This document shows positions 1 to 49,712 of a stretch of DNA of 49,712 bases, piece after piece; within the stretch, counting starts at the first letter, position 1; every line of letters begins with the position of its first letter. The position numbers and the translations under genes were made by a program. The notes under the pieces were generated by a model. The model was not told the origin of the DNA and ran no database searches. It saw nothing but the letters and a program-made list of their open reading frames with translations. The DNA is taken from NCBI RefSeq assembly GCF_030548295.1, contig NZ_JAUOSB010000019.1, positions 1 through 49,712 of the forward strand, in the 5' to 3' direction. This DNA is from Wenyingzhuangia sp. 2_MG-2023. Its GTDB lineage: Bacteria; Bacteroidota; Bacteroidia; Flavobacteriales; Flavobacteriaceae.

Positions 1-41
1 GGTTTAGAGTCTTTGAATTGCCTAAAACAAAAAGCGAGTAG
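1..41 (+). CDS. C-terminal end of an upstream protein (partial)
   Basis: The third forward frame is open from the window edge and reads FRVFELPKTKSE before a TAG at 39-41. The lysine- and glutamate-rich ending looks like a normal protein C-terminus, but twelve residues are too few to name a family. The other two forward frames are less protein-like. It runs towards the convergent DUF72 gene. Confidence 0.35.
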   Translation, partial: FRVFELPKTKSE

Positions 42-46
42 TGATA

Positions 47-76
47 GCACGACCCCGAATCAAAGGGGAAACGCCC
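47..76. other. Short GC-rich intergenic element with a CCCC/GGGG hairpin
   Basis: Between two convergent gene ends lies a C- and G-rich stretch unlike the surrounding A+T-rich DNA. CCCC at 53-56 can pair with GGGG at 65-68 around an eight-base loop, and it is followed by AAACGCCC. It has no long U-tract, so it is not a classic terminator. The role is unknown. Confidence 0.35.
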
Positions 77-86
77 ATAAATTTTT

Positions 87-989
87 TTAAAATAAACTTT
101 GTTGTTGGTTTTGAATATCTTGAATGGTTTTAGGTACTTTTAATGAAAGACCTAATCTATCATTCAGTTCTTTTATAAAGTAAGATGATAATAGAACAGA
201 TTCGATTTCTATATTTTGATGAATAAAAAACGAAATAGATTTGATACCTTTTTGTGACCAAACTTCTATTCTATCTATCCAATTGCTCAATCTTTGGTAA
301 TCAGAAGGATGATTTGCTCCTACAAAACGAATAAATACATGAGGACTTGTAAGACTCATGTGTATTAAATCTCTTCTGCCTGCTGTATCTGTAATGATAT
401 TGCTAATGTTATTATCCCTAAATAAATGGTATAATTTATTAGAGTTTGTGACATTGTTAAACCAATTTGTATGACGTAATTCTACAGCAAGTGGAACCTG
501 TTTTGGCCAAGTACTGATAAAGCTTTGCAGAGTTTCAAATTCCGATGGGCTAAAGCTTTCATTCATTTGAAGAAATACAGCACCTAATTTATCTTTTAAA
601 ATAGTTACATTATTTAAATATACTTCTGTAAGTGGATACGATTCTGTGTCTAGTTGATGATAATGAGAAATATCTTTGGTTATTTTCGGATAGAATTTAA
701 AATCTTTTGGTGTTTTATCATACCACTTTTGAAATTGATGTTTTGGATATAATTTGTAAAAAGTAGCGTTTAGTTCTATACTGTTAAATTGTGAACTATA
801 ATATGAAAGTTCGTCTTTGATTTTTTTTGGATAAAAACCCTTTAAACCTTGTTTGTTCCACTTGGCACAACCTATATAAAATTTAGTTTTTCCAATATAA
901 GATTTATCAAATGCATTTTGTGTCTGTATATGATCTTTAGGTAAAATGAAATCTATATGTTCTGGGTGTGTAACTTTTCCGAATTGCAT
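87..989 (-). CDS. DUF72 (YecE-like) family protein
   Basis: This 300-residue soluble protein has the hallmarks of the DUF72/YecE family, a TIM-barrel-like fold of unknown biochemical role. FYIGCAKW (residues 37-44) is the N-terminal strand, followed by IELNATFY (71-78). Later AVELRHTNW and ITDTAGRRDL match the family pattern in which charged residues line the barrel mouth. Length is typical or slightly long because of about 35 extra N-terminal residues. No signal peptide is visible. It is transcribed away from the divergent MarC-family gene, with 170 bases between them. Family assignment is firm; function is not known. Confidence 0.85.
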   Translation of the reverse strand: MQFGKVTHPEHIDFILPKDHIQTQNAFDKSYIGKTKFYIGCAKWNKQGLKGFYPKKIKDELSYYSSQFNSIELNATFYKLYPKHQFQKWYDKTPKDFKFYPKITKDISHYHQLDTESYPLTEVYLNNVTILKDKLGAVFLQMNESFSPSEFETLQSFISTWPKQVPLAVELRHTNWFNNVTNSNKLYHLFRDNNISNIITDTAGRRDLIHMSLTSPHVFIRFVGANHPSDYQRLSNWIDRIEVWSQKGIKSISFFIHQNIEIESVLLSSYFIKELNDRLGLSLKVPKTIQDIQNQQQSLF

Positions 990-1159
990 AAATTAAAAGT
1001 ACTAAATATTAAGAATTAATAATAAGAAATTAAGTTGTCTTTTTTTGTAGAATATGCTTGTAATGAAGCTATAAGAATCAATATCTTTGACTTGTACAGT
1101 GAAATATTATATTTTATGATATATAATCGTACATACACACTTTTAGCATATTTTATTAC

Positions 1160-1738
1160 ATGAATTTACATTTTGATTTTAAAGAAATTGTAACAGCAAC
1201 AATGATTTTATTTGCTGTAATTGATATTATAGGAAGTATTCCAATTATAATAGATTTGAGAAAAAAAGTAGGACACATCCAGTCTGAAAAAGCGACTATT
1301 GTTTCTGCAGTTATAATGATTATGTTTTTATTTCTTGGAGACAAAATACTAGATTTGATTGGTATTGATGTAAATTCCTTTGCCGTAGCGGGTGCATTCA
1401 TCATTTTCTTTTTGGCGATAGAAATGATTTTAGGTGTTACTATTTTTAAAGATGAGATTACAGAATCAACGTCTATAGTACCACTTGCTTTTCCGTTGAT
1501 AGCAGGTGCAGGAACTATGACTACTTTAATATCTCTTAGGGCAGAATATCAGGTACAAAATATAGTTATAGCAATATTAATCAATAGTATTTTTGTGTTT
1601 TTTGTATTAAAAACATCTAAAAAAATAGAGCAAGTACTTGGAGCGGTAGGGTTGAGTGTACTGAGGAAGGTGTTCGGAATAATCCTATTAGCTATTGCAG
1701 TAAAGCTATTTGCTACTAATATTAACGAACTGATTTAA
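1160..1738 (+). CDS. MarC/UPF0056 family integral membrane protein
   Basis: A 192-residue inner-membrane protein with about six hydrophobic segments. The MarC family pattern is visible: the N-terminal FAVIDIIGSIPIIIDLRKK, the central AGAFIIFFLAIEMILG, and SIVPLAFPLIAGAGTMTTLI, where PLAFPLIAGPG-like text is the family signature. The family was once linked to multiple antibiotic resistance, but that link was withdrawn, so the substrate is unknown. Length fits the family (about 190-220). The ATG at 1160 leaves a normal first membrane segment. It ends about 50 bases before a strong bidirectional terminator shared with sucB. Confidence 0.85.
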   Translation: MNLHFDFKEIVTATMILFAVIDIIGSIPIIIDLRKKVGHIQSEKATIVSAVIMIMFLFLGDKILDLIGIDVNSFAVAGAFIIFFLAIEMILGVTIFKDEITESTSIVPLAFPLIAGAGTMTTLISLRAEYQVQNIVIAILINSIFVFFVLKTSKKIEQVLGAVGLSVLRKVFGIILLAIAVKLFATNINELI

Positions 1739-1791
1739 AAGTATATTTTGATTAGGGAGTTTTGCAACGAAAAATAAATTTTGAAAAACAT

Positions 1792-1827
1792 AAAAAGAGC
1801 ATCTTAAATGAATAAGATGCTCTTTTT
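1792..1827. terminator. Bidirectional rho-independent terminator
   Basis: Perfect 15-bp inverted repeat (arms 1792-1806 and 1813-1827) with a six-base loop. A-runs on one side and T-runs on the other let it work in both directions, for the MarC-family gene on the plus strand and the sucAB operon on the minus strand. Confidence 0.9.
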
Positions 1828-1847
1828 AAATATTTAAATACTCAGGA

Positions 1848-3071
1848 TTATAATTCTAATGCTTTTTTAGGATTGTTGTTCATTAACAATTCAATAGGGT
1901 TTTCAATAGCTTCTTTAATGGCTACCAAGAAACCAACAGATTCACGACCATCTACAATTCTGTGATCGTAAGATAATGCCACGTACATAATTGGTTGAAT
2001 TACCACTTGACCATTTACAGCCATTGGACGTTCAACAATATTGTGCATTCCTAAAATAGCAGATTGAGGAGGATTGATAATTGGTGTAGACAACATAGAG
2101 CCAAACACACCACCGTTAGTGATGGTAAAAGTACCTCCTGTCATTTCATCAACCGTAATTTGTCCGTCACGAGCTCTTAAAGCCAAACGCTTTACTTCTG
2201 CTTCAACACCTCTAAAAGATAGGTTTTCTGCATTTCTTATAACAGGAACCATCAATCCTTTAGGACCAGAAACTGCGATAGAAATATCTGCAAACTCATT
2301 CTTAATTTGAAAATCTCCATCAATCATAGAGTTTACATCAGGATACAATTCTAAAGCTCTTGTTACCGCTAAAGTAAAGAAAGACATAAATCCTAAACCA
2401 ACTCCGTGTTTTGCTTTAAATTCCTCTTTGTACTGAGCACGCAAGTCAAAAACAGGTTGCATGTTTACTTCGTTAAACGTAGTTAACATGGCAGTTTCAT
2501 TTTTAACAGAAACCAAACGCTGTGCTACTTTTCTACGTAACATAGACATTTTTTTCTTTTCAGAAGCACGGCTACCTGTAGTAGTTCCCATAGCAGGAAC
2601 AGCATTGATTGCATCTTCTTTTGTTACACGACCATCTTTACCAGTACCTTGAATAGTACCTGCATTGATTCCTTTTTCGTCTAATATTTTCTTTGCTGCT
2701 GGAGATGCACTTCCAGTAGCGTAGGTTTCATTTGTAGGAGTTGCAGCTGCTACAGGAGCAGGAGTTTCTTCTTTTTTCTCTTCTGTTGGAGCAGCTTCTT
2801 TTTTCTCAGGAGCAGCGGTACCATCTGGTCTTGCAGCATCCATATCAATCAAACAAACTACAGCACCTACAGCTACAGCATCACCTTCTTCTGCTTTTAA
2901 AGTAATAATTCCACTTTCTTCTGCAGGCAATTCTAAAGTAGCTTTATCAGAATCTACTTCGGCAATTGGTTGGTCTTTTTCTACATAATCACCATCTTCA
3001 ACTAACCAAGTTGCGATTTCTACTTCTGTGATTGATTCCCCTGGAGAAGGGACTTTCATTTCTAAAACCAT
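1848..3071 (-). CDS. sucB: Dihydrolipoyllysine succinyltransferase, E2 of 2-oxoglutarate dehydrogenase
   Basis: E2 core of the 2-oxoglutarate dehydrogenase complex, which moves the succinyl group from E1 to coenzyme A in the TCA cycle. The 407-residue protein has a single N-terminal lipoyl domain with the lipoylated lysine at K43 in [10 protein letters not shown]. An alanine/proline/glutamate-rich linker (about 80-115) follows, then a peripheral-subunit-binding domain ([13 protein letters not shown] and [12 protein letters not shown], about 120-155) and the C-terminal catalytic domain. The active-site motif is [10 protein letters not shown] with H370 and D374. Length is typical for SucB. It lies 51 bases downstream of sucA on the same strand, so they form an operon. 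The E3 and succinyl-CoA ligase genes are not in the window. Confidence 0.97.
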
Positions 3072-3122
3072 TAGATAATATTTTTTATGTTATTTGTTTA
3101 TTATAGTGTTTTCTTAATTTAA

Positions 3123-5846
3123 TTAGGATTGAAATACATTGTCAATCACAGCTTGATGTCTCTTTTTAAATCTTGCGCTAGATCCTGCAGCAGGAACAGA
3201 GTAGAATTTAAGTGAAGCTACAGATAATTGTTTCAATTTGAAGCGTTGTAACATGTATGGCCATGCTCCCATATTTTCTGGTTCCTCTTGTGCCCAAACA
3301 AATTCAGCATCGTTAGGATATGAATCTATAATTGCTTTAATTTTTTCATCGTGTAATGGGAATAATTGTTCCATACGAACTAAAGCAACACTTTGGTTTT
3401 CTAGTTTTTCTCTTTCTTCTAACAAATCATAATAGAATTTACCAGAACAGAAAACTACTTTTTTAACGTTAGTTTTGTTGATAATTGTGTCATCAATCAC
3501 TTCTTGAAAAGCTCCATCAGCTAATTCTTCAATTGTGTTTACTGCTTTAGGATGACGTAACAAACTCTTAGGAGTAAATACAATTAACGGTTTACGATGG
3601 TTGCGTTTCATGTGACGACGTAACAAGTGATACATGTTTGCTGGTTCTGTACAATTTGCAATGGTCATGTTGTCATAATCACACAGCTGTAAGTATCTTT
3701 CAATTCTTGCAGATGAGTGTTCAGAACCTTGTCCTTCATAACCATGAGGTAGTAACATTACAATACCATTTTGTAATTTCCATTTGTCTTCGGCAGCACA
3801 GATGTATTGGTCAAACATAATTTGAGCTCCGTTTCCAAAGTCACCAAATTGTGCTTCCCAAATAGTTAAGGTATTAGGATGTGCCATTGCATAACCATAA
3901 TCAAAACCTAAAACTCCATATTCTGATAACAAAGAGTTGTAAATAGTCATTACACCTTTGTTGTTCTTGTTTGTATTTAATAAGTTGATACGTTCTTCCG
4001 AAAGTTCATCTCTTAAAATAGCATGACGGTGGCTAAAAGTACCACGTTCTACATCTTGTCCAGAAATACGAACGTTGAACCCTTCTTCTAACAAAGATCC
4101 ATATGCTAAAGTTTCTGCAAGACCCCAATCTAATTTGTTATCCTCAAATACCATTTTAGCACGACTTTCTATAATACGTTGTGCTTTACGAACAAATTTA
4201 ACACCTTCTGGATTTTGAGATACAATTCTTGTAATATCTTCTAATTTGTCTTGAGGATAAGTGGTGTCTATAGGAGATAACATTTCTACCAAACCTTCTC
4301 TAACAAAATCTTTCCAAGTATCTTCCATAAATGGAATTACTCTAGAAGTTTCGTCACTTTTTGCTTGTAAAAATTTATCTTCTAATAGGTTTTTATATTC
4401 ATTTTGTAAACCTTTCGCATATTCTATATCTATATTTTTTTCAGCAATTAACTGGTCGATATAAATATCTCTTGGGTTTTTATGTTTAGAGATGTTTTTG
4501 TACAATTGAGGTTGTGTAAATCTTGGTTCATCTCCTTCGTTATGACCATATTTACGGTATCCTAATAAATCAATAAAAACATCACGTTTAAATTTCATTC
4601 TAAATTCTAGAGCCAATTCAATAGCATGACAAACAGCCTCTACATCATCAGCATTTACGTGTAATACAGGTGATAATGTTACTTTGGCAACATCTGTACA
4701 GTAAGTACTAGAACGGGCATCTAAATAATTGGTTGTAAACCCTACTTGGTTGTTAATTACTAGGTGTAAAGTACCTCCAGTTTTGTATCCGTTTAATTTA
4801 CTCATTTGGATGACTTCGTACACAACACCTTGTCCTGCTACGGCAGCATCACCATGAATAATGATAGGTAAAATAGCTTCTTCATTTCCACTATAAATCG
4901 TATCAATCTTTGCTCTAGCAACTCCTTGAGCTACAGGCCCAACAGTTTCTAGGTGAGATGGGTTGGGCAATAAATTCATTTTCATTACAGAACCATCTTG
5001 ATAGGTTTTACTACGAGTTAACCCCATATGGTATTTAACATCCCCATCAATGTTTTCTTCATCAAAATCTTTTCCTTCAAACTCAGAAAACAAATCACGA
5101 ACAGGTTTTTTAAAGATATTCGTTAAAGTGTTCAAACGACCACGGTGAGCCATTCCTAATACACATTCTTTTACATTGTATCTTTCTGCAGCTGTTTTTA
5201 AAGCTGTAGCCAAAGCAGGAATAATGGTTTCTCCACCTTCAACAGAAAAACGTTTTTGACCTACATATTTAGTTTGTAAAAAACTTTCAAAACCAACGGC
5301 TTGAGTTAATTTTTTAAGGATGTATTTTTTTTGATCTAGATTAAAATCTGCTTGGTTTGCATTTTTATTCAATCTGTTTTGCCACCATTTAATTTCTTCT
5401 GGTTGTCGAATGTACATGTATTCAATACCAATAGAATCGCAATAAATTTCTTTCAATCTATCAACGATTTTTTCTAAAGTAGCTGCACCAATTTCTAAAA
5501 CCTCACCAGCATTAAAAACGGTTTTTAAATCATCTTTAGACAATCCAAAAGCTTCAATATCTAAAGTAGGTTCGTAATGTCTACGTTCTCTAACAGGATT
5601 TGTTTTGGTAAATAAGTGACCTCTAGTTCTGTAGCCATTAATCAATTCAAGAACTAAAAATTCTTTTTTAACTTCTTGTGGTATCTCAATGTTGTTTTCA
5701 CCTTCATACGATTCGTTTGCTAAATCGTATCCTTGGAAAAAACTTTTCCAACTAGGCTCAACACTATCAGGATTTTTTTCATATTGCTCGTATAAGTCAG
5801 CAATAAATCCTGTGTGAGCGGCATTAAGGAAAGAAAATTTATCCAT
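3123..5846 (-). CDS. sucA: 2-oxoglutarate dehydrogenase E1 component
   Basis: Thiamine-diphosphate-dependent E1 of the 2-oxoglutarate dehydrogenase complex; it decarboxylates 2-oxoglutarate and passes succinyl to the E2 lipoyl arm. The 907-residue length fits the family. The N-terminal segment FLNAAHTGFIADLYEQYEKN is the typical OdhA N-terminus that contacts the complex. Visible motifs are MAHRGRLN (232-239), HGDAAVAGQG (331-340) and INNQVGFTT (364-372), which belong to the diphosphate and active-site regions, and ARIERYLQL with GYEGQGSEHSS in the C-terminal half. It is the first gene of the sucA-sucB operon, with a TAATTTTG box about 50 bases upstream of the ATG. Confidence 0.97.
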   Translation of the reverse strand: MDKFSFLNAAHTGFIADLYEQYEKNPDSVEPSWKSFFQGYDLANESYEGENNIEIPQEVKKEFLVLELINGYRTRGHLFTKTNPVRERRHYEPTLDIEAFGLSKDDLKTVFNAGEVLEIGAATLEKIVDRLKEIYCDSIGIEYMYIRQPEEIKWWQNRLNKNANQADFNLDQKKYILKKLTQAVGFESFLQTKYVGQKRFSVEGGETIIPALATALKTAAERYNVKECVLGMAHRGRLNTLTNIFKKPVRDLFSEFEGKDFDEENIDGDVKYHMGLTRSKTYQDGSVMKMNLLPNPSHLETVGPVAQGVARAKIDTIYSGNEEAILPIIIHGDAAVAGQGVVYEVIQMSKLNGYKTGGTLHLVINNQVGFTTNYLDARSSTYCTDVAKVTLSPVLHVNADDVEAVCHAIELALEFRMKFKRDVFIDLLGYRKYGHNEGDEPRFTQPQLYKNISKHKNPRDIYIDQLIAEKNIDIEYAKGLQNEYKNLLEDKFLQAKSDETSRVIPFMEDTWKDFVREGLVEMLSPIDTTYPQDKLEDITRIVSQNPEGVKFVRKAQRIIESRAKMVFEDNKLDWGLAETLAYGSLLEEGFNVRISGQDVERGTFSHRHAILRDELSEERINLLNTNKNNKGVMTIYNSLLSEYGVLGFDYGYAMAHPNTLTIWEAQFGDFGNGAQIMFDQYICAAEDKWKLQNGIVMLLPHGYEGQGSEHSSARIERYLQLCDYDNMTIANCTEPANMYHLLRRHMKRNHRKPLIVFTPKSLLRHPKAVNTIEELADGAFQEVIDDTIINKTNVKKVVFCSGKFYYDLLEEREKLENQSVALVRMEQLFPLHDEKIKAIIDSYPNDAEFVWAQEEPENMGAWPYMLQRFKLKQLSVASLKFYSVPAAGSSARFKKRHQAVIDNVFQS

Positions 5847-5892
5847 TTTATATGTTGTCTTTTTATAATATTATTTTTCTTAGTATAAACTC

Positions 5893-5900
5893 CAAAATTA
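5893..5900 (-). promoter_or_regulatory. Probable promoter (-7 box) of sucAB
   Basis: On the minus strand this reads TAATTTTG, an exact match to the Bacteroidetes -7 consensus TAnnTTTG, 47 bases before the sucA start codon. I see no good TTG at the expected -33 distance. Confidence 0.5.
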
Positions 5901-6020
5901 ATTTATTTATTGCTCTTTGGTCTGTTTTAGGACTTATATTCTTAAAAATCATATAATTTATAACAGATTGATTTTTTTTGTTTTTTTTGAAAAAAATTAT
6001 GTCTCATTTAAAAAAAGCAT

Positions 6021-6028
6021 TATATTTG
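6021..6028 (+). promoter_or_regulatory. Promoter -7 box of the first tRNA-Asn gene
   Basis: TATATTTG matches the Bacteroidetes -7 consensus and continues as TTTGCAACCG, an extension shared with the second tRNA-Asn promoter and with the rpmB promoter. The tRNA starts 36 bases downstream. No TTG sits at the usual -33 spacing. Confidence 0.65.
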
Positions 6029-6032
6029 CAAC

Positions 6033-6050
6033 CGCAAAACGAAATTTGCG
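6033..6050 (+). other. Leader hairpin upstream of tRNA-Asn (copy 1)
   Basis: CGCAAA at 6033-6038 pairs with TTTGCG at 6045-6050 across a six-base loop, in the short transcribed leader between promoter and tRNA. A hairpin at the same place in copy 2 is built from partly different bases. It may guide 5' processing of the precursor or start-site choice; this is inference. Confidence 0.45.
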
Positions 6051-6064
6051 AGCTATATGCAACT

Positions 6065-6138
6065 TCCTCCTTAGCTCAGTTGGTTAGAGCATCTGACTGT
6101 TAATCAGAGGGTCCTAGGTTCGAGTCCTAGAGGGGGAG
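6065..6138 (+). tRNA. tRNA-Asn (anticodon GTT), copy 1
   Basis: A 74-base cloverleaf. The acceptor stem TCCTCCT pairs with AGGGGGA (one G-U pair), followed by discriminator G. The D-arm contains AGCTCAGTTGGTTAGAGC, the anticodon stem TCTGA/TCAGA encloses loop CTGTTAA with anticodon GTT, and the T-arm has the standard GGTTCGAGTCC. The 3' CCA is not encoded, as is common in Bacteroidetes. It is identical over its whole length to the copy at 11504-11577. A hairpin terminator follows within six bases. Confidence 0.97.
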
Positions 6139-6143
6139 CAAAT

Positions 6144-6175
6144 AAAAGACTTTACTTAAATGTAAAGTCTTTTTT
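6144..6175. terminator. Terminator after tRNA-Asn copy 1
   Basis: AAAAGACTTTAC (6144-6155) pairs with GTAAAGTCTTTT (6162-6173) around a six-base loop, followed by more T. It ends the tRNA transcript and, read on the other strand, can end the convergent cytochrome c gene. Confidence 0.9.
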
Positions 6176-6190
6176 GTTTCGTCTATTTTC

Positions 6191-8413
6191 TTATTTTACT
6201 TTTAACAACTCTTCTTCAGAAAAAACACCGTTTTTAGGTTTTAAAGCTCTTAATTCTTTAATTTTTATTGTATTAATAGGTTTTATTTTGTCAGCAAAAG
6301 TATGTTGAAGATAGTAAATTATATTTTGAATATCCTGGTCTGAATATTCAGGATTATTAACTAAACCTGGCATAGTTGCATTTAATTCATACAATTTTCC
6401 GTTTACGTGTAATGGTCCGGAAAGACCATGTAAAACAATTAAAGCAAGTTTTTCTGAAGATTCTGAAATGTATTCAGACTTGATAAATGGAGGTGCTAAA
6501 CTAGCTATTCCTTGTCCTTGATCTCCATGGCAAGTAGCACAAATGGTACTGAATATTTTCTCTCCTGCATTAATGGATTTTTGTTTGTTTTGCTGTAAAA
6601 TTCTGTTCTTTTTAAGTTGATTTGCTTTTTTGTTTTCTAAAGCCTCATCAATATAAGAAAGGAGTAGAGGTTTTTGTTTGTTGGTGTAGCTTAAAAACTC
6701 TTCTTCATGCTGATTAAGACTACTCATTATACCTTCTTGTATTAATGGATTGGTATCATAACGACTGGAGACTTTTAAAAGTAAAGGATAAAATTTATTA
6801 GGTGCTAAATTTATCCATCTTCCTAAAGAACAAGCGATATACAAATCTAGTTCTAGATGATTTTTTTCAATCAAATTTTGAAAGCATTCTTCTGCTTTGA
6901 TTAGGTAATTTTTATGAACGACTTCTTCTAACAAAACAATTACATGAGAAAGAGTTTTTGTGCTAATATTATGCTGTTGGGTTAATTGATTTAAAAAATC
7001 AAAAGAAAGTGCACCTAAACCATTTAATGTATGGAGTGCATGAATTTGTGAGATTGGATTTTTACTGTTTAAAATAAATTGTTTCAAAGAACTAACAATT
7101 CTGTAATCTTTTCTGTTAACTAACAACTGTTGAGATTTATCTCTATACCATCCGTTTGGATGTTCCAAATATTCAATCAAATCTGTAGATGTGCATTCAT
7201 TTAAATTGATGATTTTTTGTGGTTTAGAATCAGAATGTTGTACTTTAAGAATACGACCCATTCCAATAATAGTATCTAATTTTTTATTTTGGTATTGTTT
7301 TTTTAAATAAGGAGTTAAGTAGGCTTTGTCTTGAAGAATACCACGGTGCATATCAACAATATATATGTTTCCATCAGGTCCATTTATTAAACTAACAGGT
7401 CTAAATCCTTCATCGGTAGAGGCTAAAAATTCTTTATTTGGGATGGCATGAATTGCTTCTATAGTGTTTTTTGAAAAATGTAAAATATTTCTTTTTATAA
7501 GGTTTGCTTCTGGGGCACAAATAAAGGCATTTAGACTATGCTCTTTTGGAAATTTATCTCCTCTATAAATTAAGGGGCCACAAGTAGCTGTTACATCTAC
7601 CAATATACTATCCTTGTCTAAACGACCTTTAATGTATCCTCTGTTAATAGAGGTAGCGTGTAACGGGTAAACTCTTTGACTTTTATTTAAGTTTTTTCCA
7701 AGTGCTATTTTAGGTCTGTAATAATTGTTTTTGGTAAATGTGTTTGGAAGTACCAAATCTCCTTTTAAAATTACAGAATTGTTGTTGTGGTACAATCTTC
7801 CAAAATTGTCTTTGCTAATTCCCCATTGTCCTCTAAAAAAAGTTTCTTCTTTGTACCATTTTCCATACCTTCTTTGGTAACGGAATTTAGACTTTGCATT
7901 GTAAATCCAGTTATCAATGTGCATCATTAAACCATTAGGTTGATGTTCTACATTTCCTCCGGTAACATATTTGTTGTCTACCAATACTTTGTTTTTAGGT
8001 TTGTCATTTTCAATTTCTACAAACCATAAATTTGGTGGTTCAGCATACAAAAGTCCTCCGTATACATGTGAAATTGCTCTGGGCAACACTAAACTGTCTA
8101 AAAATATTTTGGTATGATCAGTAACACCATCTTTGTCCCAATCTTCAAGAATTACAATTCGTCCATTGGGTATGTTTTCTCCTGTTCCCTCAAGGTTTTG
8201 CATGTAACCTCTCATTTCTACCACCCACATTCTTCCTTTTTCGTCAAAGTCCATAGTAACAGGAGCTTCAATAAAAGGCTCAGAAGCAACTGCTTTTACA
8301 TCAAAGCCTTGTTCAATTTGATAAGTATCTAGATTGACTATTGGTTCTTTATAAGAATTTTTGCTACAACTGATGATGATTGTTAAAAGTAAGAGAGTTG
8401 CGTATTTGTACAT
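6191..8413 (-). CDS. PVC-type heme-binding lipoprotein: beta-propeller dehydrogenase-like domain plus cytochrome c
   Basis: A 740-residue exported protein. The start is a lipoprotein signal with a lipobox ending IIISC (Cys about 16). Residues about 30-390 resemble the N-terminal propeller of PVC-type membrane-bound dehydrogenases: FDEKGRMWVVEMRGY, then GRIVILEDWDKDGVTD and GPDGNIYIVDMHRGI. A helical HEAT-like middle follows (about 400-590). The C-terminal cytochrome c domain has CATCH at 625-629 and a likely axial Met in ATMPG at 681. Such proteins are thought to oxidise a small substrate, often sugar-like, and pass electrons to c-type heme; the substrate cannot be told here. It stands alone between a tRNA and a nucleotidase gene, with its own promoter. 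Confidence 0.85.
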   Translation of the reverse strand: MYKYATLLLLTIIISCSKNSYKEPIVNLDTYQIEQGFDVKAVASEPFIEAPVTMDFDEKGRMWVVEMRGYMQNLEGTGENIPNGRIVILEDWDKDGVTDHTKIFLDSLVLPRAISHVYGGLLYAEPPNLWFVEIENDKPKNKVLVDNKYVTGGNVEHQPNGLMMHIDNWIYNAKSKFRYQRRYGKWYKEETFFRGQWGISKDNFGRLYHNNNSVILKGDLVLPNTFTKNNYYRPKIALGKNLNKSQRVYPLHATSINRGYIKGRLDKDSILVDVTATCGPLIYRGDKFPKEHSLNAFICAPEANLIKRNILHFSKNTIEAIHAIPNKEFLASTDEGFRPVSLINGPDGNIYIVDMHRGILQDKAYLTPYLKKQYQNKKLDTIIGMGRILKVQHSDSKPQKIINLNECTSTDLIEYLEHPNGWYRDKSQQLLVNRKDYRIVSSLKQFILNSKNPISQIHALHTLNGLGALSFDFLNQLTQQHNISTKTLSHVIVLLEEVVHKNYLIKAEECFQNLIEKNHLELDLYIACSLGRWINLAPNKFYPLLLKVSSRYDTNPLIQEGIMSSLNQHEEEFLSYTNKQKPLLLSYIDEALENKKANQLKKNRILQQNKQKSINAGEKIFSTICATCHGDQGQGIASLAPPFIKSEYISESSEKLALIVLHGLSGPLHVNGKLYELNATMPGLVNNPEYSDQDIQNIIYYLQHTFADKIKPINTIKIKELRALKPKNGVFSEEELLKVK

Positions 8414-8438
8414 TATTTTTATGAATATATAGGTGTAA

Positions 8439-8446
8439 CAAATATA
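8439..8446 (-). promoter_or_regulatory. Probable promoter of the cytochrome c lipoprotein gene
   Basis: The minus strand reads TATATTTG, an exact TAnnTTTG match, 25 bases before the ATG at 8413. This gives a short leader of about 20 bases. Confidence 0.55.
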
Positions 8447-8524
8447 TAGAAAATAGAAGAAGCTTACTTTAAATGATAGTTAGTTAAATATGTGTTGATA
8501 AAAATAAACCATTAGGATTTTATT

Positions 8525-9958
8525 TTAGTTGTATTTAAAATATTGATAACAATTTTCAAAATCAATTACATTGTTAATTTCCGTAAGGTAGGTAATTAAT
8601 GTACTGGCATCATTTTCTGGTAATATGGTTTTTTCAGCAGGTAATATTTCTTCGTATAGCGCTGCAATGTAATCTTGAGTTCCCATTTTGATGATTTCAT
8701 CATCAGCAAGAGTGTTGTTATTTCTTTTGATAACGATGTTGTTTCCATTTTGTAATATTTCAAGTCCACTGTAGTAAAATGCATCTTGAGAATTCTTTAA
8801 AAACTGTTTTACTTGTCCAACAGTCAAATAGTAAACAACCATTTGATTGTTAAACGGAGTAACAGAATAAATTTCTTTGGCTGTTACTTCTCCTTTTTCA
8901 ATACCCGCTCTAACTCCTCCAGGATTTTGGAAAGATAAATCTAAATCTAGTTTTTCTACAAATGCATGTGTTATAAAACATCCTGTAGCAGATGTATTGT
9001 GGTTTACTGTAGCTATAGCTATTACTTTTGTCAAATCACTATTGTTGTTGTAAGCATTGATGTTCTTTTTGACTGTTTCGTCTTCAGGCAAATCTTGATT
9101 CAAATTGATCAACTCAAAGTTTTTGGAAATGATTTTTTTGTTTTTAATTTCTATTACAATTTTCCCTAGTTTATTTAAGTTTGATCCTGATTGATATACC
9201 GGAATTTGGTTGATTGTTTCATTGATTTCTTGATGTGAATGTCCACCAATAACCATATCAAAAAAACTATGATTTCTTGCCAATTCATAATCGGTACCGG
9301 TACCCAAGTGTGTAAGAGCAATATACAAGTCGGCATTTTCATCTTTTTTAACGGTACTGTAGTTAGAAACAATGTTTTCGTGATTTTGGAACGTAAAATT
9401 TTCAATTCGCCAAGGGTGTGTAGAAGGAATAACAGCTCCTTTTTTACCATTGGTTTCTAACAAGCCTAAAAAACTAACACTTACATTTCCAACCGTAATG
9501 GTTTCGTATGCTTTGGGTTGTGTAATTTTTGTGTTTTCAGTAGAAACATTGGCACAAACCCATTTAAAATTAGCTTGTTCAATACGTTGTTTTAGAATTT
9601 CTTCGCCATAATCAAACTCATGATTTCCTAAAACTGAAATATCAAAACCAACTTGATTCATCATGTCAATCATTGGGTATCCTTTCTGATCGTGAAAATC
9701 TACAACAGGATTTCCTGAAAAGATATCTCCACTACAGGCTACAATTACATTTGTTTTTAGTTTCTCTTCATCTACAATGTGTTTTATTTTTGCAAAATTA
9801 TCTATCTGTCCATGTTGATCATTTATAAAAAAGATAGTTAAATTTTTAATTGCCTCTCCATTTTCTGATGGATCAACAATTTTATGAGAACATCCTACAA
9901 GAAAATAAAGAAATAAGAAACTTGTATAAAGTAATTTGACAAAGTTTTTACGTGTCAT
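8525..9958 (-). CDS. Bifunctional metallophosphatase/5'-nucleotidase lipoprotein
   Basis: A 477-residue surface or periplasmic lipoprotein (lipobox LVGC, Cys23) of the UshA/5'-nucleotidase family, which removes phosphate from nucleotides. The N-terminal calcineurin-like domain keeps the metal ligands: NDQHGQ (46-51), SGDIFSG (76-82), GNHEFDYG (111-118) and GGHSHQE further on. The C-terminal 5'-nucleotidase domain shows FQNPGGVRAGIEKGEVT and SVTPFNNQMVVYYLT, the substrate-binding part. Both domains are in one gene. It is divergent from the LVIVD-repeat gene and about 110 bases upstream of the cytochrome c gene. Exact nucleotide specificity cannot be read from sequence. Confidence 0.9.
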   Translation of the reverse strand: MTRKNFVKLLYTSFLFLYFLVGCSHKIVDPSENGEAIKNLTIFFINDQHGQIDNFAKIKHIVDEEKLKTNVIVACSGDIFSGNPVVDFHDQKGYPMIDMMNQVGFDISVLGNHEFDYGEEILKQRIEQANFKWVCANVSTENTKITQPKAYETITVGNVSVSFLGLLETNGKKGAVIPSTHPWRIENFTFQNHENIVSNYSTVKKDENADLYIALTHLGTGTDYELARNHSFFDMVIGGHSHQEINETINQIPVYQSGSNLNKLGKIVIEIKNKKIISKNFELINLNQDLPEDETVKKNINAYNNNSDLTKVIAIATVNHNTSATGCFITHAFVEKLDLDLSFQNPGGVRAGIEKGEVTAKEIYSVTPFNNQMVVYYLTVGQVKQFLKNSQDAFYYSGLEILQNGNNIVIKRNNNTLADDEIIKMGTQDYIAALYEEILPAEKTILPENDASTLITYLTEINNVIDFENCYQYFKYN

Positions 9959-10117
9959 TGTTTTTTTTAAAAGATAAGAATATTTAAAGAGTTTAGGTTT
10001 AATATTGAGTTATGATAAGTTCATTTTTTTGATCTAAAAAAACTAATTAGTTAAACATAAGCAACCTATTGTGTTGTTTTTCATCTATAAAATACTAACT
10101 AACCTAAAAAATACGAT

Positions 10118-11344
10118 ATGAAAAATTATATTATTAGTTTTTGCATGTTATCACTGTTGTTGTTTTCTTGTAATAACGATGATGATGCCGCTAAAACCAC
10201 TATTAATGTTGCGGTTCCTATTACCATGGAGTTGTCAGAATTTAGAAATTCAGTCAAAGTTTCTCCAGCTGAGCCAACAGTTGAAACTGGAAAAATATAT
10301 GTTTACAATGATTATATTTTTGTAGCTGAAAAAAACAAAGGGATTCATGTTATAGACAATTCAGAGCCCTCAAATCCTCATACAATTTCGTTTATTCATG
10401 TTTTAGGAAACGAAGATATTTCCATCAAGGGGGATTATCTTTATGCAGATAGCGCTATAGATTTGGTTGTTTTTAATATATCAGACATCAACAATATTCA
10501 AATAGAAAATAGGTTGACAGATGTGTTTTCTAGATACGATTATCATTGGCCAGTAGATGTGCAAAGAGTTCGTTATGATAATTTTGATTACGCTACAGAA
10601 ATTGTTATTGGTTGGAATGTAGTTAAAGAGACGATAGATAAAGATGAAGTTGTATTTATTTTTAATGAAACGAAGACATTGGTATCTTCAAGTTCTACGG
10701 GAGTAGGAGGGGCTCTGGCTAGATTTCAAATTTATAAAGAGTATTTATTTACCGTAGGGTCTTATGAAATGGCAATTTTTGATATTTCTAATTTGTCTAA
10801 TCCAATGATTAAAAACAAAAAACATGTGGGATGGAATATAGAAACTATGTTTGAAGCGGATGATTATTTGTATTTAGGGAGTACAAATGGAATGTATATT
10901 TATAGTTTAGAAAATATTGTTGATCCAGAATATATATCGGAATTTACACATTGGGAGGGTTGTGACCCTGTGGTTGTAGATGGTGATTATGCTTATTTAA
11001 CGCTTAGAGGAGGAAATGCTTGTGGACAATTAGAGAGTGTGCTAGAGGTGATAGATGTTAAAGACAAAACAAATCCAACCATGGTAGGAAGGTATAATTT
11101 AGAAAATCCTTATGGGTTAGGTTTTAGAGCGAATACACTTTATGTATGTGACGGAACTGCGGGGTTAAAGTTGTACGACAAATCAAATCCAGAGACATTG
11201 TTGTTTCAAAAAACATTTAAAGGCATTCAGGCTACGGATGTGATTCCTTTAGAAAACTCATTAATTATGATTGGAGGCAATATTATTTATCAATACGAAT
11301 ACTTAGATGGAGATTTGAACTTAATTAGTGCTTTTAATTTGTGA
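10118..11344 (+). CDS. LVIVD-repeat lipoprotein (beta-propeller-like)
   Basis: A 408-residue lipoprotein with signal peptide and lipobox LLFSC (Cys18) followed by NNDDDA, an acidic stretch like the surface-export signals of Bacteroidetes lipoproteins. The mature part holds repeats of about 40-45 residues with the pattern (Y)L-Y-hydrophobic...I-D-S-NPxxP: for example KGIHVIDNSEPSNPH, MAIFDISNLSNPMI, LEVIDVKDKTNPTM and LKLYDKSNPETL. This is the LVIVD repeat, expected to build a propeller. The biochemical role is unknown. It is transcribed towards the second tRNA-Asn gene. Confidence 0.85.
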   Translation: MKNYIISFCMLSLLLFSCNNDDDAAKTTINVAVPITMELSEFRNSVKVSPAEPTVETGKIYVYNDYIFVAEKNKGIHVIDNSEPSNPHTISFIHVLGNEDISIKGDYLYADSAIDLVVFNISDINNIQIENRLTDVFSRYDYHWPVDVQRVRYDNFDYATEIVIGWNVVKETIDKDEVVFIFNETKTLVSSSSTGVGGALARFQIYKEYLFTVGSYEMAIFDISNLSNPMIKNKKHVGWNIETMFEADDYLYLGSTNGMYIYSLENIVDPEYISEFTHWEGCDPVVVDGDYAYLTLRGGNACGQLESVLEVIDVKDKTNPTMVGRYNLENPYGLGFRANTLYVCDGTAGLKLYDKSNPETLLFQKTFKGIQATDVIPLENSLIMIGGNIIYQYEYLDGDLNLISAFNL

Positions 11345-11437
11345 TTTTTTTTAGAGTCTAAGTAGTTGATTGTACAGAGGTTAAATAAATCACATTTTGT
11401 GAAGCATATTTTTTCTATTAAAAAAGTGAAACTCTTG

Positions 11438-11467
11438 TTGCACAAACTAAAAATATCTCTATATTTG
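11438..11467 (+). promoter_or_regulatory. Promoter of the second tRNA-Asn gene
   Basis: TTG at 11438-11440 and TATATTTG at 11460-11467 are separated by 19 bases, matching both parts of the Bacteroidetes promoter consensus. It continues as TTTGCACTCG, like the rpmB promoter. The tRNA begins 36 bases after the box, the same spacing as in copy 1. Confidence 0.75.
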
Positions 11468-11472
11468 CACTC

Positions 11473-11489
11473 GCAAAACATAGTTTTGT
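11473..11489 (+). other. Leader hairpin upstream of tRNA-Asn (copy 2)
   Basis: GCAAAA (11473-11478) pairs with TTTTGT (11484-11489), the outermost pair being G-U, around a five-base loop. It lies at the same distance from promoter and tRNA as the hairpin of copy 1 but with changed stem bases. Confidence 0.4.
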
Positions 11490-11503
11490 AGCTATAGGCA
11501 ACT

Positions 11504-11577
11504 TCCTCCTTAGCTCAGTTGGTTAGAGCATCTGACTGTTAATCAGAGGGTCCTAGGTTCGAGTCCTAGAGGGGGAG
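11504..11577 (+). tRNA. tRNA-Asn (anticodon GTT), copy 2
   Basis: Same 74-base sequence as the copy at 6065-6138: acceptor TCCTCCT/AGGGGGA, anticodon GTT in loop CTGTTAA, no encoded CCA. Upstream similarity between the copies continues back to the promoter box (35 of 44 bases), while the downstream terminators are unrelated. Confidence 0.97.
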
Positions 11578-11578
11578 C

Positions 11579-11612
11579 AAAAAGCGTTATTCATTTGAAT
11601 AACGCTTTTTTT
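11579..11612. terminator. Terminator after tRNA-Asn copy 2
   Basis: AAAAAGCGTTATTC (11579-11592) pairs perfectly with the arm at 11597-11610 around an ATTT loop, followed by T residues. It lies between the tRNA and the convergent esterase gene, so it can serve both. Confidence 0.9.
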
Positions 11613-11641
11613 TGCTTAGAATTCAAAAAATCTAAACTTTA

Positions 11642-12511
11642 TTATTTTTTAATGCTAGGACATCCTTTAATATATCCTAACTTTTCTAAGAAAACATCTG
11701 TATCGTACATGGTAGCGTTAAAAAATGTATCCCCTTTTTTAGGGCTAAAAAAACTTCCATTAAAAAATCCGTGACCTACGTTTTCAAAAGGAACTAATTC
11801 ACATTCATTTCCTGCGGATTTCATCAACGTATTAAAACGCACTGCATTTTCAAAGGGTACTGTGGTATCTTTTTTTCCATGGAAAAGTAACATTGGAGGC
11901 ATGTTTTTTTTCACTTGATGACAAGGAGATATTTCGGTTTCTCTTCCTACTACTTTTTTAGAACCATAACCTTTATCTGTTGTATCAAAAACAGGATTGT
12001 AACCTACAACTGCATTAGGTAAAGAACTGATGGTTGAATTTTCATTAGAATTTTCGTGTCCATCAATTAAAGCAGTACAAAGTGCAACATGTCCACCAGC
12101 AGACCCTCCTGCAGATACAATTTTATTTGGGTTTATGTTTAATTCTTCGGCATGTTCGCGTACCCATCTTATTGCTGATTTTCCATCTTCAACACAATCA
12201 AAAGGAGTTGTGCCATGAGTGCTTTTAATTCTGTATTCTGCGGATATTGCTAACATTCCTCTAGAGGCCAAATATTTGCTTTGTTGATAAAACTGTTTAG
12301 GATTTCCTCCAGTCCAACCTCCTCCAAAAAAGAAAACAATAGCGGCTGTAGGCTTCTTGGTTGTTTTGGGTTCAAAAACATGTAGGTATAAGCTGTCTCC
12401 GTCAATTTCCTTATAAAGTAGTTTCTTACTGGGTGTAATACTTTGAGCAGTAGTTTTTGTAATAGCAACTAATGAGATGGTAAGGATGATAATGGTTTTG
12501 TAAATATTCAT
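11642..12511 (-). CDS. Exported alpha/beta-hydrolase (esterase/lipase-like)
   Basis: A 289-residue secreted hydrolase of the hormone-sensitive-lipase/acetyl-esterase type. Residues 1-23 are a signal peptide ending in TAQ. The oxyanion region reads FFFGGGW (60-66), with Phe where many relatives have His. The nucleophile is S137 in AGGSAGGH, with D215 (HGKKDTTVP) and H247 (NVGHGFF) completing the triad. Relatives remove acetyl or other ester groups, often from plant or algal polysaccharides; no polysaccharide locus is next to it, so the substrate is open. It is convergent with the second tRNA-Asn. Confidence 0.85.
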   Translation of the reverse strand: MNIYKTIIILTISLVAITKTTAQSITPSKKLLYKEIDGDSLYLHVFEPKTTKKPTAAIVFFFGGGWTGGNPKQFYQQSKYLASRGMLAISAEYRIKSTHGTTPFDCVEDGKSAIRWVREHAEELNINPNKIVSAGGSAGGHVALCTALIDGHENSNENSTISSLPNAVVGYNPVFDTTDKGYGSKKVVGRETEISPCHQVKKNMPPMLLFHGKKDTTVPFENAVRFNTLMKSAGNECELVPFENVGHGFFNGSFFSPKKGDTFFNATMYDTDVFLEKLGYIKGCPSIKK

Positions 12512-12539
12512 AATTTAACAATATAGGTATTTGTATTAT

Positions 12540-12680
12540 TTTTTCAGGATTTAAAATTACAGCAATTTTGTTATTAGTTAGATAGTTATTGGCAACTCTT
12601 TGCAAATCTACAGAGGTCAGCACTTTTATTTTTTGAATTTTGTGTAAAATATCATAGTAGACTTCTAGTCTAGATTGCAA
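12540..12680 (-). pseudogene. Relic of an M16 (pitrilysin-family) peptidase C-terminus
   Basis: In the 324-base gap between the esterase and the SBF transporter, the minus strand encodes about 45 residues that look like the end of an M16 peptidase: YYDILHKIQKIKVLTSVDL then QRVANNYLTNNKIAVILNPEK, matching the family's usual Tyr-Asp...Lys-Ile...Val-Thr...Asp-Leu-Gln-Arg-Val-Ala pattern near the C-terminus. A stop lies immediately upstream, and no rest of the gene is present. A run of six A at the end skips what would be a natural TAA if one A were removed. Bases 12681-12835 show nothing else that I can identify. Confidence 0.6.
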
Positions 12681-12835
12681 TCAGTCATTAGTCTTTTGAA
12701 ATGCTTTTACTTATGAGCGTATTGAGGAATTCATATAGGATACTCGGGAATTGATAAAATTAATTTTTGAGTTAAAAAAAATAATAACGTATTTGATAAA
12801 CGAGTAATTTAGCCAAATAAAAAAGAGATATAAAT

Positions 12836-13816
12836 ATGAGTAAGGCTCTTATATGGAGTAGGATTAAAGCTATAAAAATAGATAAGTTTATTCTGTCTTT
12901 ATTTATGGCGATAATCATTGCTTTTTTAGTTCCAAAAGGAGCTGGTGTTTTACACTTGAAACAAGTAACCGAAATTGGAATTGGAATGATTTTCTTTTTC
13001 TACGGATTAAAATTATCGTTTACAGAAGTAGCTCAAGGATTAAAAAATTACAAACTACATGCAATTATTCAATTGAGTACTTTTTTATTGTTCCCGTTGG
13101 TTTTACTGCTTTTTAAGCCAGTTTTGGTAGGTTTGGTTGGTGATTCTTTTTGGATAGGATTGTTCTTCTTAGCAGCTTTACCTTCAACAGTTTCTTCATC
13201 CGTAGTTATGGTTTCTTTAGCAAAAGGGAATGTACCGTCAGCTATTTTTAATGCCAGTATTTCTGGTTTGATAGGAGCTTTTGTAACTCCTCTTTGGATT
13301 GGTATGTTTGTAAGTCAGAGCAGTGGGATGTCTTTGGGGAATGTGTTTTTTAAATTAATGATTCAGATTTTATTACCGTTAACTTTGGGGTTGTTGCTCA
13401 ATCATAAATTTGGATCTATTGTAAAGAAGCACGGTAGTAAAGTTGCTGTTTTTGATAAAACCATTATTGTATTAATTATTTATTTAAGCTTTTGTACTTC
13501 CATTATGGGTAACATGTTTGTCAATGTTAGTTGGTTGCATCTTGTATTTCTTTTTGTTATTGTGTTTTGTTTGTTTTGGATGATTATTGGAGTTATTTAT
13601 TTCATCTCCTTAAAGTTAAAATTGTCTATAGCAGATAGAATTACAGCCACTTTTTGTGGAACTAAAAAATCATTAGTACACGGTTCTGCTATGGTGAATA
13701 TTATTTTTGGAAACAGTATTAGCGCTAGTTTGTATTTGCTACCTGTTATGATGTATCACATTACACAAATAGTCATTTTGGCTGTTGTAGCTAATAAAAT
13801 AGGGAAAAGGAAATAA
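12836..13816 (+). CDS. Bile acid:sodium symporter family (SBF-like) transporter
   Basis: A 326-residue inner-membrane protein with about nine to ten hydrophobic segments and few charged residues. KGAGVLHLKQVTEIGIGMIF then FFYGLKLSFTEVAQGLKNYK at the N-terminal third, the central LAALPSTVSSSVVMVSLAKG and AIFNASISGLIGAFVTPLW are typical of the SBF-like group (YocS/PF13593) of the bile acid:Na+ symporter superfamily. Known members carry organic acids or sulfur compounds with sodium; the substrate here is unknown. Length is normal. The next gene is convergent, with its end only 11 bases away and no terminator between them. Confidence 0.85.
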   Translation: MSKALIWSRIKAIKIDKFILSLFMAIIIAFLVPKGAGVLHLKQVTEIGIGMIFFFYGLKLSFTEVAQGLKNYKLHAIIQLSTFLLFPLVLLLFKPVLVGLVGDSFWIGLFFLAALPSTVSSSVVMVSLAKGNVPSAIFNASISGLIGAFVTPLWIGMFVSQSSGMSLGNVFFKLMIQILLPLTLGLLLNHKFGSIVKKHGSKVAVFDKTIIVLIIYLSFCTSIMGNMFVNVSWLHLVFLFVIVFCLFWMIIGVIYFISLKLKLSIADRITATFCGTKKSLVHGSAMVNIIFGNSISASLYLLPVMMYHITQIVILAVVANKIGKRK

Positions 13817-13827
13817 CAGTTTCAGAT

Positions 13828-14154
13828 TTAATTTCTAGAATAATACTCTAAAATTTTCTGCAATGTGCTTTTAATTTCTTTCAACGATTTTGATTGAAAA
13901 ACCTTTAGTGGAATTTCCCAATTCTCATTCTGAATCATGTAGAGTTTAAATTCTCCTTTGTTGTTTGCAATGTTACCGTACCAACCCAAATCTATAACAA
14001 TGTTTTCTTCGGGAAAGGTACATTGAAACAAGTCTTCACTTAAGTATTGCAAACTTGTGGTTTTGCTAAATGAAAGAAGCGGATCGTAATCGTAAAAATT
14101 ATGGTTGATGATGTTGCAATCAAAAGGGAATTCTATTTTTTGAATGGTTGGCAT
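13828..14154 (-). CDS. Protein of unknown function (about 108 residues)
   Basis: I do not recognise this protein. The frame is open up to 14274, but I prefer the internal ATG at 14154 (MPTIQKIEF) because the stretch before it is cysteine-rich and serine/leucine-rich and not conserved-looking. The body is acidic and aromatic, with VIDLGWYGNIANNKGEFKLY and then MIQNENWEIPLKVF, a beta-rich pattern, and a final helix SLKEIKSTLQKILEYY. No signal peptide or membrane segment follows from the preferred start. It overlaps nothing and faces the SBF transporter. Confidence 0.5.
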   Translation of the reverse strand: MPTIQKIEFPFDCNIINHNFYDYDPLLSFSKTTSLQYLSEDLFQCTFPEENIVIDLGWYGNIANNKGEFKLYMIQNENWEIPLKVFQSKSLKEIKSTLQKILEYYSRN

Positions 14155-14417
14155 AGTTGTTAGGGAGGAGCGTAATGATAAATCGCAGAGTTTCCAAGGT
14201 AAAGAAACAAAATAAAAAGACTGAATAGCGATGGTATTACAAGTTTTTATGTAATTATTTTTTACCAAAACCAATCACTCTACTAAAGGAAATAAGATTG
14301 ATGAAGATTTTTTAGAGGCATATTTTCAATAGGTTAGGTGATCTTTTTTTGAGAGTAGTTGTAATTCGTGCAAACTGTGTTCGACAGATTGTAGAACTAA
14401 CTAAACATTCCTTTTTC

Positions 14418-15128
14418 ATGAAACCATTCAATTATTTATTGTTGATTGTTCTTGCAATCAATTTAATTTCTTGTGTTCAAGAAGATATTGTGAACGATAC
14501 TGTTCCCGAAGAATTAAGAATCACAACTTCCATCAATCAATTGCAAGTGGGAGATGTCATCCAGCTAGAAGCTGTTTATTTTAACAATGTAGGTCAGACA
14601 GAAACCAAAAATGTAGTTTGGGAAACGTCTAATGAAAATGTAATATCCATTTCAGATATGAACATTGAGGCAGAAACAGAAGGTTTGGCTACGGTTACAG
14701 CAAAAGTAAATGGAGAAACCATGTTGTTGATGGATAGCAAAACATTACAAGTAGTAAAAGTTGGAATGTTGCCAATTCCATCTGAATCAGAAGTTATTAA
14801 AGTAGGAACATTAAAATCCACATCGTCTTACGTGTGTGAAGGTGATTTTGAAATAGCAGAAACTACAACTGGAATAGCAATTACGGTAGCAAGTAATTAT
14901 AGAGCAGATACTACGTTACCAGGTTTTGTAATGTATTTGACCAACAATCCAAATTCTATAGCAAATGGTTTGGTTGTAGATGCTTTTGATGATGCTGATG
15001 GAGCACATTATAACGGAGCATTTACATTTGATGTGGCTGGAGTAGGAATCAATGATTATAGTTATTTGGTGCATTGGTGTCGACCTTTTGGAATCAAAGC
15101 TGGAGACGCAACTATCAATGACAAATAG
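14418..15128 (+). CDS. DM13-domain lipoprotein with an N-terminal Ig-like domain
   Basis: Start chosen at 14418 because it gives a clean lipoprotein signal (MKPFNYLLLI..LISC, Cys19); upstream in-frame codons lack signal features. The mature 217 residues have two parts. Residues about 35-115 resemble a bacterial Ig-like (Big_2) domain: LQVGDVIQLEAVYFN, VVWETSNENVISIS and GLATVTAKVNGE. Residues about 130-236 resemble the DM13 domain: VGTLKSTSSYVCEGDFEIAE, PGFVMYLTNNPN and the characteristic YLVHWCRPFGIKAGDATI near the end, with two cysteines. DM13 domains in animals are proposed to be redox-active. It ends 10 bases before the outer-membrane barrel gene, so they are probably one operon. Confidence 0.7.
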   Translation: MKPFNYLLLIVLAINLISCVQEDIVNDTVPEELRITTSINQLQVGDVIQLEAVYFNNVGQTETKNVVWETSNENVISISDMNIEAETEGLATVTAKVNGETMLLMDSKTLQVVKVGMLPIPSESEVIKVGTLKSTSSYVCEGDFEIAETTTGIAITVASNYRADTTLPGFVMYLTNNPNSIANGLVVDAFDDADGAHYNGAFTFDVAGVGINDYSYLVHWCRPFGIKAGDATINDK

Positions 15129-15138
15129 ACAAGAAAAG

Positions 15139-15996
15139 ATGAACATAAAAACAATTAGTGCCTTTGTAATTACGCTGTTAATAACACAGTTAAGTTTTTC
15201 ACAATGGACCAAAGGAAAGGGAAAAGGATATTACAAATTATCAGCTTGGTCTTTAGAAGCAGATCAACATTATACCAGTTCTGGAGCGGTAGATCCCAAC
15301 GCTACAAGAGGAAATTTTACGATGAGTTTGTATGGAGAATATGGAGTTACAGATAAAATAGATGTAGTAGCTTATATTCCTTTTTTGACAAGAATTTATC
15401 AAAACACACAAGTTTCAGGCACCACAGGAAACACGTTGCAAGAAGGAGAAAGTATCAATGCCTTTGGAGATGTAGATTTTGGGGTTCGATACGGTTTGAT
15501 AAAAAACAGTTTTTTAGCACTTTCTACAACCTTAAAACTGGGGTTGCCAACAGGAAAAAATAAAGGAGGTAGTGATGGTAGTTTTCAAACAGGAGATGGG
15601 GAATTCAACCAATTGTTGCAATTAGATGCAGGGTTGCCGTACCATTTGTTTACCAAAACTGCTTACGCAAAAACATATATAGGTTTTAACAACAGAACAG
15701 AGGGGTTTTCAGATGAATTTCATTACGGAGTAGAAACAGGTGTAAAGTTTTGGGATAAATTTTGGATGGTAGGACGTTTGAATGCTGTAAAATCTTTTAG
15801 AAATGGAAGTTTGTCAGCACAGAACGCACAGGGAAGTATTTTTGCTAATAATATAGAGTATGTGAGTGTTGGTGGTGATTTGGCTTATTATATTACCAAA
15901 AAATTAGGGATTTCTTTTACGTATGCTTCAGCTATTTCTGGTCGAATTATTTACGCAAAACCTTCATATAGCGGAGGTGTGTTTTTAGAGTTGTAA
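15139..15996 (+). CDS. Outer-membrane beta-barrel protein
   Basis: Start chosen at 15139, giving MNIKTISAFVITLLI with a signal peptide cut after about residue 21 (SFS/Q); the longer frame overlaps the DM13 gene. The mature 264 residues alternate short amphipathic strands with turns rich in Gly, Asn and aromatic residues (YYKLSAWSLEADQHY, FGDVDFGVRYGLIKN, AYAKTYIGFNNRTEGF) and end in FLEL, typical of an outer-membrane barrel. It resembles the MetA-pathway phenol-degradation-like/transporter barrel group. The tight link with the DM13 lipoprotein suggests a shared envelope task; the substrate is unknown. Confidence 0.7.
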   Translation: MNIKTISAFVITLLITQLSFSQWTKGKGKGYYKLSAWSLEADQHYTSSGAVDPNATRGNFTMSLYGEYGVTDKIDVVAYIPFLTRIYQNTQVSGTTGNTLQEGESINAFGDVDFGVRYGLIKNSFLALSTTLKLGLPTGKNKGGSDGSFQTGDGEFNQLLQLDAGLPYHLFTKTAYAKTYIGFNNRTEGFSDEFHYGVETGVKFWDKFWMVGRLNAVKSFRNGSLSAQNAQGSIFANNIEYVSVGGDLAYYITKKLGISFTYASAISGRIIYAKPSYSGGVFLEL

Positions 15997-16300
15997 CATA
16001 AGAAAATTTTTGTAATCTACATGACTACAAGGTATATTGATAAAATGTTTAGGAACATTAAAAGGTGTACTTATAAATTTTATAGATCATCCTTTGTATA
16101 AGTAATTTTTCACCTTTTTTATATTTTACTACTAAAAACCTAGATAGAATTGTAACTATTGTTGTTTCACTAATTGTGGTACAAATTTTATTTAGAACTG
16201 TATTTATTTAGACATTTGTTTTAGTAATTAATTAAAACAATACCTTCCTTAAACTACTCTGATAGTAATTTAGCTAAGAACTAATTAAAAAATACAATCA
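15997..16300. other. 304-base intergenic region before the GH16 gene
   Basis: No open frame of note. It holds the interrupted hairpin terminator at 16060-16120. Further on is a TTTTAGTAATTAATTAAAA near-palindrome around 16219-16238. No exact TAnnTTTG promoter box is visible before the GH16 start; TAATTTAG near 16267 is the nearest and is weak. Confidence 0.5.
16060..16120 (+). terminator. Interrupted hairpin terminator after the outer-membrane barrel gene
   Basis: AAAAGGTG (16060-16067) pairs with CACCTTTT and the adjoining TACTTATA (16068-16075) pairs with TATAAGTA (16097-16104), leaving a six-base bulge on the 3' side and a 21-base loop. It ends in a T-run. The shape is unusual but consistent with a rho-independent terminator. 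Confidence 0.5.
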
Positions 16301-17347
16301 ATGAATAGAGTAGTGTATTTGTTTGGAATAGTAAGTGTGTTAGCTTTTGGAAGATGTAGCGATTCATCTAACGAAACATATGTACCACCAGGAAAAAGTG
16401 AACAATCCGAAGATGGAAACAATGAAGAATCACAAACTGAAGAAACTAATGATGGAATCTCTCCAACGTTTAACCAAAATCAAGATCCTAAAACAGAAAA
16501 TAAAAACTGGGTAAAAGTAGAAGAATTGTCTGATGAGTTTGATGGAGTACTACTAGATACAGACAAATGGTCACCTAACCCAGAATATTTATGGGGTAGT
16601 CAAGATAGAGGTTGGTATGGTTCTAATAGGTCTTTATTTGAACCAGAAAATGCTACTGTAGGTAGTGGAGCTTTAAATCTAGAAGGAGAAAAATTTAGTA
16701 GTCCTAAATATTCACCTCAAGACGATACAGAGACTCCTTCTAGTAGAAGATATGGAGGTGCTTATGTGTATGGAAAAACATTGGCAGAACCAGGTTATTA
16801 TATGGAGGCAAAAATGAGAGCAAGTAAAACGGCTATGTCTGCTGCTTTTTGGTTGATGTCGGAGCCTAAACCTTGTAAAGAAACTCCCAACGATGGAGAA
16901 CGTTCTGAGTTAGATATACAAGAATGTGTAGGAGTTTTAACGGGAGAATTGGGAGATGAATGGACTAAAGATGATTGGGCAGTAAGTTCTAATTGGGATC
17001 GTATTTTTCATTTCAATACGCATAGACATACTACATGGGAGTGCTATACGGGAGAGCAACAAACGGTTGGAGGAAAAATAAATTTTGATAAAAAAAACTC
17101 AGAGGAGTTTCATGTTTATGGAGCTTATTGGTATGCTGATGGTATGAGAGTTGATTTCTTTATAGATGGAGACTTTGTGAAATCTGTAACCCCAGCGGTA
17201 CAATTTACAGCTCCTTTGCGATTAATTATGTCTAGTAACTTTTATGATTGGATAGAAGAAACCACAGCAGACGAAATGGGTTTCAATCGACCTGTAGAAG
17301 ATCGTTATACTAAATTCGAATGGGTAAGAACATGGAAGTTGGAGTAA
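16301..17347 (+). CDS. Family GH16 glycoside hydrolase lipoprotein (agarase/porphyranase-like)
   Basis: A 348-residue lipoprotein: signal with lipobox LAFGRC (Cys19), then an acidic, Gln/Asn-rich linker to about residue 68. The GH16 jelly-roll begins at WVKVEELSDEFDG. The catalytic motif ERSELDIQE carries the nucleophile E203, D205 and the acid/base E208, in the agarase/carrageenase/porphyranase arrangement ExDxxE. Supporting segments are GYYMEAKMRASKTAMSAAFW before the active strand and FHFNTHRHTTW, WYADGMRVDFFIDG after it. Flavobacterial relatives cut algal galactans such as agar or porphyran; the exact substrate is not fixed by these motifs. It is not in a SusC/SusD polysaccharide locus. 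Confidence 0.88.
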   Translation: MNRVVYLFGIVSVLAFGRCSDSSNETYVPPGKSEQSEDGNNEESQTEETNDGISPTFNQNQDPKTENKNWVKVEELSDEFDGVLLDTDKWSPNPEYLWGSQDRGWYGSNRSLFEPENATVGSGALNLEGEKFSSPKYSPQDDTETPSSRRYGGAYVYGKTLAEPGYYMEAKMRASKTAMSAAFWLMSEPKPCKETPNDGERSELDIQECVGVLTGELGDEWTKDDWAVSSNWDRIFHFNTHRHTTWECYTGEQQTVGGKINFDKKNSEEFHVYGAYWYADGMRVDFFIDGDFVKSVTPAVQFTAPLRLIMSSNFYDWIEETTADEMGFNRPVEDRYTKFEWVRTWKLE

Positions 17348-17378
17348 GAACTTAGCAATAAGTCATAATTATAGCTAT

Positions 17379-17416
17379 AAGCCTTTTGTCTTAATGTAAA
17401 GATAAAAGGCTTTTTT
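17379..17416 (+). terminator. Terminator after the GH16 gene
   Basis: AAGCCTTTTGTCTT (17379-17392) pairs with AAGATAAAAGGCTT (17399-17412) with one G-U pair and a six-base loop, then a run of T. Confidence 0.85.
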
Positions 17417-17450
17417 CTTTTAGATTAAACCGTTGTTCATTCCAAAGTGT

Positions 17451-17458
17451 TATTTTTG
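17451..17458 (+). promoter_or_regulatory. Probable promoter of tgt, implying a leaderless mRNA
   Basis: TATTTTTG fits TAnnTTTG. It ends only five bases before the ATG at 17464, so a start site at the usual distance would fall on or next to the A of the start codon. A TTG lies at 17433-17435, with 15 bases between, a little short. Confidence 0.5.
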
Positions 17459-17463
17459 TCGCT

Positions 17464-18594
17464 ATGAAATTTAAGATTGAAGCATTAGATCCGCAAAGTA
17501 AAGCGAGAGCTGGAGAGATAACTACAGATCATGGAGTGATAGAAACTCCAATATTTATGCCTGTAGGTACGATGGGAACTGTAAAAGGAGTACATCAAAG
17601 AGAATTAAAAGAGGATATAAATCCAGATATTATATTAGGAAATACCTATCATTTGTATTTACGTCCTAAAACAGATGTGTTGGAAGCTGCTGGAGGCTTG
17701 CATAAATTCATGAATTGGGATCGTCCTATTTTAACAGATTCAGGAGGGTATCAAGTATATTCTTTATCTGGACGTAGAAAAATTAAGGAAGAAGGAGTTA
17801 AATTTAAGAGTCATATAGACGGTTCTTATCATTTCTTTTCACCAGAAAACGTGATGGAAATTCAACGAAAAATTGGAGCAGACATTATCATGGCTTTTGA
17901 TGAATGTACTCCATATCCTTGTGATTACAATTACGCAAAACGATCTATGCACATGACACATAGATGGTTGAATAGATGTATCAATCACCTAGAAAAAACA
18001 CCTTATCGTTACGATTATGCTCAAACGTTCTTTCCTATTGTACAAGGTAGTACGTATACGGATTTAAGAAAACAATCAGCAGAATACATTGCCAATGCAG
18101 GTGCAGAAGGAAACGCTATTGGAGGGCTATCAGTAGGAGAACCCGCTGAGGAAATGTATGCAATGACAGATGTGGTGTGTAGTATTTTACCAGAAGACAA
18201 ACCTAGGTATTTAATGGGAGTAGGAACACCTATTAATATTCTAGAAAACATTGCTTTGGGGGTGGATATGTTTGACTGTGTGATGCCAACTCGTAATGCA
18301 CGTAACGGAATGTTGTTTACTTCCGAAGGGCACATCAATATCAAGAATAAAAAATGGGAAGCTGATTTTTCTCCAGTAGATCCTGCGGGAATTACTTGGG
18401 TGGATACAGAATATTCCAAAGCATATTTACGTCATTTATTTATCTCTAATGAATTTTTAGGCAAGCAAATTGCTACCATACACAATCTAGGGTTTTATTT
18501 GTGGTTGGTCAGAGAGGCTAGAAAACACATTATCGCCGGAGACTTTAGAGAATGGAAAGACAAAATGGTGAAACAAATGGATAATAGATTGTAG
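17464..18594 (+). CDS. tgt: Queuine/preQ1 tRNA-guanine transglycosylase
   Basis: Exchanges guanine-34 for a queuosine precursor in tRNAs with GUN anticodons (Asn, Asp, His, Tyr). The 376 residues have the normal length and order: ETPIFMPVGTMGTVKGV, LGNTYHLYLRP, TDSGGYQVYS (D92 proton acceptor), AFDECTPYP (D146), VQGS, GGLSVGE and GVDMFDCVMPTRNARNG (catalytic Asp, D271 by alignment with known Tgt). The C-terminal zinc site, normally CxCxxC plus a distant His, is missing its cysteines: residues 306-315 read VDPAGITWVD, although YSKAYLRHL with the His follows. I believe this is common in Bacteroidetes. lptG follows after three bases, so they are co-transcribed. Confidence 0.95.
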   Translation: MKFKIEALDPQSKARAGEITTDHGVIETPIFMPVGTMGTVKGVHQRELKEDINPDIILGNTYHLYLRPKTDVLEAAGGLHKFMNWDRPILTDSGGYQVYSLSGRRKIKEEGVKFKSHIDGSYHFFSPENVMEIQRKIGADIIMAFDECTPYPCDYNYAKRSMHMTHRWLNRCINHLEKTPYRYDYAQTFFPIVQGSTYTDLRKQSAEYIANAGAEGNAIGGLSVGEPAEEMYAMTDVVCSILPEDKPRYLMGVGTPINILENIALGVDMFDCVMPTRNARNGMLFTSEGHINIKNKKWEADFSPVDPAGITWVDTEYSKAYLRHLFISNEFLGKQIATIHNLGFYLWLVREARKHIIAGDFREWKDKMVKQMDNRL

Positions 18595-18597
18595 GTT

Positions 18598-19689
18598 TTG
18601 AAAATTTTAGACAGATACATATTACTACGTTATTTAAAATCGGTGTTTTTTACACTGTTTATATTAATACCCATTGCGGTGGTAATAGATGTGTCAGAAA
18701 AGGTAGACAAGTTTTTAAGACACGATGATTTAGGTGTGCTAGAAATTGTAAAAGATTACTACGTTAATTTTGTTATTTATTACGGAAATACTTTTTTACC
18801 CTTAGCTACTTTTATAGCCTGTATCATGTTTACGTCTAAATTAGCAAGCAATACAGAAATTATAGCAATTAGTAGTGCCAATATTTCGTTTACTAGGTTT
18901 TTAAGACCTTTTTTTATAGGGGCTACAATTTTAGCAGTTATAGCACTGTTTATGAATCATTTTGTGGTGCCTAAAGGAAACAATACCAAATATAATTTTG
19001 AACAGAAATATTTAAAAAGACAGTCAGATGATGTCAATTATGTAAGGAACTTTAACTTACAGTTGAACGATAGTGCTAAAATCTACATCAAAAGTTTTAG
19101 TCTGCAAAATAATAAAGGATATAACTTTTCGTATGCTGAATTTCATGAAACTAAATTGAGATACAGATTGGTTGCAGACAATGTAAAGTGGGATGAAATC
19201 AACAAAGTATTTATATTAGGTAAATACAAAGAACGATTTGTGTTAAACGATAGAGATTCTATAACCAACGGAAAAGAGAAGAAAATGGCATTGGATTTTA
19301 CTCCTGATGATTTGATTACTTCTGGACACAAATCAATGGAAATGACTTCGGACAAACTCTATGAATTTATTAAAAAAGCAGAAAAAAGAGGAGTGAAAAA
19401 TTTAAACACATATTATGTTGAATTGTACCAGAGAACCAGTCTGCCTATTTCATCATACATTTTAACATTGATAGCTGTTTCTTTGGCTGCTCGTAAAAAA
19501 AGAGGAGGAGTTGGAGTAAATCTAGCTGTGGGAATTGCACTGATGTTTATTTATGTGTTTTTTATGAAAGTTGCAAAAGTATTAGGTTCTGCTCCCAATT
19601 CAAATGCTATTTTTATGGCTTGGTTGCCAAATATTATTTTTGCAGCAATAGCCATTTACTTTTATTTGAAAGAAAAAAATCAAGGATAA
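18598..19689 (+). CDS. lptG: LptG-type LPS export permease (YjgP/YjgQ family)
   Basis: Inner-membrane subunit of the ABC machine that lifts lipopolysaccharide from the inner membrane onto the Lpt bridge. The 363 residues begin MKILDRYILLRYLKSVFFTL, the classic start of the family, and have three N-terminal membrane helices, a soluble periplasmic beta-jellyroll of about 150 residues (about 130-270), and three C-terminal helices (YQRTSLPISSYILTLIAVSL, LAVGIALMFIYVFF, AWLPNIIFAAIAIYFYL). The start codon is TTG at 18598, which is the only choice that keeps the conserved N-terminus. It starts three bases after tgt and is followed by glmM after 19 bases, giving a tgt-lptG-glmM unit. LptF is not in the window. 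Confidence 0.9.
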   Translation: MKILDRYILLRYLKSVFFTLFILIPIAVVIDVSEKVDKFLRHDDLGVLEIVKDYYVNFVIYYGNTFLPLATFIACIMFTSKLASNTEIIAISSANISFTRFLRPFFIGATILAVIALFMNHFVVPKGNNTKYNFEQKYLKRQSDDVNYVRNFNLQLNDSAKIYIKSFSLQNNKGYNFSYAEFHETKLRYRLVADNVKWDEINKVFILGKYKERFVLNDRDSITNGKEKKMALDFTPDDLITSGHKSMEMTSDKLYEFIKKAEKRGVKNLNTYYVELYQRTSLPISSYILTLIAVSLAARKKRGGVGVNLAVGIALMFIYVFFMKVAKVLGSAPNSNAIFMAWLPNIIFAAIAIYFYLKEKNQG

Positions 19690-19708
19690 AACTACAAAAC
19701 AATAAGCT

Positions 19709-21103
19709 ATGTCATTAATCAAATCAATTTCAGGAATCAGAGGTACTATTGGAGGTGAGGTTGGAGAAAATTTAACGCCCTTAGATGCAGTAAAATTTGC
19801 AGCTGCTTATGGTACTTGGCTTAAAGAACGAAATTCTGGAGTAACAGAACTAAATGTTGTTGTGGGTAGAGATGCCCGTATATCTGGTGCTATGATCAGT
19901 AGTTTGGTAACCAATACATTGATAGGATTGGGAATCAATGTGATTGATTTAGGATTGTCTACAACACCAACTGTAGAAGTAGCAGTTCCTTTGGAAAAAG
20001 CACATGGAGGAATTATTTTAACAGCATCGCACAATCCAAAACAATGGAATGCGTTGAAGTTGTTGAATGAAAGAGGGGAGTTCTTAAATGGTGAAGACGG
20101 AAAAGAAATTTTAGAGTTTGCAGAAAAAGATGCCTTCTTGTTTGCTGAGGTAGATGATTTGGGAACTTATAAAGAAGACAATTCTTATGTAGAAAAACAC
20201 ATTCAAGAAGTTTTGAATTTGGAATTGGTAGATACAGAAGCTGTTAAAAATGCTGGTTTCAAAGTGGTGTTGGATGCGGTAAATTCTACAGGTGGAATTT
20301 TCATTCCAGCTTTGTTAGAGAAAATGGGAGTAACATGTGTAAAGTTGTACTGTGAGCCTAACGGGCAATTCCCTCACAATCCAGAACCGTTAAAAGAACA
20401 TTTGGGAGATATTGCTGCTTTGGTGGTAAAAGAAAAAGCAGATTTTGGAATTGTGGTAGACCCAGATGTAGATAGATTGGCTTTAATTAGCGAAGATGGT
20501 TCTATGTTTGGTGAAGAATATACCTTGGTTGCTTGTGCAGATTATGTGTTGGGACAGTTAGGAGGAGGAAATACAGTTTCTAATTTATCATCGTCTAGAG
20601 CATTGAGAGATGTTACAGAAAAACATGGAGGAATTTATACAGCTAGTGCCGTTGGAGAGGTAAATGTAGTAACTGCCATGAAAGAAACCAATACGGTAAT
20701 TGGAGGTGAAGGAAATGGAGGGATTATATATCCAGAATCTCATTACGGACGTGATTCATTGGTGGGAGTAGCTTTGTTTTTATCTCATTTAGCTAAGAGT
20801 GGTAAATCTTGTAAAGAATTGCGCGATTCTTATCCTGCGTATTACATGAGTAAAAATAAAATTCAGTTGACACCAACTTTGGATGTGGATGGAATTTTAG
20901 CGGCTATGGCAGAAAAATATAAAGAAGAAAAGGTAAATACAATTGATGGTGTAAAAGTAGATTTTGCAGACGAATGGTTGCATTTGCGTAAATCTAATAC
21001 AGAACCAATTATTAGAATTTATACAGAGAGTGGTTCTCAAGAAACTGCGGATGCTTTGGCATTAAGAGCAATTGAAGAAATTAAAGAAATTGCTGGATTG
21101 TAG
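19709..21103 (+). CDS. glmM: Phosphoglucosamine mutase (phosphohexomutase family)
   Basis: Converts glucosamine-6-phosphate to glucosamine-1-phosphate for peptidoglycan and LPS precursors. The 464-residue protein has the four-domain alpha-D-phosphohexomutase layout: N-terminal SISGIRGTIGG, the phosphoserine loop TASHNP with S107, the metal loop DPDVDRLAL, the sugar-binding GGEGNGG and the phosphate-binding loop RKSNTEPIIRIYTES near the end. Bacteroidetes GlmM proteins have this form; phosphomannomutase activity cannot be excluded from sequence. It is the last gene of the tgt-lptG-glmM run and is closed by the strong hairpin at 21212-21250. Confidence 0.85.
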   Translation: MSLIKSISGIRGTIGGEVGENLTPLDAVKFAAAYGTWLKERNSGVTELNVVVGRDARISGAMISSLVTNTLIGLGINVIDLGLSTTPTVEVAVPLEKAHGGIILTASHNPKQWNALKLLNERGEFLNGEDGKEILEFAEKDAFLFAEVDDLGTYKEDNSYVEKHIQEVLNLELVDTEAVKNAGFKVVLDAVNSTGGIFIPALLEKMGVTCVKLYCEPNGQFPHNPEPLKEHLGDIAALVVKEKADFGIVVDPDVDRLALISEDGSMFGEEYTLVACADYVLGQLGGGNTVSNLSSSRALRDVTEKHGGIYTASAVGEVNVVTAMKETNTVIGGEGNGGIIYPESHYGRDSLVGVALFLSHLAKSGKSCKELRDSYPAYYMSKNKIQLTPTLDVDGILAAMAEKYKEEKVNTIDGVKVDFADEWLHLRKSNTEPIIRIYTESGSQETADALALRAIEEIKEIAGL

Positions 21104-21137
21104 TAACTTATATATTGAGTTTGTTGGTATACATACG

Positions 21138-21160
21138 GTCATCGAGCGCAGACGAGATGG
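21138..21160. repeat. Probable degenerate copy of a dispersed Bacteroidetes hairpin repeat
   Basis: The text GTCATCGAGCGCAGACGAGA resembles a short imperfect palindrome (roughly GTCATTTCGAGCGCAGTCGAG) that I remember as common between genes in Bacteroidetes genomes. It lies between glmM and its terminator and has higher GC than its surroundings. Only one copy is in the window, so the repeat status rests on memory. Confidence 0.4.
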
Positions 21161-21211
21161 ATTATCTATCAGAACCATTAAAACAAAGCTCAATCATCAT
21201 TAGAAAACACA

Positions 21212-21250
21212 ACATAAAAAGTCCGAGAAAATCTCTCGGACTTTTTATGT
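21212..21250. terminator. Strong terminator between glmM and the DEAD-box helicase
   Basis: A perfect 17-bp inverted repeat (21212-21228 and 21234-21250) with a five-base loop, GC-rich in the centre and with A- and T-runs outside. It closes the glmM transcript. The helicase reading frame runs through it without a stop, but the helicase promoter lies after it. Confidence 0.92.
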
Positions 21251-21260
21251 TTATAAGTAG

Positions 21261-21268
21261 TACCTTTG
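21261..21268 (+). promoter_or_regulatory. Probable promoter of the DEAD-box helicase gene
   Basis: TACCTTTG is an exact TAnnTTTG match just after the terminator. It puts the start of transcription near 21274, which excludes all upstream start codons of the open frame. Confidence 0.55.
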
Positions 21269-21291
21269 TGGTGAAATTAAATAGTAAAATT

Positions 21292-22410
21292 TTGAAAAAT
21301 TTTAAAGAATTAGGAGTTTCTGACGATTTTATACAATCGATGAAAGAAATGGGAGTAAAAACACCTACGGAAATTCAGTATCGCTCTATTCCAAAATTGT
21401 TAGAAGGACAAATAGATTATATAGGTAAGGCACAAACAGGAACAGGGAAAACCATTGCGTTTGGATTGCCGTTGCTGCAAAAAATCAACCCGAAGAAAAA
21501 TGAAATTCAAGCTTTGGTTTTGGCTCCAACAAGGGAGTTGGCTCAGCAAATTAAAAAGCAGTTGTTTAAATTGACCAAATATACTCCAGATAAAATCTTT
21601 TGTGAAGCTGTATATGGTGGAGAAAAAATTGACATTCAGATTGGGAATTTAGAAAGAACTACACATGTTGTGGTGGCAACTCCAGGTCGTTTGTGTGATT
21701 TGTTAGATAGAGCTGCTATTGATATTAGCAACATAAAAACCTTGGTTTTAGATGAGGCTGATGAAATGTTGAGTATGGGGTTTTTGCCAGATTTGAATAG
21801 AATTTTAAAATATTCTACAGCTTCTAAAAACACGTGGTTGTTTTCTGCTACCTTTCCAAATGCATTGAATAGTTTGGTGAAAACCTATATGAAAGATCCA
21901 GTTCGTGTGGAAGTTGAAGCAGATCAATTAGTTAATGAAAACATTTCTCACAAGTTTATTACCACTACTTTAGGACAGAAATTAGATGTTCTAGTTAGTT
22001 TTGTTGAGAGTAGAGGAATGGAAAAAGGAATAGTTTTTTGTAAAACCAAATTAGGAGCTCAGAAGTTAAAAGAAGAATTGTCTGAAGAAGGTTTTTCTGT
22101 AGTTGCTCTAGAAGGTGATATGGGACAAAGAGATCGCGAAAAATCATTACGTTCGTTTAAAAACGGAGCTAGTCAATTATTGGTTTGTACCGATGTTGCT
22201 GCAAGAGGAATTGATGTGCCTAATGTGAATTTTGTAATTCATTATCAGTTGCCAGAAAACACAGAGTACTTTGTACACCGTAGTGGTAGAACTGCCAGAG
22301 GGGGGAACAAAGGATTGTCTTTAGCCATCGTTTTGTCTAAAGAATTAGAACAATTACAAGCCTTACAAAAGGAATTCAAGATTCATTTTGGAAAGTTCAC
22401 AATAGCTTAA
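21292..22410 (+). CDS. DEAD-box RNA helicase
   Basis: ATP-dependent RNA helicase. The frame is open back to 21115, but that stretch crosses a 17-bp terminator and the promoter box, so I place the start at the TTG at 21292, giving (M)KNFKELGVSDDF, the usual start of these proteins, and 372 residues; GTG at 21271 is the alternative. All core motifs are present: Q-motif with PTEIQ, AQTGTGKT (I), PTRELA (Ia), TPGR, LDEADEML (II), SAT (III), and the C-terminal VCTDVAARGID with HRSGRTARGG (V and VI). It lacks the long basic tail of RhlE or DeaD types, so it is a minimal-core helicase. No partner gene indicates its RNA target. Confidence 0.9.
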   Translation: MKNFKELGVSDDFIQSMKEMGVKTPTEIQYRSIPKLLEGQIDYIGKAQTGTGKTIAFGLPLLQKINPKKNEIQALVLAPTRELAQQIKKQLFKLTKYTPDKIFCEAVYGGEKIDIQIGNLERTTHVVVATPGRLCDLLDRAAIDISNIKTLVLDEADEMLSMGFLPDLNRILKYSTASKNTWLFSATFPNALNSLVKTYMKDPVRVEVEADQLVNENISHKFITTTLGQKLDVLVSFVESRGMEKGIVFCKTKLGAQKLKEELSEEGFSVVALEGDMGQRDREKSLRSFKNGASQLLVCTDVAARGIDVPNVNFVIHYQLPENTEYFVHRSGRTARGGNKGLSLAIVLSKELEQLQALQKEFKIHFGKFTIA

Positions 22411-22419
22411 ATTGAAAAT

Positions 22420-22450
22420 AAAAAAACCAACTCATTGAGTTGGTTTTTTT
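22420..22450. terminator. Bidirectional terminator between the helicase gene and mqo
   Basis: The arm at 22420-22433 (A-run plus CCAACTC) pairs with the arm at 22437-22450 (GAGTTGG plus T-run) around ATT. It serves both convergent genes. Confidence 0.9.
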
Positions 22451-22471
22451 ATTTATATGTATTTTCTATAA

Positions 22472-23830
22472 TTAATTAAAACATTTTTCAACAACTGTTT
22501 TCATTACGGAATAAGAAGTAGAAGCTCCAGGAGAAGCTCCTAACAAAGCTGCAATAGTTTTGTCTTTTGATACAATAACCTCTGTACCAAATTCTAGTTT
22601 TCCAAATCCTTTAGCGCTCTTTTTGATAATCTGAACACGTTGCCCTGCAACTACAACTTTCCAGTCTTCGTCTTTTGCTTCAGGATAAAATTCACGAAGC
22701 ATTTCCATTCGATCTTCAAATTTTAAGCTTACTTGTTTTACCAAATATCCAACCAAAGGTAGGTTGTGATAACCTGCACCTAGCAAACTCATAATGTTGT
22801 CAAACTCTACTGATTTTGGCAAATCAAAATAAGATCCGTGTTTTAAAAACTTGGTTGTAAAACCTGCATATGGTCCAAAAAGTAACTCTTTTCTACCATT
22901 AATCACTCTTGTATCCATGTGTGGAACAGACATTGGTGGTGCACCTTTTTTAGCTTTACCGTAAACTTTTGCTTGGTGTTGTTCAATAATTTCTGGATTG
23001 GTACAACGCAACCACAAACCACTAATAGGAAAACCTCCATATCCTCTGGCTTCTCTTATGTTAGATTTTTCTAAAAGAGACAACGCTCCACCACCAGCAC
23101 CAATAAACAAGTAATTGGAAACCATTTTCCAGTGCTTACCTACATTTTGACCTTTTACAGTTAATAACCAACGTTTGTTGTCTGTTTTTTGAAGATTGAT
23201 AACATTGCTATTTTTAATCAATTGAATATTGGGTTGTTTTTCTAAATAGCGAAAAATCTGCTCAGCTATTTCTCCAAAATTCACATCGTATCCGTCTTTT
23301 ATATAAGTAGCAGCAATCTTAGACCTTTTGTTACGACCTTTTACCATCAAAGGAACCCATTCTGCAATCTTTTCTCTATCTGTAGAGAAAAGCATGTCCT
23401 TAAAATATTCGGTTTCTTTTAAAACGTTCCATCTTCTTTCTAAAAAATCAACATCTCTTTTTCCTTCAACAAAACTGATGTGAGGAACAGAAGATATACA
23501 TTTAGATAAATTATGAATGTAGCCTTTTTCAGCACAATTTTTCCAAAAATCAAGTGTTTCGTGGAATTGCTCCGCTGTTTTTAAAGCTTTTTCAGGATTC
23601 ACAATACCATTCTTTTCAGGAGTATAATTTAGTTCACAATTTCCTGAGTGTCCTGTACCTGCATTGTTCCATGCCTCTGAACTTTCTTCGGCAACCTTTG
23701 GAAGTTTTTCAATAATTGTAATTTTTTTACCAGGGAACTTTTCGTAAAGTAATATTGCCAAAGTGGCACTCATAATTCCTCCACCAATCAATACAAACTC
23801 AGAGTGTTTTATTGCTGTAATTCTAGCCAT
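22472..23830 (-). CDS. mqo: Malate:quinone oxidoreductase
   Basis: Membrane-associated FAD enzyme that oxidises malate to oxaloacetate and passes electrons to the quinone pool, here menaquinone. FAD-binding GGGIMSATLA begins at residue 16; EESSEAWNNAGTGHSGNCEL and NYTPEKNGIV form the family signature near residues 48-75. The C-terminal GQRVQIIKKSAKG and LGASPGASTSYSVM are also diagnostic. At 452 residues it is shorter than many Mqo proteins (about 490-500) but has no obvious gap. It is a single gene with a TACCTTTG promoter box. It links the TCA cycle (see sucAB) to respiration. Confidence 0.93.
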   Translation of the reverse strand: MARITAIKHSEFVLIGGGIMSATLAILLYEKFPGKKITIIEKLPKVAEESSEAWNNAGTGHSGNCELNYTPEKNGIVNPEKALKTAEQFHETLDFWKNCAEKGYIHNLSKCISSVPHISFVEGKRDVDFLERRWNVLKETEYFKDMLFSTDREKIAEWVPLMVKGRNKRSKIAATYIKDGYDVNFGEIAEQIFRYLEKQPNIQLIKNSNVINLQKTDNKRWLLTVKGQNVGKHWKMVSNYLFIGAGGGALSLLEKSNIREARGYGGFPISGLWLRCTNPEIIEQHQAKVYGKAKKGAPPMSVPHMDTRVINGRKELLFGPYAGFTTKFLKHGSYFDLPKSVEFDNIMSLLGAGYHNLPLVGYLVKQVSLKFEDRMEMLREFYPEAKDEDWKVVVAGQRVQIIKKSAKGFGKLEFGTEVIVSKDKTIAALLGASPGASTSYSVMKTVVEKCFN

Positions 23831-23866
23831 TGTGGAAATTTATTAGTTGTTTTTTGTTGTTCACGA

Positions 23867-23874
23867 CAAAGGTA
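23867..23874 (-). promoter_or_regulatory. Probable promoter of mqo
   Basis: The minus strand reads TACCTTTG, an exact TAnnTTTG match, 36 bases before the mqo ATG. Confidence 0.55.
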
Positions 23875-23966
23875 ATAGATTATAACAACATAAAAACTCT
23901 TTAAAGCGGGTAAGATGCTTGTCTTGTGGGAATAATATAAAAATTTAACAAGTGAGTAATTTCATT

Positions 23967-24001
23967 AAAAAAATCCCAACTTATTAAATTGGGATTTTTT
24001 T
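23967..24001 (-). terminator. Terminator of the catalase gene
   Basis: AAAAAAATCCCAA (23967-23979) pairs with TTGGGATTTTTTT (23989-24001) around a nine-base loop, just after the catalase stop codon. Confidence 0.85.
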
Positions 24002-24005
24002 AGAT

Positions 24006-25445
24006 TTATAGTTTGTGTAGTTTCTTAGCGACTAATTTTCCGTATTCTGGATCTGCTTTTTCAAATTGGAGAATCATTCTGTTTTGAATATCTAGGTTGG
24101 CATGTTGCAACCCTCCAACAATGTTGTTGGTCAAAACTTCTTTCTGTTCAGTAGTCATGATTCTAAACAAATCTCCAGCTTGTGAGTAGTTGTCCTCATC
24201 TCTACTGTCAAATCTTGCAATGATGTCTGCATTTATTTTTAGTGGTGGCTCCTCAATGTTAACATTTTGTTGTGGAGCGTTGTTTCTATCGTTTGGATAA
24301 AAATTAACAGCTTCTTCTTTTCCGTGACCATATGGGCATCCACCTGTAGCCATAGCTCCATCTTGTTGATAATTATGGACTGGACATTTAGGACTGTTTA
24401 CAGGAATTTGGTTGTGATTTGCTCCAACTCTATATCTGTGCGCATCACCATAAGCAAACAATCTAGCTTGTAACATTTTGTCTGGAGAAGCACCCAAACC
24501 AGGAACTAAATTACCTGGGCTAAATGTAGCCTGTTCTGTTTCTGCAAAGTAATTTGTAACGTTTTTATTTAGTTCTAGTTGACCAATTTCGACCAATGGA
24601 TAATCAGCATGAGGCCAAACTTTTGTCAAATCAAAAGGATTGATTTTGTAGGTTTCTGCCTCTTTTTCTGGCATAATTTGCACTTTTACAGTCCAACTTG
24701 GAAACTCTCCTTTTTCTATTGATGAAACCAAATCTTCTTGCATTCCATGTGCAGGTTGTTGTGCAGCCTCTTCATTGTTAAGTGTTTTAATACCTTGATT
24801 GGTTTTAAAATGCCATTTTACCCAAAAACGTTCTCCGTTTTGATTCCAAAAACTCAAAGTATGAGAAGCGTATCCGTTCATGTGTCTTAATGAGAATGGA
24901 ATTCCTCTTTCAGACATCAAGATGGTTACTTGGTGTAACGATTGTGGATTGCTTGCCCAGAATTCAAAATGATTGGATGGATTGGGAAGATTGGTTTTGG
25001 GATCTTTTTTTTGTGAATGTATAAAATCAGGAAATTTAGAAGGTTCTCTTAAAAAGAAAACAGGAGTATTGTTACCTACCATGTCCCAATTTCCTTCGTC
25101 AGTATAAAACTTTAGAGAAAAACCTCTTACATCTCTTGCGTAATCATTAGAGTCTTGACCTCCGGCTACGGTTGAAAATCGAGCAAATACTTTTGTTTCT
25201 TTACCTACATTTTGTAAGAAATTAGCAATGGTATAATTGCTTAAGTCTTTGTTTAGTTTAAACGTACCGTAGGCTCCATATCCTCTTGCATGGACAACTC
25301 TTTCTGGAATTCTCTCTCTGTTAAAGTGAGCTAATTTTTCCATCAATTGCCAGTTGTCAAAAGTTAAAGAACCTCTGTTTCCTGCTGAAATACTATTGTG
25401 ATCATCTGCTATAGGTGCACCGTTTTGTGAAGTCAATTTTTTCAT
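24006..25445 (-). CDS. katA: Monofunctional heme catalase (small-subunit, clade 3-like)
   Basis: Breaks down hydrogen peroxide in the cytoplasm. The 479-residue protein has the small-subunit size. The distal histidine is H52 in RVVHARGYGAYG, the distal asparagine lies in NWDMVGNNTPVFF, and the proximal heme tyrosine is in RLFAYGDAHRYRVGANH. The N-terminal LTSQNGAPIADDHNSISAG is the usual opening of this clade. A proximal Cys-Pro-containing loop (INSPKCPVHNYQQDGAM) is also typical. It is monocistronic, with a good promoter box and an A+T palindrome upstream that could bind a peroxide regulator. Confidence 0.95.
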   Translation of the reverse strand: MKKLTSQNGAPIADDHNSISAGNRGSLTFDNWQLMEKLAHFNRERIPERVVHARGYGAYGTFKLNKDLSNYTIANFLQNVGKETKVFARFSTVAGGQDSNDYARDVRGFSLKFYTDEGNWDMVGNNTPVFFLREPSKFPDFIHSQKKDPKTNLPNPSNHFEFWASNPQSLHQVTILMSERGIPFSLRHMNGYASHTLSFWNQNGERFWVKWHFKTNQGIKTLNNEEAAQQPAHGMQEDLVSSIEKGEFPSWTVKVQIMPEKEAETYKINPFDLTKVWPHADYPLVEIGQLELNKNVTNYFAETEQATFSPGNLVPGLGASPDKMLQARLFAYGDAHRYRVGANHNQIPVNSPKCPVHNYQQDGAMATGGCPYGHGKEEAVNFYPNDRNNAPQQNVNIEEPPLKINADIIARFDSRDEDNYSQAGDLFRIMTTEQKEVLTNNIVGGLQHANLDIQNRMILQFEKADPEYGKLVAKKLHKL

Positions 25446-25473
25446 TGTGAATTGTGTTACATGTTTCTGAAAA

Positions 25474-25481
25474 CAAATCTA
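25474..25481 (-). promoter_or_regulatory. Probable promoter of the catalase gene
   Basis: The minus strand reads TAGATTTG, a TAnnTTTG match, 28 bases before the catalase ATG. Confidence 0.55.
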
Positions 25482-25488
25482 CATAGTT

Positions 25489-25509
25489 ATTGTTTATTTA
25501 AATAACAAT
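25489..25509. promoter_or_regulatory. A+T palindrome upstream of catalase, possible operator
   Basis: ATTGTTTATTTAAATAACAAT is a 21-base dyad with one extra T in the left half. It lies immediately upstream of the -7 box, over the expected -33 region. Fur/PerR-family sites are A+T-rich dyads of similar size, so a peroxide-responsive operator is possible, but A+T-rich DNA gives such dyads by chance. Confidence 0.3.
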
Positions 25510-25549
25510 AACAATCGATTTTTCTAATAGTTCAATTCTGAAAAACTAT

Positions 25550-26245
25550 TTAGTAGACCATTTTTGGCACGTAAAAAAGATTTTTAAGCTTTAAATCTTT
25601 GTTTCTATTCAATCTTTTTATGATTCTAAAAAACACAATAGCGGTAATATAAGCATCACCAGAGGCAGTATGTCTGTCTTTTTTTTGAACTTTTAATTCA
25701 TCACAAATTTCATCAAGACTATATATTTTGTTGTTTAAGTCTGCGTAAAGTTGGTGTTTGGTCTTCTTGTATAAGATTCCAGTATCTAAAGTTCTGTTTT
25801 TTAGTTTAGGCAATCCCATTCTTTTTAGTGCGTAATTAACACAAGCAACGTCAAAACTTATATGATGTCCTACTAGTACAGCTCCCTCTATATACGTTAA
25901 AAAATCTTTAATGGCTTCTTCCTCAGTTGTCTGAATGTATTTTCCTTTTTTTAACAAACCGTGAATAGGAACGCTTTCTCTGTTAAAAACATCTTGTATC
26001 AAATATCTTTCAAAAATGTCTTTTACGTTAATTTCGTTGTCATGTATGGTAACTGCTCCCATAGATAGTATTCTATCCTCTTTCGGATTCAATCCAGAGG
26101 TTTCACAGTCAAAAATTACAAACTTAGTTTCTTCAATGCTTTTGTTGTAAATCCCTTTTAATGTTTCTTTATAGATAGCCCAAAAAGGAGGCAAATTCCT
26201 TCTTTTTAAATAATATTCTACGTTTTTAGTGATGAAATTCCACAT
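25550..26245 (-). CDS. DnaQ-like 3'-5' exonuclease
   Basis: A 231-residue DEDDh exonuclease related to the epsilon subunit of DNA polymerase III. Exo I is FVIFDCETSGLNP, exo II is VGHHISFDVACVNYAL, and exo III reads KKDRHTASGDAYITA with the catalytic His and last Asp. About 35 residues precede the fold. No polymerase or UvrC-like domain is fused. It is the last gene of a three-gene minus-strand operon (Nudix - CBS/DUF294 - exonuclease) with a 10-base gap. This pairing of a DnaQ-like protein with a CBS/DUF294 protein recurs in bacteria and suggests a nucleotide-linked signalling function rather than replication. Confidence 0.85.
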   Translation of the reverse strand: MWNFITKNVEYYLKRRNLPPFWAIYKETLKGIYNKSIEETKFVIFDCETSGLNPKEDRILSMGAVTIHDNEINVKDIFERYLIQDVFNRESVPIHGLLKKGKYIQTTEEEAIKDFLTYIEGAVLVGHHISFDVACVNYALKRMGLPKLKNRTLDTGILYKKTKHQLYADLNNKIYSLDEICDELKVQKKDRHTASGDAYITAIVFFRIIKRLNRNKDLKLKNLFYVPKMVY

Positions 26246-26255
26246 GGGCTTAAAT

Positions 26256-28169
26256 CTATATGTTTGCTTGAAAGCGAATGGTAATTAGTTCTTGTATACT
26301 TTTAATAGGTTTGAAACACCTTCTTAATTTAACTTTGTCAGATTTGGATAAAGTTTCTAGTTTGATGAATTTACCATCATCTTCACCTAAGGTAACCAAT
26401 CCATTTTTGGTTTTAAACTTTAGCAAAGCTTTAAATGCATAAGCGCAAGCTTCGTAAACTTCGGCATTTTGAGGTTCTAGTTCTCGTAAGGTATAATACC
26501 TGTCAGCGGTGTTGTTTATACCTGTTAAATTATGGTGGAGTGTTAAAACTCTAGCAGCTTCAATCAATGGCATTAAAGCTCTTTGTTTGATGTTGAAATG
26601 ATCTTTATGTGCTCCATCTTGATCTACCAAAAACTGTCTGAAAAAACCAATAGGACTCGGGTTTTTTAAGGCATCTTTGGCTAAAAACATAAAAAAACGA
26701 GTATTGTTTTGTGTGTTTTCATAAACCATGGTAGACATTTCATCGGTCAATTCTTTGTTCCCGTAAACAAAATTGAAATCGAAAAAAACAGATGACAATA
26801 AAATGGATTTTTCGTTGGGATTGTATATCCAATCTTCAAATAAAACTTTCCATTCATCTTTGGCCAAACACCATTTTGCATTGCTAGCCATCATTTCTGC
26901 TGGGCAATATTCATAACCAATGGAATGAAGATTTTTGGTGATGATACTTCCCAATTCTATAAAAAAAGCTCTAGTTTCTTCTAATTTTGCTGCTGGAACG
27001 TTTTCAAAAATAATTCCATTGTCTTGATCTGTAGGAACCAATTGTTCTTTTCTAGCTTGACTTCCCATAGAAAAAAACGCAAATTTTACAGGAGGTATTT
27101 TGTCAAATTCTTTTAAAGAAAGTTCTATTGCTTTTTGATTGATGGCTTCGTTCAGTTCTGCTACAACTGTAGATGTGTGTGTGAAAGAAAAGTGCTGATC
27201 AATGTATCGTTTTAACAAATCGTTTAGTTGCTGACGCAAATCCCTTAATCTAGAAATTCCTCTAGCTCTACTGATTTGTTTCATTAAAACAGCGGGATTG
27301 TTACTTAGAGATGCAACAATATCTTGCTGAGTAAGCATTCCTAATAGTTTGGTATTAGGAGTACCGTCTACAGTTACACAAACATTTTCTACTTTGTTTT
27401 TTAGCATAATAATTTGAGCTTCTGCAATAGAAACATCTGTAGAAGCACAAATTACAGGAGCATCCATAATTTTTTTCACATTCTGATCTATGCTGAATTT
27501 ACCTGTAGCAACGGTGTGTAGCAAATCTTTGTTGGTAAGAACACCAGCAGGTTTGTCTTTTTTTAGAATAAAAATAGAACTGATTTTATTTTCACTCATA
27601 ATTAGAGCTGCCTCTTTTATAGTAGCTTGGTGGTTGCAACTTACAGCGGTTGTCATTAAGTTCTCTATTTTAGAACTAAAATAATCTGTTTGCCCTGTTC
27701 TTTTGTAATCAGCAAAAATGGTATTGTTGTCTTCTTGTGTAAATCTAGAAGAAGAGTTGCTGGCAAATCTAGTGATTAGGTACTTGCTAATTTCTGCATT
27801 ATTTTCAAATTGTTTGATAAAAATCTGAATAGGAATAGCGTACACAATAGATTCTTCGTAAGCTTTTGCATTCAATGTGTAGTTTTCATTTACAATAAGG
27901 GGTCTCAGTCCTAAAACATCCCCTTCATCACACATTTCTACTTCCATGGTTTTATCTCCTTCCTGACGATAAATTCTAATAGCACCTTGGTTTACAATGT
28001 AAAAATGCTCTTTAGGTGGTCTACCTTGGCTGTAAAGTGGTTCGTCTTTGTCCACATAAATCACCTTAGTTTCAACAGCCAATTGGTACAAATCTGCATG
28101 AGGTAAATTGTCAAAAGGAGGATACATTTTAAGAAAATCACATATTCTTTCTGCAATACTGTTTTTCAT
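26256..28169 (-). CDS. cNMP-binding/CBS/DUF294 nucleotidyltransferase-like protein
   Basis: A 637-residue soluble multidomain protein. Residues about 15-140 form a cyclic-nucleotide-binding-like domain (DEPLYSQGRPPKEHFYIVNQG, EVEMCDEGDVLGLRPLI). Residues about 165-300 hold two CBS motifs (ALIMSENKISSIFILKKDKP, AQIIMLKNKVENVCVTVDG). From about 330 to 480 is the DUF294 putative nucleotidyltransferase domain, with FFSMGSQARKEQLVPTDQDN as its GS...D-x-D-like signature. The rest is DUF294_C, a helical substrate-binding-like region. Such proteins resemble GlnD-type signal transducers; the target is unknown. It starts three bases after the Nudix gene and is co-transcribed with the DnaQ-like exonuclease. 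Confidence 0.9.
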   Translation of the reverse strand: MKNSIAERICDFLKMYPPFDNLPHADLYQLAVETKVIYVDKDEPLYSQGRPPKEHFYIVNQGAIRIYRQEGDKTMEVEMCDEGDVLGLRPLIVNENYTLNAKAYEESIVYAIPIQIFIKQFENNAEISKYLITRFASNSSSRFTQEDNNTIFADYKRTGQTDYFSSKIENLMTTAVSCNHQATIKEAALIMSENKISSIFILKKDKPAGVLTNKDLLHTVATGKFSIDQNVKKIMDAPVICASTDVSIAEAQIIMLKNKVENVCVTVDGTPNTKLLGMLTQQDIVASLSNNPAVLMKQISRARGISRLRDLRQQLNDLLKRYIDQHFSFTHTSTVVAELNEAINQKAIELSLKEFDKIPPVKFAFFSMGSQARKEQLVPTDQDNGIIFENVPAAKLEETRAFFIELGSIITKNLHSIGYEYCPAEMMASNAKWCLAKDEWKVLFEDWIYNPNEKSILLSSVFFDFNFVYGNKELTDEMSTMVYENTQNNTRFFMFLAKDALKNPSPIGFFRQFLVDQDGAHKDHFNIKQRALMPLIEAARVLTLHHNLTGINNTADRYYTLRELEPQNAEVYEACAYAFKALLKFKTKNGLVTLGEDDGKFIKLETLSKSDKVKLRRCFKPIKSIQELITIRFQANI

Positions 28170-28172
28170 AAT

Positions 28173-28712
28173 TTAAAACCTTTCTTTTAATGTGTTGATA
28201 ATGTATTGATAGTATTCTCTTGGGTGAGGAACAAAAAGTTGTGGGTTGTTGCAATCAGAGCTTAATTCATTGATGTCAATAAATTTGATAGCTGCTACTT
28301 CTTCTTGTTGAGGTGTTAGTTGCTCTAAAGACAAAGTCAATTCACCAACATAAATATGGTGAATCTCATGATCTGTAATTCCGTTAGAGTGGTAGTGTTT
28401 GTCTTCCCAAATACGTAGGTAATTAAGATGGTTAGTAGGCATAATGCATCCAATCTCTTCCGCAATTTCTCTTACGGCAGCTTGCAATGTAGTTTCCCCT
28501 GTACCAATATGACCTGCAACAGAAATGTCCCACAAACCAGGAAAGGTTTCTTTGGTGTTTTTTCTTTTCTGAACAAGAATCTTTTGGTCTTTGGTATAAA
28601 GCCAGATGTGTACACTAGCGTGTAAAATTCCATTTTGATGAGCAAAACTTTTAAGACAAGCATTCCCTGTGGGTTGCCCTTCTAAATTTACGATGTCTAT
28701 TAATTCATCCAT
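28173..28712 (-). CDS. Nudix hydrolase (isopentenyl-diphosphate isomerase-like subgroup)
   Basis: A 179-residue Nudix protein. I chose the ATG at 28712 (MDELIDIVNLEGQPTG); the longer open frame to 28871 runs into the opposite menD gene. The Nudix box is complete: GHIGTGET then AAVREIAEEIGC, matching Gx5Ex7REUxEExGU. The opening DELIDIVNLEGQPTG and the LVQKRKNTKETFPGLWDISV segment are shared with the YfcD/IDI-like group. The substrate is unknown, probably a nucleoside or prenyl diphosphate. It is first in the operon with the CBS/DUF294 and exonuclease genes; a TATCTTTA box at 28734-28741 on this strand may be its promoter, divergent from menD. Confidence 0.88.
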   Translation of the reverse strand: MDELIDIVNLEGQPTGNACLKSFAHQNGILHASVHIWLYTKDQKILVQKRKNTKETFPGLWDISVAGHIGTGETTLQAAVREIAEEIGCIMPTNHLNYLRIWEDKHYHSNGITDHEIHHIYVGELTLSLEQLTPQQEEVAAIKFIDINELSSDCNNPQLFVPHPREYYQYIINTLKERF

Positions 28713-28756
28713 AGAAAAGAAACATTTTATACGTAAAGATACTATCTTTTTATTTG

Positions 28757-28764
28757 TAATTTTG
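28757..28764 (+). promoter_or_regulatory. Probable promoter of menD
   Basis: TAATTTTG matches TAnnTTTG, 26 bases before the menD ATG, and continues TTTTGCATAC. It is divergent from the Nudix operon. Confidence 0.55.
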
Positions 28765-28789
28765 CATACAGATTGAGAGAAAATACTGA

Positions 28790-30472
28790 ATGAAATATCC
28801 TGAAAATGAATTGGCACAAACGGTGATTGCATCATGTGTGGCCAATCATATAAACGAGGTGGTGTTATCACCAGGTTCTCGTAACGCTCCCTTAACCATA
28901 GGTTTTACCCAAGTTTCGTCTATACATACTTTTAGTATTGTAGATGAGCGATGTGCAGCATTTGTAGCCTTAGGAATGGCACAACAAAAGCAAAAAGCAA
29001 CGGCATTGGTGTGTACATCTGGGTCGGCTTTGTTGAATTATTATCCTGCTGTTACAGAGGCTTTTTATAGCAATATCCCTTTGGTGGTGATTTCTGCGGA
29101 CAGACCTCTGGAAAGTATAGATATAGGAGATGGACAAACCATTAGGCAGCAGGGAGTGTATAAAAATCATATTTTGTTTGAAGCCAATTTAACAGCTATT
29201 GAAAATGAAGTAGATAGAGCTTATAACAAACAATTGATATACCAAGCTTTGCAAAAAGCAAATTCATTAAAAGGTCCAGTACATATCAATGTTCCTTTTG
29301 ATGAGCCTTTGTATAATTTGGTGGATGAAATGATTAGTTTTTCTGAAGAGATTTCTGCTGAGGCTCAAGTTTTGGTAGAAAAACCTTTAGAATTGAAAGA
29401 ATTAGTACCTTTTGCTTTGGAATGGAACAAAGCAGAAAAAAAAGTGGTTTTGATAGGAGTACACCAACCAGATGAATTGCTACAAACACAAATAAATCAT
29501 TTGGTAAAAGATCCTTCTGTTTTGGTGTTGACAGAAACCATATCAAATATTGATGAAGAGCATACAATCAATAGTATAGATCAGTTTTTAGCTGGTTTTT
29601 CGGAAGAGGATAAAGTGTTTTTTCAACCAGATATTTTGTTGAGTATTGGTGGTTTGGTAGTGTCAAAGCGCATCAAACAGTATTTAAGGTCTTTTCAGCC
29701 AAAACAACATTGGACAGTACATCCAACTGTGGGAAATGATACTTATTTTTGCTTGAATCATCATTTTAAAATTTCTGCAACCTTGTTTTTTAGTCAATTT
29801 TTTTGGTTGACAAAACAGGTGGATAGTGATTTTCAGTCCAAAGGCTTAGCAGTAAAAGAATCGAGAAAAAAAAGACATCAAAAATTTGTAAGTCAAGCTC
29901 CTTATTCCGATTTTAAAGTGTTTGATTTGGTGAATAAAATGCTTCCTAAAAATAGCGTATTACAATTGGCAAATAGTGCTACTATCCGGTACTCGCAATT
30001 GTTTGATATAGACCCTTCTATTTCTGTTTTTTGTAATAGAGGAACAAGCGGAATTGATGGAAGTACGTCTACAGCAATTGGATATGCGATGCAAACGGAA
30101 AAACAAGTAACTTTGATAACAGGAGATCTTAGTTTTTTATATGATAGCAATGCGTTGTGGAACAAATACATTCCTGCAAATTTTAGAATTGTAATTGTAA
30201 ATAATAATGGAGGAGGGATTTTTAAAATTTTACCAGGCCCTAAGCAGACAGCAGCGTTGAATTATTTTGAAACTCCACACGGGCATACTGCAGAACATCT
30301 GGCAAAAATGTACGGTTTTGAATATCAGGTTGCCACTGATATAGAAAGTACAGAAAAAGTGTTGCAAACTTTTTTTAAAGAGAGTAATCAACCAAAAATA
30401 GTAGAGGTTTTTACACCGAGTGATTCTAATGATCAGGTGTTAAAAACATATTTTGAATCGTTTAAAGCATAA
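28790..30472 (+). CDS. menD: 2-succinyl-5-enolpyruvyl-6-hydroxy-3-cyclohexene-1-carboxylate synthase
   Basis: Thiamine-diphosphate enzyme of menaquinone synthesis; joins isochorismate and 2-oxoglutarate to form SEPHCHC. The 560-residue length is typical. N-terminal signature VVLSPGSRNAPLTIGF, then TFSIVDERCAAFVALGMAQQ with the glutamate that activates the cofactor, and VCTSGSALLNYYPAVTEA. In the C-terminal half NRGTSGIDGSTSTAIGYA and TGDLSFLYDSNALW with VNNNGGGIFKILPG form the diphosphate-binding region. The short S1 gene follows after three bases. menB is about 3.4 kb further on in the same direction but behind two minus-strand genes, so the men genes here are not one operon. Confidence 0.96.
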   Translation: MKYPENELAQTVIASCVANHINEVVLSPGSRNAPLTIGFTQVSSIHTFSIVDERCAAFVALGMAQQKQKATALVCTSGSALLNYYPAVTEAFYSNIPLVVISADRPLESIDIGDGQTIRQQGVYKNHILFEANLTAIENEVDRAYNKQLIYQALQKANSLKGPVHINVPFDEPLYNLVDEMISFSEEISAEAQVLVEKPLELKELVPFALEWNKAEKKVVLIGVHQPDELLQTQINHLVKDPSVLVLTETISNIDEEHTINSIDQFLAGFSEEDKVFFQPDILLSIGGLVVSKRIKQYLRSFQPKQHWTVHPTVGNDTYFCLNHHFKISATLFFSQFFWLTKQVDSDFQSKGLAVKESRKKRHQKFVSQAPYSDFKVFDLVNKMLPKNSVLQLANSATIRYSQLFDIDPSISVFCNRGTSGIDGSTSTAIGYAMQTEKQVTLITGDLSFLYDSNALWNKYIPANFRIVIVNNNGGGIFKILPGPKQTAALNYFETPHGHTAEHLAKMYGFEYQVATDIESTEKVLQTFFKESNQPKIVEVFTPSDSNDQVLKTYFESFKA

Positions 30473-30475
30473 ATT

Positions 30476-30904
30476 ATGGAAGAGTTTGAAGTTGGTCAAG
30501 AGGTAGAGGTAGTTGTAGGAAGTTTTACCAAATTAGGAATTACAGTTTTGGTAAATGAGGTGTGTGAAGGATTGTTGTATGCAAACGAGGTGTATCAACG
30601 TGTTGAAGAAGGACAACGTATAAAGGGTTATGTGAAAAAAGTGAGAGAGGACGGAAAGCTAGATGTGTCTTTACAACCAATTGGTTTTAGAAATAGCATT
30701 ACAAAGTTTCAGGTGCAAATTTTAAATGCACTAAGAGCTCACAATGGTTTTTTACCGATTACAGACAAATCAGAACCGGATACAATTAAGTTTGAATTAG
30801 GAATGAGTAAAAAAGCATTTAAGAATGCAATAGGAGGTTTGTATAAAAACAGAGTAATTGCAATCGAAGAAAATGGAATTCGTCTATTGGAGCATGTTCA
30901 ATAA
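30476..30904 (+). CDS. Short S1-domain RNA-binding protein (CvfB-like half)
   Basis: A 142-residue protein starting with an S1/OB domain (FEVGQEVEVVVGSFTKLGIT, GQRIKGYVKKVREDGKLDVSLQ, residues 1-70) and ending with a winged-helix-like domain (FLPITDKSEPDTIKFELGMSKKAFKNAIGGLYKNRVIAI in outline, about 90-135). This order is that of the C-terminal half of CvfB/YitL proteins, which usually have about 280 residues and further S1 units. So either this is a naturally short version or the N-terminal half has been lost. The gene is tightly coupled to menD and ends three bases before the end of the convergent KwaA-like gene. Confidence 0.75.
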   Translation: MEEFEVGQEVEVVVGSFTKLGITVLVNEVCEGLLYANEVYQRVEEGQRIKGYVKKVREDGKLDVSLQPIGFRNSITKFQVQILNALRAHNGFLPITDKSEPDTIKFELGMSKKAFKNAIGGLYKNRVIAIEENGIRLLEHVQ

Positions 30905-30907
30905 TTT

Positions 30908-31528
30908 TTAAGCAAGTTTTTCAAGATTGTTGGGAGATGGGGATGTTCTTACTTGAATCTCAGATTTGATAGCAAAATAGATATTGTCACTAATGTGTTT
31001 AGATTCTATCATATCTTCTAGCTTAAGGGAGTCTTTAGAAATTAAAATCACATGACTTTTTTTAGATGTATTTACTTTATAGATGTGATAACCTAACAAA
31101 GCTAAGGTTGGATTGTTGTAAAAAATATTGGTTTTTACATATATGATTCCAATAATTAAAATGATGAGAATAAACATCAAGCCATTACGGTCTTTAGACA
31201 AATCAAAATCCAAATCAAAACTTAAAAGTGGTACAATGTAAGTTACCAAAAAGGTCAAATGCTCCCAGTTGTGATCTTCTAAGTGTGTAATCTGTTCTGG
31301 ATGTGATTTTGAGCCAGTAATAATGTATTTGAATTTGTAGTAGAAAATAAATCCAGAGCCAATAAAAATCAAACAGGTAATTGGAATTAAATTGTTTAAT
31401 GCTACTTCTTTAAGTGTAATTTCTTCACAATTAGAAAAAAAACACATAGGAATATTTACTTTGTTAACAAATAACAAAAGAAATAAAAGCCATAGTGATA
31501 GTATGTATAGTTGTATTTTTAAAAGCAT
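30908..31528 (-). CDS. Membrane protein resembling KwaA of the Kiwa anti-phage system
   Basis: A 206-residue protein with four predicted membrane helices: about 5-22 (LYILSLWLLFLLLFV), 45-66 (NLIPITCLIFIGSGFIFYY), 88-105 (FLVTYIVPLLSFDL) and 115-132 (GLMFILIILIIGIIYV). It ends in a soluble tail. From memory, the first helix followed by a Cys pair (IPMCFFSNC), the EHLTFLVTYIVPLLSFD segment and NPTLALLGYHIYKV are the traits of KwaA. KwaA normally works with KwaB (DUF4868), encoded next to it; no KwaB is in the window. The gene is isolated, convergent with the S1 gene, with no terminator between. The identification is from remembered family features and needs a profile search. Confidence 0.45.
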   Translation of the reverse strand: MLLKIQLYILSLWLLFLLLFVNKVNIPMCFFSNCEEITLKEVALNNLIPITCLIFIGSGFIFYYKFKYIITGSKSHPEQITHLEDHNWEHLTFLVTYIVPLLSFDLDFDLSKDRNGLMFILIILIIGIIYVKTNIFYNNPTLALLGYHIYKVNTSKKSHVILISKDSLKLEDMIESKHISDNIYFAIKSEIQVRTSPSPNNLEKLA

Positions 31529-31556
31529 TTTTCAATTTTCAGTAACTTGTTAAATA

Positions 31557-31584
31557 AACAACCTCGTTTCTATTTGCGGTTGTT
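31557..31584. other. Hairpin in the KwaA-like gene's upstream region
   Basis: AACAACC (31557-31563) pairs with GGTTGTT (31578-31584) around a 14-base loop, followed by TTTATAG on the plus strand. It lies about 30 bases before the minus-strand KwaA-like start codon. It could be a leader structure or a relic terminator; seven base pairs is weak. Confidence 0.25.
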
Positions 31585-31749
31585 TTATAGGGGTATTTAC
31601 AATTTACTATCAAAGGAAATAAAACTATCGTTTTGTTAAAAATAAGGTTTTAAGTCGTTTATCATAGCTCACTAAATTTACAAAAAAAAAGAATAGGAAT
31701 CTTAAATGAAGGTTAATATATTGTTTTTTTTCGAAAAACAGAAATTTTG

Positions 31750-31791
31750 TTGCATAAAAAAATCAGCCAATTGGCTGATTTTTTTATGCAA
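31750..31791. terminator. Perfect 42-base palindromic terminator after the U32-family gene
   Basis: Both halves (31750-31770 and 31771-31791) are exact reverse complements: TTGCATAAAAAAATCAGCCAA and its mirror. Folded, it gives a long stem with a GC-richer tip and a T-run on either strand. It begins seven bases after the U32-family stop codon. Confidence 0.88.
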
Positions 31792-31797
31792 ATTAAG

Positions 31798-33663
31798 TTA
31801 GTAATTATCTTCTTCAAATTCTAGTTCTGCATCTTTCTCCCATATTTCCATTTCACAGGGTTTGCAGTTGAATTTTAGTTTGTATTGGTTTTCTCCGTGT
31901 GTTAACGTTAGTGGTTCTTTTAATTTTTCTCCCATGGTTTCACGCTGAAATCTAGCACATTTTCCCAATTCGTATTTTACACAATACTTGGTGGTCATTA
32001 CTCTAGCTTTTCCAGGATCCCATTGTAGTTCAAAAGCTTTTTCTATTTCTTTAACACCGTGCCTTTTGTAGAACTCTTTCGCCAATTTGTTAGAAACATT
32101 GTAGGTGAAATCTAAGGTTTCTGTAGGAAAAGGATGACTGGTTTTTACCATTTGATGTTCTTCTCTATGGTAATTGTTAATTCTAGTTTCAATCAATAGA
32201 TCTAACACAGTACGTCTTGCCTCGTTAATTTTGGAAATAGGCAAGAACCAATTGTTGTCTAACAAAATTTCAATATGGTCAACAATAAAAGGAGTGTTTC
32301 CTGTTTTTGGTAGATTCTTTTCTAAGTTATCTTTTAAAAATCCTTCTTTTTTGGCAAGCTCTTTTTCAGTATTGATTTCTTGAATGCTAACATGATTGTC
32401 TTCATCCGTAGCAGTCAATTTAAATCCGTTTGGAGTTTCTTCAAATTTTAATTCTACACCAATTTTACGAATGGCACTGTTGTCTTTTTCTACCAATCGA
32501 TTGAAATTAGCATCCGAATTTCTAGAAATATCCGTGCCAATTGTAATCATTTTAAAAGCATTTGGTATTACAATTCCATCCTCTATGGTATTGATTTGAA
32601 TTCCATCAGCTTCTCCGTATTCGTTGATAAAATACAATCCATCACCGTTGTTTAACAGTTCAGAATTTTCTATCACATATCCTTTTTCGGTTACTTCTAA
32701 AAGTTTACCAATTTTTTGTCCTTTGGATTTTGGACTTTCCCATGAACCAATTTTAGCTTTACGATGATTTACAAAATAGTCGGTGTAGCCACGGTTAAAA
32801 CTCCTGTCCATTTCTGCATCAAATGTGTAGAATATTCTACCAGACGATGCTTTTTGATATGTTGGATTGTCTTTTAAAAAGTGATCCAATCTATTTCTTA
32901 AATAAGAAACATTGTTTTTAACGTATACAATATCTTTCAATCTACCTTCTATTTTAAAAGACATAATTCCAGCCTCAATCATATTAGGTAGTTGGTCACT
33001 CAAATCTAAATCTTTGATGGAAAGTAAGTGACTGTTTTCTATCAAAACATCTCCATTTCCATCTGTTAATTGATAAGGTAGTCTACAGTTTTGTGCACAA
33101 GAACCCCTATTAGCACTACGTTCACCACCAGCTACACTCATGTAACAGTTTCCGCTAAAAGAGACACACAATGCCCCTGAAACAAAAAATTCCAATTCAA
33201 CATCTGTTGCTTCGTGAATTTCTTTGATTTGGTCAAGATTTAATTCTCTAGCCAAAACCACACGTTTCATACCTGCATCGGCTAAAAATTTTACCTGTTT
33301 AGGGTCTCTGTTGTTGGCTTGTGTACTTGCGTGAATAACAATAGGAGGAATGTCCATTTCTAAAATAGCCATGTCTTGTACAATCAAAGCATCTACGCCA
33401 ATGTTGTACAAATCGTGAATCAACAATCGACAGGTTTCAAGCTCTTTATTGTACAAAATGGTGTTGATTACCACAAATACTTGCGCTTTAAATAAGTGTG
33501 CGTATTTTACCAATTCTGCAATATCCTCTACAGAGTTGGTTGCATTGGTACGAGCACCAAATAAAGGTGCTCCAATATATACTGCATCTGCACCAGCGTT
33601 AATGGCTGCCATTCCTTGAAAAAGGTTTTTGGCAGGGGCTAAAATTTCTACTTTTTTCTTCAT
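31798..33663 (-). CDS. Peptidase U32 family protein with DUF3656-like part (RlhA/TrhP relatives)
   Basis: A 621-residue protein. The N-terminal TIM-barrel part starts with KKVEILAPAKNLFQGMAAIN and AGADAVYIGAPLFGAR. The iron-sulfur signature region has four cysteines in ALCVSFSGNCYMSVAGGERS and ANRGSCAQNCRLPYQL, followed by SIKDLDLSDQLP and GIMSFKIEGRLKD. The C-terminal third adds Cys-rich text (TKYCVKYELGKCARF, FNCKPCEMEIW). Size and extra domain are closer to RlhA (23S rRNA C2501 hydroxylation) than to the shorter TrhP/YegQ (tRNA hydroxylation); prephenate is used by this group. Collagenase activity, the older label, is unlikely. Single gene with its own terminator. Confidence 0.88.
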   Translation of the reverse strand: MKKKVEILAPAKNLFQGMAAINAGADAVYIGAPLFGARTNATNSVEDIAELVKYAHLFKAQVFVVINTILYNKELETCRLLIHDLYNIGVDALIVQDMAILEMDIPPIVIHASTQANNRDPKQVKFLADAGMKRVVLARELNLDQIKEIHEATDVELEFFVSGALCVSFSGNCYMSVAGGERSANRGSCAQNCRLPYQLTDGNGDVLIENSHLLSIKDLDLSDQLPNMIEAGIMSFKIEGRLKDIVYVKNNVSYLRNRLDHFLKDNPTYQKASSGRIFYTFDAEMDRSFNRGYTDYFVNHRKAKIGSWESPKSKGQKIGKLLEVTEKGYVIENSELLNNGDGLYFINEYGEADGIQINTIEDGIVIPNAFKMITIGTDISRNSDANFNRLVEKDNSAIRKIGVELKFEETPNGFKLTATDEDNHVSIQEINTEKELAKKEGFLKDNLEKNLPKTGNTPFIVDHIEILLDNNWFLPISKINEARRTVLDLLIETRINNYHREEHQMVKTSHPFPTETLDFTYNVSNKLAKEFYKRHGVKEIEKAFELQWDPGKARVMTTKYCVKYELGKCARFQRETMGEKLKEPLTLTHGENQYKLKFNCKPCEMEIWEKDAELEFEEDNY

Positions 33664-33913
33664 AAGTGGTGCAAATTTCCGACTTTATTATACTTGGTGC
33701 AAATGTTTTGGTGAAAAATGCTATTTATTTGATTTTTAATAGGTTGGAGGTTCTGTGGTTTGGTGTTTTTCTAAAGTTGATTCAAAGGATGTTATTTGAA
33801 TAAAAAGATTGTTTCTGTTTCAATTACGTTGTGGTATAAGGTGTAGACATTTACAATTAAAATGATAACTTTACGCCTTGTTTAGAAAATAAAATCTACG
33901 AAATAAATTTACT

Positions 33914-34753
33914 ATGTCAGAAATTAAGTGGGAAGTAGTTAAAGAGTATGAAGATATTACTTATAAAAAATGTAATGGAGTTGCTAGAATTGCGTTTAAC
34001 AGACCAGATGTAAGAAATGCATTTCGTCCTAAAACCACTTCTGAATTGTACGATGCTTTTTACGATGCACAAGAAGACACTTCTATAGGTGTGGTTTTGT
34101 TGTCAGGAGAAGGGCCTTCTACCAAAGACGGAGTGTATTCTTTCTGTTCAGGTGGAGACCAAAAGGCAAGAGGTCACCAAGGATATGTTGGAGAGGATGG
34201 AATGCATCGTTTGAATATTTTAGAAGTACAACGTTTGATTCGTTTTATGCCTAAAGTAGTGATTGCTGTGGTTCCAGGATGGGCTGTTGGTGGCGGACAT
34301 AGTTTGCATGTGGTGTGTGATATGACTTTAGCAAGTAAAGAGCATGCAATTTTTAAACAAACAGATGCTGATGTTACCAGTTTTGATGGAGGATATGGGT
34401 CTGCTTATTTGGCAAAAATGGTTGGGCAGAAAAAAGCCAGAGAAATTTTCTTTTTAGGTAGAAACTATTCTGCACAAGAGGCTTTTGAAATGGGTATGGT
34501 AAATGCAGTAGTTCCTCATGATGAATTAGAAGATACCGCTTATGAATGGGCACAAGAGGTGTTAGGAAAATCGCCATTGTCTATTAAAATGTTAAAATTT
34601 GCTATGAATTTAACAGATGATGGAATGGTGGGGCAACAAGTTTTTGCGGGTGAAGCTACTCGTTTGGCTTATATGACAGAGGAAGCCAAAGAAGGAAGGA
34701 ATGCATTTTTAGAAAAACGCAAACCAAATTTTGATAAAAAATATATCGTATAA
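33914..34753 (+). CDS. menB: 1,4-dihydroxy-2-naphthoyl-CoA synthase
   Basis: Crotonase-family ring-closing enzyme of menaquinone synthesis, turning O-succinylbenzoyl-CoA into dihydroxynaphthoyl-CoA. The 279 residues include ARIAFNRPDVRNAFRPKT, the oxyanion segment FCSGGDQKARGHQGYVGE, PGWAVGGGHSLHVVCDMTLAS and DADVTSFDGGYGSAYLAK, all diagnostic for MenB rather than other crotonases. The C-terminal AFLEKRKPNFDKK is the usual MenB end. A TAACTTTA box at 33866-33873 is a near match to a promoter. purU follows after 64 bases. Together with menD this shows a classical menaquinone route. Confidence 0.96.
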   Translation: MSEIKWEVVKEYEDITYKKCNGVARIAFNRPDVRNAFRPKTTSELYDAFYDAQEDTSIGVVLLSGEGPSTKDGVYSFCSGGDQKARGHQGYVGEDGMHRLNILEVQRLIRFMPKVVIAVVPGWAVGGGHSLHVVCDMTLASKEHAIFKQTDADVTSFDGGYGSAYLAKMVGQKKAREIFFLGRNYSAQEAFEMGMVNAVVPHDELEDTAYEWAQEVLGKSPLSIKMLKFAMNLTDDGMVGQQVFAGEATRLAYMTEEAKEGRNAFLEKRKPNFDKKYIV

Positions 34754-34817
34754 ATAGTTGATGGAAATTTACTTGTCAACAAATAACTACAAACTAACAA
34801 CGGCCAACTAAAAATAA

Positions 34818-35690
34818 ATGAAACCACAAATCATAACTTTTTTAATAAAGTGTCCCGATCAAAAAGGGATTGTTTCTAAATTGACTCATTTCTTTTATCA
34901 AGAAGGATTTAATTTGGTAAGTGCTCAACAATATACCAACTCTATAGATGGAATGTTTTTTATGCGTTTGCGTATAGAATCGGATGATTCTGTAGTGATT
35001 AGTAAAGAACAATTAGAAGAACGTGTTGCTCGTTTGGCTTCTGCCTACGATATTATTTGGAGTGTAGACTATGGAACAAAAAAACAAAGTGTCGCAATTA
35101 TGGTGTCCCATACGACACACAATTTATATGATTTGTTACAGCGTAATAAAGAAAATAAGTTGCATTGTGATGTGAAAATGGTGGTAAGTAATCATACCAA
35201 GTTAAAACCTATTGCGGATATGTTTGAGATTCCTTTTTATCATTTGCCGGTTACTAAGGATACTAAAAAAGAACAAGAGCAGCAGTTGGTAGATTTGTTT
35301 GAGAAAAATAAGATAGATTTGATTGTGATGGCTCGTTACATGCAAATTTTATCGAATGATTTTATTCGTCATTTCCCCAATAAAATAATCAATATACATC
35401 ACTCATTTTTACCTGCTTTTCAAGGTGCAAATCCTTATATGAGAGCATATGAAAGAGGTGTGAAATTGATTGGAGCTACAGCTCATTATGCTACAGAAGA
35501 TTTGGATGAAGGACCCATTATAGAACAAGATGTAGAGCGTGTAACACATGAAAGTACTCCAAATACATTAAAAGCAATTGGTGCAGATATTGAAACCATG
35601 GTGTTGGCAAGAGCGGTAAAATGTCATTTGAACAATCAGATTATTGTAGACAATAACAAAGCCATTGTTTTTCCAGAAACAGGAGAATAA
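34818..35690 (+). CDS. purU: Formyltetrahydrofolate deformylase
   Basis: Hydrolyses 10-formyltetrahydrofolate to formate and tetrahydrofolate, keeping the one-carbon pool in balance. The 290 residues have an N-terminal ACT domain (ITFLIKCPDQKGIVSKLTHF, residues about 5-85) and a formyl-transferase fold. The catalytic Asn/His/Asp appear in IINIHHSFLPAFQGA and in YATEDLDEGPIIEQDVERV. Length and domain order are typical of PurU. A 64-base gap separates it from menB. Confidence 0.95.
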   Translation: MKPQIITFLIKCPDQKGIVSKLTHFFYQEGFNLVSAQQYTNSIDGMFFMRLRIESDDSVVISKEQLEERVARLASAYDIIWSVDYGTKKQSVAIMVSHTTHNLYDLLQRNKENKLHCDVKMVVSNHTKLKPIADMFEIPFYHLPVTKDTKKEQEQQLVDLFEKNKIDLIVMARYMQILSNDFIRHFPNKIINIHHSFLPAFQGANPYMRAYERGVKLIGATAHYATEDLDEGPIIEQDVERVTHESTPNTLKAIGADIETMVLARAVKCHLNNQIIVDNNKAIVFPETGE

Positions 35691-35762
35691 AAAATCAATA
35701 AATAATGCAATGTTTTAAGGTAATTAATTCCTTATTCAGCATTGGTAATTCGTAATAGAGGT

Positions 35763-36380
35763 ATGAAAATTATTTGTATTGGGTTAAATTATGTAGCACA
35801 TATCAAGGAGTTTGATAGAGATTACATCCCAACAGAACCTGTAGTGTTCTTAAAACCAGATTCGGCAGTTTTGCCTAAAAAAAATCCATTCGTAATTCCT
35901 GTTTTTTCAAATAGAGTGGAATATGAAGTTGAGATTTTGGTAAAAATCAATAAAGTAGGAAAGCACATCGATGAGAAATTTGCTCATAAATATTACGATG
36001 AAATTGGATTGGGAATTGATTTTACAGCAAGAGATCTTCAGTTTGAGTTGAAAGCAAAAGGGCAACCTTGGGAAAAATCAAAAGGATTTGATGGAAGTGC
36101 TGTGATAGGAGAGAAATTTATTTCAAAAGATGAATTTCAAGACTTGAACAATATCAATTTTAGATTAGAAAAAAATGGAGAAGAGGTACAGGTAGGAAAT
36201 ACGTCTCTGATGATTTTTAAAATTGATGAAATTATAACTCACATTTCTAAGTTTTATACATTGAAAAAAGGAGATATTATTTTTACAGGAACTCCAAGTG
36301 GTGTAGGACCTGTTGCTAAAGATGATGTTTTAAAAGGGTATCTAGAAAAAGAAAAATTAATAGACATCAAAGTGAAATAA
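35763..36380 (+). CDS. Fumarylacetoacetate hydrolase (FAH) family protein
   Basis: A 205-residue single-domain member of the FAH superfamily. Start chosen at 35763 (MKIICIGLNYVAHI); six further in-frame codons upstream look non-coding. Metal ligands are visible in the pattern E-x-E: RVEYEVEILVKI, then IDFTARDLQFELKAKGQPWEKSKGFDGSA. The end has IIFTGTPSGVGPV, the usual C-terminal motif. Small members act as acylpyruvate hydrolases or oxaloacetate tautomerases/decarboxylases; the substrate is not clear here. A terminator follows directly, so it is separated from cinA. Confidence 0.88.
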   Translation: MKIICIGLNYVAHIKEFDRDYIPTEPVVFLKPDSAVLPKKNPFVIPVFSNRVEYEVEILVKINKVGKHIDEKFAHKYYDEIGLGIDFTARDLQFELKAKGQPWEKSKGFDGSAVIGEKFISKDEFQDLNNINFRLEKNGEEVQVGNTSLMIFKIDEIITHISKFYTLKKGDIIFTGTPSGVGPVAKDDVLKGYLEKEKLIDIKVK

Positions 36381-36381
36381 G

Positions 36382-36407
36382 AAAAGAGGCAAATGCCTCT
36401 TTTTTTT
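36382..36407 (+). terminator. Terminator after the FAH-family gene
   Basis: AAAAGAGGC (36382-36390) pairs with GCCTCTTTT (36395-36403) around AAAT, followed by more T, directly after the stop codon. Confidence 0.88.
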
Positions 36408-36422
36408 GCAAAACAATACATA

Positions 36423-37667
36423 ATGAAAACGAGTATTATTACCATAGGAGATGAAATATTAATAGGACAGGTGTTAGATACCAATTCCCAATGGATGGCA
36501 AGTCATTTGCATACTTTAGGTGCTGAATTGATGGAAAGTGTGTCTATTTCGGACACAAAGGAAGCTATTGTGAACGGACTGAATCATGCCTTGTCTTTTG
36601 CCGATTTAGTGATTGTTACAGGGGGATTAGGGCCTACCAAAGACGATGTGACAAAATATACTTTGGTGGATTATTTTCAAGACGAATTGGTGTTGAATGT
36701 GAACGTTTTGAATTTTATCAAAGAAATGTTTGATAAGAGAGGTATTCCTTTTTCGGAACTGAATAAAAATCAAGCCATGTTGCCTAAAACAGCTACGGTA
36801 TTGCCAAATAAATTAGGAACTGCATCTGGAATGTGGTTTGAGAAGAATGGTAAAATAGTGGTGAGTTTGCCAGGTGTTCCTTATGAAATGAAAGGTTTGA
36901 TGTTGGATGAGGTATTGCCTAGATTGAGAAAAATAGGAGGATTCCCTTATCAAGCATATCAAACGTATGTATTGTATGGCTTGGGAGAAAGCAGTGCAGC
37001 AGAAATGTTAGAGGTTTTTGAAGATGGATTGCCAAATCACATTAAATTGGCTTATTTGCCTGCTCCTGGTCGTTTGAGATTGCGGCTGACAGGAAAATCT
37101 TTTGATAAAGCTAATTTGGATCAAACAATTACAAATTTAGGAGTTGAATTGTTGAGCGTATTTCAAGGTTATAGCATTGAAACAGGAGATCTTAACTATG
37201 TAGATTGGTTAAAACAGTATTTTGTTAATGAAGGAAAAACTTTATCGATAGCAGAAAGTTGCACAGGAGGAAAAATAGCCAGTGAAATTACTGCAGAAAA
37301 TGGCGTTTCTTCATTTTTCTTAGGAGGAGTAGTAGCTTACAATGCAGGGTTGAAACAATCTATTTTAAAAGTGTCAAAAGAAACCATTGAAAATCACTCA
37401 GTTGTTTCTAAAGAGGTAGCAAAAGAGATGGTTTTAGGGGTTCAGAAATTAACAGAATCAGACTATGCAATAGCAACTACAGGAAATGCAGGGCCTACTG
37501 CAGATGAAACAGATGAAACAGTTGGGATTGTTTATATTGCAATTGCATCAAAAACAAGCCTTTTGGTAGAGCGTTTTAATTTTGGACAGCCTAGAGAAAA
37601 AGTTATAGAACAGTCTAAAAATAAGGCGTTTGAGTTATTGGTGAAAGAAATATTAAAAAATCACTAA
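36423..37667 (+). CDS. cinA: CinA: competence/damage-inducible protein, PncC-like
   Basis: Two-domain protein of 414 residues. The N-terminal molybdopterin-binding-like (MoCF) domain shows TIGDEILIGQVLDTNSQWMA and IVTGGLGPTKDDVTK. The C-terminal domain is the nicotinamide-mononucleotide deamidase (PncC) type with SIAESCTGGKIASEIT and VVAYNAG, TGNAGPTADETDETVGI. In NAD salvage it recycles NMN; the N-terminal part may be an ADP-ribose pyrophosphatase. I start at 36423 because MKTSIITIGDEI is the conserved beginning and the upstream ATG lies in the terminator of the preceding gene. Confidence 0.93.
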   Translation: MKTSIITIGDEILIGQVLDTNSQWMASHLHTLGAELMESVSISDTKEAIVNGLNHALSFADLVIVTGGLGPTKDDVTKYTLVDYFQDELVLNVNVLNFIKEMFDKRGIPFSELNKNQAMLPKTATVLPNKLGTASGMWFEKNGKIVVSLPGVPYEMKGLMLDEVLPRLRKIGGFPYQAYQTYVLYGLGESSAAEMLEVFEDGLPNHIKLAYLPAPGRLRLRLTGKSFDKANLDQTITNLGVELLSVFQGYSIETGDLNYVDWLKQYFVNEGKTLSIAESCTGGKIASEITAENGVSSFFLGGVVAYNAGLKQSILKVSKETIENHSVVSKEVAKEMVLGVQKLTESDYAIATTGNAGPTADETDETVGIVYIAIASKTSLLVERFNFGQPREKVIEQSKNKAFELLVKEILKNH

Positions 37668-37674
37668 ATTAATT

Positions 37675-37705
37675 TTGTTAGTACCAATAAATGTTGTTAA
37701 ATTTG
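37675..37705 (+). promoter_or_regulatory. Promoter of the rpmB-rpmG-DUF4295 operon
   Basis: TTG at 37675-37677 and TAAATTTG at 37698-37705 are 20 bases apart, close to the consensus. The box extends to TTTGCACTCCG, almost the same as at the two tRNA-Asn promoters (TTTGCACTCG, TTTGCAACCG). Confidence 0.7.
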
Positions 37706-37740
37706 CACTCCGTTTAGAATTAAATTAAAACTGATACGAG

Positions 37741-37980
37741 ATGTCAAAAGTTTGTGAACTTACAGGAAAGAAAGCAATGGTTGGGAATAATGTATCCCAC
37801 GCATTAAATAGAACAAAGAGAAAATTTAACGCTAACTTGATTACAAAGCGTTTTTATATTCCTGAAGAGGATAAGTGGATTACCTTAAAAGTATCTACTG
37901 CTGCATTAAAAAATATCAATAAAAAAGGTATTTCAGCTGTAATTAAAGAGGCTAAGGAAAAAGGTTTTTTAGTTAAATAA
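37741..37980 (+). CDS. rpmB: Ribosomal protein bL28
   Basis: Large-subunit ribosomal protein of 79 residues. [20 protein letters not shown] and [20 protein letters not shown] are the standard bL28 opening, and [19 protein letters not shown] its middle. Only one cysteine remains of the zinc-binding set, so this is the zinc-free form. It is the first gene of a ribosomal cluster seen throughout Bacteroidetes: rpmB-rpmG-DUF4295-ftsY. Confidence 0.97.
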
Positions 37981-38007
37981 TTTTTCTTACTTAAAGCATA
38001 TATAGAG

Positions 38008-38190
38008 ATGGCAAAAAAAGGAAACAGAGTACAAGTTATATTAGAGTGTACTGAGCACAAGACAACTGGACAACCAGGTACGTCTAGATACATTACAACT
38101 AAGAATAAAAAGAATACTCCAGATAGATTAGAGATTAAAAAGTTTAATCCTATCTTAAAGAAAATGACTGTTCACAAAGAAATTAAATAA
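38008..38190 (+). CDS. rpmG: Ribosomal protein bL33
   Basis: Large-subunit ribosomal protein of 60 residues: [40 protein letters not shown] and [14 protein letters not shown]. The paired CxxC zinc motifs of the other bL33 form are absent (a single Cys), so it is the zinc-independent type. It follows rpmB by 27 bases. Confidence 0.97.
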
Positions 38191-38198
38191 TATAGGAA

Positions 38199-38351
38199 AT
38201 GGCAAAGAAATCAGTAGCATCGTTACAGACAGGTTCTAAAAGATTGTCTAAAGCTATTAAAATGGTTAAGTCTCCAAAATCTGGAGCTTACACATTTGTA
38301 GAAGCTATCATGGACCCAACACAAGTAAAAGACTTTTTTGCAAAAAAATAA
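38199..38351 (+). CDS. DUF4295 small basic protein
   Basis: A 50-residue, lysine-rich protein starting eight bases after rpmG: MAKKSVASLQTGSKRLSKAI, then VKSPKSGAYTFVEAIMDP and a C-terminal VKDFFAKK. This matches the Bacteroidetes-specific DUF4295 family, always found beside rpmB-rpmG, and thus probably a ribosome-associated protein. No biochemical role is known to me. A terminator separates it from ftsY. Confidence 0.9.
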   Translation: MAKKSVASLQTGSKRLSKAIKMVKSPKSGAYTFVEAIMDPTQVKDFFAKK

Positions 38352-38374
38352 TTTTTTGTAAAATATGATAATAC

Positions 38375-38408
38375 AAAGGCTACTTTCATTAATGAGAGTA
38401 GCTTTTTT
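38375..38408 (+). terminator. Terminator after the rpmB operon
   Basis: AAAGGCTACTTTCATT (38375-38390) folds back on AATGAGAGTAGCTTT (38391-38405) with one G-U pair, followed by more T. It separates the ribosomal operon from ftsY. Confidence 0.85.
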
Positions 38409-38459
38409 GTATTTTAACATCTTGAAAATTAAGTTTAAGTTTTTTAAAAATTGTGAATT

Positions 38460-39413
38460 ATGAGTTTTTTTAAAAAAATATTTTCTTCTGATAAAAAAGA
38501 AACTTTGGACAAAGGGTTGGAAAAAACCAAAACGTCTTTCTTTTCTAAATTGTCAAAAGTTGTAGCTGGAAAATCTAAAGTTGATGATGAGGTTTTAGAT
38601 GAATTAGAAGAAGTTTTAATTTCTTCGGATGTTGGGGTCAATACTACTTTAAAAATCATTGGAAGAATTGAAGAAAGAGTAGAGCGTGATAAGTATTTAG
38701 GTACTGCTGAACTGAACCAAATCTTAAGGGAAGAAATTGCAGGTTTGTTGGCAGAAACCAACGAAGAAGATGCTGTAGATTTTTCCGTTCCTGCCAACAA
38801 AAAACCATATGTATTAATGGTTGTTGGGGTAAATGGTGTTGGTAAAACAACTACGATTGGTAAATTGGCAGCTCAGTTTAAAAAACAAGGACTGAACGTT
38901 GTTTTAGGTGCTGCCGATACTTTTAGAGCAGCTGCTATAGATCAATTACAGGTTTGGGCAGATAGAGTTGGAGTTCCTATTGTTCGTCAAGAAATGGGTT
39001 CTGATCCAGCTTCGGTTGCTTTTGATACTCTAAAATCGGCTGTTTCTAAAGATGCCGATGTTGTAATTATAGACACTGCAGGACGTTTACATAATAAGGT
39101 AAATTTGATGAATGAGCTGACTAAAATTAAGAGGGTGATGCAGAAAGTAGTTACAGATGCTCCTCACGATGTTTTATTGGTTCTAGATGGTTCTACAGGG
39201 CAAAATGCTTTTGAGCAAGCAAAACAGTTTACACTTGCAACAGAAGTAACATCCTTAGCAGTAACCAAGTTAGATGGAACTGCAAAAGGGGGAGTGGTGA
39301 TAGGAATTTCTGATCAATTTAAGATTCCAGTAAAATACATTGGAGTTGGAGAGGGAATTGATGATTTACAAGTCTTCAATAAATTTGAATTTGTAGATTC
39401 TTTTTTTAAATAA
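38460..39413 (+). CDS. ftsY: Signal recognition particle receptor FtsY
   Basis: SRP receptor GTPase that docks translating ribosomes at the membrane. The 317 residues contain only the NG core: the N helical bundle (about 15-100) and the G domain with GVNGVGKTT (123-131), DTFRAAAIDQLQ, DTAGR and TKLDGTAKGG. The long acidic A domain of the E. coli protein is absent; instead a short start MSFFKKIFSSDKKE may act as an amphipathic membrane anchor. This is the common form outside gammaproteobacteria. Located after the rpmB cluster, as usual in Bacteroidetes. Confidence 0.97.
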   Translation: MSFFKKIFSSDKKETLDKGLEKTKTSFFSKLSKVVAGKSKVDDEVLDELEEVLISSDVGVNTTLKIIGRIEERVERDKYLGTAELNQILREEIAGLLAETNEEDAVDFSVPANKKPYVLMVVGVNGVGKTTTIGKLAAQFKKQGLNVVLGAADTFRAAAIDQLQVWADRVGVPIVRQEMGSDPASVAFDTLKSAVSKDADVVIIDTAGRLHNKVNLMNELTKIKRVMQKVVTDAPHDVLLVLDGSTGQNAFEQAKQFTLATEVTSLAVTKLDGTAKGGVVIGISDQFKIPVKYIGVGEGIDDLQVFNKFEFVDSFFK

Positions 39414-39493
39414 AAAATAATAATTGGCATCGTATCATCTATCAGTAATTTTTGATTACTTAACTTTTGGTACCTGCTATTTGATATCAGAAA

Positions 39494-40807
39494 ATGCGCA
39501 CAAAAACGGTCAAAAAAAATAAAATAAACGTAGTTACTTTAGGTTGTTCTAAAAATATTTACGATTCAGAAATCTTAATGGGGCAATTGAAAGCCAATGG
39601 AAAAGACGTAGTTCATGAAGATGAAAATGACGAAGGAAACATTGTGGTTATCAACACTTGTGGTTTTATTGGTAAAGCCAAAGAAGAGTCTGTGAATACC
39701 ATTTTGCACTATGCAACAATGAAAGAAGAAGGTTTGGTAGATAAAGTATACGTAACAGGATGCTTATCTGAAAGATACAAACCAGACTTAGAGGCAGAAA
39801 TAAGCAATGTAGATCAGTATTTTGGAACTCAAGATTTACCAAATTTATTAAAGGTTTTAGAGGCTGATTATAAGCATGAATTGATAGGGGAACGTTTGAC
39901 AACGACTCCTAAACATTATGCTTATTTAAAAATTGCAGAAGGTTGTGATAGACCTTGTTCTTTCTGTGCAATTCCGTTGATGAGAGGAAAACACCGTTCT
40001 ACTCCTATAGAAGATTTGGTACAAGAAGCTGGAAAATTGGCTGCGAATGGAATCAAGGAATTGATTTTGATTGCGCAAGATTTGACTTATTACGGATTGG
40101 ATTTGTATGGAAAAAGAAATTTAGCTGATTTGTTAAAAGAATTGGTGAAGGTTGAAGGAATTGAGTGGATTCGCTTGCATTATGCTTTCCCTGCTGGTTT
40201 CCCCCTTGATGTTTTAGATGTAATGAAATCAGAGCCTAAAGTTTGTAATTATTTGGATATCCCATTACAACACATCAACACAGAGATTTTAAAATCTATG
40301 CGTAGAGGAACAACTTTTGAAAAAACAAATAAGTTGTTGAAAGAGTTTAGATCTTATGTGCCAGAAATGGCTATTAGAACTACTTTAATTGTTGGTTATC
40401 CTGGTGAAACAGAAGAGATTTTTCAAGAATTAAGAACTTGGGTAGAGGAAATGCGTTTTGAGCGTTTGGGTGTTTTTGCGTATTCTCATGAAGAAGATAC
40501 ACATGCAGCTACTTTAGAAGATGATGTTCCTGAAGATGTTAAGGAAGCGAGGGTTGCCGAAATTATGGAATTACAAGCTCAAATTTCATGGGAATTGAAT
40601 CAAGAAAAGGTCGGAAAAACCTATAAATGTATTTTTGATAGAAAAGAAGGAGAGTATTTTATTGGAAGAACTGAACATGATTCTCCAGATGTTGATAACG
40701 AAGTTTTAGTAGATGCAAAGGAATATTACATCAAAACAGGAGAATTTATAAATATAACTATTCACGAAGCAGGAGATTTTGACTTGTATGGAAGCCCCGT
40801 ATCATAA
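39494..40807 (+). CDS. rimO: Ribosomal protein uS12 methylthiotransferase
   Basis: Radical-SAM enzyme that methylthiolates an aspartate of ribosomal protein uS12. The 437 residues have the UPF0004 domain (VVTLGCSKNIYDSE with C18, VINTCGFI, VTGCLSERY giving the three cluster cysteines), the radical-SAM core with CDRPCSFC, and a C-terminal TRAM domain (KVGKTYKCIFDRKEGEYFIG). SKNIYDSE and LPLMRGKHRS-type text (IPLMRGKHRSTPIE) favour RimO over MiaB. It is a single gene, followed by an intergenic region with a possible small RNA. Confidence 0.95.
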   Translation: MRTKTVKKNKINVVTLGCSKNIYDSEILMGQLKANGKDVVHEDENDEGNIVVINTCGFIGKAKEESVNTILHYATMKEEGLVDKVYVTGCLSERYKPDLEAEISNVDQYFGTQDLPNLLKVLEADYKHELIGERLTTTPKHYAYLKIAEGCDRPCSFCAIPLMRGKHRSTPIEDLVQEAGKLAANGIKELILIAQDLTYYGLDLYGKRNLADLLKELVKVEGIEWIRLHYAFPAGFPLDVLDVMKSEPKVCNYLDIPLQHINTEILKSMRRGTTFEKTNKLLKEFRSYVPEMAIRTTLIVGYPGETEEIFQELRTWVEEMRFERLGVFAYSHEEDTHAATLEDDVPEDVKEARVAEIMELQAQISWELNQEKVGKTYKCIFDRKEGEYFIGRTEHDSPDVDNEVLVDAKEYYIKTGEFINITIHEAGDFDLYGSPVS

Positions 40808-40912
40808 GGAATAAGATTTATAAATTTCGGAATAAAAATCAACATACGCATTATTTTTTGTTATAAATACAACTTTTCTAACATTTGATATGGTTATTGT
40901 CTATAAGGTTTG

Positions 40913-40920
40913 TATATTTG
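40913..40920 (+). promoter_or_regulatory. Orphan promoter box between rimO and dnaX
   Basis: TATATTTG is an exact TAnnTTTG match, 106 bases after the rimO stop and more than 220 bases before dnaX, which has its own box. No TTG is at the ideal -33 spacing (candidates at 40885 and 40897). Confidence 0.5.
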
Positions 40921-40932
40921 GCTTTGTAAATA

Positions 40933-40985
40933 TTTAGGGGTAGGTATTTATAATTGCATTATACATATTAAATTTTTAGGGGTAG
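40933..40985 (+). repeat. Two direct repeats TTTAGGGGTAG, 42 bases apart
   Basis: Exact 11-base copies at 40933-40943 and 40975-40985. A GGGG run is rare in this A+T-rich sequence. The 42-base period equals four DNA helical turns, which would put both copies on the same face of the helix. Confidence 0.6.
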
Positions 40986-41032
40986 AAATTAGTATGTTGT
41001 TTTAAATGACAAATAATGTAAAACACAATTGG

Positions 41033-41078
41033 CTCAGCCTATAAATTATTCTTTAATTTATGGCTGAGTTTTGTTTTT
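41033..41078 (+). terminator. Terminator of the candidate small RNA
   Basis: CTCAGCC (41033-41039) pairs with GGCTGAG (41062-41068), and ATAAATTA with TAATTTAT inside it, with one bulged T. A T-rich tract (TTTTGTTTTTT) follows. It lies upstream of the dnaX promoter. Confidence 0.75.
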
Positions 41079-41092
41079 TAAAAAAGGTCTTG

Positions 41093-41123
41093 TTGTGTGC
41101 AAGTTTTCAAATAGGTATATTTG
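41093..41123 (+). promoter_or_regulatory. Promoter of dnaX
   Basis: TTG at 41093-41095 and TATATTTG at 41116-41123, 20 bases apart, 20 bases before the ATG at 41144. Confidence 0.65.
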
Positions 41124-41143
41124 TACTCAACTCAAAGTAATTT

Positions 41144-42229
41144 ATGGAACCATTTATCGTATCTGCACGTAAGTACAGACCTTTAACGTTTAAGGATGTT
41201 GTTGGACAACAGTCCATAACCAATACTTTAGAAAACGCTATTCAAAACGATCATTTAGCTCAAGCCTTATTATTTACAGGGCCAAGAGGTGTTGGTAAAA
41301 CTACTTGTGCTAGAATTTTAGCAAAAAAAATAAACGAACAAGCTACAGGAACAGAAGACGATGATTTTGCATTTAACATTTTTGAGTTGGATGCTGCATC
41401 AAACAATTCTGTAGATGATATTAGAAATTTAATAGATCAAGTTCGTATTCCACCACAGGTTGGTAAGTACAAAGTATATATTATTGATGAGGTGCACATG
41501 TTGTCATCAGCAGCTTTTAATGCGTTTTTAAAAACATTAGAGGAGCCACCTGCACATGCTATTTTTATTTTAGCAACCACAGAAAAGCATAAAATCATTC
41601 CTACCATTCTTTCTCGATGTCAGATTTTTGATTTTAAAAGAATTACAGTTGTAGCGGCTAAGGATCATTTAAAAAGTATTGCGGAACAAGAAGGTATAAA
41701 TGCAGAAGACGATGCTTTACATATAATTGCGCAAAAAGCAGATGGAGCTATGCGTGATGCACTTTCAATTTATGATAGAGTTGTTAGTTTTTCTGGAAAA
41801 GATTTGACACGTTTAGCGGTTACTGAAAACTTAAATGTTCTGGATTATGACGTCTATTTTGAAATCACTTCATTATTGATTGAAAATAAAATTCCAGAAG
41901 TATTACTTTCTTTTAACAATGTTTTGTCAAAAGGTTTTGACGGACAACATTTTATCAATGGATTGGCATCTCATTTTAGAGATTTGTTGGTAGCTAAAGA
42001 CGCGGCTACAGTACAATTGCTAGAAATTGGTGATAATGCCAAAAAACAATATCTAGAACAATCTGCTAAGTCAGACATGACTTTCTTGATAACAGCTATA
42101 GAAAAAGCAAATACATGTGATTTAAATTACAGAGCAAGTAAAAACCAAAGATTGCTGGTAGAACTTTGTTTGATGCAAATGGCTTCGATCACTTTTAGTG
42201 ATGTAAAAAAAAAAGCAGTAACTTCATAA
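41144..42229 (+). CDS. dnaX: DNA polymerase III gamma-like subunit (short dnaX product)
   Basis: Clamp-loader ATPase. The unshifted product has 361 residues: Walker A GPRGVGKTT (46-54), Walker B IIDEVH (113-118), sensor LSRCQIF, and the lid and collar domains. The four-cysteine zinc module usually found between Walker A and B is replaced by NEQATGTEDDDFAF, which I believe is normal for Bacteroidetes. The reading frame ends with VKKKAVTS just after ten consecutive A (42205-42214). The rest of the protein continues in the -1 frame to 42825, so a longer product of 560 residues is expected if the ribosome or RNA polymerase slips there. The short form keeps all three ATPase-core domains, as gamma does in E. 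coli. Confidence 0.92.
   Translation: MEPFIVSARKYRPLTFKDVVGQQSITNTLENAIQNDHLAQALLFTGPRGVGKTTCARILAKKINEQATGTEDDDFAFNIFELDAASNNSVDDIRNLIDQVRIPPQVGKYKVYIIDEVHMLSSAAFNAFLKTLEEPPAHAIFILATTEKHKIIPTILSRCQIFDFKRITVVAAKDHLKSIAEQEGINAEDDALHIIAQKADGAMRDALSIYDRVVSFSGKDLTRLAVTENLNVLDYDVYFEITSLLIENKIPEVLLSFNNVLSKGFDGQHFINGLASHFRDLLVAKDAATVQLLEIGDNAKKQYLEQSAKSDMTFLITAIEKANTCDLNYRASKNQRLLVELCLMQMASITFSDVKKKAVTS
42205..42214 (+). other. A10 slippage/frameshift site within dnaX
   Basis: Ten consecutive A read as GTA AAA AAA AAA GCA in the starting frame. One extra A in the mRNA, two fewer, or a -1 ribosomal slip, leads to SSNFIIPASFFRANIPVSKV and the long form. A one-base loss leads to an immediate stop (KKKQ, then TAA). 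No strong stem-loop follows, which favours transcriptional slippage. A homopolymer sequencing error remains possible. Confidence 0.7.
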
Positions 42230-42825
42230 TACCCGCTAGTTTTTTTAGAGCAAACATTCCTGTTTCTAAAGTAGATAAATTGCCGACAAAGCCTGTTGTT
42301 ATCGAGAAAAAAACTGTTGCTACAAACATCAAGCCTACTCAAACGGTTGAAGAAAATCAAAAGGCAAGAAGAAGAAGAGCTTCAGCGCTGTCTTTAAAGA
42401 AAATTCACAACAAGCTATCAGATATTGATCAGATAGAAAACGACGATTATACAGATAAGCCCAAAGACACGTTTTCTGAAATACAATTAGTAGAAACATG
42501 GACTGCTTTTGGAAAAAAGTTAGAAGTTGATGGGGAGTTGAATATGGCTTCTATTGTAAATGCAAACAAACCAGTTTTGAAAAATGGTGAAATTGTATTT
42601 GCGTTACCCAACAAATTAATGGAAGATCAGATGGGAGCTGTAAAACCCAAATTGATGAATTATTTAAGAAGTCAATTAAACAACTATGGCATTCAGTTGA
42701 AAACAATTGTAGTGGCAACTGAAAGGAAAAAATATGTATATACTCCACAAGAAAAATTTCAAAAACTAGCAGAGGAAAATCCAGATTTATTGTTTTTAAA
42801 AAATAAGTTTGGCTTAGATATTTAA
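42214..42825 (+). CDS. dnaX: C-terminal, tau-like part of DnaX (reached by a -1 shift)
   Basis: This frame continues dnaX without any ATG at its beginning: after the A-run it reads SSNFIIPASFFRANIPV, then a lysine-rich, flexible linker (RRRRASALSLKKIHNKLSD in outline) and a final folded domain (VETWTAFGKKLEVDGELNMA, LPNKLMEDQMGAVKPKLMNY, YTPQEKFQKLAEENPDLLFL). Such a tail fits the tau-specific region that binds polymerase or helicase. The linker and end are open with normal codon use, so the region is under selection rather than decayed. The ATG-type start in the middle (42280) is unlikely to be used alone. Confidence 0.75.
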   Translation, partial: SSNFIIPASFFRANIPVSKVDKLPTKPVVIEKKTVATNIKPTQTVEENQKARRRRASALSLKKIHNKLSDIDQIENDDYTDKPKDTFSEIQLVETWTAFGKKLEVDGELNMASIVNANKPVLKNGEIVFALPNKLMEDQMGAVKPKLMNYLRSQLNNYGIQLKTIVVATERKKYVYTPQEKFQKLAEENPDLLFLKNKFGLDI

Positions 42826-42869
42826 TACTCTTTGAGTATATTGATCTCTCTAAACAAATTACAAAAGCT

Positions 42870-43703
42870 ATTAAAAATTTTCAGAAAATATTAGTAGGTG
42901 TTGCTTTTTCACCCAATTTAAAAGCCAATTTGATAGAAGCCTGTAGATTTGCCAATTATTTTAATGCAAAATTATATGTGGTACATATTGGAGAAGACGA
43001 ATCGTCTAAAAGAGATTTTTTCAATCAGGTTATAGAAGAGTTTGGATTTGATGGAGATGTAGAATTTGTCTTTAAACAAGGCAATCCTGTAAAAACATTG
43101 TCTCGTTTTTGTGATGAAAATAAAATTGATTTGTTGATTTTAGGAGCTGTAAAAAGAGAAAAATTACTAAAACATTATCTAGGTTCTGTTGCCAGGAAAT
43201 TGACTCAACAAGTAAAATGTTCTGTGTTTTTGGTTATTCGTCATTCCGAAGAAGAAATTTCAAAAAAACATATAGTGGTCAATGGTTTTGAAACGGAGCA
43301 ATCCCAATCTACCATTTCTACAGCTTTTTATGTAGCTAAAACGCTATCATCTAAAAAAATCACGATTGTAGAAGAAATCAAAAACAATAAGGTAAAGGTA
43401 GATGATGACCGTTCTTTGCGAAGAGCCACCATTACTCATGAAAGAAAAGTACATCAAGAAAATTTAAGAATCAAAAAAATTATTGACACGGTTGAACATG
43501 ACTACAAAAATAATATTGAAGTAAAGTTGCAAGGTATTTTTGGAAAGAGTGGTTACTCTATAGGGCATTATGCTAGAGTTGTTCGAGCTGATTTACTGAT
43601 TATGGACACTGCTAGAAAGCAAAATGTATTAAAAAAAATGGTAGCAAACGATTTAAGATTTTTGTTATCAGAACTGCCAACAGATGTGTTGATATTAAAA
43701 TAA
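42870..43703 (+). CDS. Universal stress protein with two USP domains
   Basis: Tandem USP protein of about 277 residues. The first USP starts KNFQKILVGVAFSPN, the ATP-loop strand, and continues ACRFANYFNAKLYVVHIGED and LLILGAVKREKLLKHYLGSVAR. The second repeats the fold (HIVVNGFETEQSQST to VVRADLLIMDTAR). The start is a problem: the first usual codon in frame is TTG at 42930, which would delete the first strand. The frame is open further back, with ATT at 42870 (then KNFQKILVG), 42858 and 42840 as candidates and no ATG anywhere in the 100 bases upstream. I place it at the ATT at 42870. It is the first gene of the SulP-MiaE-DUF4268 run. Confidence 0.7.
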   Translation: MKNFQKILVGVAFSPNLKANLIEACRFANYFNAKLYVVHIGEDESSKRDFFNQVIEEFGFDGDVEFVFKQGNPVKTLSRFCDENKIDLLILGAVKREKLLKHYLGSVARKLTQQVKCSVFLVIRHSEEEISKKHIVVNGFETEQSQSTISTAFYVAKTLSSKKITIVEEIKNNKVKVDDDRSLRRATITHERKVHQENLRIKKIIDTVEHDYKNNIEVKLQGIFGKSGYSIGHYARVVRADLLIMDTARKQNVLKKMVANDLRFLLSELPTDVLILK

Positions 43704-43706
43704 CTT

Positions 43707-45920
43707 ATGCCAAATAAAAATACAAATCAACAATTTTTGTCTACTTTGCCACAAAACATATTCTCTGGTTTTGTAGTTTCTTTAATAGCATTACCATTAG
43801 GTTTAGGCTTGGCTTTGGCTTCTGAAGCTCCTCCGATTTCTGGAATTATTGCAGCTGTAGTTGGTGGAATTTTACTTGCTATATTTGGAGGTTCAAATGT
43901 TACAATTACAGGGCCAGGTAATGGGTTGGTTGTAGTGTTGTTAACAGCAATTACAACATTGGGTCAAGGAGATGTGCGTTTGGGATTTGCATATACTTTG
44001 GCAGCAATTGTTCTTTCTGGATTGATTATGGTGGTGTTAGGTTTTTTGAGACTCGGAATCTTGAGTGATTTTTTTCCGTCTACAGCCATTCAAGGAATGC
44101 TAGCAGCCATAGGTGTCGGTATTTTTGCCAAACAGATTCATGTAATGTTAGGGAATTCTGATGAACATGGTAGTTTGGTAACTTTGTTGATGAAAATTCC
44201 AGATACTATTCAAACATTATGTACAACAGATAATACCAGTTTTTTTTATGCAGGAATTGTTGGAGTGGTTAGTTTGTTGATCATGATTTTTCATGCCAAA
44301 ATAAGAAATAAATATTTTCAGTTAATTCCAGCTCCTATGTGGATTGTGGTTTTTGCTGTTGGGATGAGTTATTTTTTTCAATTGGTACTCAAGCAAGAAC
44401 ATCCTATAGACCAGAAATGGTTGATCAATATACCAAACGACGTTTTTTCAACTTTAAGTTTTCCGAATTTTGGAATTATATACCAAGCTAAATTTATTAC
44501 CGCTGTTATTTCTATTACATTAATTGCAAGTATTGAATCTCTATTAAGTATCAAAGCAGTGGATCAATTAGACCCTTTGAAAAGAAGATCCAATGTGAAT
44601 AAAGATTTAAAAGCACTTGGTGTTGCTACTATGGTAAGCGGTTTTTTAGGGGGATTGAATGTAGTTACAGTAATTGCTCGTAGTTCTGTAAATGTAAATA
44701 ATAAGGCCACAAATAGATCATCAAATTTATTTCATGCTTTGTTTCTGTTGATTTTCCTTTTGCTGTTTCAGTCGCAGTTAAAAATGATTCCGCTTTCTGC
44801 CTTGGCAGCTATTTTGGTGTTTACAGGATATAAATTAGCAGCACCATCAAATATTTTGGCAGTTTCTAAAGTAGGAAAAGAACAACTATTTGTGTTTTTT
44901 GCAACGTTACTTACAACCATTTTTACCAGTTTGATATTGGGAATATTTATGGGAATTATAACTACATTTTTGTTACACATTATAATGAATAAAAATGTGG
45001 TTTTGTTTTTTAGAAACATGCTAAAACCAAATGTTTTGATGTTTAAAGAAACGGATGGAAGTTATTATGTGAGTGTGAAAAACTTTAGTTCTTTCGTTAA
45101 TTTTTATCGATTGAAAAACAAATTAAATTTGATTCCAGAAAATGAAAATGTAGTCGTAGATTTTTCTCGTTGTAGTTTTGTAGACAATACAGTTATGGAA
45201 AACATACATACTTATGTTGATAAATTTGAAGATCAACAAGGGAACTTTGAAGTTATTGGGTTGGATTTACATGGAGCGGCAACCACGCATCCTTTTGCTC
45301 CAAGAAATATCAATAAAGATCCAAAATTAAACAAAGAGCTTCTTTTAACAAAAAGACAAAAAAACATAGAAGTAATTGCAAGTGATTTTGGTTGGAGTTA
45401 CACACCTTATGTTGAAGAATCTATGCATTGGATTGAGGAATTCAATTATTTTAAAACCAAACAAGTACAGACTACTAAAAATTTATTAAAAAATAAAAAT
45501 GATGCCTTATTTGATGTTGTTTTTACAGAAGGTGCTTTTATTGCTCGTCAGCTGATAAGATCTACCATGTTGCACATAAATCTGAAGCATTCCATTCCAG
45601 AATTCACGATAGATAAAGAAGGTTTGTTTGAATTTGTAAAACAATACACTGAATTTGCAGATATAGAAATTCCAAATCACCCAGATTTTAACAAACGTTT
45701 TTATTTATCAGGAATAGATGAAATGGCTATTTTAGAGTTTTTAACAGATGATATTGTTTTGTTTTTAGAAAGTAATAGTTATTATCACATAGAATCTAAT
45801 CAAAATGGATTGCTTATTTTTAAAAAAGAACGATTGGCAAGTGTAAAAGAAATAAAAGCAATGATTGATTTTGGATTGCGTTTTGAAACATTAATTAAAG
45901 AAAAATATGCTAGGGCTTAA
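43707..45920 (+). CDS. SulP-family anion transporter with STAS domain and extra C-terminal domain
   Basis: A 737-residue inner-membrane protein. Residues about 15-435 are the SulP core with 12-14 membrane segments: FSGFVVSLIALPLGLGLALA, TITGPGNGLVVVLLTAIT, LGFLRLGILSDFFPSTAIQG and FLGGLNVVTVIARSSVNVNN. A STAS domain follows (about 455-545: VVVDFSRCSFVDNTVMENIH). A further 190 residues (about 545-737) form a soluble domain I do not recognise. Close relatives in Bacteroidetes are often called bicarbonate or sulfate transporters; the anion is unknown. It begins three bases after the USP gene and overlaps miaE by 14 bases. Confidence 0.88.
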   Translation: MPNKNTNQQFLSTLPQNIFSGFVVSLIALPLGLGLALASEAPPISGIIAAVVGGILLAIFGGSNVTITGPGNGLVVVLLTAITTLGQGDVRLGFAYTLAAIVLSGLIMVVLGFLRLGILSDFFPSTAIQGMLAAIGVGIFAKQIHVMLGNSDEHGSLVTLLMKIPDTIQTLCTTDNTSFFYAGIVGVVSLLIMIFHAKIRNKYFQLIPAPMWIVVFAVGMSYFFQLVLKQEHPIDQKWLINIPNDVFSTLSFPNFGIIYQAKFITAVISITLIASIESLLSIKAVDQLDPLKRRSNVNKDLKALGVATMVSGFLGGLNVVTVIARSSVNVNNKATNRSSNLFHALFLLIFLLLFQSQLKMIPLSALAAILVFTGYKLAAPSNILAVSKVGKEQLFVFFATLLTTIFTSLILGIFMGIITTFLLHIIMNKNVVLFFRNMLKPNVLMFKETDGSYYVSVKNFSSFVNFYRLKNKLNLIPENENVVVDFSRCSFVDNTVMENIHTYVDKFEDQQGNFEVIGLDLHGAATTHPFAPRNINKDPKLNKELLLTKRQKNIEVIASDFGWSYTPYVEESMHWIEEFNYFKTKQVQTTKNLLKNKNDALFDVVFTEGAFIARQLIRSTMLHINLKHSIPEFTIDKEGLFEFVKQYTEFADIEIPNHPDFNKRFYLSGIDEMAILEFLTDDIVLFLESNSYYHIESNQNGLLIFKKERLASVKEIKAMIDFGLRFETLIKEKYARA

Positions 45921-46488
45921 ATTACCAACAGACCCAAGATGGGTAAATATTGCAGAGAAAAATATTGATGAAATTTTAATAGATCATGCACATTGTGAGC
46001 AAAAAGCAGCTTCTACAGCCATATCGTTAATTGTTAGTTTTCCAGAATATACAGATTTGGTTACAGAAATGATTGCGTTGGTAAAAGAAGAAATGAGTCA
46101 TTTTAAATTGGTTCACGATCGATTGATTGCCAAAAATATTCCTTTGGGTAGAGATAGAAAGGATGAATACGTGATGGATTTGATTACTTTTTTCCCAAAA
46201 GGAGGAAGTAGAACAAATCAATTAGTACATCGTTTGTTGTACGCTGCGCTTATAGAAGCTCGTAGTTGTGAGCGTTTTCGTTTGTTGTCAGAAAATTTAG
46301 AAGATCAAGAATTGGCTAAGTTTTATAGAGATTTAATGGTTTCAGAAGCAAATCATTATACATTGTTTTTAAATTTTGCACGTCAATATGGTGAGCGAGT
46401 AGAGGTAGATCAAAAATGGCAAGCTTTGTTAGAGTACGAAGCAATGTTGATGAAAAATTTAGGAAATAAAGAATCGATACACGGATAA
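45907..46488 (+). CDS. miaE: tRNA-(ms2io6A37) hydroxylase
   Basis: Diiron monooxygenase that hydroxylates the isopentenyl group of ms2i6A at tRNA position 37. The 193 residues have the four-helix ferritin-like ligand pattern: ILIDHAHCEQKAAS with E31, VKEEMSHFKLVHDR with E62 and H65, then EARSCERFRLLSE and SEANHYTLFLNFA. Length fits. The start codon lies inside the end of the SulP gene (14-base overlap), so it is translationally coupled. The DUF4268 gene starts at the very next base after its stop codon. Oxygen is required, so the organism is aerobic. Confidence 0.92.
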   Translation: MLGLKLPTDPRWVNIAEKNIDEILIDHAHCEQKAASTAISLIVSFPEYTDLVTEMIALVKEEMSHFKLVHDRLIAKNIPLGRDRKDEYVMDLITFFPKGGSRTNQLVHRLLYAALIEARSCERFRLLSENLEDQELAKFYRDLMVSEANHYTLFLNFARQYGERVEVDQKWQALLEYEAMLMKNLGNKESIHG

Positions 46489-46932
46489 ATGTTTAGTAGG
46501 GAAGAAGCAGCGAGTATTAGAAAAGAATTTTGGGTGAGTTACGGAAAATCATTTCCTAGAAAATGGGTGCTGTACAATACCAAAATAAAAGATTTTAGCT
46601 TCAAGTTTGTTGCAGAAAGAAAAATGGCAGCTGTGGTTTTAGATATTGAGACTTCAGATGTGGATCAAAGAGAATTGCTGTTTGATCAATTAATTTCGTT
46701 GAAAAAAATACTAGAAACGGAATATCTTCCTAATGTTATTTTTGATAAAGATTATTATTTAGAAAACGGAAAGCATATTAGTAGAGTCTATGTTTTGTTT
46801 GATGAGAAGTATAGTATTTACAACAAAGCTACTTGGTCTAATTGCTATGCTTTTTTTAATGAAACCATGCACCAGTTTGAATTATTCTGGTACGAATATC
46901 AAGATTATATAGAGCAAGCAGTTGTAAAATAA
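46489..46932 (+). CDS. DUF4268 family protein
   Basis: A 147-residue soluble protein: MFSREEAASIRKEFWVSYGK, SFPRKWVLYNTKIKDFSFKF, then AAVVLDIETSDVDQRELLFD and a C-terminal aromatic helix (YAFFNETMHQFELFWYEYQD). This matches stand-alone DUF4268 proteins of Flavobacteriia; the same domain occurs at the end of some nuclease-like proteins, but no nuclease domain is present here. Its function is not known. Its start abuts the miaE stop, so it is the last gene of the operon. Confidence 0.8.
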   Translation: MFSREEAASIRKEFWVSYGKSFPRKWVLYNTKIKDFSFKFVAERKMAAVVLDIETSDVDQRELLFDQLISLKKILETEYLPNVIFDKDYYLENGKHISRVYVLFDEKYSIYNKATWSNCYAFFNETMHQFELFWYEYQDYIEQAVVK

Positions 46933-47123
46933 CTAGAGAAAATTCTAATTTTTTTAATAAACTGAATCAGTTTATAAGTTCTTAATAATAGTATAGTTTA
47001 ATCAAGAAACACTTTAATAACTCATTAAAAAAAGGTAAATTTAAGTCACCATTACAAACTGATATTATAAAGTAGAGTTTTGGTGTTTTAAAAGGAGTAA
47101 TAATCAAATTATTAAAAAGAATC

Positions 47124-47591
47124 ATGAAAAATTTAATAGGAATTGACAAGGAGAAAGCAGATGAGTTGATAGTCAAGTTGAATGATTTATTAGCGAATTA
47201 CCAATTGTTTTATCAAAACTTAAGAGGGTTACACTGGAATATAAAAGGGAAAGAGTTTTTTGAATTGCATTTAAAATTTGAAGAATTGTACAATGATGCA
47301 GTTTTGAAAGTAGATGAGATAGCTGAGAGAATTTTAACTTTAGAAGGTGAGCCGTTGCACACATTTTCAGATTATCTAAAAACTACTGAGATTAAAGAAG
47401 AAAAAAGTATCAACATTGGTGAGAAGGGAGTAGAAATTGTAGTAAAAAACTTCTCAACTTTAATAAGTAAAGAACGTGTGATTCTTTCGTTGGCTTCGGA
47501 TGCAGAAGATGAAGGTACTGTAAGTTTAATGAGCGATTACATTTCACAAACAGAAAAAACACTATGGATGTTGAATTCATATTTAAAATAA
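47124..47591 (+). CDS. dps: Dps-family iron-storage/DNA-protection protein
   Basis: Ferritin-like 155-residue protein; twelve subunits make a shell that uses peroxide to oxidise and store iron. The ferroxidase residues sit with family spacing: H37 (GLHWNIKGKEF), H49 (ELHLKFEELY), D64 and E68 (KVDEIAERI), matching the 12-15-4 spacing of known Dps. The start MKNLIGIDKEKADELI lacks the lysine-rich tail of DNA-binding Dps, so DNA binding is uncertain. Monocistronic, with a terminator at 47657-47698. It complements catalase in peroxide defence. Confidence 0.92.
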   Translation: MKNLIGIDKEKADELIVKLNDLLANYQLFYQNLRGLHWNIKGKEFFELHLKFEELYNDAVLKVDEIAERILTLEGEPLHTFSDYLKTTEIKEEKSINIGEKGVEIVVKNFSTLISKERVILSLASDAEDEGTVSLMSDYISQTEKTLWMLNSYLK

Positions 47592-47656
47592 GATTTAAAT
47601 TTTTAAGTCAAACGATTCAATAACTATATGTAGGATTGAATATGTTTTAAAAGAAT

Positions 47657-47698
47657 AAAGTAGATAAGTCCATTGTTGGAGTTTTGTCTACTTTTTTT
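47657..47698 (+). terminator. Terminator after dps
   Basis: AAAGTAGA (47657-47664) pairs with TCTACTTT (47687-47694) around a 22-base loop, followed by a T-run. The loop is large but the T-tract is convincing. Confidence 0.7.
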
Positions 47699-47745
47699 GA
47701 TTTAGATCCTTTTTACAATTAGAAAATACAAAAATCAATTTAGAG

Positions 47746-48453
47746 ATGTTGACAAAGCTTATATTGTTTTCTGGATTTGCTGGAATTACAGTTTTGATTG
47801 GTGGAATTTTAGCTAATTATTTCAATCATCATATCAAAGAAGGTTATTTAAAGTATGAAATTACTCATACGCTAATGTCTTTTGGTGCCGGAATTATTCT
47901 ATCTGCATTGGCTTTGGTCTTAATACCCAAAGGAATGGAGGAGTTAGAGTTGATGCCAATGGTTTTTTCTTTCCTTTTTGGAGCTGTTTTATTTATGTTT
48001 ATCGATCAATATTTGGCAAAACAAAGTGGACAAGTTGCTACTCTTTTGGCTATGATGATGGATTTTGTACCGGAATCTATTGCTCTAGGTGCTGTTTTTG
48101 CTATTGAACCTCAAATGGCAACATTGCTGGCCGTTTTTATTGGTTTGCAAAATTTACCAGAAGCATTCAATTCTTTTAGAGATTTGGTGCAAAGTGGATT
48201 TACAACAAGAAAAACGTTGCTTATTTTTGTCTTTCTTAGTTTTTTAGGAGTAATAGGAGCATTGATAGGGCATTTTTTCTTAAGTGATTATCCAAATCTA
48301 ACAGCTCATCTAATGACATTTGCTAGTGGTGGAATTTTGTATTTGTTAATTCAAGACATTATCCCAGAAAGTAAGTTGGAAAAAAACTATTTAACGTCTT
48401 TAGGTGCAACTTTGGGATTTTTAGTAGGTATTGTTGGGGAAAAATTGCTGTGA
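47746..48453 (+). CDS. ZIP-family metal transporter-like protein
   Basis: A 235-residue inner-membrane protein with about seven to eight hydrophobic segments, in the ZIP layout with a short loop rather than a His-rich one. The two signature helices are recognisable but changed: helix 4 reads MMMDFVPESIALGAVF where HNxPEG is typical, and helix 5 reads GLQNLPEAFNSF where HExPEG is typical. So the usual metal histidines are Asp and Gln. It may carry a different ion or may not be a zinc transporter. The single gene follows dps. Confidence 0.75.
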   Translation: MLTKLILFSGFAGITVLIGGILANYFNHHIKEGYLKYEITHTLMSFGAGIILSALALVLIPKGMEELELMPMVFSFLFGAVLFMFIDQYLAKQSGQVATLLAMMMDFVPESIALGAVFAIEPQMATLLAVFIGLQNLPEAFNSFRDLVQSGFTTRKTLLIFVFLSFLGVIGALIGHFFLSDYPNLTAHLMTFASGGILYLLIQDIIPESKLEKNYLTSLGATLGFLVGIVGEKLL

Positions 48454-48484
48454 AAAGTCATTATTTCTTTTAGTAGTATTCGAG

Positions 48485-48492
48485 TATCTTTG
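48485..48492 (+). promoter_or_regulatory. Probable promoter upstream of the DUF2306 gene
   Basis: TATCTTTG is an exact TAnnTTTG match. The DUF2306 ATG is about 97 bases downstream; a tiny open frame (48499-48531) lies in between. Confidence 0.45.
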
Positions 48493-48588
48493 TAAACATG
48501 ATCTGTAAAGATTATGAATTAGAGTTCTAGTGTAAATTTAAAGACAAACCTGAATTGTGTAGAAGTTTTCCAATTATAAAATAAATAT

Positions 48589-48972
48589 ATGACATATATA
48601 GATCTAATGTATATTCATCTAGCCACTGTGGTACCTTGTTTTGTGATAGGTACTATTGTGTTGATGATAAAAAAAGGAACAAATACACATATTGTATTGG
48701 GTAGAATCTATATGATGTTAATGATGTTTACTGCAATCATCACACTTTTTATGCCAGCCCACGTTGGACCTACAGTTATGAATCATTTTGGTTGGATACA
48801 TGCTTTTAGTTTTCTGACTATTTATACAGTACCAACAGCTTATTGGGCAATAAAACAAGGAAATGTAAAAGCGCACAAACGTAAAATGATCATATTGTAT
48901 ATTGGTGCAATAATCATTGCGGGTGGTTTTACTTTTGCTCCAGGTAGGTACTTAAATGAGTTTCTTTTTTAG
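48589..48972 (+). CDS. DUF2306 membrane protein
   Basis: A 127-residue inner-membrane protein with four hydrophobic helices. The pattern YIHLATVVPCFVIGTIVLM, KGTNTHIVLGRIYMMLMM, WIHAFSFLTIYTVPTAYWAI and VKAHKRKMIILYIGAIIIAG, with His and Arg/Lys in the helix-loop turns, fits the DUF2306 family, often found in Bacteroidetes and Proteobacteria. No function is known. Single gene. Confidence 0.8.
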   Translation: MTYIDLMYIHLATVVPCFVIGTIVLMIKKGTNTHIVLGRIYMMLMMFTAIITLFMPAHVGPTVMNHFGWIHAFSFLTIYTVPTAYWAIKQGNVKAHKRKMIILYIGAIIIAGGFTFAPGRYLNEFLF

Positions 48973-49196
48973 TGATTTGTTGTTTATATCGTAAAGTATT
49001 AATTATTTTATTAAGGAATTAATAGTATATTGTGCCTGCTATGACAATAACTATCAACACTTAAATATCCTGCTATTTTCTAGAATTTGTTAACATTCAA
49101 AATTACTGTATAAGTAGCTTTTTGTTTTTGTTAAAAACATCAGAGTTTTGTTTGTTGTAGAATAGGTATAGATTAAGTGTTGTATAAAAAAATACA

Positions 49197-49514
49197 ATGA
49201 TTAAGAAAATAGAGTTGAATTCACCAATTTCAGATGAAGCTTTGGCTTTTTTCTGTACACTACATCCTTTAAACCATGCAAACTTTGATTACAACATCAA
49301 CCTGGAAATTACTAAGTTTTTAAAAACAGACGATAAAAAGAGTATATACACTATTAGGCATTATTTAATTTGGAATGATTTGATTGAATTTAATGGTGAT
49401 TGTTTAGGCTATGCAAAATATAGGTTGACTAATAAGGGTGTCAATTTTATCAAACAAGAGGTTCCTGATTATGAAAGTCGTACTTTAAAAGACTATGACT
49501 GTGTCGTCTTTTAA
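49197..49514 (+). CDS. Small protein of unknown function
   Basis: A 105-residue soluble protein that I do not recognise. Residues about 50-90 (YTIRHYLIWNDLIEFNGD, YAKYRLTNKGVNFIKQ) have the look of a winged-helix end: a helix, then a beta-wing and an amphipathic helix, as in small regulators, but no DNA-binding family is clear. Codon use is normal. A 224-base gap without a clear promoter precedes it, and nothing recognisable follows to the end of the window. Confidence 0.6.
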   Translation: MIKKIELNSPISDEALAFFCTLHPLNHANFDYNINLEITKFLKTDDKKSIYTIRHYLIWNDLIEFNGDCLGYAKYRLTNKGVNFIKQEVPDYESRTLKDYDCVVF

Positions 49515-49712
49515 GAATTTTGAGATTTTAATACTAAGAGTTTATATAACCGTAATGCTAAATTAATTTCAATACTTAGCTATTAAGTGTGTAAAATGGT
49601 TATTATTCCCTGTTAATGAGCAAGACTTTCGATTTTATGAATGATTAAAAGATTGATAATTATGAGATTAAGAAATAATTTAAAAAAAGGTTAAAAAAGA
49701 TAGTTGTAGATA

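What the first reader, a model, noticed from the sequence alone, without database searches (positions are those of the whole stretch)
42200..42245. dnaX is split by an A10 run: probable programmed slippage making short and long subunits
The frame stops at 42229 right after ten A, while the conserved C-terminal part continues in the -1 frame (FIIPASFF and onward to 42825) with no start codon of its own. This is the place where E. coli (ribosomal -1 shift) and Thermus (transcriptional slippage on an A-run) make gamma and tau from dnaX. No stable stem follows, so polymerase slippage looks more likely. The short product ends just after the clamp-loader core, as gamma does.
Basis: partly seen in the sequence, partly recalled or inferred. 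Interest (0 to 1): 0.75.

Follow-up and report, generated by a model that had tools for sequence, protein, structure and literature searches.

The report
dnaX slippage run making two subunits
This bacterium's gene for part of its DNA-copying machine is split at a run of ten A's, and many relatives keep such a run with stop codons close behind, so one gene very probably yields a short and a long protein by slippage, a trick already known in other bacteria.

Summary
In detail: dnaX stops at 42229, four codons after an A10 run (42205-42214), and the tau-specific part continues in the -1 frame to 42825. It is not a sequencing error: 7 of 7 genomes held for the genus, own included, have the same run and phase. 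The run is widespread in the class. Of 267 distinct loci, 238 have A>=9 there: tau in frame in 158, needing +1 nt in 61, -1 nt in 15, unclear in 4. Both unused frames close within 15 codons in 228 of 234 run-bearing loci, against 6 of 20 without a run. Where an Ile-Ile/Val block follows, its first codon is ATA in 114 of 116 loci, which writes TAA in a shifted frame. The window has no stem-loop and no in-phase A_AAA_AAG. Best explanation: programmed RNA-polymerase slippage (Thermus type) giving gamma and tau; no RNA or protein data were available. Two-ORF dnaX with A10 was published in 2013 (PMC3711429), so this is a new member of a known kind. My searches found no report of the class-wide extent, of flips of template phase in both directions, or of one clade's replacement by a ribosomal signal with stem-loop.

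The parts
41144..42229 (+). dnaX ORF 1: clamp-loader core, short gamma-like product of 361 aa as templated
   Evidence: TIGR02397 dnaX_nterm residues 6-346; PF13177 at 22-167 and PF12169 domain III at 226-349, the latter below the Pfam cut-off
42205..42214 (+). A10 slippage run, beginning in codon 354, about five residues after the end of the domain III match
   Evidence: same run and phase in 7 of 7 genus genomes, own included; A>=9 in 238 of 267 distinct loci
42227..42229 (+). TAA stop of the templated frame (gamma end); it overlaps the ATA-ATA Ile codons of the tau frame
   Evidence: first Ile codon ATA in 114 of 116 loci with the motif
42214..42825 (+). tau-specific part in the -1 frame (reached by +1 nt or a -1 shift), 203 residues and stop
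   Evidence: PRK14971 profile 430-613; median dN/dS 0.16 over 21 pairs within the genus

Best explanation
The A10 run is a programmed slippage site. RNA polymerase realigns on the run and makes a mixed mRNA pool. Messages with the templated A10 (or 10+3n) end after AVTS and give a 361-residue gamma-like clamp-loader subunit. Messages with one extra A (or two fewer) read on into SSNFIIPASFF... and give a tau-like subunit of about 560 residues. Messages in the third frame stop almost at once and also give gamma. Because slippage re-deals all three frames, it matters little which frame the DNA itself encodes, so the template phase has drifted during evolution while run length and the stops in the two unused frames were kept. 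Shown: run, frames, stops, conservation, selection on the tau part. Inferred: slippage itself, its level, and the gamma and tau proteins.
For: Genus 7 of 7 with the same run and phase. A>=9 at the junction in 238 of 267 distinct loci; 65 of 79 scored in the class sample and 40 of 46 scored in the order sample, three of the loci at 63-71% GC. Both other frames closed within 15 codons in 228/234 with run vs 6/20 without; after thinning 162/166 vs 6/18. Among all in-frame loci, run-bearing or not, 155 of 180 have A>=9 vs 74.2 expected from synonymous resampling; in the order and class samples alone 67 of 84 vs 27.4. In 156 in-frame loci with the run, closure of both frames was seen in 151 vs 59.4 expected. 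ATA in 114/116 vs 30% background. Own genome depleted of A>=9 in ORFs, dnaX holding the only A10. Shift direction is +1 nt in 61 and -1 nt in 15 distinct loci, and the base after the run is T, G or C. No consistent stem-loop near the run, although folding shows a hairpin in the clade that lost the run. Median dN/dS 0.16 for the tau part. Bacteroidia ribosomes fail to recognise Shine-Dalgarno sequences (abstract of PMC9976891), which would remove one E. coli stimulator.
Against: No cDNA, proteomic or reporter data. Ribosomes also slide on A runs (abstract of PMC4363877), so position and flanks cannot by themselves prove the polymerase. Most split genes need +1 nt, the direction of a -1 ribosomal shift. 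Downstream folding of tau-in-frame loci is slightly stronger than the control window (mean z -0.37 vs -0.10, Wilcoxon p 0.015), though run-less loci show the same (mean z -0.48). Loci are related, so the P values overstate independence. Template phase is not random on the tree: 27 changes vs 46.4 in shuffles, so phase is not fully neutral. dS within the genus is often near or above 1, so the dN/dS values are rough, and the first codons after the run are also read in the gamma frame. The suggestion in PMC5009743 that two tRNA-Lys species favour slippage is not supported here: only tRNA-Lys(UUU) was seen in the own genome among the tRNA matches typed.
Confidence: 0.7

Rival explanations
1. The frame change is made by the ribosome: -1 frameshifting (or sliding) on the A10 run of a faithful mRNA yields tau.
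For: 61 distinct split loci need the -1 direction. Ribosomes slide on A stretches (PMC4363877 abstract). Three genomes of family f6 carry a -1 signal of E. coli type at this junction, so the lineage can use ribosomal shifting.
Against: In the window the codons are AAA AAA AAA GCA, so there is no in-phase A_AAA_AAG; PMC5009743 reports A_AAA_AAG as much more shift-prone in E. coli than A_AAA_AAA (passage). No stem-loop. 15 distinct loci need the opposite direction. A ribosomal signal would not need nine or more A; the three genomes with a stem-loop keep six.
Confidence: 0.22
2. Tolerated accident: the run mutates, slippage rescues tau, and the short product has no function.
For: Homopolymer frameshifts that slippage may rescue are reported in endosymbionts (PMC3017870 passages). 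Template phase flips often.
Against: In-frame loci keep the run, the two closing stops and the ATA codon beyond synonymous expectation, while the own genome avoids A>=9 elsewhere. Run-less loci mostly lack the pair of nearby stops (14 of 20). One clade has a different two-product signal in place of the run.
Confidence: 0.05
3. Two separate cistrons: gamma, and a separately started tau C-terminal polypeptide from TTG 42280 or later.
For: A TTG start at 42280 gives an open frame of 181 aa.
Against: The block SSNFIIPAxFFR between run and TTG is kept in 7 of 7 genus genomes in the -1 frame, and 158 distinct run-bearing relatives encode the fusion in one frame.
Confidence: 0.02
4. Sequencing or assembly error in the run.
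For: Homopolymers are error-prone; the assembly is in 253 contigs.
Against: 7 of 7 genomes of the genus agree; a named member, Wenyingzhuangia aestuarii, shows the same (L031).
Confidence: 0.01

Closest known systems
Two-ORF dnaX with poly-A (Antonov et al. 2013, PMC3711429; passages read)
   Same: gamma ends in the templated frame after a run of ten A; tau lies in the -1 frame; slippage predicted. They report 17 such genes from 12 genera, nine with ten A.
   Different: The genera with ten A are in a supplement that I could not read, so overlap with this lineage is unknown. The main text has no hit for Flavobacteri, Gramella, Croceibacter, Zunongwangia or Chryseobacterium. Their 17 genes are all -1; here both directions and in-frame forms occur in one lineage.
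Thermus thermophilus dnaX transcriptional slippage (Larsen et al. 2000, not held; seen through passages of PMC1088944 and PMC5009743)
   Same: A run of at least nine A at the gamma/tau junction and nearby stops in both other frames.
   Different: In Thermus tau is in the templated frame; in the window gamma is. Most relatives surveyed here have the Thermus layout (158 of 238 run-bearing distinct loci).
Escherichia coli dnaX -1 ribosomal frameshift (A_AAA_AAG, upstream Shine-Dalgarno-like sequence, stem-loop; PMC3711429 figure legend)
   Same: Same gene, same junction, same pair of products expected.
   Different: No in-phase A_AAA_AAG, no stem-loop, template phase reversed.
Reversed dnaX ribosomal frameshift candidates such as Chlorobium phaeobacteroides (PMC5009743 section 21)
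   Same: gamma stop in the templated frame, tau by a frame change.
   Different: That candidate has potential E. coli-like stimulators; the window has none. The three f6 genomes (L348, L349, L350) look like that type, the window does not.

Membership tests
Two-ORF poly-A dnaX (Antonov 2013) | dnaX split into two ORFs with the second in the -1 frame | tested here: met
   7 of 7 genus genomes
Two-ORF poly-A dnaX (Antonov 2013) | poly-A stretch, mostly ten A, at the junction | tested here: met
   A10 at 42205-42214
Thermus-type transcriptional slippage | A run of nine or more at the gamma/tau junction | tested here: met
   junction follows the domain III match at 226-349
Thermus-type transcriptional slippage | nearby stops in both frames that do not encode tau | tested here: met
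   L002: the other frames close at 6 and 3 codons by a count that starts inside the run
Thermus-type transcriptional slippage | tau encoded in a single ORF of the template | tested here: not met
   in the window tau needs one extra nt; met in 158 of 238 distinct run-bearing loci
Thermus-type transcriptional slippage | mRNA population with variable run length | not testable with these tools
   no RNA data
E. coli-type -1 ribosomal frameshift | in-phase A_AAA_AAG heptamer | tested here: not met
   frame-0 codons are GTA AAA AAA AAA GCA
E. coli-type -1 ribosomal frameshift | stem-loop a few nt downstream | tested here: not met
   z 0.24 and 0.03
E. coli-type -1 ribosomal frameshift | Shine-Dalgarno-like stimulator upstream | tested here: not met
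   the sequence before the run, cttcgatcacttttagtgatgt, holds no AGGAG-like stretch (by eye)

The most novel reading that the evidence does not exclude
Across this class dnaX carries a phase-free slippage cassette: an A run (mode ten) with stops close behind in both unused frames. Slippage sets the gamma:tau ratio, so the DNA may encode either product. On one tree of 194 labelled taxa the template phase needs at least 27 changes, by shifts in both directions, with run length largely held. One clade swapped the cassette for a ribosomal signal (CCA AAA AAG, stop, stem-loop), which suggests that selection holds the two-product output and not the mechanism.
Probability: 0.55. Interest if true: 0.7.

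Novelty: new member of a known kind. Interest (0 to 1): 0.55.

Why it matters
The place of gamma in the E. coli enzyme was long disputed (PMC5009743 section 21). Selection on a two-product site across a whole class, with a natural switch of mechanism in one clade, is comparative evidence that both products are needed there. It also warns that intact dnaX genes in this class can look frameshifted to gene callers (inference, annotations not checked), and it gives a natural set of phase variants for measuring slippage in bacteria whose ribosomes ignore Shine-Dalgarno sequences.

Tried and rejected
Sequencing error: rejected by 7 of 7 genus genomes. E. coli-type signal in the window: no stem, no in-phase heptamer. 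A general stem-loop near the run: 261 distinct loci folded; mean z downstream -0.37 (in frame), -0.40 (+1 nt), -0.69 (-1 nt, 15 loci), with z<-2 in 9, 13 and 20 percent; run-less in-frame loci -0.48 and 12 percent; weak. One run-less locus with an in-phase A_AAA_AAG and GGGAGGA upstream (L249) has no stem (z 0.09); left open. tRNA-Lys idea: pattern searches for a CUU species in 13 genomes gave hits that by eye are not tRNA genes, but the sister pattern missed the own-genome tRNA-Lys(UUU) genes that ARAGORN found, so for the other genomes this is inconclusive. In the own genome only UUU was seen; of 44 tRNA matches two gave no ARAGORN call (L453, L458) and one an unassigned type.

A test of mine corrected: one search compared the run with a synonymous null only in in-frame loci chosen for having the run, so its 156 of 156 is by construction and is not used; one search repeats it on all in-frame loci (180 of 183 usable). 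The closure figure (151 of 156) is not affected in that way.

Rows dropped before counts: 8 of 282 loci were not scored for lack of a tblastn match; 7 of 274 dropped as repeats by 150-nt context; closure counts leave out 6 loci of unclear phase and 7 with A7-A8. The 20 run-less loci of that count include 8 from outside the class (L202-L209). The set of 267 is enriched for split genes: 13 family members were fetched because their frame was short. Less biased counts: the 150 best-scoring rows listed (of 292 matching genomes) hold 23 with an open frame of 389 aa or less; class sample 65 of 79 scored with A>=9, 19 of those split and 2 unclear; order sample 40 of 46 scored, 16 split and 1 unclear. 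Runs were sought within 170 nt of the anchor; some loci counted as short or run-less have a long run further on (L226, L239, L278, and A9 in L232). The tree is FastTree only, 210 rows; phase labels of the 27 loci L306-L332 were set by hand from the open-frame lengths (one left blank), and the three loci L348-L350. In family f6 I read the junction in 45 of 59 matching genomes, all 14 with a clearly short frame among them: 42 have an A run of ten or eleven, 3 the ribosomal signal. Genera with G handles could not be named; that the class is Bacteroidia is inferred from the named relatives. Four loci were fetched outside the class for short frames; three were scored, all with the run, and L304 was not scored.

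Full report
What is there. The window holds dnaX at 41144-42229 on the + strand. The frame reads GAT GTA AAA AAA AAA GCA GTA ACT TCA TAA: ten A at 42205-42214, then four codons and a stop. In the -1 frame, from AGC at 42214, the reading SSNFIIPASFFRANIPVS... stays open to the stop ending at 42825. Piece 1 matches the clamp-loader core (TIGR02397 over residues 6-346) and domain III over 226-349 (PF12169, below its Pfam cut-off). Piece 2, searched apart, matches the C-terminal part, 430-613, of the same 614-residue gamma/tau model that piece 1 matches at 1-369. The short product therefore ends just after the core, as gamma does.

It is real, and kept. All 7 genomes held for the genus, own included, have A10 in the same phase; a named close relative, Wenyingzhuangia aestuarii, has it too (89% identity). 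Between genus members the core has a median dN/dS of 0.064 and the tau part 0.162 over 21 pairs; dS is often near or above 1, so the values are rough, but the downstream frame is clearly under purifying selection. The block SSNFIIPAxFFR right after the run is kept 7 of 7 and lies before the first start-type codon of that frame.

The run is exceptional in its genome. In 295 ORFs of at least 150 aa (about 402 kb; 400 kb of contig C1 plus the window), sense A runs of 5 to 8 occur about as often as synonymous resampling predicts, but A>=9 occurs 8 times against about 57 expected; the only A10 is the dnaX run. PMC1088944 (abstract and passages) reports that runs of about nine A or T are avoided in genes of many bacteria and reads this as selection against slippage, at transcription, replication or both.

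Survey. I scored 274 of 282 dnaX loci from genus, family, order, class and phylum and reduced them to 267 distinct contexts. A>=9 is present in 238. Tau is in frame in 158 of these, needs +1 nt in 61, needs -1 nt in 15, and is unclear in 4. In the class sample (other orders) 65 of 79 scored loci have the run; in the order sample (other families) 40 of 46. Of 8 same-phylum loci outside the class taken as best matches, 0 have it (L202-L209); of four fetched there because their frame was short, three were scored and have it. Three loci of 63-71% GC still spell the run with AAA codons only.

Signs of selection on the site and not only on lysines. In run-bearing loci both unused frames close within 15 codons in 228 of 234, against 6 of 20 loci without a run (Fisher 3.5e-14); after thinning by tau similarity 162 of 166 against 6 of 18. 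Among all in-frame loci, with or without a run, 155 of 180 have A>=9 where synonymous resampling with each locus's own codon use predicts 74.2; in the order and class samples alone 67 of 84 against 27.4. In 156 in-frame loci with the run, closure of both frames was seen in 151 against 59.4 expected. Where an Ile-Ile/Val block follows the run, its first Ile codon is ATA in 114 of 116 against 30% in the same ORFs, 63 of 65 after thinning; ATA followed by A writes TAA in a shifted frame. The sequences are related, so these P values overstate independence.

Phase drifts. On a FastTree of 210 DnaX cores, 53 of 194 labelled taxa have gamma as the templated product, with 27 changes at least (shuffled mean 46.4, minimum 39 of 200). 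Named genera contain both phases: Lacinutrix mariniflava against L. algicola, Psychroserpens damuponensis against two uncultured Psychroserpens, Galbibacter marinus against G. pacificus. Run length is ten in 130 of 158 in-frame, 45 of 61 +1 nt and 6 of 15 -1 nt loci. Two species of one genus (g34) share an A11 that needs -1 nt (L121, L126), so that direction is not just an assembly slip.

Polymerase or ribosome. Under the published rule of PMC3711429 (passage), the same gene with both shift directions points to transcriptional realignment. The base after the run is T, G or C (one N), no in-phase A_AAA_AAG exists in the window, and folding shows no stem in the window nor a strong common one near run-bearing junctions. 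Bacteroidia ribosomes fail to recognise Shine-Dalgarno sequences (PMC9976891 abstract), and Flavobacterium johnsoniae is reported to shift poorly at prfB (PMC12421855 passage), which would weaken an E. coli-type device. Against: ribosomes also slide on A runs (PMC4363877 abstract). I hold slippage by the polymerase at about 0.7.

A natural control. In one family of the order (f6, 60 genomes searched, 59 matching; junction read in 45) 42 have an A run of ten or eleven, and three genomes from two genera lack it. These three carry CCA AAA AAG followed at once by TAG or TAA, with a hairpin 5-6 nt behind the heptamer (L223/L348, L227/L349, L335/L350; -26.5, -20.8 and -19.9 kcal/mol, z -4.38, -1.36 and -1.78, so only the first stands out from shuffles on its own). 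The three hairpins share an 11-pair consensus stem; two pairs include a change on both sides, one of them broken in a third sequence. Their -1 frames stay open for the tau part. This is the E. coli type of signal in the reversed layout that PMC5009743 (section 21) mentions for Chlorobium phaeobacteroides. It suggests that the two-product output outlives a change of mechanism.

What is known. The two-ORF dnaX with ten A and predicted slippage was published in 2013 (17 genes, 12 genera; PMC3711429 passages); which genera had ten A is in a supplement I could not read. Thermus slippage is classic (read through passages of PMC1088944 and PMC5009743). My searches for a report on dnaX slippage in this class (listings; one search listed 15 of 33) showed none beyond that paper; a 2026 survey of DNA polymerases found among them has no mention of frameshift (PMC12926913). 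The window gene is thus a new member of a known kind; the class-wide extent, the two-way phase flips and the swap to a ribosomal signal are the parts I did not find in print in those searches.

Noticed in passing
window 6065-6139 and 11504-11578 (+): Two tRNA-Asn(gtt) genes on the same strand, 5.4 kb apart; the segment between could be a duplication or an insertion at a tRNA gene.
   Followed up: no
G000:C110:205455-205528 (L447, also in L424 and L441): ARAGORN reads a tRNA with a four-base anticodon (gtaa) near tRNA-Met and tRNA-Asn; may be an unusual or degenerate tRNA.
   Followed up: no
window 41144-42229: The stretch that in E. coli DnaX holds a cysteine cluster (the zinc module, name recalled) is shortened and has no cysteine here (alignment).
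   Followed up: no
L351-L370 (G000:C1 1-400000): Seven other ORFs hold an A9 and six a T9 in the sense strand, some far into the gene; possible slippage-prone or wrongly started genes.
   Followed up: no
L249: Run-less dnaX with in-phase A_AAA_AAG, a GGGAGGA just upstream and a stop soon after in the -1 frame, but no stem-loop.
   Followed up: partly
L234, L235 (genomes of about 0.6 Mb): Two small genomes keep an A10 and an A11 run in dnaX, the A11 one with tau out of frame by -1 nt.
   Followed up: partly
L290: The longest run seen, A14, with tau needing -1 nt; may be real or an assembly slip.
   Followed up: no
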